Source: Streptomyces sp. NBC_01262 (GTDB lineage: Bacteria; Actinomycetota; Actinomycetes; Streptomycetales; Streptomycetaceae). From it: a DNA stretch of 64,000 bases. Each line of letters opens with the position of its first letter. The stretch's first letter is position 1. The notes beneath the pieces are model-generated. The model did not search any database, was not told where the DNA came from, and worked only from the letters and a program-made list of their open reading frames with translations. The position numbers were made by a program, and so were the translations under genes. The stretch is from assembly GCF_036226365.1 (NCBI RefSeq), contig NZ_CP108462.1, positions 6,542,501 through 6,606,500 on the forward strand, given 5' to 3'. Of the stretch, positions 1 through 64,000 are shown piece by piece.

Positions 1-253
1 CCCCGTCCACCGACGGGTCCGCGAGCACCTCGTGCACCGTGCGCAGCAGCTCAAGCTGCTGCGCCGTCGTCAGCTGCGAGCTGTTCACCGTGAACAGGTC
101 CCGGACGCTCACCTCCACGCCGTCGGGCAGCGCGGTCCCCGCGAGCACCTCGCCGCCGGCGGCCTCCGCCGCGTACCCGGTGCCCTGCCAGCGGCTGGCT
201 ATGGTCCCGCCGGTGCCGATCACGACGACGCGCTTCACGCTTCCCTTGCTCAT
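1..253 (-). CDS. L-asparaginase, 5' part only (runs off the window)
   Basis: Reading leftwards from the ATG at 253-251, the frame stays open to the window edge (84 codons). Residues 13-20 read GTGGTIAS, the N-terminal signature of type I/II asparaginases; the second Thr (T17) is the expected nucleophile. A second family-like segment, VNSSQLT, lies near residues 60-66, where these enzymes bind substrate. The enzyme would hydrolyse L-asparagine to aspartate and ammonia. No signal peptide is visible, so a cytoplasmic form is likely. The gene is divergent from an Lrp/AsnC regulator 82 bp away, which suggests amino-acid-responsive control. The rest of the protein, including the second catalytic Thr/Lys region, lies outside the window. 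Confidence 0.85.
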   Translation of the reverse strand, partial: MSKGSVKRVVVIGTGGTIASRWQGTGYAAEAAGGEVLAGTALPDGVEVSVRDLFTVNSSQLTTAQQLELLRTVHEVLADPSVDG

Positions 254-280
254 ACAACAAGGATATGTGACAAGTCGAGC

Positions 281-295
281 GATTTGCTGCCAATC
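281..295. promoter_or_regulatory. inverted repeat between asparaginase and lrp, candidate Lrp-type operator
   Basis: GATT at 281-284 and AATC at 292-295 form an inverted repeat separated by 7 bases. It lies in the only divergent control region shared by the asparaginase and Lrp genes. Lrp/AsnC proteins often bind short AT-rich dyads beside their own gene. The assignment is by position and symmetry only. Confidence 0.3.
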
Positions 296-323
296 TAAGC
301 GCGTAGAGTTCCGATCTGTGGTG

Positions 324-329
324 GATACT
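324..329 (+). promoter_or_regulatory. -10 element (GATACT) for a leaderless lrp mRNA
   Basis: GATACT is followed by exactly six bases and then the ATG of the Lrp gene, with no Shine-Dalgarno sequence between. The same -10/N6/start geometry occurs at valS, folC and the TnpB/RHH pair in this window. It predicts transcription starting at the A of the start codon. Confidence 0.5.
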
Positions 330-335
330 GCCCCC

Positions 336-788
336 ATGGACGCCATCGACAGAGCAATCTTGCGCGAACTCCAGGCCGACGGCCGCCTCACCAACCAGGA
401 ACTCGCCGCCCGCGTCGGCCTCACCCCCTCCCCCTGCCTCCGCCGCGTCCGCCAGCTCGAAGAGGACGGCGTCATCCGCGGCTACCGAGCCGTCGTCGAC
501 CCGGTCTCCGTCCGTCGCGGCTTCGAGGTGTTCGTCACCGTCGAGGTCCGCAACGACCGGGACTCCGTCGACGCCTTCGAAACCGCGCTCCAAGCCATCC
601 CCGACATCGTCGAGGCCTACCGCCTCTACGGCACCCCCGGCTGCCTGCTGCGCGTCGCCGTTGCCGACTCCGCCGCCTTCGAGCGCTTCTGGCACGACAC
701 CCTCATCACCCTGCCCGGAGTCAATGACGTCAACTCCCAGCTCGTCATGACGCGCATCAAGTCCCCGGAAGGCGTCCCCGTCGCCTGA
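336..788 (+). CDS. Lrp/AsnC family transcriptional regulator
   Basis: This 150-residue protein has the normal Lrp/AsnC length and layout. An N-terminal winged helix-turn-helix spans about residues 2-50 (DAIDRAILRELQADGR, then RLTNQELAARVGLTPSPCLRRVRQLEEDG). A C-terminal RAM/effector-binding domain follows at about 62-145. The ATG at 336 was chosen because it opens exactly at the conserved D-x-D/I-R-x-IL start of the family and sits six bases after a -10-like GATACT. Upstream in-frame codons would add unrelated sequence. The gene is divergent from an L-asparaginase gene, a plausible target. The ligand cannot be read from sequence. Confidence 0.92.
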   Translation: MDAIDRAILRELQADGRLTNQELAARVGLTPSPCLRRVRQLEEDGVIRGYRAVVDPVSVRRGFEVFVTVEVRNDRDSVDAFETALQAIPDIVEAYRLYGTPGCLLRVAVADSAAFERFWHDTLITLPGVNDVNSQLVMTRIKSPEGVPVA

Positions 789-806
789 CGCCCCTACGCC
801 CTGCCC

Positions 807-1175
807 CTACGTCTGCCCCCGCCCCAGCGCCTCCCGCACGGCCTCCTCGCTGCGCCCCACCACCGCCGACCCGTCCTCCGCCGTGATGATCGGCCGCTGG
901 ATCAGCCGCGGATGCCCCGCCAACGCCCCGATCCACCGCTCCCGCTCGCCCGCCTCCCGCGGCCAGTCCTTCACCCCCAGCTCCTTCGCCTCCGCCTCCT
1001 GCGTACGCACGATGTCCCACGGCTCCAGCCCCAGCCGCCCCAGTACCGCCCGCAACTCCTCCGCACTCGGCGGATCCTCCAGATACCGCCGCACGGTGTA
1101 GGCCGCGCCTTCCTCGTCCAGCAGCTTTACGGCGGCCCGGCACTTCGAGCAGGCGGGATTGATCCAGATCTCCAT
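807..1175 (-). CDS. ArsC/Spx-like thioredoxin-fold protein (arsenate reductase family)
   Basis: The 122-residue protein starts MEIWINPACSKCR. This is the beta1/loop of the ArsC family, with Cys9 and Cys12 in a CSKC redox pair. The later RPI segment (QRPIIT, about residues 95-100) is the conserved cis-Pro/Arg region of the fold. True ArsC enzymes reduce arsenate through glutaredoxin or thioredoxin, but many family members have no proven arsenate activity and there is no ars operon here. The start at 1175 is preferred over the ATG three codons upstream because it begins right at the first beta strand. The gene converges on lrp. Confidence 0.8.
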   Translation of the reverse strand: MEIWINPACSKCRAAVKLLDEEGAAYTVRRYLEDPPSAEELRAVLGRLGLEPWDIVRTQEAEAKELGVKDWPREAGERERWIGALAGHPRLIQRPIITAEDGSAVVGRSEEAVREALGRGQT

Positions 1176-1185
1176 GCCACGCACC

Positions 1186-1407
1186 TTAGGACGGCTGCGC
1201 GATGCGGCCCGCCCTTACGCCCACCATGAACGCGGCCCAGGAACCAACGGGGAAGACCAGAGCGGGGCCTTCCGGAGCCTTGCTGTCACGGACGGGGACG
1301 ATGCCGGGGAGCCCGTCGGCGACCTCGACGCAGCTGCCGCCCTCGCCGTCGCTGTAGCTGCTCTTGCGCCACTGCGCGGTGCTCAGGTCGTGCTCGGTGG
1401 TACGCAT
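1186..1407 (-). CDS. DUF397 domain protein
   Basis: This 73-residue protein has the DUF397 pattern: WRKSSYS near the N-terminus, SCVEVA in the middle, then VPVRDSK and WAAF near the end. DUF397 proteins are actinobacterial small proteins almost always encoded next to XRE/DUF5753 regulators; in the whiJ family they act as partner or antagonist of the regulator. Its start lies inside the 3' end of the upstream XRE gene (25 bp overlap), so the two are translationally coupled. Confidence 0.9.
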   Translation of the reverse strand: MRTTEHDLSTAQWRKSSYSDGEGGSCVEVADGLPGIVPVRDSKAPEGPALVFPVGSWAAFMVGVRAGRIAQPS

Positions 1408-2231
1408 GGTGCGCAGTCCTCCATCGCCGATTCGATCAGGGCGAGGGACGCCTTCTGCGGGAGCGCGGCGGCCCTGACGAGATCGTATGACAGTTGGACC
1501 TTGGCGACGAGAGCCGGATCTTCGATCAGATTGCCCGTCTGCGGCCCCTCGACATACGCCACCGGCGGGGCATCCTCGAAGGCCATGAGCGTGGTCATCC
1601 CATTGAGCGCCGGCACCCCGCACGAGAACGGCAGCACCTGCACAATGACCCGCTCCCGGCGCACCAGATCCACGATGTGCCCCAGCTGTTCCCGCATGAC
1701 AGCAGGTCCGCCCACCGGCCGCCGGATGACGTTCTCGTCCAGGACGAACCACAACAGGGGCTCGGTTGGGTCCTCCAGCTTCGCGGCGCGGCCCGTACGA
1801 GCCGCGATCAGCTCCTCGATCCGCTCCGCCCTCGCCACCGGCTGGGCCGCCCGGAACACCGCCCGCGCGTACGCCGCCATCTGCAACAGCCCCGGCACGA
1901 ACATCGACGCGTACTCGCAGATGCTCCGTGCCATCGCCTCCAGCTCGGCCGCCGCCTCGAATTTCTCCGCATGCCGCGACACCTTGTGCACCATCCGGCA
2001 CAGCCGCGAGAAATGCTCACCCGTCCCGAAGATCTCGTCCAACTGCTTGGCCATATCGAGCTGCGGCCTGCGCGTGGCCGCCTCCAACTGCCCGATGTAC
2101 GCCCCCGAGCAGTACAGCCGCTCGCCGAGCCTGTCCTGCGACAGCCCGGCCTCCTCCCGCTTGAGGCGCAGCTCCGCACCGTAGAACGCCCTCGGTGACG
2201 CGTACGGATCCAGGTCCTTGGGATATGCCAC
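1383..2231 (-). CDS. XRE-family regulator with C-terminal DUF5753
   Basis: The 282-residue protein has an N-terminal HTH at about residues 20-56 (LRLKREEAGLSQDRLGERL, then a recognition helix ending QLEAATRRP). A long DUF5753 region follows, with the typical segments FVPGLLQ, AYARA and VLDENVIRRPVGG, and the mid-domain VQVLPF. The GTG at 2231 was chosen because a GGAAAGG ribosome site lies 10 bases before it and the frame upstream has no better start. Together with the overlapping DUF397 gene it forms a whiJ-like regulatory pair. Two small genes diverge from it on the other side. Confidence 0.9.
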   Translation of the reverse strand: MAYPKDLDPYASPRAFYGAELRLKREEAGLSQDRLGERLYCSGAYIGQLEAATRRPQLDMAKQLDEIFGTGEHFSRLCRMVHKVSRHAEKFEAAAELEAMARSICEYASMFVPGLLQMAAYARAVFRAAQPVARAERIEELIAARTGRAAKLEDPTEPLLWFVLDENVIRRPVGGPAVMREQLGHIVDLVRRERVIVQVLPFSCGVPALNGMTTLMAFEDAPPVAYVEGPQTGNLIEDPALVAKVQLSYDLVRAAALPQKASLALIESAMEDCAPCVPPSTT

Positions 2232-2350
2232 GGGCAGCGCACCTTTCCGGCATCGCGGTTGTTGAGCCCCGCCTCCTGTCAACGGTATCTCCGGAGGGCA
2301 ACGCTATGTACACCGAACGTAATTGACGACGAGCGAGCGAGGCAGCCCCG

Positions 2351-2611
2351 GTGCAGACCAGACGACAACACGAGTTGACGAGCCAGGACAGTGATGGCGG
2401 CCCGTGCGCCCCCTCGCTGGGCACCCTCGCCGTGGACACCGACCGCGACCGCGTCGGCGTGGTCACCGGCTGGGACGGCCGCCAGGTGACCCTCAGGCCC
2501 CTGGCCGGCGGCCAGGAGTGGCAGGCCTCGGCCTTCCGCCCGGCCGACGCCAACGACGAACTCCGGGCCCGCGTGGCCGAAGCGAACGCCGCCGGCCGGT
2601 GGTTCCGATGA
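2351..2611 (+). CDS. small hypothetical protein next to the XRE/DUF397 unit
   Basis: The frame of 86 residues starts at a GTG and overlaps the next gene by ATGA, so it looks like a real translated gene. The middle segment (LAVDTDRDRVGVVTGWDGRQVTLRPLAGG) looks like a short beta-rich, SH3-like fold; the protein ends in GRWFR. Small proteins of this kind are common beside XRE/DUF397 pairs in Streptomyces. No function can be assigned. Confidence 0.6.
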   Translation: MQTRRQHELTSQDSDGGPCAPSLGTLAVDTDRDRVGVVTGWDGRQVTLRPLAGGQEWQASAFRPADANDELRARVAEANAAGRWFR

Positions 2612-2880
2612 GCCCGCCCCCGCGAACAGCCATCCGCGCCGCCGAATGGACCCTGCGCGTAGAGACGGCCGAAGGCGCCCCGCAGGCCATCCACTCAGCG
2701 CTCTGCATCACCTGCGGCGCCGAATCCCCCGCCACCGACGACACCCGGCTCCCCACCGAGATCTGGACCCTCAAGCACACCGGCCTCAACCCCTCACACC
2801 GCCAGTTCCAGCACCGGACCCTGGGCTTCTGGCGCGTCGACCCGGCGCCCGGCAATCCCTACGCGGAGCGCAGTTCGTAG
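2608..2880 (+). CDS. small Cys-containing Streptomyces protein (DUF7848-like)
   Basis: This 90-residue protein begins at an ATG that overlaps the previous stop codon by four bases. It contains a CITCGAES segment, then LKHTGLNPSHRQF and a C-terminal FWRVDPAPGNP. From memory this C-x2-C plus H-T-G-x-N-P-x-H pattern matches a Streptomyces family annotated as DUF7848, found beside XRE/DUF397 genes. The cysteines and histidines suggest a small metal-binding fold. The family name is recalled, not searched. Confidence 0.6.
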   Translation: MSPPPRTAIRAAEWTLRVETAEGAPQAIHSALCITCGAESPATDDTRLPTEIWTLKHTGLNPSHRQFQHRTLGFWRVDPAPGNPYAERSS

Positions 2881-2903
2881 GCCGGTCGGCCCAGGCGGAA
2901 CAC

Positions 2904-3305
2904 TCACCAGTCCCGCCACTCATCGGTGATCTCATGCGCGCCGATACCGTTCCTCGCGGCGAGCGCGGGTATGTCGATGCCGTGCTCCTCCAGCGTCCCG
3001 TCGATGAACTCACACAACTCCTCACGCTCCCCGGTCTCGTAACCCCCGCCCCCGTGTTCGTCGTTGATCGCGTTGAGTGCCAGGACAGCCCGTCTGACGA
3101 CCCCCAAGACCTCATCGTCGGAAGGAGTGCGCAGCGCCAGCACCTCAGCCTCGAAAGACCCCAACGCCGTATCCGTGGCCTGCAGCAAGGACTCGGGAAA
3201 GAGCCGAGCCAGGAAGGCCTCCTCCGGCGCCCGGGTGCCGCACGCAACCTCCCGGGCTTCCTCCGCGACACTGTCCCGCCAGTGATCTGATGGCTTGATC
3301 GTCAT
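2904..3305 (-). CDS. conserved hypothetical acidic protein, 133 residues
   Basis: The protein is acidic and appears mostly helical, with no membrane segment, signal peptide or catalytic motif. It starts MTIKPSDHWRDSV and ends ITDEWRDW. The composition is normal for a Streptomyces gene and the frame is uninterrupted, but I do not recognise a family. It converges on the small gene ending at 2880. It could be an immunity-type or regulatory protein; the sequence does not decide. Confidence 0.6.
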   Translation of the reverse strand: MTIKPSDHWRDSVAEEAREVACGTRAPEEAFLARLFPESLLQATDTALGSFEAEVLALRTPSDDEVLGVVRRAVLALNAINDEHGGGGYETGEREELCEFIDGTLEEHGIDIPALAARNGIGAHEITDEWRDW

Positions 3306-3632
3306 GCCGCGACCGTAGTCCGGCCCACTGACAATCCGGTCCGGCGGCAGGGGCAGTCAGTGCTGTGACCTGCGGCCGAGGAGGCAACCTGGCGCAGGGG
3401 AGAGCGGCAGGTCAGGATTGCGGAGTTCGCTACGAGGGTGAGAAGCATGCGGGGGTGGGGCAGATGCTTTGGTATGTGCTGGCGCCAAGCGCTCTGATGT
3501 CAGTGCTTGCGGCGGTGGGCGGAGTCGCCGCAGTATCACGCGGTCATGGAGGTGGCCGCGGGTCCCCAGCCACCGAGGTCGCGGCGGGTTATGGGGTCTC
3601 GCGGAACGAGGCGACGTCACGAATGCCGGCGG
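3306..3632. other. gap without a convincing gene
   Basis: About 330 bases separate two minus-strand genes. A short plus-strand frame from the ATG at 3464 encodes one hydrophobic stretch (MLWYVLAPSALMSVLAAVGG) and then low-complexity arginine-rich sequence that runs over the 3' end of the next gene. There is no good ribosome site before it. It may be a decayed small membrane protein. Nothing else was recognised. Confidence 0.4.
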
Positions 3633-4295
3633 CTATGACCCGAACTTCGTCCATTGCCCTTCGGAGATCACTTCGACGGAGCCGTCGACGACCTTGATGG
3701 CCGTTTGTTCGTCGATGGCGTAGGCCGGGACGCCGATGTCGGCGGCCCACCGCTCTGCGTCAGCCAGGGTGTTCTGCGGGAAAGCGTCCAGGTGCGGGAA
3801 GATCGAGAAGTCGACGACTCCCAGGGTGCGGTCGTCCGGCGCGGACGGCCACTCGACGAAGTACGCTCCGATCCGGGGTGTCATCACCATGCTTCCGGCA
3901 CTCACTCCCACCCAGACCGTGTCGGGCAGCGAAGGCAGCAGATCGGCCAGCCCGGATTCCCGCATCCAGTGGCACAGATAGGTCGCGTCGCCGCCGTCGA
4001 CCAGGAGCACGTCGGCCTCCCGGATCCAGGGGACGTATCGCTCGGCGCCGATGGTGGGCAGTGCGGTGAGTTCGAGGACGCCGAGCGACGCCCAGCCCAG
4101 GCCGGACAGGTGCTGCCACGTGGGCTCGGCGGCTACGAAGCCCCGCACCGATGTCGGACCGCACATCGGGTGACCCCACTGTGCTGTCGGGACGCAGAGG
4201 GCGTGGCACTCGGCGATCGGCTTGCCGAGAAGCTGCACGAGCGCCGAGTGGATGCTCGGGTTCGTGACGCCGCCTGACGTAAGCAGGAGCTTCAA
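3633..4295 (-). CDS. peptidase E-like protein (family S51)
   Basis: The product begins LKLLLTSGGVTNPSI, the opening of dipeptidase E proteins. It carries the nucleophile elbow GVSAGSMVMTP in the middle and a preceding DVLLVDGGDATYL segment, all in S51 order. The family cleaves Asp-Xaa dipeptides in the cytoplasm. I start at the TTG at 4295 (220 residues) because GGAGG lies four bases upstream and the protein then begins at beta strand 1. The frame stays open to an ATG at 4361. The gene lies next to an integrase remnant and may have come with that element. Confidence 0.8.
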   Translation of the reverse strand: MKLLLTSGGVTNPSIHSALVQLLGKPIAECHALCVPTAQWGHPMCGPTSVRGFVAAEPTWQHLSGLGWASLGVLELTALPTIGAERYVPWIREADVLLVDGGDATYLCHWMRESGLADLLPSLPDTVWVGVSAGSMVMTPRIGAYFVEWPSAPDDRTLGVVDFSIFPHLDAFPQNTLADAERWAADIGVPAYAIDEQTAIKVVDGSVEVISEGQWTKFGS

Positions 4296-4557
4296 GGTGC
4301 CTCCAAATTCGCGCGCGGAAGGTGGACGTACCTGAAGACCTGGGACTGTGCTGGAACTCATCGTAGTTCGGCAACCTCTTCAGAGGTCCCTCAGGTCGCC
4401 GGGCTCGACTGCTTGCGACGGGAATCCGTCAAAGCTCAACTCAACCTGGACACAGGTCGCTGGGTCACTCGGTCGCCGGGTCGACGAGCATCGGTGCCGA
4501 ACGTGCGGCGGATGCAGAAGACATGCAGGCCGGGCTCGCTGTGCAGCGACTGGGTCT

Positions 4558-4690
4558 CGGCTCCGCGTGGTGGGATCGGTAGCACGGCCCGTGCGGCGCT
4601 GATCTATCAGCACGCCAATCAGGCCCGCGAACGCGAGATCGCCGACTCGATCGACGCCACACGCGACGGGCATGGACGGCTGATCCGGCC
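4558..4690 (+). pseudogene. remnant of a tyrosine-type integrase (C-terminal end)
   Basis: The plus frame contains STARAALIYQHANQARERE followed by IADSID. This matches the end of actinobacterial tyrosine recombinases, where the Tyr of I/LYQHA is the catalytic tyrosine. The upstream RxxR/HxLRH part of the catalytic domain is not present in this or any other frame nearby, so only the last 40 or so codons survive. It lies about 60 bp from the 3' end of tRNA-Gly, with a terminator hairpin between. That is the usual layout of an element integrated at a tRNA gene. Confidence 0.75.
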
Positions 4691-4701
4691 CGTCAATGAC
4701 A

Positions 4702-4742
4702 AAGGCCCAGGTCAAGGGGATTCGCTCCCTGACCTAGGCCTT
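4702..4742. terminator. inverted repeat between integrase remnant and tRNA-Gly
   Basis: AAGGCC at 4702-4707 followed by AGGTCA pairs with TGACCT and GGCCTT ending at 4742, around a loop of about 14 bases. It is a strong hairpin that can end transcripts from either side, and hairpins of this type commonly follow integrase genes. Confidence 0.7.
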
Positions 4743-4752
4743 CGTCATGCAG

Positions 4753-4823
4753 AGCGGGCGACGGGAATCGAACCCGCGTAGCTAGTTTGGAAGACTAGGG
4801 CTCTACCATTGAGCTACGCCCGC
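4753..4823 (-). tRNA. tRNA-Gly (anticodon TCC)
   Basis: The minus strand folds as a full cloverleaf: acceptor GCGGGCG/CGCCCGC, D-arm GCTC/GAGC, anticodon loop CTTCCAA giving TCC, and T-arm GCGGG-TTCGATT-CCCGT. CCA is not encoded. The 3' end faces an integrase remnant, so this gene probably serves as an attachment site. Confidence 0.95.
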
Positions 4824-4935
4824 AACGGCCAGTCATTCTGGCACACGCATCGTAGCCGATCGAGCCGGTTGTCGTTGACGCGGATATATGGGCAGCCAGG
4901 GTGTGCGGAGGCATGTACTCTACGTGTCGCACTGA

Positions 4936-5012
4936 CGGGGTGTGGCGCAGCTTGGTAGCGCGTCCGCTTTGGGAGCGGAAGGTCGTCGGTTCGAATCCGG
5001 CCACCCCGACCA
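4936..5012 (+). tRNA. tRNA-Pro (anticodon TGG), CCA encoded
   Basis: Acceptor CGGGGTG pairs with CACCCCG at 5002-5008. The anticodon loop TTTGGGA gives TGG, and the T-loop reads GGTTCGAATCC. The discriminator A at 5009 is followed by an encoded CCA at 5010-5012. Confidence 0.95.
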
Positions 5013-5226
5013 GTAGGACCAGTAGGGACCGGACCGGTCCAGTAATGAGCCGGGGCTGTTCTCGGGCGCGGCCGGGGGCGGCGGCGTGGTACCGGTAGGA
5101 TGGGTCGTCGGCCCCCGGTGTACGGCACGCGCACAGTGTGACCGGTAGATCGAGATCGCAAGGGAATGTGATCGGGATCGGCGCCGGAGAGCCCCCATCA
5201 ACGTAAAGCCCCAAGGAGACCCAACC

Positions 5227-6609
5227 GTGAAGAGCGCCGTCGAGACTCTGAACCCGACCCGGGTTCGACTCACTGTCGAGGTGCCCTTCGAGGAGCTCAA
5301 GCCCAGCCTCGACGCGGCGTACAAAAAGATCAACCAGCAGGTGTCGGTGCCGGGCTTCCGTAAGGGCAAGATCCCTGCGCGCGTCATCGACCAGCGGTTC
5401 GGCCGTGGCGCGGTCCTCGAAGAGGCCATCAATGACGCGCTGCCGAAGTTCTACACGGAGGCGGTCAACGAGGGTGAGCTGAATGTCCTCGGTCAGCCGG
5501 ATGTGGACATCACCGAGTTCAACGACGGCAACGAGCTGAAGTTCACCGCCGAGGTGGACATCCGCCCGACGATCGAGATCCCGGACTACTCGGGCATCGA
5601 GGTCACGGTGGACGCCATCGAGATCTCGGACGAGGACGTCGACAAGTCGCTGGAGCAGCTCCGCGAGCGCTTCGCGTCGACGAGCCCGGTGGAGCGCGCG
5701 GCCGCCGAGGGCGATGTCGTGGTGGTCGACCTGGAGGCCTCGGTCGACGGCGAGGTGCTGGAGGACGGCGTCGCCAAGGGCGTCAGCTACACCATCGGCT
5801 CGGGCCAGCTGCTCGACGGGATCGACGAGGCCGTGACGGGCCTGGAGGCCGGCGGTACGGCGACCTTCACGTCGGAGCTGAAGGGCGGCTCGGCGGCCGG
5901 TCAGGACGCGTCGGTCAAGGTCGAGGTCACGGCCGTGCAGGCGCGTGAGCTGCCGGAGCTGGACGACGACTTCGCGCAGCTGGCGAGCGAGTTCGACACG
6001 CTTGAGGAGCTGCGCGCGGACAGCGTGAAGCGCCTGACGCGGATCAAGCAGTACGACCAGGCCACGCAGGCCCAGGAGAAGGTGCTCGACGCCCTCCTGG
6101 AGCTCACCGAGGTCCCGCTGCCGGAGAAGCTCCTCAAGGACGAGATCGAGACCCGTACGCACAACCTGGAGCACCACCAGTTCGAGCCGATGGGCCTGAC
6201 CTGGGAGACCTTCCTGGAGCGCGAGGGCAAGACCCGCGAGGAGTACGACGCGGAGGTCGAGGAGCAGTCCAAGAAGGGCATCAAGACCCAGTTCGTGCTC
6301 GACGAGCTGGTGTCGAAGGAGAAGCTGTCGGTCAACCAGGAGGAGCTCACCGAGCACCTCATGCGCCGTGCGGCCTCCTCCGGCATGAGCCCGGACCAGT
6401 TCGCGCAGGCGGTCGTCGAGGGCGGCCAGGTGCCGCTGCTCGTCGGTGAGGTCGCGCGCGGCAAGGCGCTGGCCGTGGTCGTGGAGGCGGCGAAGGTCGT
6501 CGACACCAACGGCGAGGTCGTCGACCTCGAGGACGACGAGGACGAGACCGGCGAGACGGTCGAGGCGGCCGCCGAGGCCGTTGCCGAGGACGAGTCCGAC
6601 GAGGCCTGA
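5227..6609 (+). CDS. tig: trigger factor, ribosome-associated chaperone and prolyl isomerase
   Basis: The 460-residue protein has the trigger factor layout. The N-terminal ribosome-binding domain carries the signature GFRKGKIP at residues 43-50, which docks on L23 at the exit tunnel. The FKBP-type PPIase domain spans about 160-245 and the helical C-terminal chaperone arms about 250-430. A very acidic tail rich in Glu and Asp ends the protein, as in other actinobacteria. The start is a GTG with AAGGAG upstream. It lies before the clp genes, the standard order, and is closed by a strong hairpin at 6632-6661. Confidence 0.97.
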
Positions 6610-6631
6610 TCCTCCATGTGATGTACAGAGC

Positions 6632-6661
6632 GGGCCCGGACGTGCACACGCGTCCGGGCCC
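6632..6661. terminator. terminator after tig
   Basis: GGGCCCGGACG at 6632-6642 pairs perfectly with CGTCCGGGCCC at 6651-6661 across an 8-base loop. It separates tig from the clpP1 promoter region. Confidence 0.8.
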
Positions 6662-6687
6662 GTCCCTGTTCCCGTACCACCACCCTG

Positions 6688-6701
6688 CGCTCAGAGCGAA
6701 C
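6688..6701. promoter_or_regulatory. ClgR-type operator upstream of clpP1
   Basis: CGCTCAGAGCG at 6688-6698 matches the core of the ClgR consensus CGCYNANRGCG described in actinobacteria, and it is followed by AAC, which fits the WWS flank. It sits about 137 bp before the clpP1 start. ClgR is the known activator of clpP1P2 in Streptomyces and Corynebacterium. The site is seen; its use here is inferred. Confidence 0.7.
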
Positions 6702-6834
6702 AGTTCCGCGTAGGGGATTGCTGGGCCCCACCTGCGCGTTAGGGTCCGTAAGTACGGGGGCAGAGTGCTTTCGCTCCGCCCACGAGAAGACCCTGTGACG
6801 GCTGACGGCCGTCCGACAACGAGCAGGTGGATAC

Positions 6835-7449
6835 GTGACGCTTCCGATGCCTTCCGCCGCCGGCGAGCCGACCTTCGGTGGCCTCGGCGACCAGGTCTAC
6901 AACCGGCTGCTCAACGAGCGGATCATCTTTCTCGGCCAGGCGGTCGACGACGACATCGCCAACAAGATCACCGCGCAGCTGCTCCTCCTTGCCGCCGACC
7001 CGGACAAGGACATCTACCTCTACATCAACAGCCCCGGCGGCTCGGTGACGGCGGGCATGGCGATCTACGACACCATGCAGTTCATCCCGAACGACGTGGT
7101 CACCATCGCGATGGGCCTCGCGGCCTCGATGGGCCAGTTCCTGCTGACCGCCGGCGCCCCCGGCAAGCGCTTCGCGCTGCCGAACACCGACATCCTGATG
7201 CACCAGCCGTCGGCCGGCCTGGCCGGTTCGGCCTCGGACATCAAGATCCACGCGGAGCAGTTGCTGCGTACGAAGAAGCGGATGGCCGAGCTGATCGCCC
7301 AGCACTCCGGCCAGTCCATCGAGGCGATCACCCGTGACTCCGACCGTGACCGGTGGTTCTCCACCGAGAAGGCCAAGGAGTACGGCCTGATCGACGACGT
7401 CATCACGCACGCCGCCAATGTGCCGGGCGGCGGCGGCACCGGGGCCTGA
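6835..7449 (+). CDS. clpP1: ATP-dependent Clp protease proteolytic subunit ClpP1
   Basis: A serine peptidase subunit that forms tetradecameric barrels with ClpX or ClpC. The nucleophile Ser98 lies in GLAASMGQF and the catalytic His123 in LMHQP; an Asp around 171-175 (DSDRDRWF) completes the triad. The oxyanion segment [10 protein letters not shown] is at 65-74. The length of 204 residues is normal. Starts at 6835 (GTG) or 6847 (ATG) are both possible; the longer one is given. It is followed 58 bp later by clpP2, and the pair shares the ClgR-controlled promoter. Confidence 0.95.
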
Positions 7450-7507
7450 GATCGCCCACAGCCCCATACCCGCCTCCCAGCCCCTGCCTTTCCCCAGGAC
7501 GGTGAAC

Positions 7508-8179
7508 GTGAACACGACCCCCAGCAACATCCCCGGCGGCAGCCTCTACGACCGTATGACGCCCGCCGAGGCCCGCTACATCGTTCCGCGTTTCGTGGAG
7601 CGCACCTCGCAGGGCATCCGCGAGTACGACCCGTACGCGAAGCTCTTCGAGGAGCGGGTGATCTTCCTCGGCGTCCAGATCGACGACGCCTCCGCCAACG
7701 ACGTCATGGCGCAGCTGCTGTGCCTGGAGTCGATGGACCCCGACCGTGACATCTCGGTCTACATCAACAGCCCCGGCGGCTCCTTCACGGCTCTGACGGC
7801 AATCTACGACACGATGCAGTTCGTTAAGCCGGACATCCAGACGGTCTGCATGGGCCAGGCCGCCTCCGCCGCCGCCGTGCTGCTCGCGGCGGGCACCCCC
7901 GGCAAGCGCATGGCGCTGCCGAACGCCCGCATCCTGATCCACCAGCCGTACAGCGAGACCGGCCGCGGTCAGGTCTCCGACCTGGAGATCGCCGCGAACG
8001 AGATCCTGCGGATGCGCGCGCAGCTGGAGGACATGCTCGCCAAGCACTCCACCACCCCGCTCGACCAGATCCGGGACGACATCGAGCGCGACAAGATCCT
8101 CACCGCCGAGGGCGCGCTGACCTACGGTCTGATCGACCAGATCGTCGCCACCCGTAAGACCTCCAGCGCGGCGGTCTGA
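7508..8179 (+). CDS. clpP2: ATP-dependent Clp protease proteolytic subunit ClpP2
   Basis: The second ClpP subunit of the operon, 223 residues, with catalytic Ser120 (GQAASAAAV), His145 (LIHQP) and the [10 protein letters not shown] oxyanion loop at 87-96. In actinobacteria ClpP1 and ClpP2 assemble into a mixed barrel and clpP1P2 are normally co-transcribed, as the close spacing here suggests. Two GTG codons lie six bases apart. The one at 7508 is preferred because AGGA is then about 9 bases upstream. Confidence 0.95.
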
Positions 8180-8186
8180 GGCACAA

Positions 8187-8230
8187 GGCAGTCGCAAGGC
8201 AGGCGCAAGCCAGGCGTAAGGCAGGCATAA
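8187..8230. repeat. four tandem copies of an 11-bp unit between clpP2 and clpX
   Basis: The units at 8187-8197, 8198-8208, 8209-8219 and 8220-8230 all fit GGCAGGCGCAA with one to three changes each. No coding function is evident. The repeats sit just after the clpP2 stop codon in the roughly 200-bp spacer before clpX. Confidence 0.8.
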
Positions 8231-8387
8231 GCCCCTCTTGGACCGGCTCGGAAGGCGCGAGGTAGCGCAGCTCACGACCCAGTCGGTTCAAGGGGGGCCC
8301 GTACGGGGGTCCCGGCAAGGTACCGTCGATAGGCAAGCACCAGGACCCGTCGAGGCAGACGGGACCCAGGCGAAGGGGAAACACCTC

Positions 8388-9674
8388 GTGGCACGCATCG
8401 GTGACGGCGGCGACCTGCTGAAGTGCTCATTCTGCGGAAAGAGCCAGAAGCAGGTGAAGAAGCTCATCGCAGGGCCCGGTGTGTACATCTGCGACGAGTG
8501 CATCGACCTCTGCAACGAAATCATCGAGGAGGAGCTCGCCGAGTCCTCCGAGGTGCGCTGGGAAGACCTTCCCAAGCCGCGCGAGATCTACGAGTTCCTG
8601 GAGAGCTACGTCGTCGGCCAGGAGCCGGCGAAGAAGGCGCTCTCCGTCGCGGTCTACAACCACTACAAGCGTGTCCAGGCCGGCGAGAACAACAGCGGAC
8701 GCGGCCACGACGACGGCATCGAGCTCGCCAAGTCGAACATCCTGCTCCTCGGCCCGACCGGCTCCGGCAAGACCCTGCTCGCGCAGACCCTGGCCCGGAT
8801 GCTGAACGTGCCGTTCGCCATCGCGGATGCCACGGCGCTGACCGAGGCGGGCTATGTCGGCGAGGACGTCGAGAACATCCTGCTCAAGCTGATCCAGGCG
8901 GCGGACTACGACGTCAAGAAGGCCGAGACCGGGATCATCTACATCGATGAGATCGACAAGGTCGCCCGTAAGAGTGAAAATCCTTCGATCACCCGGGATG
9001 TGTCCGGTGAGGGCGTCCAGCAGGCCCTGCTGAAGATCCTGGAGGGGACCACGGCCTCCGTGCCCCCGCAGGGCGGGCGCAAGCACCCCCACCAGGAATT
9101 CATCCAGATCGACACGACGAACGTCCTCTTCATCGTCGGCGGCGCATTCGCCGGGCTGGAGAAGATCATCGAGTCCCGCGCGGGTGCCAAGGGCATCGGC
9201 TTCGGCGCCACGATCCGCTCCAAGCGCGAGATCCAGGCCTCCGACCAGTTCCAGGAGGTCATGCCCGAGGACCTGGTCAAGTTCGGCATGATCCCCGAGT
9301 TCATCGGCCGTCTGCCGGTCATCACCAGCGTCCACAACCTGGACCGCGAGGCGCTCCTGCAGATCCTCATCGAGCCGCGCAACGCGCTGGTGAAGCAGTA
9401 CCAGCGGCTCTTCGAACTCGACGGCGTGGAGCTGGAGTTCGAGCGCCCGGCGCTTGAGGCGATCGCCGACCAGGCCATCCTCCGCCAGACCGGCGCGCGC
9501 GGCCTGCGCGCCATCATGGAGGAGGTGCTGATGTCCGTGATGTACGAGGTCCCGTCCCGCAAGGACGTCGCCCGGGTCGTCATCACCGAGGATGTCGTTC
9601 ACTCGAACGTGAACCCCACGCTGGTGCCGCGCGAGCCCCGGATCATCGGCAAGGGCGAGCAGAAGAGCGCGTAG
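8388..9674 (+). CDS. clpX: Clp protease ATP-binding subunit ClpX
   Basis: This AAA+ unfoldase feeds substrates to the ClpP barrel. The 428-residue product has the N-terminal zinc-binding domain with Cys13, Cys16, Cys35 and Cys38, Walker A GPTGSGKT at about 122-129 and Walker B YIDEID at about 185-190. Sensor and pore segments and a C-terminal small domain complete it. The GTG at 8388 is chosen because GAAGGGGA lies 8 bases upstream and the protein then starts at the conserved [16 protein letters not shown]. The roughly 200-bp spacer from clpP2 suggests an additional promoter. Confidence 0.97.
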
Positions 9675-9697
9675 CGCGCAGCGCGTACGTACGCAGA

Positions 9698-9727
9698 GGG
9701 GGCGCCCGGAGAAGTCCGGGCGCCCCC
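9698..9727. terminator. bidirectional terminator after clpX
   Basis: GGGGGCGCCCGGA at 9698-9710 pairs with TCCGGGCGCCCCC at 9715-9727 around a 4-base loop, between the convergent clpX and the minus-strand gene ending at 9746. Confidence 0.85.
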
Positions 9728-9745
9728 TTCGTGCTGCCGCGAGCC

Positions 9746-10615
9746 TTACTTGGTTACGCGGATCTCGTTGCGGATCTTGGCCGTGGTCTCGGCCCACTCG
9801 CTCACGGAGGGGTTCGAGACGGTGCCGGTGATGTCGGTGTTCGCGTACGCGACGAAGGCGATGGTGCTGTCGTCCGCCCAGGCGCAGTACGGCATCGCCA
9901 CGTCGCCCGAGCCGACCGTGCCGCACTTCATGCTGTCGCCGTCGAAACCGGAGGGGTGCTGGTCGGTCGCCGAGCCTCCGCCGGAGGTCGAGAGGGCCTT
10001 GAGCATCGCGGTCATGGCCGCGGCGGGGTCGTACACGTCCCCGTAGCCGCCGCCGATCGAGATCTGGGCATTGGTGGCCTTGTACTGGGCGGTGTAGCCC
10101 TTGCCGTTCTTGATGCCGCTGTCCGACGTGCCGTTCGACGTGTTGTTCGTCTCGGCGTTCGCCTTGGAGTACTTGCCGTCCAGGATGGTGGCCGGAGCGG
10201 TCAGCGTGTAGCCACCGCTGCTGCTGCTGCTGCCGCTGCCGCTCGCGAAGACCGCGATCCCGCCGCCGATCAGCCCCAGGGCCACCACCGCGCCCACCAC
10301 GATGCCGATGACCTTGCCCTTGCCGCCGCTCGGGGGAGGCGGGGCGCCCCAGGTGGTCTGGCCGTAGGGAGGCTGCTGGCCGTACGGCTGCGTCCCGTAG
10401 GGGGCGGGCTGCTGCGGATAGCCCTGCTGCGGCGGATAGCCGTAGCCCGGGGCCGGTGCGGGAGCGGCAGCCTGCTGCGGCGGATAGCCGTACCCGGGGG
10501 CCGGCTGCACCTGCGGCGGGCCGGGCTGTGGTGGCTGCTGGGGGTAGCCGGGTTGTCCCCCGTAGCCAGGCTGGCCGCCGTAACCCGGCTGCGGCGGCGG
10601 CTGGTTGAAGCTCAT
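9746..10615 (-). CDS. proline/glycine/tyrosine-rich membrane-anchored protein
   Basis: The first 90 or so of 289 residues are a low-complexity PGYGGQPGYPQQ-type cytoplasmic tail. One membrane segment follows (about 99-123, VIGIVVGAVVALGLIGGGIAVF), then a Ser/Gly linker and an extracellular domain of about 150 residues. That outer domain has two cysteines, in MKCGT and YCAWADD, likely a disulfide. This architecture is common in Streptomyces. Function is unknown; a sensing or envelope role is only a guess. The neighbouring gene 10712-11317 encodes a related outer domain. Confidence 0.75.
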   Translation of the reverse strand: MSFNQPPPQPGYGGQPGYGGQPGYPQQPPQPGPPQVQPAPGYGYPPQQAAAPAPAPGYGYPPQQGYPQQPAPYGTQPYGQQPPYGQTTWGAPPPPSGGKGKVIGIVVGAVVALGLIGGGIAVFASGSGSSSSSGGYTLTAPATILDGKYSKANAETNNTSNGTSDSGIKNGKGYTAQYKATNAQISIGGGYGDVYDPAAAMTAMLKALSTSGGGSATDQHPSGFDGDSMKCGTVGSGDVAMPYCAWADDSTIAFVAYANTDITGTVSNPSVSEWAETTAKIRNEIRVTK

Positions 10616-10711
10616 GTGAGATCCCCTCGTGATACTGCTGTCTCGCAGACATCCTCGCGGATTGTTTAAGCCGTCCTTACAGCGGGGCTGTGAGGGATTG
10701 GTAACGGATCG

Positions 10712-11317
10712 TCAGCCGCTGATCGTGACCCGCGTCGCCTGCCATACGCGGCCGGTGAGTTGGACGACATCGTCCAGCGTGGTTGATCCCGCCTGCCGCA
10801 TCACCGTGACCAGGCCGACGGTGTCGGTGTCCGCCCAGGCGCATTGGAGTACGCGTAGCGGGCCCATTTGGAATTCCATGCACTTCACGACTACGTCGCT
10901 GCTCAGGCCCTTCGGCTTGAACAGCCTGGGCACGGCGAGAGTGACGCCTATTTTCCGCGCCCCCTCCATCGCGGCGTCGACGGCCGCCCCGCGGTCGTGC
11001 ACATCACCCCAGGCGCCCTCCAGCGAGAGGCTGCTGCTGCCGTCCCGGTACTCCGCCGACATTTCGTGCTTGACGCTCATCCATCGGGGCTTCGTGCCGT
11101 GCGGAACGACGAATGCGACGAGAGGCGAGGCTTTGCCACGCCTCTCGTACCCGCCTGCCAGTTTTTTCGGAGCCGTCAGCCCGTAACGCGACTTCTCGCC
11201 TTCCGCGCCGCTGTCCCTGCCACTCAGCGCGAAGGCTCCCGCTCCCGCCCCCGCGAGCAGGAGTGCGAGCACGACGCCCGTCAGTATCGGATTCCGTCTT
11301 CGTGGGCCCTCGGCCAT
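10712..11317 (-). CDS. secreted or membrane-anchored protein related to its neighbour
   Basis: This 201-residue protein has a short basic N-terminus, a membrane segment at about 11-31 (ILTGVVLALLLAGAGAGAFAL) and an outer domain. The outer domain shares landmarks with the product of 9746-10615: GDVHD before a helix, a Cys in VKCMEF, CAWADTDT, and a C-terminal TRVT. It therefore looks like a paralogue without the proline-rich tail. Function is unknown. It is divergent from valS across about 85 bp. Confidence 0.7.
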   Translation of the reverse strand: MAEGPRRRNPILTGVVLALLLAGAGAGAFALSGRDSGAEGEKSRYGLTAPKKLAGGYERRGKASPLVAFVVPHGTKPRWMSVKHEMSAEYRDGSSSLSLEGAWGDVHDRGAAVDAAMEGARKIGVTLAVPRLFKPKGLSSDVVVKCMEFQMGPLRVLQCAWADTDTVGLVTVMRQAGSTTLDDVVQLTGRVWQATRVTISG

Positions 11318-11390
11318 CGGAACTTCCCCTCCCCAACCGCTCCGTCATGATCGCGTCATTATGCGTTCGTAAGGGGTCCCCGGGCCCCCT

Positions 11391-11396
11391 TAGACT
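11391..11396 (+). promoter_or_regulatory. -10 element (TAGACT) for leaderless valS
   Basis: TAGACT is followed by six bases and then GTG at 11403. No ribosome-binding site is present. The same TAGACT-N6-GTG arrangement recurs in front of folC. Confidence 0.55.
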
Positions 11397-11402
11397 GGCG
11401 TG

Positions 11403-14024
11403 GTGACCGAGAACACTCAGCAGCCAGCAGCCACCCCCACCGAATTGCCGACCCAGTACGCGCCGGCCGAGGTAGAGGGGCAGTTGTACGAGCGCTGGGT
11501 AGAGCGTGGTTACTTCGAGGCGGACGCGAAGAGCGAGAAGAAGCCGTACACGATCGTCATTCCGCCGCCGAACGTCACGGGCAGCCTGCACCTGGGGCAT
11601 GCCTTCCAGCACACGCTGATGGACGCCCTTACCCGCCGTAAGCGGATGCAGGGTTACGAGGCGCTGTGGCTGCCCGGCATGGACCACGCCGGAATCGCGA
11701 CGCAGAACAAGGTCGAGCAGCAGCTCGCGGAGGAGGGCAAGTCCCGCCACGATCTGGGGCGTGAGGCGTTCGTCGAGCGCGTCTGGCAGTGGAAGGAAGA
11801 GTACGGCGGCAAGATCCTGGGCCAGATGCGGCGCCTGGGCGACGGGGTGGACTGGTCGCGTGAGCGGTTCACGATGGACGAGGGGCTGAGCCGCGCCGTC
11901 CAGACGATCTTCAAGAAGCTGTACGACGACGGGCTGATCTACCGCGCCGAGCGCATCATCAACTGGTGTCCGCGCTGCCTGACGGCCATTTCGGACATCG
12001 AGGTCGAGCACGAGGACCGTGACGGCGAGCTGGTCTCCATCCGTTACGGCGACGGCGAGAACTCCATCGTCGTCGCGACCACCCGCGCCGAGACGATGCT
12101 CGGTGACACCGCGGTCGCCGTCCACCCGGACGACGCGCGGTACGCGCACCTCATCGGCACCGAGGTCGAGCTGCCGCTGACCGGCCGCCGGATCCCGGTC
12201 GTCGCGGACGAGCATGTCGACCCGGAGTTCGGCACGGGCGCGGTCAAGGTGACCCCGGCGCACGACCCGAACGACTTCGAGATCGGCCAGCGGCACGGCC
12301 TGCCGTCGCTGACGATCATGGACGACCACGCGCGGATCACCGTCCACGGCCCGTTCCAGGACATGGACCGGCTGGAGGCCCGCGACGCCGTCGTCGGCGC
12401 GCTGCGCTCGCAGGGGCGGATCGTCGCGGAGAAGCGTCCGTACGTCCACGCGGTCGGCCACTGCTCGCGCTGCAAGACGATCATCGAACCCCGGCTGTCG
12501 CTCCAGTGGTGGGTCAAGGTCGGCCCGCTCGCGCAGGCCGCCGGTGACGCGGTCCGCGACGGCCGGGTCAGGATCCACCCGCAGGAGATGTCCGGCCGGT
12601 ACTTCCAGTGGGTCGACAACATGCACGACTGGTGCATCTCGCGCCAGTTGTGGTGGGGTCACCGCATCCCCGTCTGGTACGGCCCGGACGGCGAGGTCGT
12701 CTGCGTCGGCCCCGACGAGCAGCCGCCGGCGGGGGAGGGCTGGACGCAGGACTCCGATGTCCTGGACACCTGGTTCTCCTCGGGCCTGTGGCCGTTCTCG
12801 ACCCTCGGCTGGCCCGAACAGACCCCGGATCTGGAGAAGTTCTACCCGACCGACGTCCTGCTGACCGGCCACGACATCATCTTCTTCTGGGTCGCCCGGA
12901 TGATGATGTTCGGCCTGTACGCGATGGACGGCGTCGCGCCCTTCCACACCATCGCCCTCACCGGGCTGGTCCGCGACGAGCGCGGCAAGAAGATGTCCAA
13001 GTCCTTCGGCAATGTCGTCGACCCGCTCGACTGGATGGACGCGTACGGGTCCGACGCCCTGCGCTTCACCCTCGCGCGCGGCGCCAACCCCGGCACCGAC
13101 GTCCCGATCGGCGAGGACTGGGTCAAGTCCGCCCGTAACTTCACCAACAAGATCTGGAACGCGACGCGCTTCGCCCTCATGAACGGCGCGACCGTCGAGG
13201 GCCCGCTGCCGCCCGCCGAGGAGATGTCGGCGGCCGACCGCTGGATCCTGTCCCGGCTGGGCGCCACCGTCGCCGAGACGGACGCGCTCTACGAGGACTA
13301 CCAGTTCGCCAAGCTCAGCGACGCCCTCTTCCACTTCGCGTGGGACGAGGTCTTCGACTGGTACGTCGAGCTGTCCAAGACCACCTTCATCGCGGGCGGC
13401 CGTCCGGCCGAGGTCTCCGGCCGCGTCCTCGGCGAGGTCCTGGACGTCCTGCTGCGCCTGCTGCACCCCGTCGTCCCCTTCGTCACCGAGACGCTGTGGA
13501 CGACGCTCACCGGCCGCGAGTCCCTCGTCATCGCCGACTGGCCGGCGGATTCCGGCTTCCGGGACCCGGCGGCGGAGCGCGAGATCGCCGCCGTCCAGTC
13601 CCTCATCACCGAGGTCCGCCGCTTCCGCGCCGACCAGGGCCTCCAGCCCGGCCAGAAGGTCCCGGCCCGGCTGGCGCTGGGCACCACCGGGCTGGGCGCC
13701 CACGAGGCCGCCATCCGCCAGATCCTCCGCCTCCAGCCGGAGGGCGAGGAATTCGCCGCCACCGCCACCCTGCCGGTGGCCGGCGTCACCGTCGCGCTCG
13801 ACCTCTCGGGCACGATCGACGTCGAGGCCGAGCGCAAGCGCCTCGCCAAGGACCTGGCCGCCGCCGAGAAGGAGAAGGCCCAGGCCAACGCCAAGCTCGG
13901 CAACGAGGCCTTCCTCGGCAAGGCACCCGAGCCGGTCGTCGCCAAGATCCGCGCCCGCCTGTCGGCCGCCGAGGCCGACATCGAGCGGATCGCCGCGCAA
14001 CTGGCGGGCCTGCCGTCGGCCTGA
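11403..14024 (+). CDS. valS: valyl-tRNA synthetase
   Basis: A class I aminoacyl-tRNA synthetase that charges tRNA-Val with valine. The 873-residue protein carries the HIGH motif as HLGHA about residue 63, the KMSKS loop as KKMSKSFGN at about 529-537, an editing (CP1) domain between them with [10 protein letters not shown], and a C-terminal coiled coil ([20 protein letters not shown]) that binds tRNA. Two GTG codons lie side by side at 11400 and 11403. I choose 11403 because it is six bases from TAGACT, predicting a leaderless transcript. A strong terminator follows at 14050-14082. Confidence 0.97.
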
Positions 14025-14049
14025 GCGCACAGCCGGCGCACGTGCGTGA

Positions 14050-14082
14050 GCGGGCCCCCGACCGAGCCGGTCGGGGGCCCGC
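14050..14082. terminator. terminator after valS
   Basis: GCGGGCCCCCGACC at 14050-14063 pairs perfectly with GGTCGGGGGCCCGC at 14069-14082 across a short loop. Confidence 0.85.
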
Positions 14083-14098
14083 TGCATAGGCCGGTCCG

Positions 14099-14104
14099 TA
14101 GACT
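14099..14104 (+). promoter_or_regulatory. -10 element (TAGACT) for leaderless folC
   Basis: TAGACT ends six bases before the GTG of folC, the same geometry as valS. The promoter lies only 17 bp after the valS terminator. Confidence 0.55.
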
Positions 14105-14110
14105 GTCCCC

Positions 14111-15640
14111 GTGAGCACTCGCCCCGGGGATGACGATTCCCTCTTCGACGCCCTGACCTCTGAAGAAGACGAAGTCACCCCCGACGTCACACCCGACCGC
14201 GAGGCCGACCTGGCCGTCATCGAGGCCGGCAGCCGCACCCTGCGCGCGGGCGGCCCCGCCCCCCAGGACGACGGTGTCCCGGCCCGGCCCAAGGACCCCG
14301 AGGTGGACAAGGCCCTGCGGGCGGTGGAGGCGGAGCTGGCGGACCGCTGGGGCGAGACGAAGCTCGAACCCTCGCTCGTCCGGATGACCGCGCTGATGGA
14401 CATCCTGGGCGACCCGCAGCGCGCGTATCCGTCCATCCACATCACCGGCACCAACGGCAAGACGAGCACGGCCCGGATGATCGAGCAGCTGCTGCTCGGG
14501 TTCGAGCTGCGCACCGGCCGGTACACCAGCCCTCACGTGCAGTCGGTGACGGAACGGATCAGCCTGGACGGGGCGCCGATCCCGCCTGAGAAGTTCATCG
14601 AGACCTACACGGACCTCAAGCCGTACGTGGAGATGGTGGACGGACAGCAGCAGCACCGGATGTCGTTCTTCGAGGTGCTGACCGGGATGGCGTACGCGGC
14701 CTTCGCGGACGCGCCCGTGGACGTGGCGGTCGTCGAGGTCGGCATGGGCGGCAGCTGGGACGCCACGAACGTCGTGGACGGCACGGTCGCCGTGGTCACC
14801 CCGATCGCGCTGGACCACACGGACCGGCTGGGTGAGACGCCCGGCGAGATCGCGGTGGAGAAGGCGGGCATCGTCAAGAAGGACGCGACGGTGGTCCTCG
14901 CCCAGCAGCCGGTCGAGGCGGCGCAGGTGCTGCTGAAGAGGGCCGTCGAGGTGGACGCGACGGTGGCGCGCGAGGGCATGGAATTCGGGGTCACGCACCG
15001 TGAGCTGGCGGTCGGCGGGCAGCTGCTGACGCTGCGCGGGCTGGGCGGGGAGTACGAGCAGGTGTTCCTGCCGCTGCACGGCGAGCACCAGGCGCACAAC
15101 GCGGCGGTGGCGCTGGCGGCGGTCGAGGCGTTCTTCGGCATCGGCACCTCGCACGCGCGCACGCTGGACATCGACACGATCCGCACCGCCTTCGCGCAGG
15201 TCACCTCGCCGGGCCGACTGGAGATCGTACGCCGCAGCCCGACCGTGGTCCTGGACGCCGCGCACAACCCGGCGGGGGCGCGGGCGGCAGCGGCGGCGGT
15301 GGCGGACTCGTTCGACTTCACCCATCTGGTCGGGGTGGTCGGGCCGAGTGCGGACAAGGACGTACGAGGGGTCCTGGAGGCTTTCGAGCCGGTCTTCGCG
15401 GAGGTCGTGGTGACCCAGAACTCGACCTTCCGGGCGATGGACGTGGACGAGCTGGCGGCGATCGCCGTCGAGGTCTTCGGCGACGACCGGGTGCAGGTCG
15501 AGCCGCGTCTGGACGACGCGCTGGAGGCCGCGATCACCCTGGCGGAGGAAGAGGGCGCGTACTCCGGCGCGGGCGTGCTGGTCACCGGCTCGGTGATCAC
15601 GGTGGGAGAGGCCCGGCTGCTGCTGGGCCGGAAGCGATAG
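14111..15640 (+). CDS. folC: bifunctional dihydrofolate synthase / folylpolyglutamate synthase
   Basis: A Mur-ligase-type enzyme that adds glutamate to dihydropteroate or to folates in the cytoplasm. The P-loop TGTNGKTSTA is at about residues 112-121. The Mur ligase signature VVEVGMGGSWDATNVV is mid-protein, and the C-terminal domain carries LDAAHNPAG, the folate-ligase hallmark. At 509 residues it is longer than the usual 430 or so because of an acidic, disordered N-terminal extension of about 75 residues. The start follows TAGACT-N6. folC, the DUF4233 gene and ndk follow in close order, a normal Streptomyces arrangement. Confidence 0.95.
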   Translation: MSTRPGDDDSLFDALTSEEDEVTPDVTPDREADLAVIEAGSRTLRAGGPAPQDDGVPARPKDPEVDKALRAVEAELADRWGETKLEPSLVRMTALMDILGDPQRAYPSIHITGTNGKTSTARMIEQLLLGFELRTGRYTSPHVQSVTERISLDGAPIPPEKFIETYTDLKPYVEMVDGQQQHRMSFFEVLTGMAYAAFADAPVDVAVVEVGMGGSWDATNVVDGTVAVVTPIALDHTDRLGETPGEIAVEKAGIVKKDATVVLAQQPVEAAQVLLKRAVEVDATVAREGMEFGVTHRELAVGGQLLTLRGLGGEYEQVFLPLHGEHQAHNAAVALAAVEAFFGIGTSHARTLDIDTIRTAFAQVTSPGRLEIVRRSPTVVLDAAHNPAGARAAAAAVADSFDFTHLVGVVGPSADKDVRGVLEAFEPVFAEVVVTQNSTFRAMDVDELAAIAVEVFGDDRVQVEPRLDDALEAAITLAEEEGAYSGAGVLVTGSVITVGEARLLLGRKR

Positions 15641-15653
15641 GCGAGCGGCGACC

Positions 15654-15989
15654 ATGCGGACCCTGTGCGCGAGCACTCTGATCGGTGAGTTCTTCGTGAT
15701 CGGCTTCGCCGGTCTCGTCGCGATGAAGCAGCCCGGCCTCACGGCCGGCACGGTGTGGGCGGTCAGCGGCATCGCGATGGCACTGTGCGTACTGCTCTGC
15801 GGCATGCTCGGGCGCCGCGGCGGCCTCGCCGCCGGCTGGGTGCTCCAGGCCGGGCTGGTCGCGAGCGGCCTCGTCCTGCCGACGATGTTCTTCCTCGGCG
15901 CCGTCTTCGCCGCCCTGTGGTGGGCCTCGATCCACTACGGCCGCAAGATCGACGAGGCCAAGGCCCGGCACGCGGCACAGACGGCCTGA
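15654..15989 (+). CDS. DUF4233 membrane protein
   Basis: This 111-residue protein has three to four membrane segments (about 8-25, 32-50, 57-75 and 78-95) and the short charged C-terminus YGRKIDEAKARHA typical of DUF4233. It starts 13 bp after folC. The folC-DUF4233-ndk order is conserved in actinobacteria, but its role is unknown. Confidence 0.85.
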   Translation: MRTLCASTLIGEFFVIGFAGLVAMKQPGLTAGTVWAVSGIAMALCVLLCGMLGRRGGLAAGWVLQAGLVASGLVLPTMFFLGAVFAALWWASIHYGRKIDEAKARHAAQTA

Positions 15990-16096
15990 CGCCGGCTCTG
16001 CCGACCCGTCCGGGTCCCGATGCCGGATGGCTGATATGCGCCGGGTATCGTGCGCCCTAACCCGCTGTGACCGTCATACGTAATGGAGTCCCCACC

Positions 16097-16510
16097 GTGA
16101 GCCAGCGCACCCTGGTCATCCTCAAGCCCGACGCCGTCCGCCGTGGTCTGGTCGGCGAGATCATCGGCCGCATCGAGCGCAAGGCCGACTGGACGATCGC
16201 CGCGCTGGAGCTGCGGACGCTGGACCGCGCGACCCTGGAGACGCACTACGCCGAGCACGTCGGGCGGCCGTTCTACGAGCCGCTGGTGGAGTTCATGCTC
16301 TCCGGCCCGGTGGCGGTGCTGGTCGTCGAGGGCGAGCGGGTCATCGAGGGCGTACGCGCCCTGGCGGGCCCCACGGACCCGATCGCGGCGGCGCCGGGGT
16401 CCATCCGGGGCGACTTCGGGACCATCGTGCGGGAGAACCTGATCCACGCCTCGGACTCGGAGGAGTCCGCCGAGCGCGAGATCAAGATCTTCTACCCCGG
16501 TCTGGCCTGA
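16097..16510 (+). CDS. ndk: nucleoside diphosphate kinase
   Basis: Exchanges the gamma phosphate between nucleoside tri- and diphosphates by a phospho-histidine. The 137-residue product has the active-site segment [16 protein letters not shown], where the His of IHASDS is the phosphorylated residue, and the nucleotide-binding [11 protein letters not shown] at 16097 is chosen: GGAG lies 8 bases upstream and the protein begins [13 protein letters not shown], as the family does. Confidence 0.97.
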
Positions 16511-16548
16511 GCCCCACCCCGCCAGGGCTGATACTCGGTCAGCTCAAT

Positions 16549-16575
16549 GGGCGGCCGGATTTTTTTCGGCCGCCC
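16549..16575. terminator. terminator after ndk
   Basis: GGGCGGCCG at 16549-16557 pairs with CGGCCGCCC at 16567-16575. The 9-base loop is GATTTTTTT, an unusually T-rich run for this genome. Confidence 0.75.
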
Positions 16576-16829
16576 AGGTGGCATACCCGCGGGCTGACGG
16601 GGAACCAATTCCGCCGACACGGCATCCTCATTACCGGGGGACCGCTGTGTGTTCTGATGACAATGGCGGCGACACCCTGACGCCGTGCCCCGGCGGGCGC
16701 GACTACGATGGAATCTCCGCATCCGTGGCGACCGAACACCGAACACGTGACGCAGCACGTTCGCGCGTTCGCGCCTGCCGTCGTCCACTCCCCACACCGC
16801 TCCAGCTCGGGAAGGCCAGACGTATCCTC
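16576..16829. other. mreB upstream region
   Basis: About 250 bases without a gene. An open frame runs into mreB but lacks family similarity before residue MANNMSF. The region must carry the mre promoter(s). TACGAT near 16708 is a possible -10. A GGGAAGG ribosome site lies at about 16809-16815. Confidence 0.4.
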
Positions 16830-17861
16830 ATGGCGAACAACATGTCGTTCATCGGCCGTGACATGGCTGTCGACCTCGGGACCGCCAACACGCTGGTGTA
16901 CGTCAGGGGTCGCGGGATCGTTCTCAACGAGCCATCCGTGGTCGCCATCAACACCAACACCGGCGGCATCCTCGCGGTCGGCTCCGAGGCGAAGAAGATG
17001 ATCGGCCGGACCCCCGGCAACATCGTCGCGGTGCGCCCCCTCAAGGACGGCGTGATCGCCGACTTCGAGGTCACCGAGCGCATGCTGCGCCACTTCATCG
17101 TCAAGGTGCACAAGCGCCGCTATCTGGCCCGCCCGCGCGTGGTCGTCTGCGTCCCCTCCGGTATCACCGGGGTCGAGCGCCGCGCCGTGATCGAGGCCTC
17201 CACGCAGGCCGGTGCCCGCCAGGTGCACATCATCGAGGAGCCGATGGCCGCCGCGATCGGCGCCGGGCTCCCGGTGCACGAGGCGACCGGCAACATGGTG
17301 GTGGACATCGGCGGCGGCACGACCGAGGTCGCGGTGATCTCGCTCGGCGGCATCGTCACCGCCCAGTCCATCCGGGTGGCGGGCGACGAGCTGGACAACG
17401 CGATCATCCAGCACATCAAGAAGGAGTACTCGCTCCTGCTGGGCGAGCGCACCGCCGAATCGATCAAGCTGACCATCGGATCCGCGTTCGACCTGAAGAA
17501 GGACGAGCACACCGAGATCCGCGGCCGTGACCTGGTCTCCGGCCTGCCCAAGACCGTCGTCGTCTCCGCCGCCGAGGTCCGCAAGGCCATCGAGGAGCCG
17601 GTCAACGCGATCGTGGACGCGGTGAAGACCACGCTCGACAAGTGCCCGCCCGAGCTGTCCGGCGACATCATGGACCGCGGCATCGTGCTGGCCGGTGGCG
17701 GCGCACTGCTGCGCGGCCTGGACGAGCGGCTGCGCTACGAGACGGGCATGCCGATCCACATCGCCGAGGACCCGCTGAACTCCGTCGCGCTGGGCGCGGG
17801 CAAGTGCGTTGAGGAGTTCGAGGCGCTCCAGGCGGTCCTGGACGCCTCGCCGCGCAGATGA
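16830..17861 (+). CDS. mreB: actin-like morphogenesis protein MreB
   Basis: This bacterial actin positions wall synthesis; in Streptomyces it acts mainly in spore-wall formation. The 343-residue protein begins [20 protein letters not shown], with the phosphate-1 motif DLGTANT at 15-21. Phosphate-2 is [13 protein letters not shown], and the adenosine motif near the end is [10 protein letters not shown]. It heads mreB-mreC-mreD-mrdA-rodA, all on the plus strand. ATG at 16830 gives the length usual in Streptomyces; ATG at 16842 is an alternative. Confidence 0.96.
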
Positions 17862-18000
17862 CCCGGATGGGCCCGTACGATCCCTCGTACGGGTGACTGG
17901 CGACTGCCGATCCGTACGCCGGATCGTTCTGTCTCCGGCACACATACGCACAGACACGCACACTCACGCTGACTGACGAGGAAGGCACGGACTCGCCCCC

Positions 18001-18948
18001 GTGAGGGACACACGAGAGAGCCGGCTTCTGCTGGTGCTGCTGGTGGCGATCGCGTTCGCGCTGATCACCGTGGACATCCGCGGCGGCGAGTCGTCGCCGC
18101 TGGACGGCGCCCGGTCGGCTGCCGCCGCCGTCTTCGGGCCGGTCGAGAACGGGGTCGCCTCCGCCGTGGACCCGGTGGGCAACGCCATAGCGGCGGTACG
18201 GGACTCCGGCGACCGCAGCGACAAGCTCACGGAGCTGGAGCGGCAGAACGCCCAGCTCAAGCAGGAGCTGGGCAGCAAGGACGCCACCCGGGCCCGCGCC
18301 AAGGAGCTCGACAAGCTGCTGAAGACCGCGGCGACCGGCCAGTACCGGGTCAAGGCGGCCCAGGTGATCGCCATAGGGGCGGCCCAGGGCTTCTCCTGGA
18401 CGGTGACGATCGACGCGGGCAGCGGCGACGGCATCCAGCGCGACATGACCGTCCTCAACGGCGACGGACTGGTCGGCCGGGTCACCACGGTGGGTCCCTC
18501 GACCTCCACCGTGCTGCTCGCGTGCGACCCGGACTTCACCGTCGGCACGCGCCTGGAGAAGACCTCCGAGCTGGGCTTCGCCACCGGGCAGGGCAACCGC
18601 GCGATGCGGGTGCAGCTCCTCAACGGCAAGGCCGACGTGCGCAAGGGCGACCGGCTGGTCACCTTCGGCTCGTCCGCCGACAAGCCGTTCGTGCCGGGCG
18701 TCCCGGTCGGCAAGGTCGTGAAGGTGACCCCGTCGTCGGGCAACCTCACCAAGACCATCGAGGTCCAGCCCTTCGTGGGATTCACCCAGCTCGACATCGT
18801 CGGCATCGTCGTCCAGGCCCCGCGCAAGGACCCGCGTGACGCGGTCCTGCCCGCGAAGCCGACCCCTGCGCCGACGGTCACGGTCACCGTCACGCCCAGC
18901 ACCGAACCGTCGGACGGGACCACCTTCGGCACCGGGGGGAACAACTGA
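18001..18948 (+). CDS. mreC: rod shape-determining protein MreC
   Basis: The 315-residue protein has one N-terminal membrane segment (about 8-22), a coiled coil at about 72-105 (KLTELERQNAQLKQELGSKD) and the beta-rich periplasm-type MreC domain with DGLVGRVTTVGPSTSTVLL. It links MreB to PBP2 and RodA on the outer face of the membrane. The C-terminus is Pro/Thr-rich. The GTG start at 18001 lies 14 bases after GAGGAAGG. The stop overlaps the mreD start by one base. Confidence 0.94.
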   Translation: MRDTRESRLLLVLLVAIAFALITVDIRGGESSPLDGARSAAAAVFGPVENGVASAVDPVGNAIAAVRDSGDRSDKLTELERQNAQLKQELGSKDATRARAKELDKLLKTAATGQYRVKAAQVIAIGAAQGFSWTVTIDAGSGDGIQRDMTVLNGDGLVGRVTTVGPSTSTVLLACDPDFTVGTRLEKTSELGFATGQGNRAMRVQLLNGKADVRKGDRLVTFGSSADKPFVPGVPVGKVVKVTPSSGNLTKTIEVQPFVGFTQLDIVGIVVQAPRKDPRDAVLPAKPTPAPTVTVTVTPSTEPSDGTTFGTGGNN

Positions 18949-19562
18949 TGCGCCTGAACCGGATCCTGCTGTCCAGCGTCCTGGTCGTGATCGCCCTGGT
19001 CGTCCAGGTCTGCGTCCTGGCCCGGCTCCAACTGCCCGGCGCCGTCCCCGACCTGCTGCTGCTGACCGTCCTCGGCCTCGCCATCACCTACGGCCACGTC
19101 GGCGGCGCCCTCGTCGGCTTCGGCGCCGGGCTGCTGGCCGACCTCGCCCCGCCAGCCGACCACGCCGCCGGCCGCTACGCCCTCGTGCTCTGCGTCATCG
19201 GCTACCTCGCGGGCCTGGCCAGGCCGGACGGCGGCCAGCTTCGCTCCGCCGCCGGCCCGATGGTCGTGGTCGTCGCCGCCGCCATCGGCACCACCCTGCT
19301 CTACGCGGGCGTGGGCGCCCTCGTCGGCGACACCGCCGCCGCGCATGTCGGCCTCGGCAAGCTGCTGTTCACCGCCGCCGTCTACGACCTGCTCCTCGCG
19401 CCCTTCACCGTCCCCTGGATCATGGCCCTGGCCCGCAAGCTCGACAACGACCCCCTCACCGAGGACCCGGCCGGCGGCTACGGCGCGATCTCCCGCATCG
19501 GCGGCCAGCGCGCCGGCCTCCTCGGCCGCGTCAACATCTCGAAGGGCGGTCGCAGGCTGTGA
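18948..19562 (+). CDS. mreD: rod shape-determining protein MreD
   Basis: A 204-residue membrane protein with about five hydrophobic segments, beginning MRLNRILLSSVLVVIALVVQ. It is the integral-membrane part of the MreBCD complex. It overlaps mreC by TGATG-type coupling and lies 36 bp before mrdA. Family similarity is weak, as usual for MreD, so the call leans on gene order. Confidence 0.9.
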   Translation: MRLNRILLSSVLVVIALVVQVCVLARLQLPGAVPDLLLLTVLGLAITYGHVGGALVGFGAGLLADLAPPADHAAGRYALVLCVIGYLAGLARPDGGQLRSAAGPMVVVVAAAIGTTLLYAGVGALVGDTAAAHVGLGKLLFTAAVYDLLLAPFTVPWIMALARKLDNDPLTEDPAGGYGAISRIGGQRAGLLGRVNISKGGRRL

Positions 19563-19598
19563 GGCTGCAGATGAAGGCACCGGAGGGGGCAGCCCATC

Positions 19599-21821
19599 AT
19601 GAGTAACATCCCGGAGACCGGCCGTACGCCCCGCGTCACCATTCGTCTGATCATCCTGCAGATGATCGTGCTGTCGCTGCTGTTCACCCTCGGGGGCCGC
19701 CTGTGGTACCTCCAGATCCGCAACGGCGACGAGTACACCGAACAGGCCGCCAGCAACAACGTCCAGGAAGTCGTCCAGCCCGCCGTGCGCGGCTCGATAC
19801 TGGACGACAAGGGCGTCGCCCTCGCCGACAACGAGACCCGGCTCGTGGTCTCCGCCAGCCGCACCGACCTGCTGAAGATGAAGGACGACGGCAAGGCGGT
19901 GCTGACCCGGCTCGCCGGGGTCCTGGGGATGAAGCCGGAGGACGTACGCAACAAGGTGCGGCTGTGCGACTCGCAGACGCCCAAGCCGTGCTGGAACGGC
20001 TCGCCGTACCAGCCGATCCCGATCACCGACGAGGCGACGACCCAGCAGGCGCTGCAGATCATGGAGCGCCGTGAGGACTTCCCCGGGATAACGGCCGAGC
20101 CGACCGCCGTGCGCCGCTACCCCTCGCCCAGCGGCGCCACCGCCGCCCAGGTGCTGGGCTACCTCTCGCCGGTCACCGACGGCGAGATCACCGCGTCGGA
20201 GAAGACCGGCCAGACGCTGCAGCGCTCCGACCAGATCGGCCGCTCCGGCCTGGAGAAGACCTACGACAGCGCCCTGCGCGGCAAGGCCGGCGTCACCCGC
20301 TACCAGGTGGACAACCTCGGCCGGGTGATCGGCAAGGCCGGTGAGACCAAGGCGCAGGCCGGCAGCAACCTGGTCACCAGCATCGACTCCAAGGTCCAGG
20401 CGGTCGCGGAGAAGGAACTGAACCAGGCGATCAAGGACGCCCGCAAGACCTGGGACAAGGTCACCAACAGCTATTACAAGGCGGACTCCGGCGCCGTCGT
20501 GGTGATGGATGTGCACACCGGCCAGGTCATCGCGATGGCCAGCGCGCCGACGTACGACAACAACGCCTGGGTCGGCGGCATCTCCGCCAAGGACTACGCG
20601 CGGCTGACCAGCAAGAAGTCCAACTACCCGCTGCTGAACCGGGCCATACAGGGTCAGTCCGCCCCCGGTTCCACCTTCAAGCCGATCTCCACCTCGGCGG
20701 CGGTCAACGCCGGCTACTCGATCGACGGCCGCTACGCCTGCCCGTCCTCGATGACCATCGGCGGCCGGGTCTTCAAGAACTTCGAGGGCGAGAGCGCCGG
20801 CTCCATCACCCTGGAGCACGCGCTGGAGATCTCCTGCGACACCGTCTTCTACGGCCTGTCCTACGACCAGTGGCTCAAGGACGGCGGCACGAAGCCGAAG
20901 AAGAAGACCGCGGACTGGTTCTACAAGACCGCCAAGCAGTTCGGCCTCGGCTCAACCACCGGCATCGACCTGCCCGGCGAGGTCACCGGCCGGATCCCGG
21001 ACCGCCAGTGGAAGCGCGCGTACTACGAGGCCAACAAGATCTACTGGTGCAAGGTCGCCAAGAGCGACAAGCACGACTACGCGAGCGAGATCGCCCGCGA
21101 GAACTGCACCGACGGCTATGTGATGCGCGCCGGTGACTCCGTCAACTACGCGATCGGCCAGGGCGACACCCTCGTCACCCCGATCCAGATGGCCCGGGTC
21201 TACTCCGCGATCGCCAACGGCGGCACCCTCTACCAGCCCACCATCGGCAAGGCCATCGTCAGCGCCGACGGCAAGACGGTGACGAAGATCAAGCCGAAGG
21301 TCACCGGCAAGGCGCCCGACAGCCAGAAGACCCTGAAGTACATCAACCAGGCCCTCGCCGGCGTCGTCACCAGCGGTACCGCCGCCTGGCGCTTCGGCGG
21401 CTGGCCGCAGGACAAGATCACCCTGCACGCCAAGACCGGTACCGCCGAGGTCGCCGGCAAGCAGACCACGTCCTGGTTCACCACGTACACCAAGGACTAC
21501 GCGGTGATAATGACGATCTCCCAGGGCGGCACCGGCTCCGGCGGCTCGGGTCCCGCCGTGCGCAAGATCTACGAGGCGATGTACGGCGTCCAGAAGGACG
21601 GCTCCATCGACAACAAGAAGGCGCTGCTCCCCAAGCCCGTCACCAAGCTGCCGAAGATCAACGGCGACGGCACGGTCACGGCGGCCTCGACCGCCCAGAA
21701 GGCGCAGAAGGCATCCTTCGACCTCCCGTCCGTCCCCTCGCAGGGCGGCGGCACCGTGGCACTGGCCGCGCTGACCCCCGAGCGCAGCGAGAAGTACCTG
21801 CTGGGCCGGAGGTACTGGTGA
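19599..21821 (+). CDS. mrdA: penicillin-binding protein 2 (class B transpeptidase)
   Basis: A peptidoglycan D,D-transpeptidase working with RodA. The 740-residue protein has a membrane anchor at about 15-37, a PBP dimerisation domain beginning VRGSILDDKGV, and the three transpeptidase motifs: STFK at 358-361 with the nucleophile Ser358, SVN at 514-516, and KTGT at 612-615. A C-terminal extension of about 80 residues is Ala/Lys-rich. It follows mreD closely and overlaps rodA by TGATG. Confidence 0.96.
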   Translation: MSNIPETGRTPRVTIRLIILQMIVLSLLFTLGGRLWYLQIRNGDEYTEQAASNNVQEVVQPAVRGSILDDKGVALADNETRLVVSASRTDLLKMKDDGKAVLTRLAGVLGMKPEDVRNKVRLCDSQTPKPCWNGSPYQPIPITDEATTQQALQIMERREDFPGITAEPTAVRRYPSPSGATAAQVLGYLSPVTDGEITASEKTGQTLQRSDQIGRSGLEKTYDSALRGKAGVTRYQVDNLGRVIGKAGETKAQAGSNLVTSIDSKVQAVAEKELNQAIKDARKTWDKVTNSYYKADSGAVVVMDVHTGQVIAMASAPTYDNNAWVGGISAKDYARLTSKKSNYPLLNRAIQGQSAPGSTFKPISTSAAVNAGYSIDGRYACPSSMTIGGRVFKNFEGESAGSITLEHALEISCDTVFYGLSYDQWLKDGGTKPKKKTADWFYKTAKQFGLGSTTGIDLPGEVTGRIPDRQWKRAYYEANKIYWCKVAKSDKHDYASEIARENCTDGYVMRAGDSVNYAIGQGDTLVTPIQMARVYSAIANGGTLYQPTIGKAIVSADGKTVTKIKPKVTGKAPDSQKTLKYINQALAGVVTSGTAAWRFGGWPQDKITLHAKTGTAEVAGKQTTSWFTTYTKDYAVIMTISQGGTGSGGSGPAVRKIYEAMYGVQKDGSIDNKKALLPKPVTKLPKINGDGTVTAASTAQKAQKASFDLPSVPSQGGGTVALAALTPERSEKYLLGRRYW

Positions 21822-23023
21822 TGGCGAGCACCTCCAGCGGCTACGCGGTGCGCCGCTTCAGCCCCGAGCGCGGCACCTTCGGCAAGCTGCTGGCCCGTGA
21901 CGGGATAGTGCGCCGGATGGACTGGGTGCTGCTGGCCTGCGCCATCGCGCTGTCGCTGATCGGCACCCTGCTCGTGTACTCCGCGACCCGCGGCCGCACC
22001 GAGCTCACCCATGGCGACCAGTACTACTTTCTGATCCGCCACCTCATGAACACCGGCATCGGCATCGCGCTGGCCGCCGCCACCATCGCGCTCGGCCACC
22101 GCCGCCTGCGCGGCGCCGTCCCGGTGCTCTACGGCATCTCGGTCCTGCTCGTGCTCGCGGTGCTCACCCCGCTGGGCTCCACGGTCAACGGCGCGCACGC
22201 CTGGATCGTACTCGGCGGCGGCTTCTCGCTACAGCCGTCGGAGTTCACCAAGCTCACCATCATCCTCAGCATGGCGATGGTGCTGGCCGCCCGCGTCGAC
22301 GCGGGCGACCGCGTCCACCCCGACCACCGCACGGTCGCCCAGGCACTCGGTTTCGCGATCGTGCCGATGGCCATCGTCATGCTGATGCCCGACCTCGGGT
22401 CGGTGATGGTGATGGCCGTCATCGTGCTGGGGGTGCTGCTGGCCTCCGGCGCCTCAAACCGCTGGGTGCTGGGCCTCATCACCGCCGGCGCGGGCGGCGC
22501 CGTGCTGATCTGGCAGCTCGGCGTCCTCGACCAGTACCAGATCGACCGCTTCGCCGCCTTCGCCAACCCCGCGCTGGACCCGGCGGGCGTCGGCTACAAC
22601 ACCAACCAGGCCCGTATCGCCATCGGCTCCGGCGGCCTGCTCGGCAAGGGCCTCTTCCACGGCAGCCAGACCACCGGCCAGTTCGTGCCCGAGCAGCAGA
22701 CCGACTTCGTCTTCACGGTGGCGGGGGAGGAGCTGGGCTTCCTCGGCGCCGCGCTGATCATCGTGCTGCTGGGCGTCGTGCTGTGGCGCGCCTGCCGGAT
22801 CGCCCGCAACGCGACCGACCTGTACGGCACGATCATCGCCGCCGGGATCATCGCCTGGTTCGCCTTCCAGGCCTTCGAGAACATCGGCATGACGCTGGGC
22901 ATCATGCCGGTCGCGGGCCTACCGCTGCCGTTCGTCTCCTACGGAGGGTCGTCGATGTTCGCCGTGTGGGTGGCGGTCGGGCTGCTGCAGGCCGTGCGCA
23001 TGCAGAGACCGCTGTCGGCCTGA
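21821..23023 (+). CDS. rodA: peptidoglycan glycosyltransferase RodA (SEDS family)
   Basis: A SEDS lipid II polymerase, 400 residues with about ten membrane segments. The family signatures SLQPSEFTKL and the late NIGMTLGIMPVAGLPLPFVSYGG segment are present, written here as landmarks only: NIGM, GLPLPF and SYGG. The putative catalytic Asp region of the large outer loop precedes them. ATG at 21821 overlaps the mrdA stop and lies 8 bases after GGAGG. It pairs functionally with PBP2. Confidence 0.96.
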   Translation: MASTSSGYAVRRFSPERGTFGKLLARDGIVRRMDWVLLACAIALSLIGTLLVYSATRGRTELTHGDQYYFLIRHLMNTGIGIALAAATIALGHRRLRGAVPVLYGISVLLVLAVLTPLGSTVNGAHAWIVLGGGFSLQPSEFTKLTIILSMAMVLAARVDAGDRVHPDHRTVAQALGFAIVPMAIVMLMPDLGSVMVMAVIVLGVLLASGASNRWVLGLITAGAGGAVLIWQLGVLDQYQIDRFAAFANPALDPAGVGYNTNQARIAIGSGGLLGKGLFHGSQTTGQFVPEQQTDFVFTVAGEELGFLGAALIIVLLGVVLWRACRIARNATDLYGTIIAAGIIAWFAFQAFENIGMTLGIMPVAGLPLPFVSYGGSSMFAVWVAVGLLQAVRMQRPLSA

Positions 23024-23065
23024 GCGGACCGGGCGGTACCTGGGGGAACGCACCATTGCGATAGG

Positions 23066-23087
23066 TGGAACGGGCGATTACGTTCCA
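23066..23087. promoter_or_regulatory. inverted repeat in front of the CYTH-CHAD gene, candidate operator
   Basis: TGGAAC at 23066-23071 and GTTCCA at 23082-23087 form a perfect 6-bp dyad with a 10-base spacer, ending three bases before the ATG at 23091. A bound protein there would block initiation. The regulator is unknown. Confidence 0.4.
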
Positions 23088-23090
23088 GGT

Positions 23091-24602
23091 ATGGGAAAGC
23101 GTGTGCGGGAGACCGAGCGCAAATACGAAGCCGCCGATCCGACTGCCGACCCCGAACCCGACCTCACCGGTCTGCCCGGCGTCGCGGAGGTCCGTACCCT
23201 GGAGCCGGCCGAGCTCGACGCCGTCTACTTCGACACCGCTGACCTGCGCCTCGCCACCCACCGCACCACGCTGCGCCGCCGCACCGGCGGTGACGACGCC
23301 GGCTGGCACCTCAAGCTCCCGACCTCCCAGGCCGACACCCGCACCGAGGTGCAGCTCCCGCTCGGCGGCAAGGGCAAGTCCGTCCCGCGCAAGCTGGCCG
23401 CCGAGGTCGCCGTCCACACGCGGGGCCGCACCCTTGAGCCCGTCGTACGGCTGCGCAACACCCGTAGGCGCGTCCATCTGCTGGACGCGGACAGCACGCC
23501 GCTCGCCGAGATCGCCTACGACCACGTCACCGCCGAGCCCGGCCCCTCCTGGACCGAGACCGAGGTCGAGCTGCTGGCGGGCGGCGAGCCGGCTCTGCTC
23601 GACGCCGTCGAGGAGCGCCTCACCGCCGCAGGCCTGCGCCGCTCCTCGTCTCCGTCGAAGCTCGCCCGCGCCCTGGGCGACCGGCTCGCCGACGCCCCCA
23701 AGCCCCCCGGGCCCTCCGCGTCCTCGCCGGACACCGCCGGTGACGCCGCCCTCGCCTACCTCCACGCCCAGGTCCAGGCCATCGCCGCGTACGACCCAGC
23801 GGTGCGGCGTGACGAGGAGGACTCCGTCCACCAGATGCGCGTCTCCACCCGCCGGCTGCGCAGCGCGCTCAAGTCCTTCCGCCGCGAGTTCGACCGGACC
23901 GCCACCGATCCCGTCGGCGAGGAGCTGAAGTGGCTCGCCGCCGTCCTCGGGATGGAACGCGACCGTGAAGTCCTCGCCGACCGCCTCGCCCAGCGCGTTT
24001 CCGAGCTCCCGCCCTCCTACGTCCCCGACCCCGCCCGCACCCGCCTGCGCGGCGGCCCCGGCGCCTCCCACGCCACCGCGCGCAAGACCCTGCTCGGCGA
24101 GCTCGACGGCGACCGCTACTTCGCCCTCCTCGACACCCTGGACGCCCTCCTCGCCGCCCCGCCCCTCCTCGACGCCGCCAAGGCCCCGGCCGCCCCCGCC
24201 CTCACCCGGACCGTACGCCGCGACCACCGCCGCCTGCGCGGCCTCGTTGAGTCCGCGCTCGCCCTGGAGCCGGGCCACGAACGCGACCTCTCCCTCCACG
24301 AGGCCCGCAAGGCCGCCAAGCGCGCCCGCTACAGCAGCGAGGCCGCCCAGCCGGTGCTCGGCAAGCCTGCCGCCAAGCACACGAAGCGGATGAAGGGCAT
24401 CCAGCAGCTCCTCGGCGAGCACCAGGACAGCGTCATCGCCCGCGACGCCGTCGTCCGCCTCGCGGACGAGGCCCGGGCGGCCGGCGAGGACACCTTCGCC
24501 TACGGCGCGCTCGCCCAGCTTGAGCGCGGCCTCGCGGCGCGGGCGGAGGCCGCCGTCCCCGGGGCGTGGCGCGAGGCGGACCAGGGCGAGCTGGCGGGCT
24601 GA
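23091..24602 (+). CDS. CYTH and CHAD domain protein
   Basis: The 503-residue protein begins with the CYTH signature ERKYE (residues 8-12). The rest of the triphosphate-tunnel domain runs to about 195, with alternating charged strands such as LDAVYFDTADL and LRRRTGG. The helical CHAD domain follows (about 215-490) with conserved His/Arg clusters VHQMRVSTRRLRSALKSFRR and HEARKAAKRARY. CYTH enzymes bind triphosphates and CHAD binds polyphosphate, so a role in polyphosphate metabolism or granules is likely. Activity cannot be read from sequence alone. Confidence 0.92.
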   Translation: MGKRVRETERKYEAADPTADPEPDLTGLPGVAEVRTLEPAELDAVYFDTADLRLATHRTTLRRRTGGDDAGWHLKLPTSQADTRTEVQLPLGGKGKSVPRKLAAEVAVHTRGRTLEPVVRLRNTRRRVHLLDADSTPLAEIAYDHVTAEPGPSWTETEVELLAGGEPALLDAVEERLTAAGLRRSSSPSKLARALGDRLADAPKPPGPSASSPDTAGDAALAYLHAQVQAIAAYDPAVRRDEEDSVHQMRVSTRRLRSALKSFRREFDRTATDPVGEELKWLAAVLGMERDREVLADRLAQRVSELPPSYVPDPARTRLRGGPGASHATARKTLLGELDGDRYFALLDTLDALLAAPPLLDAAKAPAAPALTRTVRRDHRRLRGLVESALALEPGHERDLSLHEARKAAKRARYSSEAAQPVLGKPAAKHTKRMKGIQQLLGEHQDSVIARDAVVRLADEARAAGEDTFAYGALAQLERGLAARAEAAVPGAWREADQGELAG

Positions 24603-24710
24603 CCGCAATGGCTGACGCAGTGGCTGACGCAGTACTGGAGAAAACCGTTCGTGGGAACGCGTTAGGCTGGATGGTCACTCCCCTGCCGCTCACGAAAGAC
24701 ACCACCTCTG

Positions 24711-26660
24711 ATGCCTGTCGAGTCGGTCTTCCCCCGCCTGGAAGCGCTTCTCCCGCACGTCCAGAAGCCCATCCAGTACGTGGGCGGCGAGCTGAACTCC
24801 ACCGTCAAGGACTGGGACAGCTGCGACGTCCGCTGGTCGCTGATGTACCCGGACGCGTACGAGGTGGGGCTGCCCAACCAGGGCGTCATGATCCTCTACG
24901 AGGTGCTGAACGAGCGCGAGGGCGTCCTCGCCGAGCGCACCTACAGCGTGTGGCCGGACCTGGAAGCGCTGATGCGCGAGCACGGCGTCCCGCAGTTCAC
25001 CGTGGACGCGCACCGCCCGGTGAAGGCGTTCGACGTCTTCGGCCTGAGCTTCTCCACCGAGCTCGGCTACACCAACATGCTCACCGCGCTCGACCTCGCC
25101 GGCATCCCCCTCAACGCCGCCGACCGCACCCTGGACGACCCGATCGTGCTGGCCGGCGGCCACGCAGCCTTCAACCCCGAGCCGATCGCGGAGTTCCTGG
25201 ACGCCGCCGTCATCGGCGACGGCGAGCAGGCCGTCCTGCAGATCACCGACCTCATCCGCGCCTGGAAGGCCGAGGGCCGCCCGGGCGGCCGCGACGAGCT
25301 GCTGTTCCGGCTGGCCCGCACGGGCGGGGTGTACGTACCGAAGTTCTACGACGTCGAGTACCTCCCCGACGGCCGGATCGGCCGCGTCGTGCCGAACCGC
25401 AGCGGCGTGCCGTGGCGGGTCTCGAAGCACACCGTCATGGACCTCGACGAGTGGCCCTACCCCAAGCAGCCGCTGGTCCCGCTCGCGGAGACCGTCCACG
25501 AGCGGATGTCCGTGGAGATCTTCCGCGGCTGCACGCGCGGCTGCCGTTTCTGCCAGGCCGGCATGATCACCCGCCCGGTGCGGGAGCGGTCCATCACCGG
25601 CATCGGCGAGATGGTCGAGAAGGGCCTGAAGGCCACCGGCTTCGAGGAGGTCGGCCTGCTGTCCCTGTCCTCCGCCGACCACAGCGAGATCGCCGAGGTC
25701 GCCAAGGGCCTCGCCGACCGCTACACCGAGGACAAGATCGGCCTCTCCCTCCCCTCCACCCGCGTCGACGCCTTCAACATCGACCTCGCCAACGAGCTGA
25801 CCCGCAACGGCCGCCGGTCCGGCCTGACCTTCGCCCCCGAGGGCGGCTCGGAGCGGATCCGCAAGGTCATCAACAAGATGGTCTCGGAGGAAGATCTGAT
25901 CCGTACCGTCGCCACCGCGTACGGCAACGGCTGGCGCCAGGTCAAGCTCTACTTCATGGCGGGCCTTCCGACCGAGACCGACGAGGACGTCCTCCAGATC
26001 GCCGAAATGGCGAAGAAGGTCATCCAGAAGGGCCGCGAGGTCACCGGCCAGAACGACATCCGCTGCACCGTCTCCATCGGCGGCTTCGTCCCCAAGCCCC
26101 ACACCCCCTTCCAGTGGGCCCCGCAGCTCGGCGTCGAGGAGACGGACGCGCGGCTTGAGAAGCTGCGCGACGCCATCCGCAGCGACCGCAAGTACGGCCG
26201 CAACATCGGCTACCGCTACCACGACGGCAAGCCCGGCATCATCGAGGGCCTCCTCTCGCGCGGCGACCGCCGCGTCGGCGCCGTCATCCGCGCCGTCTAC
26301 GAGGACGGCGGCCGCTTCGACGGCTGGCGCGAGCACTTCTCGTACGAGCGCTGGCGCCGCAGCGCCGACAAGGCGCTGCCCGAGCAGGGCGTCGACCTCG
26401 CCTGGTACACCACCCGCGAGCGCACCTACGAGGAAGTCCTGCCCTGGGACCACCTCGACTCCGGCCTCGACAAGGACTGGCTCTGGGAGGACTGGCAGGA
26501 CGCCCTCGACGAGGGCGAGGTCGAGGACTGCCGCTGGACCCCCTGCTTCGACTGCGGCGTCTGCCCGCAGCTCGGCCTCGACATCCAGATCGGCCCGACG
26601 GGCAAGACGCTCCTGCCGCTGACGGTGAAGCAGCCGGCGGGCAGCGGGCACAGCCACTGA
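24711..26660 (+). CDS. TIGR03960-type B12-binding radical SAM protein
   Basis: The 649-residue protein has an N-terminal B12-binding-like domain (about 20-190, containing VGLPNQGVMILYEVLN) and a radical SAM core with the cluster motif Cys274-x3-Cys278-x2-Cys281 (GCTRGCRFC). The C-terminal region carries further cysteines (CFDCGVCPQ), possibly a second iron-sulfur site. The family is normally encoded directly beside the TIGR03936/DUF2344 gene. Here that partner is at 37611, about 11 kb away. The substrate is not known; a tRNA or other RNA modification role has been suspected for such pairs. Confidence 0.9.
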   Translation: MPVESVFPRLEALLPHVQKPIQYVGGELNSTVKDWDSCDVRWSLMYPDAYEVGLPNQGVMILYEVLNEREGVLAERTYSVWPDLEALMREHGVPQFTVDAHRPVKAFDVFGLSFSTELGYTNMLTALDLAGIPLNAADRTLDDPIVLAGGHAAFNPEPIAEFLDAAVIGDGEQAVLQITDLIRAWKAEGRPGGRDELLFRLARTGGVYVPKFYDVEYLPDGRIGRVVPNRSGVPWRVSKHTVMDLDEWPYPKQPLVPLAETVHERMSVEIFRGCTRGCRFCQAGMITRPVRERSITGIGEMVEKGLKATGFEEVGLLSLSSADHSEIAEVAKGLADRYTEDKIGLSLPSTRVDAFNIDLANELTRNGRRSGLTFAPEGGSERIRKVINKMVSEEDLIRTVATAYGNGWRQVKLYFMAGLPTETDEDVLQIAEMAKKVIQKGREVTGQNDIRCTVSIGGFVPKPHTPFQWAPQLGVEETDARLEKLRDAIRSDRKYGRNIGYRYHDGKPGIIEGLLSRGDRRVGAVIRAVYEDGGRFDGWREHFSYERWRRSADKALPEQGVDLAWYTTRERTYEEVLPWDHLDSGLDKDWLWEDWQDALDEGEVEDCRWTPCFDCGVCPQLGLDIQIGPTGKTLLPLTVKQPAGSGHSH

Positions 26661-26667
26661 GCAGCCT

Positions 26668-26704
26668 TGTGGCCCGGCGTCGCTTGCGCGTACGCCGGGC
26701 CACA
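26668..26704. terminator. bidirectional terminator between the radical SAM gene and terD
   Basis: TGTGGCCCGGCGT at 26668-26680 pairs perfectly with ACGCCGGGCCACA at 26692-26704. It separates the conserved backbone from the accessory island. Confidence 0.85.
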
Positions 26705-26717
26705 GGCTTGCCAGGTG

Positions 26718-27302
26718 CTACTTGCTGACGGCGAAGCGCATCAGGGCGTTCTCGTCACCCTGCTTGATCTTCCCCGTCGTGTTGATCACCTCAAGCTTCC
26801 AACTGTCGCCGACCCGCACGGCCTTGGCCACGGCGCAGCCGTTGTCCTGGGTGAGCAGACTCGGCCAGATGTCGGCGACCTGCGTAGAGCTGCCCCCAGT
26901 CCCGTCGTAGACCTTGAAGCTGACGTTGCGCGCCTTCTGGAAGGAGCTGCCCTTCTTGTAGGCGGCGGCGATGAACACGATCGACGTGATCTGGCGCGGT
27001 ATCTTCGCGAACTCGACCGCCACCGTCTCGTCGTCGCCCTCCCCGTGCCCGGTCTGGTTGTCGCCGCTGTGCACCATGGCGCTGTTGCCCATGGGGTCGA
27101 GGGAGTCGAGGCCCGCCAGGCGCACGGGCTCCCCGCCCTGCATGGCGATGGCGATCAGGTCGAGGTCGGTGCCGGACTTACGGCGGAGCGTGCCTATCAA
27201 GCCGCCGCTGCTGCCTGCGGTGGGATCCCAGGACACCCCGATGGACAGATGGGTCACTCCATCCAGATCCGCCGGGCCGTCTTCCTTCGTGAGCGTAATC
27301 AT
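26718..27302 (-). CDS. TerD family protein
   Basis: The 194-residue protein begins MITLTKEDGPADL and carries the TerD landmarks GVSWDP, DLDLIAIA, DSLDP, HSGDNQTGHGEGDDE and IVFIAAAY. The Asp-rich loops bind calcium in studied TerD proteins, which act in tellurite resistance and in stress or phage-related membrane complexes. The ATG at 27302 fits the family start. The gene lies just downstream of, and in the same direction as, the TnpB element. That element's right end is only about 20 bp from its start, so its original promoter has probably been displaced. Confidence 0.9.
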   Translation of the reverse strand: MITLTKEDGPADLDGVTHLSIGVSWDPTAGSSGGLIGTLRRKSGTDLDLIAIAMQGGEPVRLAGLDSLDPMGNSAMVHSGDNQTGHGEGDDETVAVEFAKIPRQITSIVFIAAAYKKGSSFQKARNVSFKVYDGTGGSSTQVADIWPSLLTQDNGCAVAKAVRVGDSWKLEVINTTGKIKQGDENALMRFAVSK

Positions 27303-27321
27303 GAGTGGATCATCCTCTTGT

Positions 27322-27420
27322 TGACTGCTCCCCTCCCTGAAGGGAGGGGAATCTCTCCTTCGGGGCTGAGCGGGGATTCCTAGCTCACGCCGCCTGCCCA
27401 GGCGGCGCCTGGGCAGGTCT
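27322..27420 (-). ncRNA. predicted TnpB right end / omega RNA (reRNA) region
   Basis: On the minus strand the end of tnpB runs into a chain of hairpins. A perfect stem GCCCAGGC/GCCTGGGC lies at 27396-27414, inside the last codons. GGAATCCCCGC near 27370-27380 is followed by CCCTCCC-TGAA-GGGAGGG at 27331-27348, then GGGGAGCAGTCAA. This matches the usual IS200/IS605-type right end in Streptomyces (AATCCCC, hairpin, GGGGAGGATGTCAA). In studied TnpB systems this region yields the guide RNA, with the next bases as guide. The exact ends are approximate. Confidence 0.6.
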
Positions 27421-28614
27421 TCCACGATCAGCACTAGCCGGGTTCAGACCAGCCCGGATAAGCATCACACGTGCGGAGTTCTTATCCCTCGGGGATACGG
27501 TTCCGCAGGCGGTGCAAGTGTAGGTGCGCTCTCCCAGCGGCAGTGCGTGCTTGGCTCTCGCTCCGCAGTGCGCGCAGTCCATCGTGGTGTACGCGGGGTG
27601 TACCAGGTGCACGGCACGGCCGTGCTTACGGCCCATCTCGATGAGGGCCGCCTTGGTGGCGCCGATGGCGGCGTCGGCGGCTTTGCGGGCCATCGAAGTC
27701 TTGGCCAGGAACTTCGGCTTGAAGTCCTCCACGGCGAGAGCGCTGTGGTTGCGGGCCAGGGACTTGGCCCACTTGCGGGCGGTGTCCTGGCGCTGTCGGG
27801 CGACCTTCTTGTGCAGCTTCGCGGCCTGCTTCTGCGCGGCCTTGTAGCCGTTCGATCTGGCCTTTCCCTTCTTGGGCTTGCGCCGGGCCATCATCCGCTG
27901 GTGGCGCGCGAGCCTTTGGGCGGCCTTCTTGCCGTGCTCGGCGTGGGGCAGGTCGTGGAGGTCACTGGTGGTGGTCGCGGTCTCCTTGACACCCCAGTCG
28001 ATACCGATCACACGCCCGGTCTCCGGAAGCGGCTGCGCCTCGGCGGGGACAACGAACGAGCAGTACCAATGACCGAGGCTGTCCTGACAGACGCGCACTG
28101 AGGACGGGGCGGTGAGCAGGTCCCTCGACCAGACGACCGTCAGCACGATGCCTCCGGCCAAGTGCAGACGTCCGTCCTTGAGGCGGAATCCGCGCTTGGT
28201 GTAGTTGAGGCTCGGCAGCGACTCACGTTTTTTCTTGTACTTGGGCATCCCGGCCCGGCCTGCCATGGGCAGCCGGTCCTTGATGTCTTTCTGTGCCTTG
28301 GCGCGGGACTTGCCGAAGTCCCGGATCAATTGCTGCTGCGGAACGCTGGAGCCCTCACGCAGCCACGTTGTACGGGCACGGGCCTCGGTCAGCATCTTGT
28401 CGAGCTGCGCTGGACCGCAGGTGCTCTTGTCTGTGTCCTCGGGGCGGTTCTGGTTCCAGGCGTGGGCCTGCTTTGACTTGGCCACGCACTCGTTCCAGAT
28501 CCACCGGCACCGGTCCCACTCCGCCGTCAGTGCGGCGAGCGCGGTGGACGACACGCGAAGCCGGAATGTCCACCGGGCGTGCCCGGCGTCTTCCGTTTCC
28601 TTTAGTGTCGTCAT
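27385..28614 (-). CDS. TnpB-type RNA-guided endonuclease (IS200/IS605 OrfB)
   Basis: The 409-residue protein has an N-terminal helical/WED-like region and a split RuvC nuclease with Asp206 (GIDWG), Glu296 (AVEDFK) and Asp377 (RDKNSA). The zinc ribbon Cys347-x2-Cys350 and Cys367-x2-Cys370 lies before the last RuvC motif. All expected catalytic residues are present, so it is probably active as a TAM-dependent, guide-directed nuclease. No TnpA Y1 transposase is encoded. ATG at 28614 is six bases from a TATTAT -10, predicting a leaderless mRNA. The C-terminus overlaps the omega RNA hairpins. A ribbon-helix-helix gene diverges from it. Confidence 0.92.
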   Translation of the reverse strand: MTTLKETEDAGHARWTFRLRVSSTALAALTAEWDRCRWIWNECVAKSKQAHAWNQNRPEDTDKSTCGPAQLDKMLTEARARTTWLREGSSVPQQQLIRDFGKSRAKAQKDIKDRLPMAGRAGMPKYKKKRESLPSLNYTKRGFRLKDGRLHLAGGIVLTVVWSRDLLTAPSSVRVCQDSLGHWYCSFVVPAEAQPLPETGRVIGIDWGVKETATTTSDLHDLPHAEHGKKAAQRLARHQRMMARRKPKKGKARSNGYKAAQKQAAKLHKKVARQRQDTARKWAKSLARNHSALAVEDFKPKFLAKTSMARKAADAAIGATKAALIEMGRKHGRAVHLVHPAYTTMDCAHCGARAKHALPLGERTYTCTACGTVSPRDKNSARVMLIRAGLNPASADRGRPAQAPPGQAA

Positions 28615-28631
28615 GCCCTCATAATAGCACC
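28615..28631. promoter_or_regulatory. overlapping divergent -10 elements between tnpB and the RHH gene
   Basis: Only 17 bp separate the two ATG codons. On the plus strand CATAAT (28620-28625) is followed by six bases and the RHH ATG. On the minus strand TATTAT (28626-28621) is followed by six bases and the tnpB ATG. The two -10 hexamers share five base pairs, so one polymerase at a time can open this site. Both transcripts would be leaderless. Confidence 0.65.
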
Positions 28632-28847
28632 ATGATCGATGAGGTACGCATGACTCTCCGACTCCCCGAAAACCTCCGTGACCGGTTGCGCGCTCACGCA
28701 AGGTCCGAACGCCGGTCCCTCAACTCTGAGCTGGTGTACATGCTGGAGGTTGGCCTCCGCGCCATGGGAGCAGACGCCGAGTCGCCCGGCGGCGATTCGG
28801 CTTCGCCTGCCCCGCTACGCGGGAAGCCGGGTTCCTCCCCCGTCTGA
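28632..28847 (+). CDS. ribbon-helix-helix (Arc-like) protein divergent from tnpB
   Basis: The 71-residue protein reads MIDEVRMTLRLPENLRDRLR at its start: a beta strand (VRMTLRLP) and two helices ending SLNSELVYMLEVGL. This is the RHH fold of Arc/CopG/Omega regulators. The last 20 or so residues are Gly/Ser/Pro-rich because the frame runs through a structured DNA/RNA element (28798-28857). It probably binds the 17-bp divergent promoter and controls both itself and tnpB. It could instead be an orphan antitoxin-like protein. Confidence 0.75.
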   Translation: MIDEVRMTLRLPENLRDRLRAHARSERRSLNSELVYMLEVGLRAMGADAESPGGDSASPAPLRGKPGSSPV

Positions 28848-28857
28848 TGGCCGGGGC
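28798..28857 (+). repeat. structured element over the 3' end of the RHH gene, possible element end
   Basis: CGGCTT (28798-28803) pairs with AAGCCG (28824-28829), enclosing CCCGC/GCGGG (28811-28823). A second, weaker CCCC/GGGG pair spans 28837-28856, with the RHH stop codon in its loop, followed by GGGGCATCCTCC. The layout resembles the hairpin-rich right end of tnpB, but on the other strand. It may be the left end of the TnpB element or an independent RNA. Confidence 0.4.
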
Positions 28858-28949
28858 ATCCTCCGGTTCGTCGGTGCGAAGTGTGCCTGTAGGTTCCGTC
28901 GTTCCATACGTCAGGGCCACCGTGTCCCACTGAGAGAGGTCAGACGGCA

Positions 28950-29477
28950 TTGCCCGAACTCATAACTCCGCACATCCGCGTTCACGCCTCGTATGTCGCG
29001 GCCATAGCGGAGTTCCGTGCGGAGGGGCGCGGCGCGCCCGGCGAGATCTCCTCCATCGGGCTTGCCATCCGCGAGTACGGCGACCGCTGGCACGAGGCTG
29101 AGGTCTTCGCCGAGTACGTCGCCCGGGTCCGGACCCTCACCCCCGACCCCATCGCCCTGTCCACCACCCTCTGGTACGTCGACGGCCCCCGCTTCCTCGG
29201 CCGCCTCGCCATCCGCCACGAACTCACCCCACCCTGGGGCCAGTTCATCGGTCACATCGGCTACGACGTCCGCCCCGGCGCCCGGCGCCAGGGCCACGCC
29301 ACGGCGATGCTGCGGGCCGCGCTCCCGCACGCGTACGGGCTGGGCCTCGACCCCGCGCTCGTCACCTGCGACACCGGCAACGTCCCGTCCCGCAAGGTCA
29401 TCGAGGCCTGCGGCGGCCGATTCGCCGACGAAATGGACGGCAAGCTGCGCTATTGGGTACCCACCGGCATCAACTAG
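28950..29477 (+). CDS. GNAT family N-acetyltransferase
   Basis: The 175-residue protein has the GNAT core. A beta strand (FIGHIGYDVRPG) leads into the acetyl-CoA pyrophosphate loop RRQGHA at residues 112-117, followed by a helix with LRAALPHA. The late ACGGRF segment corresponds to the substrate/CoA beta bulge. The TTG start at 28950 has GAGAGAGG 10 bases upstream. Substrate is unknown. It opens a short plus-strand run with the repetitive membrane protein and the VOC protein. Confidence 0.88.
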   Translation: MPELITPHIRVHASYVAAIAEFRAEGRGAPGEISSIGLAIREYGDRWHEAEVFAEYVARVRTLTPDPIALSTTLWYVDGPRFLGRLAIRHELTPPWGQFIGHIGYDVRPGARRQGHATAMLRAALPHAYGLGLDPALVTCDTGNVPSRKVIEACGGRFADEMDGKLRYWVPTGIN

Positions 29478-29486
29478 CGTGCCCCC

Positions 29487-30389
29487 ATGCATGAACGGGG
29501 GAACTACGAGAAATACGACGCGGCGCCGTCCGGCGACGGCTGCCTGACCGCCGCGATACGGCTGCCCGTGCGGATCGTCGCGCTGGTGATCCTGCTACCG
29601 GTGCGCATGGCCTGGGACGCGCTCATGGCTCTCGGTCGCGCCCTGAATCGGTATGCGCTCGCCCCGGTCGGACGTGCGATTGCCTGGCTGCTGCGGTGGC
29701 TGCTTGTGGTGCCGGCGGTTGCGCTCTGGCGGTACGTACTGGCGCCGGTGGGACGGCTGCTGGGCGCGGGGTTGGTCTGGCTGTGGCGGTACGTGGTCGC
29801 GCCGGTGGGACTCGGTCTGGCCTGGCTGGGCCGGGTGCTCGTTGTCCTACCGCTGGTCGCCCTGTGGCGATACGTCGTCGTGCCGGTGGCGCTCGGCCTG
29901 GCCTGGGCACTGCGGATGTTCGGTGTAGGTCTGGCGTGGCTGGGCCGGGTGCTTCTGGTGGTGCCGCTGGCCGCGTTGTGGCGGTACGTACTGGCGCCGG
30001 TAGGGCGCGCGCTCGCCTGGACGCTCGGGATGCTGGGCGTGGGGCTGGCGTGGCTGGCGCGGGTGCTCCTGGTGCTGCCGCTCGTCGCGCTGTACCGGTA
30101 CGTGCTCGCGCCCGTCGGCCGTGAGATCTGGGCCGCTCTGCGGTGGGCCTGGCGCGTCGCCGGGTACATCTCGCGCGCCCTCGGGCGGGTGCTGGCATGG
30201 CTCGGCCGGGTGCTCGTTGTGGTGCCGGTGCGGTGGGCGTGGCAGACCCTCGTCAGCCCGGCGGGCCGCTGGCTGCGGCAGAGTGTGTGGTGGCCGGTCA
30301 AGCGAGCCCTGGCCCAGGCCCGCGACACCGTCCGCCAGGTCCGGGCGGACGTGCGTCGGGCTCTGTTCGGGGTCTCGGAGGACCGGTGA
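29487..30389 (+). CDS. repetitive hydrophobic membrane protein with RY-x3-PV units
   Basis: The 300-residue protein is built from about six copies of a unit centred on RY-x-LAPVG: RYALAPVGR, RYVLAPVGR, RYVVAPVGL, RYVVVPVAL, RYVLAPVGR and RYVLAPVGR. Between them lie hydrophobic or amphipathic stretches such as LAWLGRVLVVLPLVAL. Spacing between units is about 22-45 residues. Trp and Arg are strongly enriched, and the C-terminal 60 residues are basic and soluble. It probably lies along or in the membrane, but no transport or catalytic motif is visible. It ends in a GTGA overlap with the VOC gene. I do not recognise a family with known function. Confidence 0.7.
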   Translation: MHERGNYEKYDAAPSGDGCLTAAIRLPVRIVALVILLPVRMAWDALMALGRALNRYALAPVGRAIAWLLRWLLVVPAVALWRYVLAPVGRLLGAGLVWLWRYVVAPVGLGLAWLGRVLVVLPLVALWRYVVVPVALGLAWALRMFGVGLAWLGRVLLVVPLAALWRYVLAPVGRALAWTLGMLGVGLAWLARVLLVLPLVALYRYVLAPVGREIWAALRWAWRVAGYISRALGRVLAWLGRVLVVVPVRWAWQTLVSPAGRWLRQSVWWPVKRALAQARDTVRQVRADVRRALFGVSEDR

Positions 30390-30772
30390 CCCATCGCAGC
30401 CGCGCGTACGCCGTCCTCATCGACACGCCCCGCGAGGACGCCCCGGCGTCGGCCGCCTTCTGGGCGGGGGCACTCGGCGTGGAGGCGCGGGAGGTGCCGG
30501 GGGAGGAGCAGTTCACCGTGCTGAGCGCGGATGCGGTGCCGGGGCTGGTGGTCGCCGTCCAGGCGGTGGATGACGCGCCGCGCTTCCACGTCGACGTCGA
30601 GACGGACGACGTGGAGGCGGAGACCGCACGGCTGGTGGCGCTGGGGGCCGTTGAGGTGTCACGCTGGCTGGAGTGCCGGGTGCTGCGGGCGCCCGGCGGG
30701 CATCTGGTGTGCGTGATTCCGGTGCACAGTGATGCTGGGTTCTTCGCGGAGCATGCGCGGGTGTGGGGGTAG
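30386..30772 (+). CDS. VOC (glyoxalase/bleomycin-resistance fold) family protein
   Basis: The 128-residue protein has the paired beta-alpha-beta-beta-beta layout of the VOC superfamily: AYAVLIDTP, then ASAAFWAGALG (the typical first helix), FHVDVETDDVEAETARLVALGA, and a late PGGHLVCVIPV strand. The GTG start overlaps the stop of the membrane protein by GTGA, so the two are coupled. Metal ligands are not all evident; the substrate is unknown. Confidence 0.82.
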   Translation: MTHRSRAYAVLIDTPREDAPASAAFWAGALGVEAREVPGEEQFTVLSADAVPGLVVAVQAVDDAPRFHVDVETDDVEAETARLVALGAVEVSRWLECRVLRAPGGHLVCVIPVHSDAGFFAEHARVWG

Positions 30773-30778
30773 GCGGGG

Positions 30779-33073
30779 CTACGGCTCCTGCGCCCGGCGG
30801 CGGGCGTCGGCGGCTTCGGTGGGGGCGTTGGCGCGGGCGTAGGCGTCGGCGGCCTGGCGCCAGGCGGTGCGGGCTGCGGTTGGGTCGCCGGTGGCCTGGT
30901 GGGCGACGGCGAGGTTGTACAGGGCGCGGCCGGTCTCATACCAGTTGTCGTACCCCGCGAACAGCTCCAGCGCTGAGCGGTAGGCGTCGATGGCCTCCGT
31001 CGCCCGGCCCGCCACCCGCAGGACGACGCCGAGGTTGCTCCACGCCATGGCCTCGTTGTTGCGGTCGCCCGTTTCCTGGCAGATGTTGCGGTCCCGGGTG
31101 TGGGCGTCGATGGCCTCCGTCACCCGGTCCAACACCTGGAGAGCGATGCCGAGGTTGTTCCACGCCTGGGCTTCGCGGTTGCGGTCGCCGGTGGCCTGGA
31201 ACAGGTCTCGGGCCCGGGTGTGGGCGTCGATGGCCTCCGTCACCCGGTCCGACACCTGGAGAGCGATGCCGAGGCCGTTCCACGCCACGGCTTCGTTGTT
31301 GTGGTCGTCCGTGGCCTGGAACAGTTCTCGGGCCCGGGTATGGGCCTCGATCGCCTCCGCCGCCCGGCCCGCCTCCACCAGGGCGAGGCCGAGGCCGTTC
31401 CATGCTCTGGCCTCGCGGGGCTGGTCGCCGGTGCGGGCGGCGGCCCGTTGGGCGCACCGGCACACGGTGATCTGGTCGTCGAAGTACCGCCGCCAGTCCA
31501 GGTACACGCCCAGGCACAGGGCCAGGTCGACGGCGGTGGGAGCGTGGCGGTCGTCGTCGGCCCACTGGGCGGCGGCCACCAGATTCGCCCGCTCCGCATC
31601 CAGCCACTCCAACGCCTCCACGCGGCCTGCGAACAGCGGAGGCACCGGCAACCCCGGCAGCCACCGCAGATGGTCATCGGCGGCCTCCGTCCAGCGGTAG
31701 TAGAACTCCAGCAGCCGCTCACGCGCCGCCTCGGCCTCCCCCGATGCTTCCGCCAGCCCAGCCGCGTACGCCCGCACCAGGTCGTGCAACCGCCACCGCG
31801 TACGGCCGCTGGCTCGCTCGATGAGGTGGGCGCGTTCCAGGCCCTTCAGGGGCGGCGCGTCGTCCTCCACCAAGGGGGCGATGGCGTCGTTGCCGACGTC
31901 TGGGCCGGGGGCCACCGCGAGCAACCGCAGGAGGCGCTTCTGCTCCTCGGACAGGCGGCGGTACGAGAGGTCGAGGGTGGCGCGGACGCTGCGCTCACCG
32001 TCGTCGAGGTCGAGTTCGTTCGCCAACTCGGCGACCGGCATGCCCAGGTCAGCGACGAGCAGGGCTGCCGCGATCTGGAGGGCGAGCGGGAGATGACCGC
32101 ACAGAGTGGCCAGCTGCTTTGCCCCGGCCGGGTCGTCGAGGATGCGGTGATCGGTCGGGTCGGCGGCGCGCAGGGCGCGGTCGAGGAGGTCGTAGGCGTC
32201 CTCGGGCGGGAGTACGCCAAGCGGCAGTAGCCGCGCACCGAGCTGCGGAAGCTTGTCACGCGAGGTCACGAGCACGCGGTGCCGTGAGTCGCCCGGGAGG
32301 AGTGGGCGGATCTGACCGGGTGAGGAGGCGTTGTCGACGAGGATCAGCGTCGGCTCGCGGTCGGCGAGGGCGGCGCGGTAGAAAGCGGCACGTTCGTCGC
32401 CCGTCACCGGGATGTGCTCGGGCGGGATGCCCATGGCCCGCAGCAGGGACTGCAGGGCGAGGTCGGCGGTCACCGGCACCTCGTCGTAGCCGTGCAGGTC
32501 GACGAAGAGCGCGCCGCCCGGGAACCAGCCGCGCGCTCGCGCCTCATGCCCGGCGATCACCGCCAGCGCGGTCTTGCCGATACCGCCGAGCCCGGACACC
32601 GCCGCGACCAGCACCGCCGCCTCCGGGTCGGACGCCGCCGGGCCCAGAGCCTCCAGCAGCCTCGCCAGTTCGTCGCCTCGGCCCGTGAAGCCCGTGGCCC
32701 GGGCGGGCAGCGCGTCCAGGGCCACCGGGGCGGGCCCGGCGGGCGGGAGGACGACCTGTATGCCGTTCACCTGGCCCAGGAAGACGCCGCCCCCGAAGTC
32801 CACGTGATCGCCCCGATACCAGGCCGCTCCGCTGCCCGCCGTGTGCCGGTCCATGGCCGCCGCCACGGCCGCCCGCTCGCCGTCGCCCAGCAGGCGTTGG
32901 AGGCCGGCGCCCCACTCCCGTAACCGCTCCCGCCGCGCGGGGTCGGCGGCGGCCTCCGCCAGCGCCGCCGAGTCGGTGCGGCCGTCCAGAACTGCGGCCA
33001 AGCCGGCCAGCGCGCGCCGCCCCGCGTCCCCCGCCGCGCCCTCGGCGAGCGCCGCCAGCAGTGACCCGTCCAT
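30779..33073 (-). CDS. STAND NTPase with TPR repeats (NB-ARC-TPR, NLR-like), copy 1
   Basis: The 764-residue protein starts with a helical, Ala-rich N-terminal domain (about 1-80) and a short beta segment around FLGQVNGIQVV. The NB-ARC module follows: Walker A GLGGIGKTAL (161-170), Walker B LILVDNASS (about 243-251), VLVTSRDK (sensor) and GHLPLAL (GxP). An LHDLVRAYA segment stands where NLR proteins have the MHD motif. At least four 40-residue TPR units follow (for example EAVAWNGLGIALQVSDR). Such proteins are signal-sensing switches; several bacterial relatives defend against phage. It has no SARP domain, so it is not AfsR. The C-terminal half is nearly identical to the product of 35407-37482. 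Confidence 0.88.
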   Translation of the reverse strand: MDGSLLAALAEGAAGDAGRRALAGLAAVLDGRTDSAALAEAAADPARRERLREWGAGLQRLLGDGERAAVAAAMDRHTAGSGAAWYRGDHVDFGGGVFLGQVNGIQVVLPPAGPAPVALDALPARATGFTGRGDELARLLEALGPAASDPEAAVLVAAVSGLGGIGKTALAVIAGHEARARGWFPGGALFVDLHGYDEVPVTADLALQSLLRAMGIPPEHIPVTGDERAAFYRAALADREPTLILVDNASSPGQIRPLLPGDSRHRVLVTSRDKLPQLGARLLPLGVLPPEDAYDLLDRALRAADPTDHRILDDPAGAKQLATLCGHLPLALQIAAALLVADLGMPVAELANELDLDDGERSVRATLDLSYRRLSEEQKRLLRLLAVAPGPDVGNDAIAPLVEDDAPPLKGLERAHLIERASGRTRWRLHDLVRAYAAGLAEASGEAEAARERLLEFYYRWTEAADDHLRWLPGLPVPPLFAGRVEALEWLDAERANLVAAAQWADDDRHAPTAVDLALCLGVYLDWRRYFDDQITVCRCAQRAAARTGDQPREARAWNGLGLALVEAGRAAEAIEAHTRARELFQATDDHNNEAVAWNGLGIALQVSDRVTEAIDAHTRARDLFQATGDRNREAQAWNNLGIALQVLDRVTEAIDAHTRDRNICQETGDRNNEAMAWSNLGVVLRVAGRATEAIDAYRSALELFAGYDNWYETGRALYNLAVAHQATGDPTAARTAWRQAADAYARANAPTEAADARRRAQEP

Positions 33074-33183
33074 CGCGTCAGCCCACCGTCCGTGTTCAGA
33101 TACCCATAGTGGACTAATCCGCTGTAGCTGGAGCCCGCTTGAGGAGACTCGACTGCCGCAGAGAGAAGTGTCCGCCTCGGCGT

Positions 33184-33216
33184 TCGATATCGCGCATCGC
33201 TGAATTTGATATCATT
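33184..33216. promoter_or_regulatory. twin GATATC dyads upstream of vapB, candidate autoregulatory operator
   Basis: CGATATCG at 33185-33192 and TGATATCA at 33207-33214 are two palindromes 22 bp apart, two helical turns, so a VapBC complex could bind both on one DNA face. They lie 36-66 bp before the vapB start. Confidence 0.5.
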
Positions 33217-33251
33217 GCCGGGTTGCGTGCTTGCGGACAGAGGAGGACATG

Positions 33252-33467
33252 ATGGCTCGAACTGTCATAGACATCGATGACGAGATGCTGACCGAGGCCG
33301 CTGAGATCTTCGGTACGACGACGAAGGTTGCGACCGTGAACGCGGCTTTGGAAGACGCGATCAAGCGTCGCAAGCGGGCATCGTTCCTCAGCTGGCTCGC
33401 AGAAGGCGGGCTTCCCGATCTGACCGGCCCGGTCGAGACTGTCGGCGACCCGCACAGGGCCGCATGA
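33252..33467 (+). CDS. vapB: VapB-type antitoxin
   Basis: The 71-residue protein begins MARTVIDIDDEMLTEAAEIF, the ribbon-helix-helix DNA-binding start of the VapB/DUF2191 family, with a C-terminal toxin-wrapping region (SFLSWLAEGGLPDL). ATG at 33252 is chosen because AGGAGG is then five bases upstream. It overlaps vapC by ATGA. It should neutralise VapC and repress the operon, probably through the twin palindromes upstream. Confidence 0.88.
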   Translation: MARTVIDIDDEMLTEAAEIFGTTTKVATVNAALEDAIKRRKRASFLSWLAEGGLPDLTGPVETVGDPHRAA

Positions 33468-33880
33468 GCGAGCGCTTCCTCATCGACAAGTCCGCCCTTG
33501 CCCGCTATCCGAAGCCGGCTGTACGCGCAGTCATCGACCCACTGGACAACGCGGGACTGCTCGCCGTGTGCGGGGCCGTCGAGCTTGAAGTCATGCACAG
33601 CGCCCGGTCCAAAGCGGACGCAGAACGCATCAGGGGCGAGATGCGGGGCTTCGACTGGCTTCCTACTCCCGACGAAGCGTGGGACCGTGCCCTGGATGTG
33701 CAGACGCGGCTCATCGCGGCCGGGAACTGGAAGGCCCTCTCGGTCTCGGACCTGGTCATCGCCGCTACGGCCGAGCGCAATGGCGTGACCGTCCTGCACT
33801 ACGACGGCGACTACGACATGATCGCGAGCGTGACCGGTCAGCCCACGCGTTGGGTGGTCCCTGCCGGAACCGCCGACTGA
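33464..33880 (+). CDS. vapC: VapC-type PIN domain toxin (ribonuclease)
   Basis: The 138-residue PIN protein has the acidic residues expected for a Mg-dependent RNase site: Asp8 (LIDKSAL), Glu40/Glu42 (VELEV), Asp96 (SVSDLVIAA) and Asp114/Asp116 (HYDGDYD). VapC toxins cut tRNA or rRNA when the antitoxin is lost. It overlaps vapB by four bases. The pair sits between two STAND NTPase genes in the accessory island. Confidence 0.9.
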   Translation: MSERFLIDKSALARYPKPAVRAVIDPLDNAGLLAVCGAVELEVMHSARSKADAERIRGEMRGFDWLPTPDEAWDRALDVQTRLIAAGNWKALSVSDLVIAATAERNGVTVLHYDGDYDMIASVTGQPTRWVVPAGTAD

Positions 33881-33882
33881 CC

Positions 33883-34080
33883 TCAGTCGAGGGCAGCGGC
33901 GTCCGGGCCGGCCGCGAAGCCCACGAACGCGGCCCAGGCCGTTGGCGTGACGGCCAGGGTGGGCCCGCCCTGGTCCTTGGAGTCGCGTACGCGGACCGCG
34001 TCCGGGCCGAGGGCGACCTCGACGCATTCCGCGCCCTCGCTGTCGCTGTAGCTGCTCTTGAACCAGTTCTCGTTGCTCAT
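33883..34080 (-). CDS. DUF397 domain protein
   Basis: The 65-residue protein has WFKSSYS, ECVEVA, VRVRDSK and WAAFVGF in DUF397 order. Its ATG overlaps the stop of the upstream XRE gene (ATGA), showing translational coupling. It converges on vapC with only 2 bp between stops. Confidence 0.9.
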   Translation of the reverse strand: MSNENWFKSSYSDSEGAECVEVALGPDAVRVRDSKDQGGPTLAVTPTAWAAFVGFAAGPDAAALD

Positions 34081-34931
34081 AGGTCTCTTGCCGCCTGCTC
34101 GATGAGAGACGCGGAGTCCTCAGCACCCAGAGCCTGGGCTCGGATGATGCTGTGGCGCTGCGCGAAGATGCTGACTTCGTTCCGGTCAGTGATCACCGTA
34201 CTGACCCCCTGCGTCTCTGTGTAGGCCATGGTCCGCCGCTCGGCAGACTCCAGAAGCGTCATCGACCCCAGGAGCCCCATGTGACTCCACTGCCGCATCG
34301 GCATCACCTGGATCGAGACGTTGCGCAGCCGACCGGCCTCCAGCAAACGCCGCAACTGCGCCGCCATCACCTTCTCGCCGCCGACCGGCCTGCGCAGCAC
34401 AGCCTCTTCGACCACGAACCCGAACACTGTGGTCTGCCGCATCGTCAGCAGTTCCTGTCGTTCAATGCGGGCCGCGACCCGCTGGTCGATCGTCTCGTCG
34501 TCAAGCGGCGGACAGTGGCCGCTGATCAGGGCACGGGCGTAGCCCTCCGTCTGCAACAAACCCGGGATCAACTGGCACGCGTACGAGTAGATCGTCACTG
34601 CCTCGCGCTCCATTTCCGCGAAGTCCTGGAACCGAGCCGGATACCGCTGCCGCCCCAGCTCCTCGATCGCCGCTTCCAACACCCCACCCGCGCCCAGGAC
34701 ATCGTCAGCCTTGCAGACGAACTCCGGCGGGGCGATGCGCCGCCCCTGCTCGTACGAGGCGATGGTCGACGGCGCGTATTGTGTCCGCTCGCCGAGTTCG
34801 GCCCGGCTGAGCCCTGCCCGCTCGCGCAGCCGCTTCACCTGGCGACCGAAGACCCGCAGGACGCCCGAGGCCGCAGGGCCTTCCGCTCCCGTGTCGGTTC
34901 CGGGCTCCGCCGGTTCCTGAAGACTCGTCAT
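34077..34931 (-). CDS. XRE-family regulator with DUF5753 (whiJ-like)
   Basis: The 284-residue protein has the HTH at about residues 30-68 (FGRQVKRLRERAGLSRAEL, then a recognition helix ending SYEQGRRI). The DUF5753 region follows with IPGLLQTEGYARA, FVVEEAVLRRPVGG and MPMRQWSHMGL. ATG at 34931 is preferred: GAGGGGG lies 9 bases upstream. A GTG 13 codons earlier is possible. With the DUF397 gene and the divergent ATPase remnant it forms a whiJ/abaA-type triad, a kind of locus linked to development and antibiotic control in Streptomyces. Confidence 0.9.
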   Translation of the reverse strand: MTSLQEPAEPGTDTGAEGPAASGVLRVFGRQVKRLRERAGLSRAELGERTQYAPSTIASYEQGRRIAPPEFVCKADDVLGAGGVLEAAIEELGRQRYPARFQDFAEMEREAVTIYSYACQLIPGLLQTEGYARALISGHCPPLDDETIDQRVAARIERQELLTMRQTTVFGFVVEEAVLRRPVGGEKVMAAQLRRLLEAGRLRNVSIQVMPMRQWSHMGLLGSMTLLESAERRTMAYTETQGVSTVITDRNEVSIFAQRHSIIRAQALGAEDSASLIEQAARDL

Positions 34932-35064
34932 GTCCGATGCCCCCTCGGTCACATACGCCGCCGCGTCCACGCGCCGCTGCTGGTCACGCTATTGGGGCGC
35001 CGGGATCGTTGTGGCCATGGCGTCCTAAACTCCCCCTTCCGAGAACGGTCTGCGCGAATTCGCG

Positions 35065-35380
35065 ATGCGCTTCACCTCGACTCCCCGTGGCGCCAACCTC
35101 GCCCGCCGCGTCGCCGCCCGCCACCTCGCCGAGTGGGGCCATGCCTACGCGACCGAGCCCCACGACACCGTCACGCTGATCGTGGCCGAACGACACCCGC
35201 ACAGAGCGCCGTCCGCCGGTCGGCGACCTCCAACCTCCGCCCTCGCAAGCGGAGTGGGGGCGGGGTCTGCTGCTGGTGGCGAGCCCGGCGGCCCGGTGGG
35301 CGATCACGGGGCGGCGGGGCGGCGGGCCGGGCAAGACGATCTGGGCGGAGGTCGGCACCGAGGGCGGCGGTCCGTCCTAA
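35065..35380 (+). pseudogene. broken HATPase_c (anti-sigma-factor-like) gene
   Basis: The first frame reads MRFTSTPRGANLARRVAARH, then EPHDTVTLIVAE, the start of Streptomyces ATP-binding regulators of the SpoIIAB/RsbW type. The frame is then lost. In another frame the sequence continues DTRTERRPPVGDL, WGRGLLLVA, RWAITG and KTIWAEV up to the TAA at 35378. That is the end of the same family. The middle, about 60-70 residues carrying the ATP-binding N and G1 boxes, is missing. This is an internal deletion with frameshift, so the gene should be non-functional. Confidence 0.75.
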
Positions 35381-35406
35381 CATGGCGTCAGAACGGGGGC
35401 GATGCC

Positions 35407-37482
35407 ATGACCAACGAGGGCGACCACACCGAGGTCGGCACCCGGGCTACCTTCAACGGCCAGGTCATCGGCAAAGTCGAGCACCACCACGGCCCAGTGC
35501 CCATCGCCACTTCCTCGCTCCCGCCCGCGCCCACCGGCTTCACCGGCCGTGACGCGGACCTGGACCGGCTGCTGCCGGTACTCGCGCCGGAGGCACCCGA
35601 CACCGAGATGGCCGTCGTCATCTGCGCCGTGTCCGGGCTGGGCGGCATCGGCAAGACCGCGCTCGCGCTGTACGCGGCCCACCGGGCCGACGCCGACGGA
35701 TGGTTCCCCGGCGGGATGGTCTTCGTCGACCTGCGCGGCTACGACCCCGACCCCGTCACCGCAGACCAGGCGGTCCTGGCGCTGCTGGATGCCTTCGGCG
35801 TACGCGGCACCGACCTGCCCCAGACCGCCACCGCCCAGTACGCCCTCTACCGCACACGGCTCGCCCAGCAGCCGGAGCGCATGCTGCTCGTCCTCGACAA
35901 CGTCTCCGACCCCGCCCAGGTCGCCCCGCTCCTCCCGGGCACCCACCGTCACCGCGTCCTGGTCACCTCGCGCGCGCGGCTCGTCGACCTCGACGCCCGC
36001 CTCGTCGACCTCGACCCGCTGACGCCGGATGCCGCCATTGGCCTCATCACCCGAGCCCTCCACATCAGCGACGACCGCGACGACCGCCCGGCCCGCGAGC
36101 CCGACGCTCTGCGCGAGCTGGCCGTCCTGTGCGGGCACATCCCGCTCGCCCTCCAGATGGTCGGCGCCATGCTCCGTCGGCGTCGCTATCGCTCCATCGC
36201 CTCCCTTGCTGATGAGATCCGGGCCGCTGCCGACCCTGATGACGCCTTGCGGATCCGCGCTGTCCTCGACGTAACCTACGACCGCCTGCCGGAGGACCAG
36301 GCCCGCGTCTTCCGCCTCTTTGCCCTGGCCCCGACTGCCGAGGCCGACACCGACGCCATTGCCGCGATGGCCGAGCTCCCCGCTCACCAGACCCTCACCT
36401 TTCTGGAGTCCCTGGCTACTGCGAGGGTCGTTACCCCAGTCCCGACGAACGATGCGGGCAGCATGCGGTGGCGGTTGCACGACGTGGTGCGGGCATATGC
36501 GACTGGGCTGGCGGAGGCGTCGGGGGAGGCCGAGGCGGCGCGTGATCGGGTGCTGGGGTTCTACTACCAGCAGACCAAGGCCGCAGACGATCATCTGCGG
36601 TGGCTGCCGGGGTTGCCGGTGCCCTCGTTGTTCGCGGGCCGGGTGGAGGCGTTGGGTTGGCTGGATGCGGAGCGGGCGAATCTGGTGGCCGCTGCCCAGT
36701 GGGCCGACGACGACCGCCGCGCCCGCACCGCCATCCCTCTGGCCCTGTGCCTGGGCATGTACCTGAACTGGCGGCGGTACTCCGACGATCAGATCACCGT
36801 GTGCCGGTGCGCCCAACGGGCCGCCGCCCGCACCGGCGACCAGACCCACGAGGCCATTGCGTGGACCATCCTCGGTGCTGCCCTCCCCGAGGCGGGCCGG
36901 GCAGCGGAGGCCATCGAGGCCCACGCCCGGTCCCGCGACTTGTTCCAGACCACCGGCGACCGCAACCGCGAAGCCGTGGCGTGGGACAACCTCGGCAGTG
37001 CCCTGCGGGAGGCGGGCCGGGCGGCGGAGGCGATCGACGCCCACATCCGGTCCCGCGATATCTGCCAAGCCATCGGCGACCGCAACGGCGAGGCCTCGGC
37101 GTGGAACAACCTCGGCAGCGCCCTGCGGGAGGCGGGCCAGGTAGTGGAGGCGATCGACGCCCACATCCGGTCCCGCGACCTCTTCCAGGCCACCGGCGAC
37201 CGCAGCCGCGAGGCCCAGGTCTGGAACAACCTCGGCAACTCCTTGAGGGAGGCGAGCCAGGTGGAGGAGTCCATCGACGCCTACCGCGCGGCGCTGGAGC
37301 TGTACGCGGAGTTCGACAACTGGTACGCGACCGGCCGCACCCTGCGCAACCTCGCCCGCGCACACCAGGCCACCGGCGACCCCACCTCCGCCCGCACCGC
37401 CTGGCTCCAGGCCGCCGACGCCTACACCCGCGCCAACGCCCCCACCGAAGCCGACGAGGCCCGCCGCAGCGCCCAGCAGTAG
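35407..37482 (+). CDS. STAND NTPase with TPR repeats (NB-ARC-TPR, NLR-like), copy 2
   Basis: The 691-residue protein opens with a short beta segment, TFNGQVIGKVEHHHG, instead of the helical domain of copy 1. The NB-ARC module has Walker A GLGGIGKTAL (Lys83), Walker B LLVLDNVSD (about 160-168), VLVTSRAR and GHIPLAL. It is followed by LHDVVRAYA and four or five 40-residue TPR units. From about residue 355 on it is nearly identical to copy 1 (for example HLRWLPGLPVP and DQITVCRCAQRAAARTGDQ). The ATG at 35407 is chosen because sequence before it belongs to the ATPase pseudogene. The N-terminus is too short for an effector enzyme, so it may signal through partners. Confidence 0.88.
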   Translation: MTNEGDHTEVGTRATFNGQVIGKVEHHHGPVPIATSSLPPAPTGFTGRDADLDRLLPVLAPEAPDTEMAVVICAVSGLGGIGKTALALYAAHRADADGWFPGGMVFVDLRGYDPDPVTADQAVLALLDAFGVRGTDLPQTATAQYALYRTRLAQQPERMLLVLDNVSDPAQVAPLLPGTHRHRVLVTSRARLVDLDARLVDLDPLTPDAAIGLITRALHISDDRDDRPAREPDALRELAVLCGHIPLALQMVGAMLRRRRYRSIASLADEIRAAADPDDALRIRAVLDVTYDRLPEDQARVFRLFALAPTAEADTDAIAAMAELPAHQTLTFLESLATARVVTPVPTNDAGSMRWRLHDVVRAYATGLAEASGEAEAARDRVLGFYYQQTKAADDHLRWLPGLPVPSLFAGRVEALGWLDAERANLVAAAQWADDDRRARTAIPLALCLGMYLNWRRYSDDQITVCRCAQRAAARTGDQTHEAIAWTILGAALPEAGRAAEAIEAHARSRDLFQTTGDRNREAVAWDNLGSALREAGRAAEAIDAHIRSRDICQAIGDRNGEASAWNNLGSALREAGQVVEAIDAHIRSRDLFQATGDRSREAQVWNNLGNSLREASQVEESIDAYRAALELYAEFDNWYATGRTLRNLARAHQATGDPTSARTAWLQAADAYTRANAPTEADEARRSAQQ

Positions 37483-37512
37483 CGCATCCGAGTAACCTGG
37501 AACACGACAGAC

Positions 37513-37529
37513 GGCCCCATCCGGGGGCC
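37513..37529. terminator. short hairpin after the second STAND gene
   Basis: GGCCCC at 37513-37518 pairs with GGGGCC at 37524-37529. It is a modest stem in the 128-bp gap before the TIGR03936 gene and marks the right edge of the island. Confidence 0.45.
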
Positions 37530-37610
37530 AGCTAGACGACGACACACGTACGTAGGGACTGAACGACACTGGGCAAGCGACAGCCCGAAGGCCCGCCGCC
37601 CGCGCCTACC

Positions 37611-38393
37611 GTGCAGCGCATTCGGTTGCGCTACACGAAGCGGGGCCGCCTCCGGTTCACCAGCCATCGCGATTTTCAGCGTGCCTTTGAGCGGGCCCTG
37701 CGCCGCGCGGAGGTGCCGATGGCGTATTCGGCGGGTTTTACGCCGCATCCGAAGGTGTCGTATGCAAACGCCGCACCCACCGGCGTGGGCAGCGAGGCCG
37801 AGTTCCTGGAGATCGCGCTCTCTGAGGCGCGGGATCCGGAGAAGCTTCGTGCGCTGCTGGACGAGTCGTTGCCGGCGGGGCTGGATGTGACCGACGCGGT
37901 GGAGGCCCGTACATCGGGGCTGGCCGAGCGGTTGCAGGCTTCGGTGTGGGAGCTGCGCCTGGACGGTGTGGAGCCCGCGGAGGCAGAGAAGGCGGTCGCG
38001 GTGTTCCTGGCCGCGGAGACCGTTGAGGTCGAGCGGAAGACGAAGAACGGCATGCGCGCGTTCGACGCGCGCGGTGCGGTGATCGCACTGGAAGTGGTCG
38101 GGGCGGCGGATTCGCAGGTCGTCGTGGCTGCTGAAGGCACGCTCGAACAGGGTGCCGATAGGCCAGTGGCAGGTGCTTGTGCGATACTGCGGCTGGTTGT
38201 TCGGCATTTGACACCTGCCGTGCGACCCGACGACGTCCTGTCCGGCCTCCGTGTGACGGCCGACCTCGCGCCGCCGGTCCCCGCTGCGGTGACCAGGCTG
38301 GCGCAGGGGCCGCTCGACGAGGAGACCGGCACGGTCACCGATCCGCTCGCGCCTGATCGCGACGCCGTGACGGTGCCGGAGGATTCCGCGTAG
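37611..38393 (+). CDS. TIGR03936 (DUF2344) radical-SAM-associated protein
   Basis: The 260-residue protein has the family opening RLRYTKRGRLRFTSHRDFQR, followed by AFERALRRAEVPMAYSAGFTPHP (landmarks FSSGF/PHP), and a central EARDPEKLRALL region. It is the usual partner of the TIGR03960 radical SAM protein; in many bacteria the two are fused or adjacent. Here 11 kb of accessory genes separate them. The GTG at 37611 is the only good start before the first conserved strand. It is followed by the rne leader. Confidence 0.88.
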   Translation: MQRIRLRYTKRGRLRFTSHRDFQRAFERALRRAEVPMAYSAGFTPHPKVSYANAAPTGVGSEAEFLEIALSEARDPEKLRALLDESLPAGLDVTDAVEARTSGLAERLQASVWELRLDGVEPAEAEKAVAVFLAAETVEVERKTKNGMRAFDARGAVIALEVVGAADSQVVVAAEGTLEQGADRPVAGACAILRLVVRHLTPAVRPDDVLSGLRVTADLAPPVPAAVTRLAQGPLDEETGTVTDPLAPDRDAVTVPEDSA

Positions 38394-38412
38394 GACTGTC
38401 GTCGCCTGTGAT

Positions 38413-38520
38413 GCGCGCTTACCTAGCGCGCTCACTTAACAGACGAGACTTTCGTCGGCCCGTCAGGGCGGCGCCGACGAGCTATACGACAGCTCCCGTG
38501 TGGCGCTTGCGCCCGGGAGC
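38413..38520 (+). promoter_or_regulatory. structured 5' leader of rne/rng (three hairpins)
   Basis: Three perfect stems occur in the 147 bp before rne: GCGCGC/GCGCGC at 38413-38431, TCGTCGGC/GCCGACGA at 38452-38480, and GCTCCCG/CGGGAGC at 38492-38520. The last encloses GGCGC-TT-GCGCC. The start codon lies 20 bases after the third stem. RNase E genes are known to self-regulate through their leaders in enteric bacteria; such a role here is inferred from position and structure. Confidence 0.55.
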
Positions 38521-38540
38521 ACGACGGGAGAAATGCCCGC

Positions 38541-41500
38541 ATGCTCGAACTGAACGAGCCCAACGAGGCGCCGCAGACCGGCGCCACCGATGCCGCCACC
38601 GGCGGCCCTGACAGTGAAACGACGGCCGCTCCGGCCCGCCGTCGACGGGCGGCTTCCCGTCCGGCGGGCAGTCCGCCGGCCGCGCCCGTACGGGAGACCG
38701 TGAGCGAGGTCGTCACGGCTCCGGCCGTACCGGCCGCCGTGGAGACCCCCGAGCCCGCCGAGGCTCCGGCAGCGCCCGCGCGGCGCCGTGCCACCCGTAA
38801 GGCGACCGCTCCGGCAGGTGCGCCGAAGGCGGCGGAGGAAGCAGTGGAGGCCGCTGAGGCTCCGGCAGCGCCTGCGCGGCGCCGGGCCACCCGGAAGACG
38901 GCGGCTCCGGCCGAGGCTCCCGCAGCGGAGGCTCCCGCCCAGGAAGCCCAGGAAGACGTAGTAGCGGACGAGGCCGCTCCGGCCCGTACGCGGCGCCGGG
39001 CGACCCGGAAGGTGGCCGCTCCGGCGCCCGCCCCGGAGCCGGCTGCCGAGGCTCCGGCCGCAGCCACCGCAGCCGCCCCGAAGGAAGAGCCCAAGCCGCG
39101 CCGTACGTCGCGCAAGCGTGCCGCAGCGCCGGCGGCGTCGTTCCTCGCGGGGGACGACGGGTCGCGTCGGCTGAAGCCCGGCGCGCTGGCGCCGAAGGAG
39201 GCCGCCGAGCAGGTTGCCGTAGAGGCGGCACCCGCAAAGGCGGCGCCCGTGGAGGCAGCCCCCGTGGAGGCCCCCGCCGAGGAGGCCCCCGCGCGGACGC
39301 GTCGTACCCGGAAGCGGGTGGCGGCGGTCGTGGAGCCGGTGACGTACCCGGCGAAGGCTGTGCGGGACGGCAATGGCTGGGCTGTCGAGGTGGAGAACGC
39401 GTTCGAGATCCGCGGCTATGGCGCGACAGTCGAAGAGGCGCGGGCGAAGGCCGTGGAGGCCGTCGCGGAGGCGTTCGGCGTACCGGTGTCGTCCGTGACG
39501 GTCGAGGTCGCCGAGGCGGAGCAGGCAGCCGAGCAGGCGGCGGAGCCCGTAGCGGAAGAGGCCCCGGAAGCCCAGGAAGCGGCTCCCGCGCGTGGCCGGC
39601 GGCGGGTCGTACGGCCGCCGGTTGCGGTGTTCCAGCCGCCGGTGTTCCAGGCGCCGCAGGCCCCCGTGGCACCGGTCGCCGCGCCTGTCGCGCAGCCGGA
39701 GCCCGAGGCCGCCGAGGCCGAGGTGGCCGAGGAGCGCGAGGACGAGGAGTACGGGACCGGCTCGCGCCGTCGCCGCCGTCGCCGGGGTGCGCCTTCCCAG
39801 GCCGTGACGGCGGTGCAGGACGAGGTGGCCGAGGAAGCCCCCGAGGCGTCCGAGGAGATCGACGCCGACGAGCACGACGGCGCCGATGACGACGCCGACG
39901 GCCGCCCGTCGCGCCGCCGTCGCCGTGGTGGCCGTCGCCGCCGCCGTGGCGAGGCCGTGGACGGCGAGGAGGGCACCGCCGCCGAGTCCGAGGAGGGCGA
40001 GGAGCCCGAGGACGGCGAGGAAGCCGCCGCCGAGCACGAAGAGCACGAGGACGACGCCTCCGACGAGCACGGCAGCGTGAGCAGCCGCCGTCGGCGTCGC
40101 CGTCGCCGCCGTAGCGGGGACGCCGCCGAGAGCGGTGGCGGCGCCGAGGGGGCCGACGACCCGGAGCGTACGGTCGTCAAGGTCCGCGAGCCGCGTGCCG
40201 CCAAGGCGGAGACCACCGCCGGCACGGGCAACGCCTTCGACGAGGTGACGTCCATCAAGGGCTCCACCCGTATGGAGGCCAAGAAGCAGCGCCGTCGCGA
40301 GGGCCGCGAGCAGGGCCGCCGCCGGGTGCCGATCATCACGGAGGCCGAGTTCCTGGCCCGCCGGGAGGCCGTCGAGCGCGTGATGGTGGTCCGGGAGACC
40401 GGCGACCGTACGCAGATCGGCGTGCTGGAGGACAACGTCCTCGTCGAGCACTACGTGAACAAGGAGCAGGCCACCAGCTACGTCGGCAACGTCTACCTGG
40501 GCAAGGTGCAGAACGTACTGCCGTCCATGGAGGCCGCCTTCGTCGACATCGGCAAGGGCCGCAACGCGGTGCTCTACGCCGGTGAGGTCAACTTCGAGGC
40601 GCTCGGCATGGCCCACGGGCCGCGCCGCATCGAGAGCGCGCTGAAGTCGGGCCAGCCGGTCCTGGTGCAGGTCACCAAGGACCCGATCGGCCACAAGGGC
40701 GCCCGCCTGACCAGCCAGGTGTCCCTGCCCGGCCGGTACCTGGTCTACGTGCCCGAGGGCTCGATGACCGGCATCAGCCGCAAGCTGCCCGACACCGAGC
40801 GGGCGCGGCTCAAGACGATCCTCAAGAAGATCGTCCCCGAGGACGCGGGCGTGATCGTGCGCACGGCGGCCGAGGGCGCGAGCGAGGACGAGCTGGCGCG
40901 CGATGTCGAGCGGCTGCAGGCGCAGTGGGAGGACATCCAGAAGAAGGCGAAGACCGGCAACGCCCCGGCGCTGCTGTACGGCGAGCCGGACATGACGGTC
41001 CGCGTCGTCCGCGACATCTTCAACGAGGACTTCACCAAGGTCATCGTCAGCGGTGACACCGCGTGGGAGACCATCCACGGCTATGTCTCGCATGTCGCGC
41101 CCGACCTGACCGACCGGCTGTCGAAGTGGCACAGCGACGTCGACGTCTTCGCGACGTACCGGATCGACGAGCAGCTGCTCAAGGCGCTGGACCGTAAGGT
41201 CTGGCTGCCGAGCGGCGGCTCGCTGGTGATCGACAAGACCGAGGCGATGATCGTCGTCGACGTCAACACCGGCAAGTTCACCGGCCAGGGCGGCAACCTG
41301 GAGGAGACCGTCACCAGGAACAACCTGGAGGCGGCCGAGGAGATCGTGCGCCAGCTGCGGCTGCGCGACCTGGGCGGCATCGTCGTCATCGACTTCATCG
41401 ACATGGTCCTGGAGTCCAACCGCGACCTGGTGATGCGGCGCCTGCTGGAGTGCCTGGGCCGGGACCGCACCAAGCACCAGGTGGCCGAGGTCACCTCGCT

Positions 41501-42497
41501 GGGTCTGGTCCAGATGACCCGCAAGCGGGTCGGGCAGGGGCTGCTGGAGTCCTTCTCCGAGACCTGCGTGCACTGCAACGGGCGCGGCGTCATCGTCCAC
41601 ATGGACCAGGCGACGACGGTCGGCGGTGGCGGCAAGCGCAAGCGGCGCGGCCGTGGCGGCGACGCCGACGGTGAGGTCGAGGTCGCGGAGACCGCCGAGC
41701 ACGAGCACGAGGCCGAGGTTCTGGAGTACGACACGGAGCCTGAGCTCGAGCCCGTCGCGGTCACCGAGGCGGACCTCGTGCCCGCTGTCTCCGGTGACGA
41801 CGAGTGGTTCAGCAGCCCGGCGGAGGCCGAGGCCGCCGCGGGGCGCCGCAGCCGCCGTCGCGCCTCGCGCCGTGCCACGGCGCCGGTGAGCTCTCCGGAG
41901 GCTCCGGCCCAGGCCGAGGTCGTGGTCGTCACTCCGGCGCCCGCCACGGTGACGGAGCCGCAGGTCGCCGAGACCGCCGAAGTGGCGGCACCGGTCGCCG
42001 AGCCCGTGGTCGCCGAGCCCGCTCCAGCCCGTACCCGGCGTCGTGCCACCCGCAAGGTCACGGCTCCGGCGGGTGCGCCCCCGGCCGCCGAGGCCGAGGT
42101 CGTCGTGGTGCCTACGGTGACCGAGCCGGTGGCCGAGCCCGTGGCCGCCGCCGAGCCCGCCCCGGCGCCCGTACGGCGTCGTGCCACCCGTAAGGCGTCG
42201 GCTCCGGCCGGTCCGCCGAGCGCGTCGGCCGAGGCCGCCGTGGTGGTCGTACCGACCGCCGAGGCGGTCGTGGAGACCGTGGAGGCGGACGTGGAGCCCG
42301 AGGCGGAGCCCAAGAAGCGGGCACCGCGCAAGGCGGCCGCCAAGAAGGCTCCCGCGAAGAAGGCCGCAGCCAAGAAGACCGCGGCCAAGAAGACGGTCGC
42401 CAAGAAGGCCCCCGCGAAGAAGGCGGCGACCAAGAAGACCGCCGCCGCCGAGCAGGCATCCCCGGCCGGGGTGTCCGCCGAGGCCGACGCCTCGTAA
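38541..42497 (+). CDS. rne: ribonuclease E/G family endoribonuclease with long disordered flanks
   Basis: The 1318-residue protein has its catalytic core in the middle: an S1-like RNA-binding region from about residue 632 (VEHYVNKEQATSYVGNVYLG), the DNase-I-like active site with Asp residues in IDKTEAMIVVDVNTGKFTG (about 897-915), and the zinc-link CVHCNGRG near 1009. About 560 residues before and 290 after are Ala/Pro/Glu/Arg-rich and disordered. They contain five or more RRRATRK motifs and a histone H1-like KKxxAKK tail. These flanks probably bind RNA and partner proteins. GGGAGAA lies upstream of the ATG. Confidence 0.95.
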   Translation: MLELNEPNEAPQTGATDAATGGPDSETTAAPARRRRAASRPAGSPPAAPVRETVSEVVTAPAVPAAVETPEPAEAPAAPARRRATRKATAPAGAPKAAEEAVEAAEAPAAPARRRATRKTAAPAEAPAAEAPAQEAQEDVVADEAAPARTRRRATRKVAAPAPAPEPAAEAPAAATAAAPKEEPKPRRTSRKRAAAPAASFLAGDDGSRRLKPGALAPKEAAEQVAVEAAPAKAAPVEAAPVEAPAEEAPARTRRTRKRVAAVVEPVTYPAKAVRDGNGWAVEVENAFEIRGYGATVEEARAKAVEAVAEAFGVPVSSVTVEVAEAEQAAEQAAEPVAEEAPEAQEAAPARGRRRVVRPPVAVFQPPVFQAPQAPVAPVAAPVAQPEPEAAEAEVAEEREDEEYGTGSRRRRRRRGAPSQAVTAVQDEVAEEAPEASEEIDADEHDGADDDADGRPSRRRRRGGRRRRRGEAVDGEEGTAAESEEGEEPEDGEEAAAEHEEHEDDASDEHGSVSSRRRRRRRRRSGDAAESGGGAEGADDPERTVVKVREPRAAKAETTAGTGNAFDEVTSIKGSTRMEAKKQRRREGREQGRRRVPIITEAEFLARREAVERVMVVRETGDRTQIGVLEDNVLVEHYVNKEQATSYVGNVYLGKVQNVLPSMEAAFVDIGKGRNAVLYAGEVNFEALGMAHGPRRIESALKSGQPVLVQVTKDPIGHKGARLTSQVSLPGRYLVYVPEGSMTGISRKLPDTERARLKTILKKIVPEDAGVIVRTAAEGASEDELARDVERLQAQWEDIQKKAKTGNAPALLYGEPDMTVRVVRDIFNEDFTKVIVSGDTAWETIHGYVSHVAPDLTDRLSKWHSDVDVFATYRIDEQLLKALDRKVWLPSGGSLVIDKTEAMIVVDVNTGKFTGQGGNLEETVTRNNLEAAEEIVRQLRLRDLGGIVVIDFIDMVLESNRDLVMRRLLECLGRDRTKHQVAEVTSLGLVQMTRKRVGQGLLESFSETCVHCNGRGVIVHMDQATTVGGGGKRKRRGRGGDADGEVEVAETAEHEHEAEVLEYDTEPELEPVAVTEADLVPAVSGDDEWFSSPAEAEAAAGRRSRRRASRRATAPVSSPEAPAQAEVVVVTPAPATVTEPQVAETAEVAAPVAEPVVAEPAPARTRRRATRKVTAPAGAPPAAEAEVVVVPTVTEPVAEPVAAAEPAPAPVRRRATRKASAPAGPPSASAEAAVVVVPTAEAVVETVEADVEPEAEPKKRAPRKAAAKKAPAKKAAAKKTAAKKTVAKKAPAKKAATKKTAAAEQASPAGVSAEADAS

Positions 42498-42511
42498 CGG
42501 CGCAGCGACGT

Positions 42512-42566
42512 GACACCGAAGCGGGCCGCCCTTCGCAACGCGCGAGGGGCGGCCCGCTTCGGTGTC
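42512..42566. terminator. long perfect terminator after rne
   Basis: A 20-bp arm at 42512-42531 pairs perfectly with 42547-42566 (outermost bases GACACCG/CGGTGTC). It lies between rne and the convergent small lipoprotein gene. Confidence 0.9.
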
Positions 42567-42612
42567 GGACCCGGGACCCGGACGGCTCCGGCGAGCTGTT
42601 CCGGTCACCGCG

Positions 42613-42798
42613 CTAAGCGCAGAGCGCCTCGTCGATGCCGCAGTGCGTGTAGAGGTCGTAGGGAACCGACCGGCCGGGCGACGGGGTCGCCCCGGTGGTC
42701 CCCGCGACCACCTCTGCCCCGGCGGAGCATGAGATGAGGCCGGCGGCCAGGGCGAGGCCCCCGAGGGCGCGGACAAGGTGTCCAACTCTCTTGGTCAT
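42613..42798 (-). CDS. small, probably truncated lipoprotein
   Basis: The 61-residue product has a basic N-terminus, a hydrophobic stretch and a lipobox LISC (Cys near residue 24), then a Ser/Pro linker and VPYDLYTHCGIDEA. The LYTHCGI(D/R)EA segment is the start of a recurring Streptomyces secreted domain that normally continues for about 40 more residues. Here it ends three residues later. It is therefore likely a truncated or decaying gene. An ATG at 42825 would add nine residues. Confidence 0.5.
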   Translation of the reverse strand: MTKRVGHLVRALGGLALAAGLISCSAGAEVVAGTTGATPSPGRSVPYDLYTHCGIDEALCA

Positions 42799-42842
42799 GG
42801 CCCTTCGACGGCCGGATCGGGACACCGGTTCCGCGGTCCGGT

Positions 42843-43027
42843 TTGACCCTCCAGGGGCCCGCCCGTACTCTTGTCATTCGGTGTGCGTCAAGTACGCCAC
42901 ACGCTCCTGAGCAACTCCCTCCGGCTCAGCCGGAGAGGCCGCTCACTCCATTCGGGATCGTCGCGGGCCTCGGCCTGTGCGAGTGGCTGGCATCAGGGGT
43001 CCCGTATCGAGCGAGAGGTAGATCCGC
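42843..43027 (+). promoter_or_regulatory. rplU promoter and structured mRNA leader
   Basis: TTGACC at 42843-42848 and TACTCT at 42866-42871 are separated by 17 bp, a clear housekeeping-type promoter. The leader of about 150 nt contains GTGTGCGT/ACGCCACAC (42881-42902) and a perfect CTCCGGC-TCA-GCCGGAG hairpin (42919-42935). L21 operons in several bacteria have regulatory leaders; a similar role here is inferred. Confidence 0.6.
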
Positions 43028-43348
43028 GTGTACGCAATCGTGCGCAGCGGTGGCCGCCAGCACAAGGTGGCTGTCGGCGACATCGTTGAGGTTGACAAGA
43101 TTTCCACCGGCAAGGTGGGCGACGCGGTCGAGCTCTCGACCCTGCTCGTTGTCGACGGCGAGGCCGTCACCAGCGACCCGTGGGTGCTGGCCGGTATCAA
43201 GGTCGCGGCCGAGATCGTGGACCACCACAAGGGCCAGAAGATCGACATTCTTCGGTACAAGAACAAGACCGGCTACCGCCGTCGTCAGGGTCACCGTCAG
43301 CAGTACACGGCGATCAAGATCACCGGTATCCCCACGGCTGCGAAGTAA
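43028..43348 (+). CDS. rplU: 50S ribosomal protein L21
   Basis: The 106-residue protein begins [18 protein letters not shown] and ends with the [14 protein letters not shown] region and KITGI, all L21 hallmarks (rRNA-binding basic C-terminal loop). GTG start after GAGAGGTAG. It is followed 14 bp later by rpmA, the universal L21-L27 order. Confidence 0.98.
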
Positions 43349-43362
43349 GGGACTGAGGAGAG

Positions 43363-43620
43363 ATGGCACACAAGAAGGGCGCATCGTCCACCCGGAACGG
43401 TCGCGACTCCAATGCTCAGTTTCTCGGCGTGAAGCGTTTCGGCGGCCAGGTCGTCAACGCCGGTGAGATTCTCGTCCGCCAGCGCGGCACCCACTTCCAC
43501 CCCGGCGCCAGCGTCGGCCGTGGCAAGGACGACACGCTGTTCGCCCTGGCCGCCGGCGCGGTCCAGTTCGGCACCAGCCGTGGTCGTCGTGTTGTGAACG
43601 TCGTTCCCGTCGCTGAGTAA
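43363..43620 (+). CDS. rpmA: 50S ribosomal protein L27
   Basis: The 85-residue protein begins [20 protein letters not shown], the L27 N-terminus that reaches into the peptidyl transferase centre. It continues with [21 protein letters not shown]. No N-terminal extension of the Firmicute cleaved type is present. It is co-transcribed with rplU and followed by a hairpin and obgE. Confidence 0.98.
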
Positions 43621-43641
43621 TCAGCCTCTGTAGCGAGACCG

Positions 43642-43684
43642 AGGGCGGATCCTACTTCTCCGTTTGGGGAAGCAGGTCCGCCCT
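43642..43684. terminator. hairpin between rpmA and obgE
   Basis: AGGGCGGA (43642-43649) pairs with TCCGCCCT (43677-43684); inner CCT/AGG and CTTCTCC/GGGGAAG pairs extend the stem. It probably attenuates the ribosomal transcript before obgE. Confidence 0.7.
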
Positions 43685-43735
43685 TGGCGCGTTACGTAAG
43701 TGAAATCCCCGTACGTATCTGGAGGAACACCTGCC

Positions 43736-45172
43736 ATGACCACCTTCGTGGACCGCGTCGAACTGCACGTCGCCGCGGGTAACGGGGGCCACGGCTGCGC
43801 CTCCGTACACCGGGAGAAGTTCAAGCCGCTCGGCGGACCGGACGGCGGCAACGGCGGCCGTGGCGGGGATGTGACGCTGGTCGTGGACCAGGCGATCACC
43901 ACGCTGCTCGACTACCACCACAAGCCGCACCGCAGCGCGACCAACGGCAAGCCCGGCGAGGGCGGCAACCGCTCCGGCAAGGACGGTACGGACCTGGTCC
44001 TGCCGGTGCCGGACGGGACCGTCGTCCAGGACGGCGAGGGCAATGTGCTGGCCGACATGGTCGGCCACGGCACCACGTTCGTCGCGGGCCAGGGCGGCCG
44101 CGGCGGCCTGGGCAACGCGGCGCTGGCCTCGGCCCGCCGCAAGGCCCCCGGCTTCGCGCTGCTGGGCGTGCCCGGCGAGGCGCGGGACATCGTGCTGGAG
44201 CTCAAGACCGTCGCCGACGTGGCGCTGGTCGGGTACCCGAGCGCGGGCAAGTCCTCGCTGATCTCGGTGCTTTCGGCGGCGAAGCCGAAGATCGCGGACT
44301 ACCCGTTCACGACGCTGGTCCCGAACCTGGGCGTGGTCACCGCCGGCGGCACGGTCTACACGATCGCCGACGTCCCCGGCCTCATCCCCGGCGCCAGCCA
44401 GGGCAAGGGCCTGGGCCTGGAGTTCCTGCGGCACGTCGAGCGCTGCGAGGTGCTCGTCCACGTCCTGGACACCGCGACCCTGGAGTCCGACCGCGACCCC
44501 GCCACCGACCTCGACGTCATCGAGGCCGAGCTGCGCGCGTACGGCGGCGGCCTGGAGAAGCGGCCGCGCATCGTCGTCCTGAACAAGGTCGACGTTCCCG
44601 ACGGCCAGGATCTCGCGGACATCATCCGCCCCGAGCTCGAAGCGCGCGGCTACGACGTCTACGAGGTCTCCGCGGTGTCGCATCACGGACTGAAGGAGCT
44701 GTCCTTCGCCCTCGCCAAGGTGGTCGCCGACGCGCGCGCCGCCAAGCCCGTCGAGGAGTCCACCCGTATCGTCATCCGGCCCAAGGCCGTCGACGACGCG
44801 GGTTTCACCGTCACCGAAGAGGACGGCACGTACCGCGTGCGCGGCGAGAAGCCCGAACGCTGGGTCCGTCAGACCGACTTCGCCAACGACGAAGCCGTCG
44901 GCTACCTCGCCGACCGCCTTAACCGCCTCGGCGTCGAGCAGGCCCTCGCCAAGGCCGGCGCCCAGGCGGGCGACGAGGTCGCCATCGGCCCCGAGGACAA
45001 CGCCGTCGTCTTCGACTGGGAGCCCTCGCTCGCCGCCGGCGCCGAAATGCTCGGCCGCCGCGGCGAGGACCACCGCTTCGACGCCCCGCGTCCGGCCGCT
45101 CAGCGCCGTCGCGACCGTGACGCCGAACGGGACGACGTCCTGCGGGAGTTCGAGGAGTACAAGCCCTTCTGA
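43736..45172 (+). CDS. obgE: GTPase Obg (CgtA)
   Basis: An essential large-subunit assembly and growth-control GTPase. The 478-residue protein has the glycine-rich Obg fold at 1-158 ([27 protein letters not shown]), the G domain with P-loop [15 protein letters not shown] (G3) and NKVD (G4), and the C-terminal OCT domain. An acidic/Arg tail ends in EYKPF. ATG at 43736 has GGAGGAAC upstream. In Streptomyces obg influences the start of differentiation. Normally proB follows closely; here 18 kb of surface-polymer genes intervene. Confidence 0.97.
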
Positions 45173-45341
45173 CGCGCCAGGCACGCTGCCCGGACCCCCG
45201 CCCCGGATCCCCGGACGGAGTCCGGGCAGTCGCCCGAAGCTCGTGAGGCCCCCTGGGGCCGAGCGATGCGAGGGAGACCGAGGAAGGTTCGGCCAAGCCC
45301 TTCTGACGCCCCGGCCACGCTGCCCGGACCCCCGCCCCGGA
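45161..45341. repeat. direct duplication of the obgE 3' end and following sequence
   Basis: A segment of about 47 bp starting AAGCCCTTCTGACGC at 45161, which includes the last obgE codons and stop, recurs at 45295 with a few changes (both continue CACGCTGCCCGGACCCCCGC). The copies are 134 bp apart. The spacer between and the stretch after are GC-rich and contain no gene, although the 45173-45419 gap is 247 bp. Confidence 0.8.
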
Positions 45342-45419
45342 CCCCCGCCCCGGATTTCCGGCGGGGGCCGGGGACGTCTCATGTTCGCCCTGTGTTCTTC
45401 TCAGTGAGTTCTCAGGTTC

Positions 45420-46637
45420 ATGAATTACCGTCCCTTTGCCATGAGCGACGCAACCTCCAACCCCGCCTGTACCCCCGGCCCCCGCATCACTCCTGTGCCG
45501 CCGGGCACCCGGCTCGTGCACATAGGGCCCCACAAGACCGGGACGACCGCCATCCAGGGCGCGCTGTTCGAGGCGCGGGAGCGCCTCGCGGAGCATGGGG
45601 TGGAGTTTCCGGGAGACGACCGGCATCCGATGCACGCCGCGCTGGCGGTGACGGCGAGGCCGTCGATGATGGGGGACGCGGAGCCCGACGAGCGTCACTG
45701 GCGCAAGCTCGTGGACCAGGTGGACGCGACCGGCGACCGCACCGCGGTGATCAGCAGCGAGTTCTTCTCGGAGGCCGGTGAGGAGGCCATCGGCCGGATC
45801 ATCGAGGACCTCGGCGGGGAGCGGGTGCACGTCGTGGTGACGCTGCGGCCGCTGGTGAGGATCATGCCGTCGCAGTGGCAGCAGTACGTCCAGAACGGCC
45901 TGCGCATGGGGTACGAGAACTGGCTCCACCACATGCTGCGCAAGGCGCCGTACGAGAAGCCGAACCCCAGCTTCTGGCGGCGGCACCGCCACGACCGGCT
46001 CATCGAGCGGTGGACGGCGGCGGTGGGCGCGGAGAATCTGACGGTGATCGTGGTGGACGACTCGGACCAGGAGATGATCCTGCGGTCGTTCGAGTCGCTG
46101 CTGGGGCTGCCGGAGCAGGTCCTGGTGCCGGTGCCCGATGCCGCCAACCGGTCGCTGACGCTCGGCGAGATCGAGATGGTGCGGCACTTCAACGTGGCGT
46201 TCCGCGGCAGTGAGCTGCCGGAGGCGATGTACTCGCGGCTGATCCGGTACGGGGCCGTGCCGCAGATGAAGACCAGCCGGACCCCGCCGGCGGGTGAGGC
46301 GAAGGTGACGACGCCGCAGTGGGCGGTGGAGGCGGCCGCGACGATCGGCGCCGAGATCGCGGAGCGGATCGGGGAGCTGGGGGTGCGGGTGGTCGGCGAT
46401 CCGGGGCTGCTGCACAAGGTCCCGTCGGCCGCCGGGCCGGAGCGCGAGCCGTCCGCCCCGCAGATCGCGCCGGAGGCCGCCGCGCAGGCGCTGTTCGGTG
46501 TGCTGTCGGCCCAGGCCGGCCAGCCGGCGCCCGCCGGGAAGGGCAAGCCCGTGCAGGAGGTCCCCTCCGGCGAGCTGGTCAGGGTGCTGGCGCGGCGGAC
46601 CCGCCGGCGCCTGAAGCGCGGTCTGCGGCGTAAGTGA
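45420..46637 (+). CDS. sulfotransferase-like protein
   Basis: The 405-residue protein has HIGPHKTGTTAIQ at residues 34-46, matching the 5'-phosphosulfate (PAPS) loop of sulfotransferases (K-x-G-T-T). A central VTLRPLVRIMPSQWQQYV segment resembles the 3'-phosphate-binding Arg/Ser region. The C-terminus is Pro/Ala-rich with a basic end (RRTRRRLKRGLRRK). It may sulfate a surface glycan. ATG at 45420 or 45441 could be used. It is the first gene of the surface-polymer block after obgE. The activity is inferred; some relatives act as adaptors only. Confidence 0.75.
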   Translation: MNYRPFAMSDATSNPACTPGPRITPVPPGTRLVHIGPHKTGTTAIQGALFEARERLAEHGVEFPGDDRHPMHAALAVTARPSMMGDAEPDERHWRKLVDQVDATGDRTAVISSEFFSEAGEEAIGRIIEDLGGERVHVVVTLRPLVRIMPSQWQQYVQNGLRMGYENWLHHMLRKAPYEKPNPSFWRRHRHDRLIERWTAAVGAENLTVIVVDDSDQEMILRSFESLLGLPEQVLVPVPDAANRSLTLGEIEMVRHFNVAFRGSELPEAMYSRLIRYGAVPQMKTSRTPPAGEAKVTTPQWAVEAAATIGAEIAERIGELGVRVVGDPGLLHKVPSAAGPEREPSAPQIAPEAAAQALFGVLSAQAGQPAPAGKGKPVQEVPSGELVRVLARRTRRRLKRGLRRK

Positions 46638-46744
46638 GCGACGGGCGGGCGGTGGGCCTGGGGTGGACAATTCGGGGACAACCTGTAGGCGCTCTGTAGG
46701 CGCTTCACAGGGAAGCCGCGAAATCCAGTCAGCAAAACATCTGT

Positions 46745-46766
46745 GATGTGTGGAGTGCGTCACATC
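46745..46766. promoter_or_regulatory. Crp-like operator upstream of the cytidylyltransferase gene
   Basis: GATGTG-N10-CACATC is a perfect dyad. Within it GTGGAGTGCGTCAC (46750-46763) fits the Streptomyces Crp consensus GTG-N6-GNCAC. It lies about 155 bp before the start at 46919. Two copies of TGTAGGCGCT, 11 bp apart, lie about 60 bp further upstream. Confidence 0.5.
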
Positions 46767-46918
46767 GGTCACCCTCTGTTTGCCCGTGGCCGTCTTGTCG
46801 GGTCAAGGTGAACCGCAGGTAGCCGACACATTCCGCGCGGGAGGTGTCCGCCTTGCTAGGTGGTAACACCGAATGCGACCATCGGTCCATCCCTCGTCAT
46901 CGCAAGGTAGGTCTGTCT

Positions 46919-48412
46919 GTGTCCGAGCCCATAGCCAAGCCCCGCACCATCGCCGTCGTGCTGGCAGGCGGTACGGGTCAGCGTGTCGGTCTTTCGATCC
47001 CGAAGCAGCTGCTGAAGATCGCCGGCAAGGCGGTCATCGAGCACACGCTCGCGATCTTCGAGGCGGCGGAGGGCATCGACGACGTCTTCGTGCTGATGGC
47101 GCCGGGCTATGTGGGCGAGGTCGAGAAGATCGTCGCCAAGGCCGGACTCACCAAGGTCACCAAGATCATCGAGGGTGGCTCGACCCGCAACGAGACCACC
47201 GAGCGCGCGATCGCCGCGCTGAGCGAGGGCCTGGCCGAGGGCGAGGACCGCAATGTGCTGTTCCACGACGCGGTGCGCCCGCTGCTGTCGCAGCGCGTGA
47301 TCAGCGACTGTGTGGCCGCGCTGGACCGCTACACGGCGGTCGACGTGGCCATCCCGTCGGCGGACACCATCATTGTCACCCGTACGCACGGCGGCGACGG
47401 CGAGTTCATCACGGACGTGCCGGACCGCTCCCGGCTGCGCCGCGGCCAGACCCCGCAGGCGTTCAAGCTGTCGACCATCCGGCGGGCGTACGAGGTCGCG
47501 GCGGGCGACCCGAACTTCCAGGCCACCGACGACTGCTCGGTGGTCCTGAAGTACCTGCCGGACGTGCCGATCTATGTCGTGCCCGGCGACGAGTACAACA
47601 TGAAGGTCACCCAGCCGGTCGACGTCTTCATCGCCGACAAGCTGTTCCAGCTCGCCTCGCAGACCGCCCCGGACCAGGCGGACGACGCCGCGTACGGCCG
47701 GCTGCTGGCGGGCCGGACGCTGGTGGTCTTCGGCGGCTCGTACGGCATCGGCGCGGACATCGCCGAGCTGGCCAAGAAGTTCGGCGCCAGCGTGTACCCG
47801 CTGGGCCGCTCCACGACCGGTACGCACGTGGACAACCCGGAGCACGTGGACGACGCGCTGTCGAAGGCGTACGCGGAGACCGGCCGGATCGACTACGTCG
47901 TCAACACCGCCGGCGTGCTGCGCATCGGCAAGCTCGCGGAGACCGACAACGCCACGATCGAGGAAGCCCTGCGGGTGAACTACCTCGCGCCCGTCCAGAT
48001 CGCCCGTGCGGCGCACAAGTACCTCGTTGAGACCAAGGGCCAGCTTCTTCTTTACACCTCCAGCAGCTACACCCGCGGCCGCGCCGAGTACAGCCTGTAC
48101 TCCTCCACCAAGGCGGCCATGGTCAACCTCACCCAGGCGCTCGCCGACGAGTGGGCGGCGGACGGCATCCGCGTCAACTGCGTGAATCCGGAGCGCACCG
48201 CGACGCCCATGCGCACCAAGGCCTTCGGCCAGGAGCCCGCGGGCAGCCTGCTGTCCTCCGAGGCGGTCGCGCGCACCTCGCTGGACGTGCTGCTGTCCGC
48301 CCTGACGGGCCATGTGATCGACGTACGGCAGCAGGACCCGACAAAGGGAGCGGGCGCTTCCGGATTCGAGCATGCGCTGGCCGCCGTTTTGGCTCAGGGT
48401 GAGGAATCGTAG
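46919..48412 (+). CDS. fused cytidylyltransferase (IspD/TarI-like) and SDR reductase, ribitol-5-phosphate type
   Basis: The N-terminal half (about 1-235) is an IspD/TarI-type cytidylyltransferase with VVLAGGTGQRVGLSIPKQLL and the VLFHDAVRPL loop. The C-terminal half (about 255-497) is a short-chain dehydrogenase with GGSYGIGADIAEL as the NAD(P) site, the NTAGV motif and a Tyr-x3-Lys pair (YSSTKAA). Such fusions (Bcs1/Acs1 type) reduce ribulose-5-phosphate and make CDP-ribitol for teichoic acids or capsules. The GTG start has AGGTAGG upstream. It leads into the TagF-like polymerase. Confidence 0.88.
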   Translation: MSEPIAKPRTIAVVLAGGTGQRVGLSIPKQLLKIAGKAVIEHTLAIFEAAEGIDDVFVLMAPGYVGEVEKIVAKAGLTKVTKIIEGGSTRNETTERAIAALSEGLAEGEDRNVLFHDAVRPLLSQRVISDCVAALDRYTAVDVAIPSADTIIVTRTHGGDGEFITDVPDRSRLRRGQTPQAFKLSTIRRAYEVAAGDPNFQATDDCSVVLKYLPDVPIYVVPGDEYNMKVTQPVDVFIADKLFQLASQTAPDQADDAAYGRLLAGRTLVVFGGSYGIGADIAELAKKFGASVYPLGRSTTGTHVDNPEHVDDALSKAYAETGRIDYVVNTAGVLRIGKLAETDNATIEEALRVNYLAPVQIARAAHKYLVETKGQLLLYTSSSYTRGRAEYSLYSSTKAAMVNLTQALADEWAADGIRVNCVNPERTATPMRTKAFGQEPAGSLLSSEAVARTSLDVLLSALTGHVIDVRQQDPTKGAGASGFEHALAAVLAQGEES

Positions 48413-48437
48413 TAATATCTACTAAATTGTGAGTATT

Positions 48438-48475
48438 GGGTCCCCGGGAATGCCGTACGGTGTTTCCGGGGACCC
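48438..48475. terminator. hairpin between the cytidylyltransferase and TagF genes
   Basis: GGGTCCCCGG at 48438-48447 pairs with CCGGGGACCC at 48466-48475. It is flanked by unusually AT-rich sequence (48411-48437 and 48476-48545), so the downstream gene probably has its own promoter. Confidence 0.75.
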
Positions 48476-48563
48476 GATCCATTGGCTCTGAAATTTGCGT
48501 TCCGTGAAAATTGCGTTCCGTTCCGCATTGAACCAATTCCACATTCCCAGGAGTGGGCACCTC

Positions 48564-50675
48564 GTGATATCCAAAGCCGTTCGCCTGGCCCGGGTCGACA
48601 CCGGGGCCGAGCTGGCCGCCGCGCTGCTGCTGATGGTGAGCTACCCGCTCATAGTGGCCGCGGCCCTGCTCCCGAGTCTGTGGCTCTTCGTCACCGCGGG
48701 GGCGGTCAGCTACATCAGCGACTGGTATCTGCACCAGCGCGGCACATATCTGATCAACCGGCTCAGCAAGGCGCGCGCCGGTCTGTCCATCCGTGTCCTG
48801 ACCCGCGAACTGATTGTCATCCTGTTCCTGGCGCGCACGGACATGGGCGACAAGTCGCTCTACTTCGCGGCCATTGTCTGCTTCCTGTGCTTCTACGCGC
48901 TCCAGGCTCCGCACAGCGCACTGCTGACGCTGATCCGCAACCGCCGCAAGCTGCCGTTCTCCACCCGCAACATCGACCTGAACGGGCTGTGGATCCCCAA
49001 CGCCCCCTCCTACCGGCTCACCAACCGGGCCGCGGAGAAGATGCTGCACCTGGACCTGGCGGCCATGGTCGGTCTGATGATCTCCGCCGGGACCGACAAC
49101 AGCGTCTACGGCTTCGTCGGCGGCGCGATCACCCTCCTGCTCGCCACGCTCTACGTCCTGGCCCTGCTGCCCTACCTGGGGGCCAAGCGGCTCCCCGCCA
49201 ACACCGACAAGGCGCTGGCGTTCATGGACGGGTGGCTGCGCGACTACCGGCCGACCACCGTGCTGTTCTTCTCCGGCTCACCGGACTCGGCCTACCAGGT
49301 CAACATGTGGCTGGACACCATGGCGGAGCTGGACGGGCGCCCGCTGGTCATCCTGCGCGAGCGCTTCATCCTGCCGCAGCTGGCGGACACCGCCGTGCCG
49401 GTGCTGTGCGTGCCCGGCGCCGTGCACCTGATGAACATGGACCTGTCGTCGGTGCGGGTGGCCCTCTACCCGGCGAATGTCGGCAAGAACATCCACATGC
49501 TGCGCGAGCCCGACGTCAAGCACGTCTTCATCGGCCACGGCGACAGCGACAAGCTCGCCAGCGTCAACCCGTTCAGCAAGGCCTACGACGAGGTGTGGAC
49601 GGCGGGCAAGGCCGGCCGGGACCGCTACGCGCTGGCGGATGTCGGGGTGCGGGACGAGGACATCGTCGAGGTCGGCCGGCCGCAGCTGGCCCGTATCGAG
49701 GCGGGGAGCGGCGAGGTCCCGGCCGACCGGATCCCGACCGTGCTGTACGCGCCCACGTGGGAGGGCTGGACGGACGAGCCGGGGAACACCTCGGTGATCC
49801 TGGCCGGCGAGAAGATCGTCCGCCGGCTGGTCGAGACCGAGCCGCCGGTCCGGGTGCTCTACAAGCCGCACCCCTTCACCGGCACCGTCAACCCCAAGGC
49901 CAAGCGGGCGCACGAGCGCATCCTCGCCCTGATGACCAAGGCCGCCGCCGAGCGCGCCGCCGACCCCCGGTTCGCCGAGCAGACGGCCGCCGGCGCCGCG
50001 GACCAGAGCGCCGCGCGCGCCGAGCTGGCCCGGATCGACGCCGCCCTGGCCGCGCTGGCCGCCTCCGGCTCGCAGGCCACCGACGACGCGGAGGCCTCGC
50101 GGGACGCGGCGGCCGACCAGGAGCGGGTCACGAAGGCGGCCCTGCTGCGCGAGGAGTGGAACGCCGCGTACTGGCGCTCCTTCGGCACATGGGAGCACCG
50201 CACCGTCAGCGGGCCGATGCCGCATCTGTACGACTGCTTCAACGTCGCCGACGCGATGGTCTCGGACATCTCCTCCGTGGTCTCCGACTTCATCGCCACC
50301 GGCAAGCCGTACGCCATCACCGACTCGGCCCAACTGGGCGAGACGGAGTTCAAGCGGCAGAACACCGCCGCCCGGGCCGCCCTGATCCTCGACAACAAGG
50401 CGTCCCGGATCGCCGAGCTCGTCACCGCGGTCACCGATGTGGCCCATGACCCGCTGCGTGCGGCCCGCGGCGACCTCAAGGACTACCTCCTCGGCCCCGA
50501 CGAGCCCTCCTCGCTGGTGCGCTTCAACACCGCCGTCAAGGACCTCGCCGCCAAGGCGGATGCCCGGCTGGCGGGGCAGCGGCTGCTCGGCGAGCAGATC
50601 TCCGAGGCGGGGGAGGACGCCGTCGCCTCGGAAGGCCTCGCGGTGGAGGGTGGACTGGGTCCGGTCGCCGGGTGA
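48564..50675 (+). CDS. CDP-glycerol/ribitol glycerophosphotransferase-like (TagF family) protein
   Basis: The 703-residue protein has several N-terminal membrane segments (about 15-120 and 155-215), then a TagF-type polymerase domain. Landmarks are HVFIGHGDSDK (the His-Gly-Asp of the family's HG motif), PTVLYAPTWEGW, VLYKPHPFTG and a late DAMVSDISSVVSDF. TagF enzymes join polyol phosphates into teichoic-acid-like chains. The N-terminal membrane region is unusual for classic TagF. A linker of about 90 residues with many Ala/Asp interrupts the C-terminal lobe. The GTG start has AGGAG 10 bases upstream. Confidence 0.88.
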   Translation: MISKAVRLARVDTGAELAAALLLMVSYPLIVAAALLPSLWLFVTAGAVSYISDWYLHQRGTYLINRLSKARAGLSIRVLTRELIVILFLARTDMGDKSLYFAAIVCFLCFYALQAPHSALLTLIRNRRKLPFSTRNIDLNGLWIPNAPSYRLTNRAAEKMLHLDLAAMVGLMISAGTDNSVYGFVGGAITLLLATLYVLALLPYLGAKRLPANTDKALAFMDGWLRDYRPTTVLFFSGSPDSAYQVNMWLDTMAELDGRPLVILRERFILPQLADTAVPVLCVPGAVHLMNMDLSSVRVALYPANVGKNIHMLREPDVKHVFIGHGDSDKLASVNPFSKAYDEVWTAGKAGRDRYALADVGVRDEDIVEVGRPQLARIEAGSGEVPADRIPTVLYAPTWEGWTDEPGNTSVILAGEKIVRRLVETEPPVRVLYKPHPFTGTVNPKAKRAHERILALMTKAAAERAADPRFAEQTAAGAADQSAARAELARIDAALAALAASGSQATDDAEASRDAAADQERVTKAALLREEWNAAYWRSFGTWEHRTVSGPMPHLYDCFNVADAMVSDISSVVSDFIATGKPYAITDSAQLGETEFKRQNTAARAALILDNKASRIAELVTAVTDVAHDPLRAARGDLKDYLLGPDEPSSLVRFNTAVKDLAAKADARLAGQRLLGEQISEAGEDAVASEGLAVEGGLGPVAG

Positions 50676-50817
50676 ACGCCGGTGATCGCGGTGGTTACCC
50701 GGAGGTCACCTTCTGTAAACCCTGCGATTGTCGGCCCTTCATGAAGTATGTAAGGATCGCGCAGGAGGGGTGGACAACCGCCCCATCAAACACGTACTCG
50801 GCGTTGGGACAAACACC

Positions 50818-51885
50818 GTGAAGGCTCTCGTTCTCTCGGGAGGGGCCGGCACCCGGCTGCGGCCGATCACCCACACTTCGGCGAAGCAGCTCGTGCCCGT
50901 GGCCAACAAGCCCGTGCTCTTCTACGGACTTGAAGCGATAGCCGACGCGGGCATCACCGAGGTGGGGATCATCGTCGGCGACACCGCCGACGAGATCCGC
51001 GAGGCGGTCGGCGACGGTTCCGAACTCGGGATCAAGGCCACGTACATCCCTCAGGACGCCCCGCTGGGCCTGGCGCACGCGGTGCTGATCGCCCGTGACT
51101 TCCTCGGCGACGACGACTTCGTGATGTACCTCGGCGACAACTTCATCGTCGGCGGCATCTCCGGGCTGGTCGACGAGTTCCGGGCCGAGCAGCCGGACGC
51201 GCAGATCCTGCTCACCCACGTGCCCAACCCGACGTCCTTCGGTGTGGCCGAGCTCGACGCGGCGGGCCGGGTCGTCGGGCTGGAGGAGAAGCCCAAGCAG
51301 CCCAAGAGCGACCTGGCGCTGGTCGGCGTCTACCTGTTCACCCCGGCGATCCACGAGGCGGTCCGCTCGATCGAGCCGTCCTGGCGCGGCGAGCTGGAGA
51401 TCACCCACGCCATCCAGTGGCTCATCGACCAGAAGCGGGACGTGCGCTCCACCACGATCTCCGGCTACTGGAAGGACACCGGCAATGTCACCGACATGCT
51501 GGAGGTCAACCGGTCCGTCCTGGAGACCGTCGAGCCGGTCATCGAGGGCGACATCGACGACGCCAGCGAGATCATCGGCCGGGTGCGGATCGAGGCCGGC
51601 GCCCGGGTGACCGGCAGCCGGATCGTCGGCCCGGTCATCATCGGCCCGGGCACCGTCATCACGGACTCCTACGTCGGCCCCTTCACCTCGGTCTCCGAGG
51701 ACTGCCGCATCGAGGACAGCGAGATCGAGTACTCGATCCTCCTGCGCGGCTCCTCCATCACCGGGGTGCGCCGCATCGAGGCCTCGCTGATCGGCCGCGA
51801 TGTCGAGGTCACCCCGGCGCCCCGCAACCCCGCAGCCCACCGATTCGTCCTCGGCGACCACAGCAAGGTGCAGATATCCTCATGA
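50818..51885 (+). CDS. rmlA: glucose-1-phosphate thymidylyltransferase, long form
   Basis: First step of dTDP-L-rhamnose synthesis: dTTP plus glucose-1-phosphate to dTDP-glucose. The 355-residue protein has GGAGTRLRPIT at residues 8-18, KQLVPVANKP and YLGDN in the catalytic domain. A C-terminal left-handed beta-helix of about 110 residues with hexapeptide character (IIGPGTVITDS) marks the long Streptomyces type. GTG start at 50818. Its stop overlaps the rmlB start by four bases. Confidence 0.95.
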   Translation: MKALVLSGGAGTRLRPITHTSAKQLVPVANKPVLFYGLEAIADAGITEVGIIVGDTADEIREAVGDGSELGIKATYIPQDAPLGLAHAVLIARDFLGDDDFVMYLGDNFIVGGISGLVDEFRAEQPDAQILLTHVPNPTSFGVAELDAAGRVVGLEEKPKQPKSDLALVGVYLFTPAIHEAVRSIEPSWRGELEITHAIQWLIDQKRDVRSTTISGYWKDTGNVTDMLEVNRSVLETVEPVIEGDIDDASEIIGRVRIEAGARVTGSRIVGPVIIGPGTVITDSYVGPFTSVSEDCRIEDSEIEYSILLRGSSITGVRRIEASLIGRDVEVTPAPRNPAAHRFVLGDHSKVQISS

Positions 51886-52871
51886 CGACCAAGATCCTTG
51901 TGACCGGCGGCGCCGGTTTCATCGGCTCCCACTACGTCCGTACGGTGCTCGGCCCGCAGGGTCCCGGCGACGTCAGCATCACCGTTCTCGACGCGCTGAC
52001 GTACGCGGGCAACCCGGCCAACCTCGACGAGGTGCGCTCGCACCCGGGCTTCTCCTTCGTCGAGGGTGACATCTGCGACGCCGGTCTCGTCGCCAAGCTG
52101 ATGGCCGAGCACGACCAGGTGGTGCACTTCGCCGCCGAGTCGCACGTGGACCGCTCCATCGACGGCGGCGGCGAGTTCGTCCGTACGAACGTGGTCGGCA
52201 CCCACACGCTGATCAACGCCGCGCACCTGGCCGGAATCAAGACCTTCGTCCACATCTCCACCGACGAGGTCTACGGCTCCATCGACGAGGGCGCCTGGCC
52301 CGAGACGGACCCGCTGAAGCCCAACTCCCCGTACTCCGCGGCCAAGGCGTCCAGCGACCTGATCGCGCTGTCCTACCACCGCACCCACGGCCTGGACGTG
52401 CGGGTGACCCGCTGCTCCAACAACTACGGGCACCACCACTTCCCCGAGAAGGTCATCCCGCTGTTCGTCACGAACCTGCTGGACGGCAAGAAGGTCCCGC
52501 TGTACGGCGACGGCGCCAACGTCCGCGACTGGCTGCACATCGACGACCACGTGCAGGGCATCGAGCTGGTGCGCACCAAGGGCCGGGCCGGCGAGGTCTA
52601 CAACATCGGCGGCGGCACCGAGCTGTCCAACAAGGAGCTCACCGGCCTGCTGCTTGAGGCCTGCGGCGCCGACTGGGACACCAGCGTCGAGTACGTCGAG
52701 GACCGCAAGGGCCACGACCGCCGCTACTCGGTGGACTGCACCAAGATCAGCACCGAGCTGGGCTACACGCCCCGCAAGGACTTCGCCACCGGCCTCGCGG
52801 AGACCGTCGCCTGGTACCGCGACAACCGCGCCTGGTGGGAGCCGCTGAAGGAGCGCGCCGCGCTGAGCTGA
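51882..52871 (+). CDS. rmlB: dTDP-glucose 4,6-dehydratase
   Basis: Second step of the rhamnose pathway. The 329-residue SDR protein has TGGAGFIGSH at 8-17 for NAD, HFAAESHVDRSI, STDEVYG with the catalytic Asp-Glu pair, and YSAAKASSD with the Tyr-x3-Lys. All dehydratase hallmarks are present. ATG overlaps the rmlA stop (ATGA-type). Confidence 0.97.
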   Translation: MTTKILVTGGAGFIGSHYVRTVLGPQGPGDVSITVLDALTYAGNPANLDEVRSHPGFSFVEGDICDAGLVAKLMAEHDQVVHFAAESHVDRSIDGGGEFVRTNVVGTHTLINAAHLAGIKTFVHISTDEVYGSIDEGAWPETDPLKPNSPYSAAKASSDLIALSYHRTHGLDVRVTRCSNNYGHHHFPEKVIPLFVTNLLDGKKVPLYGDGANVRDWLHIDDHVQGIELVRTKGRAGEVYNIGGGTELSNKELTGLLLEACGADWDTSVEYVEDRKGHDRRYSVDCTKISTELGYTPRKDFATGLAETVAWYRDNRAWWEPLKERAALS

Positions 52872-52891
52872 CCCCCGGTCACACCCGTCGC

Positions 52892-52909
52892 GCACGTTAC
52901 GCACGTTAC
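52892..52909. repeat. tandem GCACGTTAC pair before the FG-GAP lipoprotein gene
   Basis: GCACGTTAC occurs at 52892-52900 and again at 52901-52909, followed by GTAC. The pair lies about 65 bp before the start at 52975 and could be a regulator or sigma-factor site. Confidence 0.35.
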
Positions 52910-52974
52910 GTACAACCCTCTTGGACCGTGGCTCGTCCTGTACACCGGAAGGCCACCGACGAGAGGGTTGTCGT

Positions 52975-54366
52975 ATGTCCGCTCACACCCGCAGGATCGC
53001 GATCGCGCTGACCGCGGCGGCGGCGAGCGTCGGCGCCCTGATCGCCTGTTCGGCCGGCCCCGCCGCCAAGGCCGCCGCCTCCTCGCCCGCCGGCAGCCAC
53101 AAGGCGTCCGTGAACGCGGACTTCAACGGCGACGGCTACGCGGACCTCGTCGTCGGCTCCCCGTACGCGAAGGTCGGCGGGCGGAGCGGAGCCGGGTATG
53201 TGGCCGTGATGTACGGCTCGGCGCACGGGCTCTCCGCCGCGCACCGCACGGTGATCAGCCGCGCCACGCCGGGCGTCCCGGGAGCCCCGGCCGTCTCCAG
53301 GGGATTCGGAAACGCCGTGTCCAAGGGCGACCTGGACGGGGACGGATACGCCGACCTGGTCATCGGCTCCGCAAGGGAAGACGGCTCGGTCATCGTGTGG
53401 GGCGGCAGGCACGGCCTCTCCGGCGCCACCGGCATCCCCCACTACCGGTCGCTGTCCGCGATCGGCGACTACAACGGCGACGGACACCCCGACCTGGCGC
53501 TCTTCCACACCACGCGCACCCCGGAGGACGCGCCGGAAGGCACCGACTCGGTGCTCTGGTACGGGCCGCTGACGCGGGCCGGGAAGCCCGCCTCGACGTC
53601 CGTCTTCGGCACGTCCGACGGCTTCTACGAGGCGGAGTCCGCGGTGAGCGGGGACGTCGACCACGACGGGTACGCGGACCTGGCGGTCACTGCCTACAGA
53701 GGCGAAGACGACCCCGCCACCAGCCTCTACTTCGGCAGCGCGTCCGGACTGAGCACCGCGCCGGACGACGGGGCCGTCCCCCAGGGCGACAGCGTCGCGC
53801 TCGGTGACGTCAACGGTGACGGCTTCGCCGACCTGGTCGTCGGAGCCGCCGGAGCCCCTCTCGTCGTCGCGTACGGCTCGGCAGCCGGGATCACCTCCAA
53901 GTCCCGCTGGACGACCATCACCGGCAAGAGCGGCCAGGCCGGATTCGGCGGTTCCGTGGCCGTCGGCGATGTGACCGGCGACGGCATCGACGATGTCGCG
54001 GTGGGCGTCGCCAACGAGCGCGTGAGCGGTGTCTACTCCGCGGGGGCGGTCGTGCTGCTGCCGGGCCGCCGGAGCGGGCTCACCGCTGCGGGCGCCCAGG
54101 AGCTCAGCCAGGACACCGCGGGAGTGCCCGGCAAGGCCGAGAAGGGCGACTTCTTCGGCTGCACCGTCCAGTTGGTCGACGTGGACGCCAACGGCCACGC
54201 CGACCTGGCAGCCGCCGCCTACGGCGAGGACGAGGTGAGCGGCGCCGTCTGGCTGCTGCGCGGCAGGCCCGCCGGGCTGACCTCCCGTGAGGCCTTCGCC
54301 TTCGGCGGCAAGGCCATCGGCGCGGCCCACGGCAGGAATTCGTTCTTCGGCCTCGCCCTCGGGTGA
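52975..54366 (+). CDS. FG-GAP repeat lipoprotein (integrin-like beta-propeller)
   Basis: The 463-residue protein has a basic start, a hydrophobic signal and the lipobox LIAC (Cys near residue 25), so it should be a lipoprotein. It then has seven or so FG-GAP blades, each with a calcium loop of the D-x-N/D-x-D-G-x-x-D type (DFNGDGYADLVVG, DLDGDGYADLVIG, DYNGDGHPDLALF, DVDHDGYADLAV, DVNGDGFADLVV, DVTGDGIDDVAV, DVDANGHADLAA). It lies between rmlB and rmlD and probably binds or scaffolds surface glycans. No enzyme site is seen. Confidence 0.88.
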   Translation: MSAHTRRIAIALTAAAASVGALIACSAGPAAKAAASSPAGSHKASVNADFNGDGYADLVVGSPYAKVGGRSGAGYVAVMYGSAHGLSAAHRTVISRATPGVPGAPAVSRGFGNAVSKGDLDGDGYADLVIGSAREDGSVIVWGGRHGLSGATGIPHYRSLSAIGDYNGDGHPDLALFHTTRTPEDAPEGTDSVLWYGPLTRAGKPASTSVFGTSDGFYEAESAVSGDVDHDGYADLAVTAYRGEDDPATSLYFGSASGLSTAPDDGAVPQGDSVALGDVNGDGFADLVVGAAGAPLVVAYGSAAGITSKSRWTTITGKSGQAGFGGSVAVGDVTGDGIDDVAVGVANERVSGVYSAGAVVLLPGRRSGLTAAGAQELSQDTAGVPGKAEKGDFFGCTVQLVDVDANGHADLAAAAYGEDEVSGAVWLLRGRPAGLTSREAFAFGGKAIGAAHGRNSFFGLALG

Positions 54367-54424
54367 CGAACGCCTGCCCCACTAGAATCGGAACACTGCA
54401 GGAACGCCGGATGACAGGAACACG

Positions 54425-55303
54425 ATGAGCGGTAGCTGGTTGATCACCGGAGCGGGCGGAATGCTGGGCCAGGACCTCCTGGCCAGGCTGAACGGTGAAT
54501 CCGTTGTGGCCCTGGACCGAAAGGCCCTCGACCTCACCGACCCCGACGCGGTCCTCGCCGCGGTCGAGGAGCACCGGCCGGACGTCGTGGTCAACTGTGC
54601 CGCCTGGACCGCCGTCGACGACGCGGAGACCCAGGAGGAGCAGGCCCTGCGCATCAACGGCGACGGGCCCCGGCACCTCGCCGAGTCCTGCGCCAAGACC
54701 GGCGCGAAGCTGCTCCAGGTCTCCACGGACTACGTCTTCGCGGGCGACGGCACCTCCCCGTACGCCGAGGACGCCCCCACCGCCCCGCGCAGCGCGTACG
54801 GCCGCACAAAGCTGGCCGGCGAGCAGGCGGTCCTGGCCGCCCTTCCCGAGGCCGGCTACGTGGTGCGCACGGCGTGGCTGTACGGGGCGGGCGGCGGCAA
54901 CTTCGTCCGTACGATGATCAAGCTGGAGGGCATCAAGGACACCCTCGACGTGGTCGACGACCAGCGCGGCCAGCCCACCTGGACCGCAGACCTCGCCGAC
55001 CGCCTGGTCCGGCTCGGGCAGGCGGCCCTGGCGGGCACCGCCCCGGCGGGCGTCTACCACGGCACCAGCGGCGGCGAGACGACCTGGTTCGGCTTCACCC
55101 GGGAGATCTTCCGGCTCCTGGGCGCCGACCCCGAGCGGGTCCGCCCCACCACCAGCGAGGCCTTCGTCCGCCCCGCCCCCCGCCCGGCGTACAGCGTCCT
55201 CGGCCACGACCGCTGGCGCGCCGCCGGCATCGAGCCGGTCCGCGACTGGCGCGAGGCGCTTGCCGAGGCCTTCCCGGCGCTGCTGGCGGCCGAGCGGGGC
55301 TGA
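54425..55303 (+). CDS. rmlD: dTDP-4-dehydrorhamnose reductase
   Basis: Last step of dTDP-L-rhamnose synthesis. The 292-residue SDR protein has ITGAGGMLGQDLL at its start, NCAAWTAVDDAE, the STDYVFAGDG motif and YGRTKLAGE with the catalytic Tyr-x3-Lys, all typical of RmlD. ATG at 54425. It converges on rmlC, 58 bp between stops. Confidence 0.96.
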   Translation: MSGSWLITGAGGMLGQDLLARLNGESVVALDRKALDLTDPDAVLAAVEEHRPDVVVNCAAWTAVDDAETQEEQALRINGDGPRHLAESCAKTGAKLLQVSTDYVFAGDGTSPYAEDAPTAPRSAYGRTKLAGEQAVLAALPEAGYVVRTAWLYGAGGGNFVRTMIKLEGIKDTLDVVDDQRGQPTWTADLADRLVRLGQAALAGTAPAGVYHGTSGGETTWFGFTREIFRLLGADPERVRPTTSEAFVRPAPRPAYSVLGHDRWRAAGIEPVRDWREALAEAFPALLAAERG

Positions 55304-55361
55304 CCTGCTGACCTGCGGCGTTCCGGGGCCTGTCCAGCCGGACGTCCCCGGCACGCTTCGG

Positions 55362-55958
55362 CTACTGCCCGCGCAGCTGCCCGTAGTACGCCTGGCAGTC
55401 CGCGTACGAGGGGAGCAGGCCCTGCGCCTCGGCCTCGGCGAAGGTGGGCGCGGCGGCGTCCTTGTCGGACAGCAGCGGCTCGATGCCCGCGGGCCACTCG
55501 ATGCCGAGGTCCGGGTCGAGCGGGTTGATGCCGCGCTCGCGCTGCGGGGCGTAGCCCTCGGAGCACAGGTAGACCACCACCGCGTCGTCGGTGAGGGCCA
55601 GGAAGGCGTGCCCGAGGCCCTCGGAGAGGTAGACCGAGTGGTGGTCGGCGTCGTCCAGGCGGACGGCCTCCCACTGCTTGTACGTGGGCGAGCCGGTCCG
55701 GATGTCGACGATCACGTCGAGCACGGCGCCGCGTACGCACTTGACGTACTTGGCCTGGCTCGGCGGCACATCGGCGAAGTGGATGCCGCGCAGGGTGCCG
55801 CGGGCGGAGACCGAGCAGTTGGCCTGGGCGAGCCGCAGGTCGTGGCCGGTGGACTCCGCGAAGTCCGGCCCCTTGAACCACTCGTGGAAGCTGCCCCGGC
55901 TGTCGGGGAAGACCTTCGGCTCATGCACCCAGGCCCCGGAGATGCCGAGCTGCCGCAT
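55362..55958 (-). CDS. rmlC: dTDP-4-dehydrorhamnose 3,5-epimerase
   Basis: Third step of the pathway. The 198-residue cupin has FPDSRGSFHEWF near residue 17-28 and the catalytic His60 in GTLRGIHFADVP. QAKYVKCVRGAVLDVIVD follows as landmarks (KYV, RG, DV-VD). YLSEGLGHAFLAL ends the cupin core. ATG at 55958 (AAGGA 10 bases upstream) is preferred over a GTG three codons earlier. It is on the opposite strand from the other rml genes, behind its own promoter after a terminator. Confidence 0.95.
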   Translation of the reverse strand: MRQLGISGAWVHEPKVFPDSRGSFHEWFKGPDFAESTGHDLRLAQANCSVSARGTLRGIHFADVPPSQAKYVKCVRGAVLDVIVDIRTGSPTYKQWEAVRLDDADHHSVYLSEGLGHAFLALTDDAVVVYLCSEGYAPQRERGINPLDPDLGIEWPAGIEPLLSDKDAAAPTFAEAEAQGLLPSYADCQAYYGQLRGQ

Positions 55959-55988
55959 TACGATCACGTCCTTGTTGCGTGGTACGAA

Positions 55989-56016
55989 GCGGGGCCCTCC
56001 GGCCGGAGGGCCCCGC
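55989..56016. terminator. perfect palindromic terminator between the GT2 gene and rmlC
   Basis: The arms GCGGGGCCCTCCGG and CCGGAGGGCCCCGC abut without a spacer, so the hairpin folds with a few central bases as loop. It ends the glycosyltransferase transcript before rmlC. Confidence 0.85.
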
Positions 56017-56038
56017 GAACTGCTGGTGGATCGCTAAT

Positions 56039-58108
56039 CTACGCGCCGAACCTGGCCGCCGCGTTCCGCAGCTTCTTGCGCGTCGCCGGCTTCACCCGGC
56101 GCATCACCGGGCCGCCGATCCGGCGCAGGATGCCGCGCTTGGCGGACTGCCGCCGCATCGACGCGGCCTCCTTGGCGGTGGCCGGGTCGACGGAGGCGTG
56201 CTCGTCGCCGAGCCGCAGGCGGCCCCGCTCGTCCACGTGGACCGTGCCGATCTTCAGCTCGGGGCCGCCGTGGCCGTCGAGCCGGGCGGCCAGCCGCCAG
56301 GTGCCGGCGCGCAGCCCGGTGAAGGGCGACTTGCCGTACGCGTGGTCCAGCGCGAGCAGGTGCACCCTGCCGCCGACCGGCTGCAGCGTGGCGGGCAGCG
56401 CGAGCGAGCCGGCCTGGTCGCCCTTGCCGCGCAGCACCAGCCAGGCCGGCGCCGGAGCGGTGCCGGGTACGGAGACCGCGGCCAGCTCGATCTCCAGGGC
56501 GGAGACGTCCGGTACGCGCAGCACCTCGCGGTCGGCGAGGATGTTGCCGAGCTTCTTGCCGCGCCGGTCGACGTCCAGCGACAGGTTGCCGTGCGGGTCG
56601 GTGAAGTACGGCACCGTGAGCTGGGCGGGCTTGCCGAGCACCGCGGGCAGGCAGCGCTCGTCGACGTGGGCCGCGCGGTCGGCGCCGAGCCGGGCCTTGC
56701 GGACCAGGCCGAGGCCGCGCACCGGGACCCACACGTCCCACATGCCCTTGGCCAGGGCGGCGCGGCCCTTCACGGCCCGGGGGTCGAGGTAGCCCTTGCC
56801 GCGCAGGACGACCTGGCAGCGGGCGTCGCCGTTCTCCAGCTCCTCCAGCTCCTCGACCTCGGCCTCGAACGAGGCCGGGCAGGACCATTCCACGGCCGTC
56901 TCCCGGTCGCGGATGCTCACCTCGGCCTTGTAGCCGTCGAGTTCGTCGGTGACGTCGACCAGCTCGCCGTCCTCCAGCACACCCTGGGTGAAGTCGGGGT
57001 GCAGGTAGTAGCGGTCGTCGCGGCGCAGCAGGGAGAGCGGCGCCTTGTCATCCCCGTAGACCAGCCGGGCGCTGATGGTGATGGCGATCCGGCCGTCCTC
57101 CCAGACGAGGTCCTCCAGCCGGGCGACGCCCTTGGCGGAGGCGGCGCGGCGGGCGATCTCGACCAGGCCCTGGCGGTTGTCGCGGCGCAGCAGCGTGGAG
57201 CGGATCCGCAGGATCGCCCCGAGGCCGTCGTGCACGGCGTCGTTGACGTGGTCGGCGGCCAGCGCGCTGATCGCGTCGACCATCTCGTCGAGATATTCGG
57301 GCGTGTACTTCACCACGGAGGGCTCACTGAGCCGGCCGAGCATCTCCACGCGGTAGAAGCGCCGGAGCAGACCATTCCGGAAATCGCCCGGCTCGGTGTT
57401 GGCGATCACGACGTCAATGACTTCGCGCAGGTTGCCGTAGTAACCGGAAGGGATGATTCTGGCGGAGCCGGCGTTCTTGCCGTCGTCGCGCTTGGAGTAG
57501 TAGTAGCAGGTGTAGTCGCCGAGGATGGAGACCACCTTCGCCGGGAAGTACGTCTCCATCATGTAGAGCTGGTCTTCGAGGCGGCGCTTGCCCTCGGGAT
57601 ACGCGATCTTGTTCTCGCGCAGGAACTCCGTGCGGAACATCTTGTGCGGCGTGAGGCTGTCGACCAGCGGCGCGTCGTGGATCGTGCACTTCTCGCGGTT
57701 GACGCGGAAGACGCCGTGCGGCACGCCGCGGAAGTTGCTGGCCACCTTGCCGAAGACGATGTCCGAGCCGTTGCGGTGGCCCATCTCGTAGAGCCGGCGC
57801 AGCGCGTCCGGCGCCATGAAGTCGTCCTGGTCGACGAAGTGCACATACTCGCCACGGGCCTCGGCCACGCCGATGTTGCGCGGCTTGCCCGGCCACCCCG
57901 AATTGGGGATGTGAATGACTCGGACGTGACTGTGCTCCGCGGCGAGCTTGTCCAGGCGGGCGGGAGTGTCGTCGGTCGACCCGTCGTCGACGAAAAGGAG
58001 CTCCAGTTCACCGGCCGGCAGCGTCTGACCGAGCAGAGAATCGACACATGGGTCGATGTACTTGCCCGGGTTGTACACCGGGACGATGACGCTCACCTTG
58101 ACCGACAT
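56039..58108 (-). CDS. TarS-like family 2 glycosyltransferase with long C-terminal domains
   Basis: The 689-residue protein has a GT-A domain: VSVIVPVYNPGKYI, FVDDGSTDDTP with Asp41/Asp42, and FVDQDDF (Asp93-Gln-Asp-Asp) for nucleotide-sugar and metal binding, then EDQLYM with the likely catalytic Asp. Helical and beta-sandwich regions (about 330-640) follow, resembling the trimerisation and carbohydrate-binding parts of TarS/TarP, which glycosylate poly(ribitol phosphate). The C-terminus is basic. With the CDP-ribitol-type and TagF genes nearby, decoration of a wall teichoic acid is the likely role. Confidence 0.85.
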   Translation of the reverse strand: MSVKVSVIVPVYNPGKYIDPCVDSLLGQTLPAGELELLFVDDGSTDDTPARLDKLAAEHSHVRVIHIPNSGWPGKPRNIGVAEARGEYVHFVDQDDFMAPDALRRLYEMGHRNGSDIVFGKVASNFRGVPHGVFRVNREKCTIHDAPLVDSLTPHKMFRTEFLRENKIAYPEGKRRLEDQLYMMETYFPAKVVSILGDYTCYYYSKRDDGKNAGSARIIPSGYYGNLREVIDVVIANTEPGDFRNGLLRRFYRVEMLGRLSEPSVVKYTPEYLDEMVDAISALAADHVNDAVHDGLGAILRIRSTLLRRDNRQGLVEIARRAASAKGVARLEDLVWEDGRIAITISARLVYGDDKAPLSLLRRDDRYYLHPDFTQGVLEDGELVDVTDELDGYKAEVSIRDRETAVEWSCPASFEAEVEELEELENGDARCQVVLRGKGYLDPRAVKGRAALAKGMWDVWVPVRGLGLVRKARLGADRAAHVDERCLPAVLGKPAQLTVPYFTDPHGNLSLDVDRRGKKLGNILADREVLRVPDVSALEIELAAVSVPGTAPAPAWLVLRGKGDQAGSLALPATLQPVGGRVHLLALDHAYGKSPFTGLRAGTWRLAARLDGHGGPELKIGTVHVDERGRLRLGDEHASVDPATAKEAASMRRQSAKRGILRRIGGPVMRRVKPATRKKLRNAAARFGA

Positions 58109-58249
58109 CCGATAACCACCTCACTGATACGTGTGATCGATACTTTAATTCAGGTCTCATTCACCCAGACGCGGTTCGCCCGTCATGCCCCGGCCCGCCG
58201 GGGTGGGGAGACGCGCGAAAGGGGTGAAAGGTGCCCAGGAGGATCCCAT

Positions 58250-58265
58250 TGTGACCAGCGTCACA
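58250..58265. promoter_or_regulatory. canonical Crp-type operator between GT2 and methyltransferase genes
   Basis: TGTGA-CCAGCG-TCACA is an exact match to the CRP half-site pair TGTGA-N6-TCACA. It also fits the Streptomyces form GTG-N6-GNCAC. It lies in the divergent region, 142 bp from the GT2 start and 125 bp from the methyltransferase start. Confidence 0.65.
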
Positions 58266-58389
58266 GTTTGTATACCGCCTGTGATGGGGGTAGTCGGCAG
58301 CGTGACCCTCGACACATCCGTCAAAGTGATGGTTGTGTGGGGCTGCCATAGGTCCGGCACAGCCCGCTAATAGACCCGGAGGATCACCG

Positions 58390-59205
58390 GTGCAACGTCA
58401 CGAACTCCTGCGCGCGCTCCACAAGGCCACGGCAGCCCGCAACTACCTGGAGATCGGCGTCAACGACGGCCGGAGCCTGGCGCTGTCCAAGGTGCCGAGC
58501 ATCGGGATCGACCCCGCCTTCAAGGTGAACGTCGATCTCCGCGGCGACATCCAGCTGGCCAGGACCACCAGCGACGAGTTCTTCGCCGGCAAGCGCCCGC
58601 TGGGACACCTCGAAAGCGCGCGCAACCCGCTGAAGAACATCCGCAAGGGCCGCCCGCTGTTCTCCCACTACGTGGGCGGCACCGCGCTGGACCTCGCCTT
58701 CATCGACGGCATGCACCTCTTCGAGTACGCGCTGCGCGACTTCATGAACGTCGAGAAGCACTCCCGCTGGGGCAGCGTGATCGTCCTCGACGACATGCTC
58801 CCGCGTGACGTCGACGAGGCGGCCCGCGACCGGCACACCCAGTTCTGGGCCGGCGACGTGTTCAAGGTCATCCCGGTGCTGCGCAAGTACCGGCCCGACC
58901 TCCTGGTGGTGCCGGTGGACACCGAGCCCACCGGGGTCGTCGTGGTCTTCGGCGCGGACCCGGACAGCGATGTGCTCAAGAAGCACTACGACGAGATCCA
59001 CGCCGAGTGGGTGGTGCCCGACCCGCAGAAGGTGCCCGAGAACATCCTCGGCCGCGCCGACGCCATCAGCCCCGAGGCGCTGCTCGGCGCGTCCTTCTGG
59101 CCCGAGCTGGTCCGGGCCCGCAATCTGCGCCTGCCCCGTGCGCGCGGCTTCGGGCGCCTGCGGTCGAAGATCGAGGCCGTCCTGCCCACCTCGGCAGCGG
59201 TCTGA
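58390..59205 (+). CDS. class I SAM-dependent methyltransferase-like protein
   Basis: The 271-residue protein has the SAM-site opening NYLEIGVNDGRSL at residues 18-30. An ALDLAFIDGMHLFEYALRDF segment matches the Methyltransf_24 family, followed by VIVLDDMLPRD. GTG at 58390 is chosen since GGAGG is 7 bases upstream. In polymer clusters such enzymes cap or modify sugars or the chain end, which is a plausible role. It is transcribed away from the GT2 gene across the Crp-like site. The substrate is unknown. Confidence 0.8.
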   Translation: MQRHELLRALHKATAARNYLEIGVNDGRSLALSKVPSIGIDPAFKVNVDLRGDIQLARTTSDEFFAGKRPLGHLESARNPLKNIRKGRPLFSHYVGGTALDLAFIDGMHLFEYALRDFMNVEKHSRWGSVIVLDDMLPRDVDEAARDRHTQFWAGDVFKVIPVLRKYRPDLLVVPVDTEPTGVVVVFGADPDSDVLKKHYDEIHAEWVVPDPQKVPENILGRADAISPEALLGASFWPELVRARNLRLPRARGFGRLRSKIEAVLPTSAAV

Positions 59206-59214
59206 CGTAGCCGA

Positions 59215-59248
59215 AGTACGGCGCCGGGCCCCGGCCCGGCGCCGTACT
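59215..59248. terminator. bidirectional terminator after the methyltransferase gene
   Basis: GTACGGCGCCGGGC (59216-59229) pairs with GCCCGGCGCCGTAC (59234-59247) around a 4-base loop, between convergent genes. Confidence 0.9.
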
Positions 59249-59249
59249 G

Positions 59250-61100
59250 TCACCGCAGGTCGGGGTACTGGCTCCAGCCGCTCGCGCCGATCCGCACCTT
59301 CGCCTTGAGCGGGGCGGCGGCATTGCCGCTGCCCGCGTAGAACCACAGCTCGCCCGCGGAGTTCGACGCCACCAGATCGGCGATGCCGTCGCCGTTGACG
59401 TCGCCCGGAGCGGCGATCTGGGTGTACTGGCTCCACCCGCTGCCGCCGATCTGCACCCGCGTGGCGAAGGGCGAGGCGGCGCTGCCGGTCCCCTTGTACA
59501 GGAAGAGCCCCTGCGAGCTGCGGGCCAGCAGGTCGGCCCGGCCGTCGGAGGTGAAGTCCCCGGCGCCCACAAGGGTGTTGTACTGGCTCCAGCCGCTGCC
59601 GCCGACCGACACCCGACCCTGTACGGACAGCCCGTCGCCGACGCCCGCGTAGAAGTAGAGGGCGGTGGAGCTGCGGGCGATCATGTCGCCCAGGCCGTCG
59701 CCGTTCAGGTCGCCGGGGCCCACGACGAGGTTGTACGCCGTCGAGCCGCCAGCGATCTGCGGGTCGGACACGGCGTAGTCCGCGATGTTGTAGAGGTGGC
59801 CGTCGGACACGTTGTGCACGACCAGGTCCGAAGTGCCCTCCTCGCGCAGCGAGGAGACATGGGCCAGCCGGTAGGCCGAGCGGGTCCAGCCCGTGCCGAC
59901 CTGCTGACGGGCCGAGAACTTACCCGTACCGGTGCTGTCGTAGTAGTAGACGACGCCGGCCGAAGTGCGGGCCACCAGGCCCGTCTTGCCGAAGGCCGGC
60001 GGGTTGCCCGCCCCGGCGAACTGGCCGGCCGTGCCCCATCCGGTGGCGCTGGCGGCCCGGGCCGCGAAGGCGCCGGTGCCCTTGCCGGCGTAGAAGTACA
60101 GCGTCCCGTCGTATCCCCGGGCCATGAGGTCCGCGGCGGCGTCGCCGTCGTAGTCGGCGCCGCCGACGATCTGGTTGTACTGGCTCCAGCCGGCGCCGCC
60201 GATCTGCGTCTTCGTCCCGAACGGCGAGGTCGTCGAGCCGTTGCCGGGGTAGAGGTAGAGCCCTGTGGCGCTGCGCGCGATGACATCGGCCAGGCCGTCG
60301 CCGTTCAGGTCGTCCGCGCCGACCAGTTCGTCGAACTGCGACCAGCCGGTGCCGCCGACCTTCTTGGCGGCGCCGAAGGGCGCGGCGGTGTCGCCGGTGC
60401 CCAGGAAGAGGTACAGGCCGGAGACGCTCCGGGCCAGCAGGTCCGGGTGCGCGTCGCCGTTGAGATCGCCGGGAGCGAGGATCTTGTTGTACGCCTGCCA
60501 CCCGCTGCTCAGGCTCTTGAACGCGTTGAGCCCGCCCTCGGTCGCCGCCCCGGCCCCGCTGTGCAGCCGCAGGGCTCCGGAGGCGGTGACGGTGAGCAGG
60601 TCCGGTGTCCCGTCGCCGGTCAGGTCGCCGGGCAGCAGCAGGTCCTTGACCTGGGAGCTGTCGGAGGTGATGACGGCGACCGGATCGGTGCCCGTTCCGG
60701 TGTCCAGGTACACGTCACCGGTGTGGATGCGGTACACGAGGTCGGAGGTGCCGTCGCCGTTGAGGTCGGAGCGCGCTGCGGCGGTGGCGTTCGCGGCGGC
60801 TGTGGTCGCTGTCAGCGCCGTGATCCGTTTGCCGGCGCTGCTCGTACGGTCCGGCACGCTGAACCCCGACGGCGCAGCGGCGGCGGAAGCGTCGAGGGAC
60901 ACCGACCCGGGGACGCCGCCGGGCAGCGAGCCGGCCGACGCGACGGACAGGGCGTAGCCCGTGCCGAGCAGGCAGGAACAGCCCAGTGCGAGGCCGATCG
61001 CGGCCCGCCTGCGGACCGGTATCGCGCGCCAGGCGTGGCGGCCGCCACGCGAGGGACCTGAGGGACTGGTGGAACCGGTGGTCACGGTCGCTCCCGTCAT
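59250..61100 (-). CDS. secreted FG-GAP/VCBS repeat protein
   Basis: The 616-residue protein has a basic N-terminus and a membrane/signal segment (about 31-52, including LALGCSCLLGTGYAL). A long series of VCBS/FG-GAP repeats follows, each with an aromatic strand and a calcium loop (DLNGDGTSDLVYR, DLTGDGTPDLL, DLNGDAHPDLLARS, DLNGDGLADVIARS, DYDGDAAADLMAR, DLNGDGLGDMIARS, DFTSDGRADLLARS, DVNGDGIADLVAS). The GWSQYN and LYFYAG words recur. It overlaps the phoD stop by four bases, so the two form an operon. It likely binds surface polymers or cells; no catalytic site is seen. Confidence 0.88.
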   Translation of the reverse strand: MTGATVTTGSTSPSGPSRGGRHAWRAIPVRRRAAIGLALGCSCLLGTGYALSVASAGSLPGGVPGSVSLDASAAAAPSGFSVPDRTSSAGKRITALTATTAAANATAAARSDLNGDGTSDLVYRIHTGDVYLDTGTGTDPVAVITSDSSQVKDLLLPGDLTGDGTPDLLTVTASGALRLHSGAGAATEGGLNAFKSLSSGWQAYNKILAPGDLNGDAHPDLLARSVSGLYLFLGTGDTAAPFGAAKKVGGTGWSQFDELVGADDLNGDGLADVIARSATGLYLYPGNGSTTSPFGTKTQIGGAGWSQYNQIVGGADYDGDAAADLMARGYDGTLYFYAGKGTGAFAARAASATGWGTAGQFAGAGNPPAFGKTGLVARTSAGVVYYYDSTGTGKFSARQQVGTGWTRSAYRLAHVSSLREEGTSDLVVHNVSDGHLYNIADYAVSDPQIAGGSTAYNLVVGPGDLNGDGLGDMIARSSTALYFYAGVGDGLSVQGRVSVGGSGWSQYNTLVGAGDFTSDGRADLLARSSQGLFLYKGTGSAASPFATRVQIGGSGWSQYTQIAAPGDVNGDGIADLVASNSAGELWFYAGSGNAAAPLKAKVRIGASGWSQYPDLR

Positions 61101-62695
61101 ATCTGGGTCACCCCGGGGACGTCGGAGAGCACGCGGAAGCGGGCCAGCGCCGAGGCGGTCCCGTCGCGGGTGAGGACCGTGTCCATGGCGCGTACCTCGG
61201 CGGTGATCGCCGTCGGGGTCAGGTCGAGCAGCAGGTAGCCGCGGTGGGCGTCGATGAGCTTCCAGGCCGGGTTCGCGGCCGCAATGGGCGTCCAGTAGGC
61301 GGCGAAGGCCGCCAGGTCCTCGTCCCCGGCCGAGGAGACCGAGGTGCCGACGAACTCGGCCCCGATGACGGCCGATCCGGCGTCGGCGAAGTCCAGCTTG
61401 ATGTCGCTGACGATCGTCCGGTGCCGGTCGCCGCTGAGCACCACCAGGTTGCGTACGGACGACAGGTCCTGCTGCAGGGCGTTCCGTTCGGCCTGGTAGC
61501 CGTCCCAGGCGTCGTAGTACCAGAGCTTGCCGTCGCCGACCTGCAGGTCCGTCTCGCTGAACATGATCTGGGAGCCGATCAGATTCCACACCGCCCCGGA
61601 CTTCTGCGCCCCGTCCACCAGCCACTTCTTCTGGGCGGCCGAGAGCATCACCTGAGAGCTGGCCTGTGCGCCCGCCTGCGTGGAGGCCTGGTCGGAGCGG
61701 TACTGGCGGGTGTCCAGCACATGCAGCTTGACCAGCGAACCGAAGTCCAGGGCGCGGTACATCGAGATGCTCGCGTCCACCGGAACGGCCGACGCGCGCA
61801 CCGGCATGTTCTCGTAGTACGCCTGGAAGGCCGCCGCCTGGCGGGCCCTGAACGCTGCGGAGGACTGCTTGTCGGGGTCCTGCGGTATGTGACCGGCCCA
61901 GTCGTTGTCCACCTCGTGGTCGTCGAACGTGACGATCCAGGGCGCCGCCGCGCGCATCGCCTGGAGGTCCGGGTCGTGCTGGTACTGGGCGTAGCGGGAC
62001 CGGTACTGGTCCAGCGTGACCGGCTCGCCGGTCCCCTCGTGGGTGCGTACGGCGGTCTTGGACGCCACCGTCTCGTAGATGAAGTCACCGACGAAGAGCA
62101 CGACATCGGGGTCCTTGGCCAGCATGTCGCGGTAGGCGGTGAAGTAGCCGTGCTGCCAGTGCTGGCACGAGGCCAGGGCGATCCGGAGGCTGCCGGGAGT
62201 GCTGCCCGCCGCGGGCGCGGTGAGGGTGCGGCCGGTGCGGGAGACCTTGCCGAGGGCGGTGAAGCGGTACCAGTAGCGCGTGGCGGGGCTCAGGCCCGTG
62301 ACGTCCACGTGCACGCTGTGGCCGAGCGCCTTGGTGGCCGAGGCCGTGCCCCGGGCGACCACCGTGGCGAAGCCCTCGTCCGAGGCCACCTCCCAGGTCA
62401 CCGGCACCGATGCGGCCAACGCCCCGGCCGCCCCCGACAGCCCCGAAGCGGCCGGCACCAGCCGCGTCCAGATCACGACCGCGGTCGGCAGCGGATCGCC
62501 CGAGGCCACGCCCAGCGCGAACACCCCGGAAGCGCCCGACCCGGTCCCCGGCGACGTCCCCGGTGACGGCAGTGCGGCGTTGGCGGTGGCGGCCGCCGCG
62601 GCGCCCAGCACACCGGCGCCCAGCGATGTCACGGACGCCCTGATGAATTGCCGCCGGCGCAACCCCTGTTGCGGCGGTTCGGTGGTTCCCCCCAC
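61097..62695 (-). CDS. phoD: PhoD-type alkaline phosphatase/phosphodiesterase, Tat-exported
   Basis: The 532-residue protein has a Tat signal with Arg pair in RRRQFIRAS (residues 13-21) and a hydrophobic stretch. The PhoD domain follows: FALGVASGDPLP, VVIWTRL, LFVGDFIYE, FDDHEVDNDWAG and VVLSGDRH, which carry the Fe/Ca ligands of the family. PhoD enzymes release phosphate from teichoic acids and other phosphodiesters outside the cell, which fits this polymer cluster. GTG start with GGAGGGG 11 bases upstream. It overlaps the VCBS gene downstream. Confidence 0.93.
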   Translation of the reverse strand: MGGTTEPPQQGLRRRQFIRASVTSLGAGVLGAAAAATANAALPSPGTSPGTGSGASGVFALGVASGDPLPTAVVIWTRLVPAASGLSGAAGALAASVPVTWEVASDEGFATVVARGTASATKALGHSVHVDVTGLSPATRYWYRFTALGKVSRTGRTLTAPAAGSTPGSLRIALASCQHWQHGYFTAYRDMLAKDPDVVLFVGDFIYETVASKTAVRTHEGTGEPVTLDQYRSRYAQYQHDPDLQAMRAAAPWIVTFDDHEVDNDWAGHIPQDPDKQSSAAFRARQAAAFQAYYENMPVRASAVPVDASISMYRALDFGSLVKLHVLDTRQYRSDQASTQAGAQASSQVMLSAAQKKWLVDGAQKSGAVWNLIGSQIMFSETDLQVGDGKLWYYDAWDGYQAERNALQQDLSSVRNLVVLSGDRHRTIVSDIKLDFADAGSAVIGAEFVGTSVSSAGDEDLAAFAAYWTPIAAANPAWKLIDAHRGYLLLDLTPTAITAEVRAMDTVLTRDGTASALARFRVLSDVPGVTQI

Positions 62696-62837
62696 GCGTA
62701 TGCAGCCCCTCCCCGGACCGGGCCCGAACGAGTCCGAACGACTTCGAACGGGCTTCCATGAGACAGATGTTTATCTGTGAGGTGACTGAGAAGCAAGGCG
62801 GGGTTAACCGAGCGTACGTGTGCGGCATGATGGGCCG

Positions 62838-63494
62838 GTGCGCCGGATCATCATCGCCGCCGCGGCCGTCGTTGCCGCCGCCGCCCTCATCACCTGGGCC
62901 GTCCTGGCATCGGGCGGTCCGGGTTCCAAGGGCAGCGCCTCGGCCGGCTCCGACGACCCCCGGGCGTCGGCGAGCCGCACCGCCATCGCGCTGATCACCC
63001 CGGGCGGCACGGCCGCCGCGCAGGGAACGGACGCGGGAACGGGCACGGCGACCGGACAGAGCGGCGGGAGCACCGGGGCCGTGTGCCGGACCGGCGACCT
63101 GTCCACCGGGCTGAGGGTCACCGGCACCGGCCGGGCGCTCATCGTGTGGAAGAACACCGGCGACGGCGTCTGCACGATCACCGGCAACCCCGTCGTCGCC
63201 CCGCTCAACCCGGACGGCTCCCGCGCGGACCTGCCCGTCGACTGGGTCGACCACCCCTCGCCCGCCCACCGGGTCACCCTGGCCCCGGGCGGGTCCGCGT
63301 ACGCCGGGGTGAGCTTCGAGAGCCTGCGGGGCTGCGAGGACTTCGGGGGACTGGCCGTCGTCGTACCGGGGGAGACCCGGCAGAAGAACGCGATGTTCAC
63401 CGCGGCCGGTGGCGCCCGGACCACGGTGCCGGTCTGCGACAGCGGCTTCAAGGTCGGCACGGCCGACGCCAGCAGCACCGCGGCAGCCTTCTGA
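62838..63494 (+). CDS. secreted DUF4232-domain protein
   Basis: The 218-residue product has a signal/anchor (about 3-24, RIIIAAAAVVAAAALITWAVLAS) and a Ser/Gly/Thr-rich linker. A DUF4232 domain begins at VCRTGDLS and continues with IVWKNTGDGVCTITGNPVV and a late CDSGFKVG. Three or four cysteines (CR, CTI, CED, CDS) probably form disulfides outside the cell. The GTG at 62838 is six bases after CATGAT, possibly leaderless; GTG at 62820 is an alternative. Function is unknown. Confidence 0.8.
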   Translation: MRRIIIAAAAVVAAAALITWAVLASGGPGSKGSASAGSDDPRASASRTAIALITPGGTAAAQGTDAGTGTATGQSGGSTGAVCRTGDLSTGLRVTGTGRALIVWKNTGDGVCTITGNPVVAPLNPDGSRADLPVDWVDHPSPAHRVTLAPGGSAYAGVSFESLRGCEDFGGLAVVVPGETRQKNAMFTAAGGARTTVPVCDSGFKVGTADASSTAAAF

Positions 63495-63599
63495 CGTCCT
63501 GACGGCGCGCGAGCGGCGGGCGTCCGCCCAGCGGAATGCCGAGGCGGCGTCGCGCCGGCCTCGCGTAGATTGCGAGGACCGGCTTGAGGAAGGACGCAC

Positions 63600-64000
63600 G
63601 TGGCAAGCGCGAGGCAGGACGTGGTGGACGCCCGCAGGATCGTGGTCAAGGTCGGTTCGTCGTCACTGACGACAGCGGCCGGCGGGCTGGACGCGGACCG
63701 GGTCGACGCGCTCGTGGACGTGCTGGCCAAGGTGCGTGACAGCGGCGCCAAGGACATAGTCCTGGTCTCCTCCGGCGCCATCGCCGCCGGGCTCGCCCCG
63801 CTCGGCCTCACCAAGCGCCCCCGTGACCTGGCCCGCCAGCAGGCCGCCGCCAGCGTCGGCCAGGGGCTGCTCATGGCCCGCTACACGGCGTCCTTCGCGC
63901 GCTACGGCGTACGGGTGGGACAGGTGCTGCTCACCTCCGACGACGTCAGCCGCCGGGCGCACTACCGCAACGCGTACCGGACCCTGGACCAGCTGCTCGC
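63600..64000 (+). CDS. proB: glutamate 5-kinase, 5' part (runs off the window)
   Basis: First enzyme of proline synthesis, phosphorylating glutamate. The visible 133 codons give ARRIVVKVGSSSLT, IVLVSSGAIAAGLAPLGL, QQAAASVGQGLLM and VLLTSDDVSRRAHYRNA, the amino-acid-kinase motifs of ProB in order. GTG at 63600 follows GAGGAAGG. The C-terminal PUA domain, if present, lies beyond the window. It is the normal neighbour of obgE and marks the end of the inserted surface-polymer block. Confidence 0.95.
   Translation, partial: MASARQDVVDARRIVVKVGSSSLTTAAGGLDADRVDALVDVLAKVRDSGAKDIVLVSSGAIAAGLAPLGLTKRPRDLARQQAAASVGQGLLMARYTASFARYGVRVGQVLLTSDDVSRRAHYRNAYRTLDQLL

Follow-up and report, generated by a model that had tools for sequence, protein, structure and literature searches.

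A ribbon-helix-helix gene divergent to tnpB in a Streptomyces insertion element: a candidate autorepressor over two probably leaderless promoters

How are two divergent genes transcribed from a gap of 17 bp, and what would such closeness mean when one of them encodes an RNA-guided nuclease? The question is raised by a locus of Streptomyces sp. NBC_01262, which was analysed within a stretch of 64,000 nucleotides (contig NZ_CP108462.1, positions 6,542,501 to 6,606,500), referred to below as the window. The gap at 28615-28631 of the window, GCCCTCATAATAGCACC, separates tnpB on the minus strand from the gene of an Arc/Mnt-type ribbon-helix-helix (RHH) protein on the plus strand. It is bordered by the two start codons, CAT at 28612-28614 (tnpB, minus strand) and ATG at 28632-28634 (RHH gene).

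The element and its two genes

The tnpB gene (27385-28614, minus strand) encodes a protein of 409 aa with Pfam matches to OrfB_IS605 (7e-17) and Cas12f1-like_TNB (7e-12). Its product scored 243 bits with the NCBIfam model guided_TnpB (cut-off 100) and matched the solved TnpB structure 8bf8 with an E-value of 5e-27. The RuvC residues D, E, and D and the CxxC pairs of the zinc finger were present, as read by eye from an alignment to 9yyg. A longer tnpB frame from TTG at 28701 was judged unlikely, as it would begin within the RHH gene. The whole element, delimited by eye against its relatives, covers 1553 bp (27321-28873, minus strand). Its right end reads TTGA on the plus strand and TCAA on the tnpB strand (27321-27324), and closure in TCAA was seen by eye in all 23 rows compared; TCAA was a frequent cleavage site in a six-species survey (PMC9956272). 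The flank after the left end was TCAC in 15 of 18 rows compared by eye, the exceptions being L018, L031, and the window, which has GTGC on the plus strand and GCAC on the tnpB strand (28874-28877). The window copy may have a mutated flank or may have moved differently. Both the TnpB residues and the characteristic ends are those of the tnpB-only (IS1341-like) members of IS200/IS605.

The omega-RNA is likely encoded at 27308-27456 (minus strand), comprising the 3' end of tnpB and the right end of the element. Rfam matches on the tnpB strand were weak: sot0042 at 27329-27455 (23.1 bits, under the cut-off of 88, E 0.003) and HgcC at 27308-27456 (21.2 bits, under the cut-off of 50, E 0.059). A TerD-domain gene (26718-27320; Pfam 7e-17) starts 19 bp past the right end, and the would-be guide stretch therefore covers its translation start region. 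A clean empty site was not found, and the orthologous intervals without the element differed in other genes too. In the same interval of genome G014 (L158), two short genes resembling by eye a VapB/VapC-type pair replace the TerD gene and the element, and in genome G010 (L159) hardly anything lies between the orthologues of the genes on either side. The place may be a hot spot for insertions. Further along the window (29487-30386), a hydrophobic protein of 300 aa with repeated WRYVLAPVGR-like units is encoded, which had no Pfam match at E 0.001.

The RHH gene (28632-28847, plus strand) consists of 71 codons and a stop codon. Its product carries the RHH domain expected of an autorepressor of this fold (Pfam Arc, 1.2e-8, over the gathering score), and phmmer matched it to AlgZ (3qoq, 4e-5) and Mnt (1mnt, 0.021); these two, whose structures are solved, are regulators that bind DNA. 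The internal ATG at 28650 was rejected as the start, because L054 does not have this ATG and the homology begins at the upstream start. As judged from the positions of both ends, the gene lies inside the element, between its left end and tnpB. There it occupies the place where IS605 has tnpA, a gene that this element does not carry, and the frame of its 3' part runs through left-end DNA in the window copy and in some of the gap classes described below. Matches to Y1 transposases were found elsewhere in the genome (five full-length and further partial ones), including one gene divergent to another tnpB at 7.20 Mb, so mobilisation of the element in trans is possible. The window copy of the RHH gene is under purifying selection, with dN/dS values of 0.05 against L070 and 0.10 against L016 (45 codons); eight other pairs of RHH genes gave 0.09 to 0.59.

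Promoter geometry in the gap and in related loci

The first-pass annotation had described two face-to-face -10-like hexamers in the gap, and both were confirmed at their coordinates on both strands. The tnpB hexamer is TATTAT (28621-28626, minus strand), lies 6 nt before the ATG, and is preceded by TGC. The hexamer of the RHH gene is CATAAT (28620-28625, plus strand), also 6 nt before its ATG, with the TG extension absent in the window copy. Five base pairs (28621-28625) are common to both. In S. coelicolor, TANNNT is the -10 motif and leaderless mRNAs arise from 21% of primary starts (PMC4895711); on these grounds, the distance of six bases between -10 and ATG is the spacing expected of a leaderless gene. 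With TANNNT sought 6–7 nt before the start, the tnpB element fits, and that of the RHH gene has C in the first position. Both genes are thus probably transcribed without leaders, as the 6-nt spacing suggests. For RNAs beginning at the A of each ATG, the two starts would be separated by 18 bp, which is the most frequent distance in bidirectional bacterial promoters (PMC10268837). A consensus scan of 28500-28760 revealed no sigma-70-type promoter with a -35 element.

The combined pattern CAT-N5-Y-A-NNN-T-A-N5-ATG had one match in the window and none in 100 dinucleotide shuffles. The genome (9,736,065 bases) contained two matches, both at tnpB/RHH elements, and none of the reversed control pattern. 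The ATG of the second match opens just a 15-codon frame, which is not the RHH frame, so at that element only the tnpB side counts. At least one match was present in 244 of 297 genomes of the family, hence the pattern as such is not rare; open frames of at least 50 codons on both sides accompanied five of 32 matches (31 loci translated), the window included. One-sided matches are therefore common and two-sided gene pairs uncommon in the translated sample. Separately, many genomes of the genus share a conserved stretch, CCCATCATAGAATGATG, that precedes a gene whose product of 429–501 aa mostly begins with MRDDE (L210-L213, L218-L221, L224-L226, L229, L233, and L236); there, the frame opened by the opposite ATG is just two codons long.

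For the comparison of gaps, 88 loci with an RHH match were inspected, and 18 of them were set aside by hand as unrelated, truncated, or having no usable start. The remaining 70 gave 59 non-redundant loci, 58 with a gap. RHH starts were set by hand in 11 loci and gaps in six (L122 had none); other gaps were picked from a list of classes. The gap was 14 bp long in 3 loci, 17 bp in 15, 18 bp in 2, 28 bp in 13, 29 bp in 9, 45 bp in 2, and 50 bp in 14, where L131 and L136, counted at 29 bp, belong to the 14-bp and 28-bp classes, which makes four loci of 14 bp and 21 of 28/29 bp. Across all these classes, -10 elements stand at a fixed spacing before both genes. The motif TANNNT precedes the tnpB start in 48 of 58 loci (6 nt away in 45 and 7 nt in 3). 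Before the RHH start, YANNNT (T or C first) occurs at 6–7 nt in 55 of 58 loci and TANNNT in 32, and at the control offsets of 8–25 nt before the same 58 RHH starts TANNNT was found four times in all. The leaderless placement proposed in the first-pass annotation is in this sense upheld by sequence, with -10-like elements kept before both genes in the relatives.

Within the 17-bp class (15 loci), position 7 of the gap is A in 14 of 15, positions 11 and 12 are T and A in all 15, and position 6 is C in 13, while positions 8–10 are nearly free (0.25–0.63 bits). A lack of conservation of the shared -10, which had been named in advance as speaking against it, was accordingly not observed in this class. 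The near-invariant -11A and -7T common to both strands, with the middle three positions free, are the signature of a symmetric bidirectional -10 element in the predicted promoters of this class; no variation was seen at positions 14 and 17 or in the start codons either, which is what an operator or a start context would also show. In the 17-bp and 18-bp loci together, each -10 is present in 15 of 17, and a TG-N extension precedes nine of the 15 -10s on each side, only that of tnpB in the window. Sharing is not a general principle, however, since gaps of 28–50 bp with separate -10s occur in 38 of 58 loci. The putative sharing is a compact variant, one of several spacings within a wider tnpB/RHH layout. 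The gaps of 17, 28, and 50 bp differ by 11 and 22 bp, that is, by about one and two helical turns; the gain of operator units in phase may account for this.

The -10 at leaderless distance is associated with the RHH gene. It was found in 48 of 58 tnpBs with RHH versus 24 of 64 relatives without a usable one (TANNNT at 6–7 nt; Fisher P 4e-7 with loci taken as independent, redundant loci kept in the set of 64 and a few loci with broken RHH genes included). Among the RHH-less loci (L044-L048, L051, L053, L057, L059, and similar), TGTCAGT and, 6–7 nt before the start, TAGGTT are often seen and could represent a second, RHH-free type of leaderless promoter; in many of the 24 loci just counted, the TANNNT motif follows a TGTCAGT stretch, as judged by eye. 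In many other RHH-less tnpBs, the start is preceded by a G-rich stretch resembling a Shine-Dalgarno sequence, without such a -10.

Distribution of the pair and candidate operators

A second tnpB/RHH copy (L002) is present in the same genome, with tnpB about 80% and RHH 58% identical to those of the window and a gap of 28 bp. In the TnpB scan, the best 80 of 353 loci were nearly all from Streptomyces, and 22 of these 80 had an RHH match by iterated profile, a few of them broken. Searching 394 genomes of the family with the RHH protein yielded 66 places in 45 genomes. In 56 of the 65 loci examined among them, the RHH gene was divergent to tnpB; the other nine comprised seven weak or unrelated matches and two loci (L012 and L030) without tnpB in the examined stretch. 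A class-wide profile search gave matches in 188 of 394 genomes, mostly weak. All ten of the better matches tested (E up to 3e-9), nine of them outside the family of the window, were divergent to tnpB, and in the 14 weak matches L182-L195 TnpB was absent from the examined stretch. The pairing thus recurs in other actinobacterial families and with distant TnpBs, some only 26–30% identical to that of the window. The pair is also found, at gaps of 14 and 17 bp, on one plasmid of Thermobispora bispora and one of a Streptomyces, where the public annotation reads 'transposase' and 'Arc family DNA-binding protein'. Moraxella plasmid matches were discarded (a longer Arc-type protein, tnpB absent from the stretch). 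The first-pass annotation had suggested looking for a divergent RHH gene at the same spacing; the pairing recurred in relatives, and 17 of 58 loci have a gap of 17 or 18 bp.

Presence or absence of RHH changed at least 20 times on a FastTree phylogeny of 101 TnpBs, and gap class 15 times; with 36 of its 98 inner branches drawn open, this tree was used just for counting changes. The RHH gene has therefore often been lost, gained, or exchanged, and many tnpBs are without it.

The suggestion that the RHH protein sits on the gap DNA agrees with operator-like repeats beside both starts in many relatives, and the window copy itself has them only weakly. The proposed operator region of the window (28601-28641) extends over both -10s and start codons and is weakly symmetric. 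In an alignment of the five nearest loci, the invariant segments are GTGTC, CAT, TAATA, and CACCATGA; the GTGTCGTCAT stretch doubles as tnpB coding sequence, which counts against the operator reading. The half-site score of the window, 3 of 8, is below the permuted mean and likewise speaks against it. Perfect inverted repeats of eight bases beside both starts were found in L176 and L175 (ATGTAGCC twice and ATGGTCCC twice), which are from other families and have distant TnpBs. In L020, L022, and L169, half-sites match at seven of eight bases, and the GGCTAC class has direct repeats. Over 64 loci, half-site likeness within a locus was 4.84 of 8 versus 4.32 after permutation, a value reached in none of 2000 permutations; by gap class, the observed value was equalled or exceeded in 37 of 2000 permutations for gaps of at most 18 bp, in none for 28–29 bp, and in 110 for 45 bp and above.

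The type of repeat varies with the ribbon residues that align with positions 6, 8, and 10 of Mnt, with the reservation that the motifs were chosen after looking and that ribbon and operator types track relatedness. GGTGT was present in 22 of 30 R-T-R loci and in none of nine R-A-R or five N-N-R loci, GATGTC in 9/9 R-A-R and 1/30 R-T-R, and TGGCT in 5/5 N-N-R and 3/30 R-T-R. In the window, GGTGT is absent and CACCA occurs once.

Possible roles of the RHH protein

The best reading of the locus, to which we assign a probability of roughly two in three, is that the element encodes an RHH autorepressor which would act at candidate operators over two leaderless promoters and so cap the nuclease. It rests on the fixed spacing of the -10s, the bidirectional signature of the 17-bp class, the divergent linkage, the association of the leaderless -10 with RHH, the half-site likeness, the association of repeat with ribbon, the DNA-binding relatives of the RHH protein, and the location of RHH within the element. 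Besides the low half-site score of the window, what speaks against it is the weaker half-site excess within gap classes, the many tnpBs that lack RHH, and the leaderless-looking -10 in about a third of the tnpBs without it. A tnpA-less IS605-type element would thus carry its own repressor gene at the place of tnpA. The two genes would be transcribed back to back from -10s lying 6 nt before each start, probably into leaderless mRNAs. Most likely, the RHH protein would bind the repeats over both -10s and start codons and repress both genes, its own included. The nuclease would then be made briefly, on arrival of the element or when RHH is low, and kept low afterwards. Where the gap is 17 bp, the two -10s would form one symmetric element, so that polymerase should be able to fit in just one orientation at once.

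Mutually exclusive transcripts, as claimed in the first-pass annotation, are plausible in the 17-bp geometry, where the -10s overlap with reciprocal -11A and -7T and the starts would have the 18-bp spacing usual for bidirectional promoters (PMC10268837). That the locus works chiefly as a switch, with two orientations of polymerase competing at the shared -10 for nuclease or regulator and RHH biasing the outcome, nevertheless seems unlikely to us. A switch of this kind cannot be a feature conserved in the family, since in the 38 loci with longer gaps the pair and its two -10s persist although the hexamers lie apart; joint repression of the two genes by RHH would be simpler. We also consider it improbable that RHH acts mainly on mobility, by binding the ends or as an accessory to a transposase working in trans, or directly on TnpB. 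Its position in place of tnpA and the Y1 transposases elsewhere in the genome would suit such a role, but the candidate binding repeats are at both starts, the region that the search covered.

The hexamers might instead be by-products of operators, with leadered transcripts coming from true promoters further upstream in the opposite gene. The consensus scan, with its lack of a -35 combined with a -10, would fit this, as would the initial C of the RHH -10 in most 17-bp loci, but the spacing of 6–7 nt persists before 48 tnpB and 55 RHH starts of the 58 loci despite differing operator repeats and gap lengths, which makes leadered transcription a very improbable account. Hardly any credence is given to RHH as a decaying passenger with no present role. 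In its favour are the 18 of 88 RHH-match loci set aside (unrelated, truncated, or lacking a start that could be used), the frequent gain, loss, or exchange, and the dN/dS of up to 0.59 in some pairs; against it stand the low dN/dS of the window gene, the conserved promoter spacing, and the linkage with distant TnpBs.

A further reading, possible rather than likely, is that RHH types act as immunity groups, so that a resident RHH would silence an incoming tnpB with the same operator type. Diversification of ribbon and operator would then go hand in hand, much as it does in phage immunity. In the present genome, the R-T-R element (17-bp gap) and the N-N-R element (28-bp gap) would be able to coexist because they would belong to different groups.

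The gap of the window resembles the symmetric bidirectional promoters of Warman et al. 2021 (via PMC10268837) in its reciprocal -11A/-7T and in starts that would be 18 bp apart; unlike those described in PMC10268837, it would serve protein genes in both directions, probably without leaders. The element shares with IS200/IS605 (divergent tnpA/tnpB) and with the IS1341 type a guided TnpB, the TCAA right end, structured ends, and a divergent gene beside tnpB, and it differs from IS200/IS605 in having an RHH gene instead of tnpA. By sequence, its RHH protein belongs to the fold family of Arc/Mnt/AlgZ-type repressors, and it likewise has a candidate operator between divergent genes; P22 Mnt acts between divergent promoters. 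Unlike these repressors, it comes from an insertion element, its partner is an RNA-guided nuclease, and its binding to DNA is predicted. TldRs are TnpB-derived RNA-guided repressors that have lost the nuclease residues. The locus is like them in linking TnpB to transcription control and unlike them in that its TnpB keeps the RuvC residues in the alignment, the presumed regulator being a separate protein. The parts are known; their combination, tnpB paired with an RHH gene, was not found described among the literature matches listed, which covered few subscription papers or bioRxiv preprints.

TnpB nucleases are regarded as the ancestors of Cas12, and to our knowledge little is known about how elements limit their own nuclease. 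To test the proposed repression, a protein of 71 residues and about 60 bp of DNA would suffice, and the natural sets of operators and ribbons would serve work on specificity. With a candidate repressor encoded by the element itself and accompanying tnpB in several actinobacterial families, the limitation of the nuclease would become testable.
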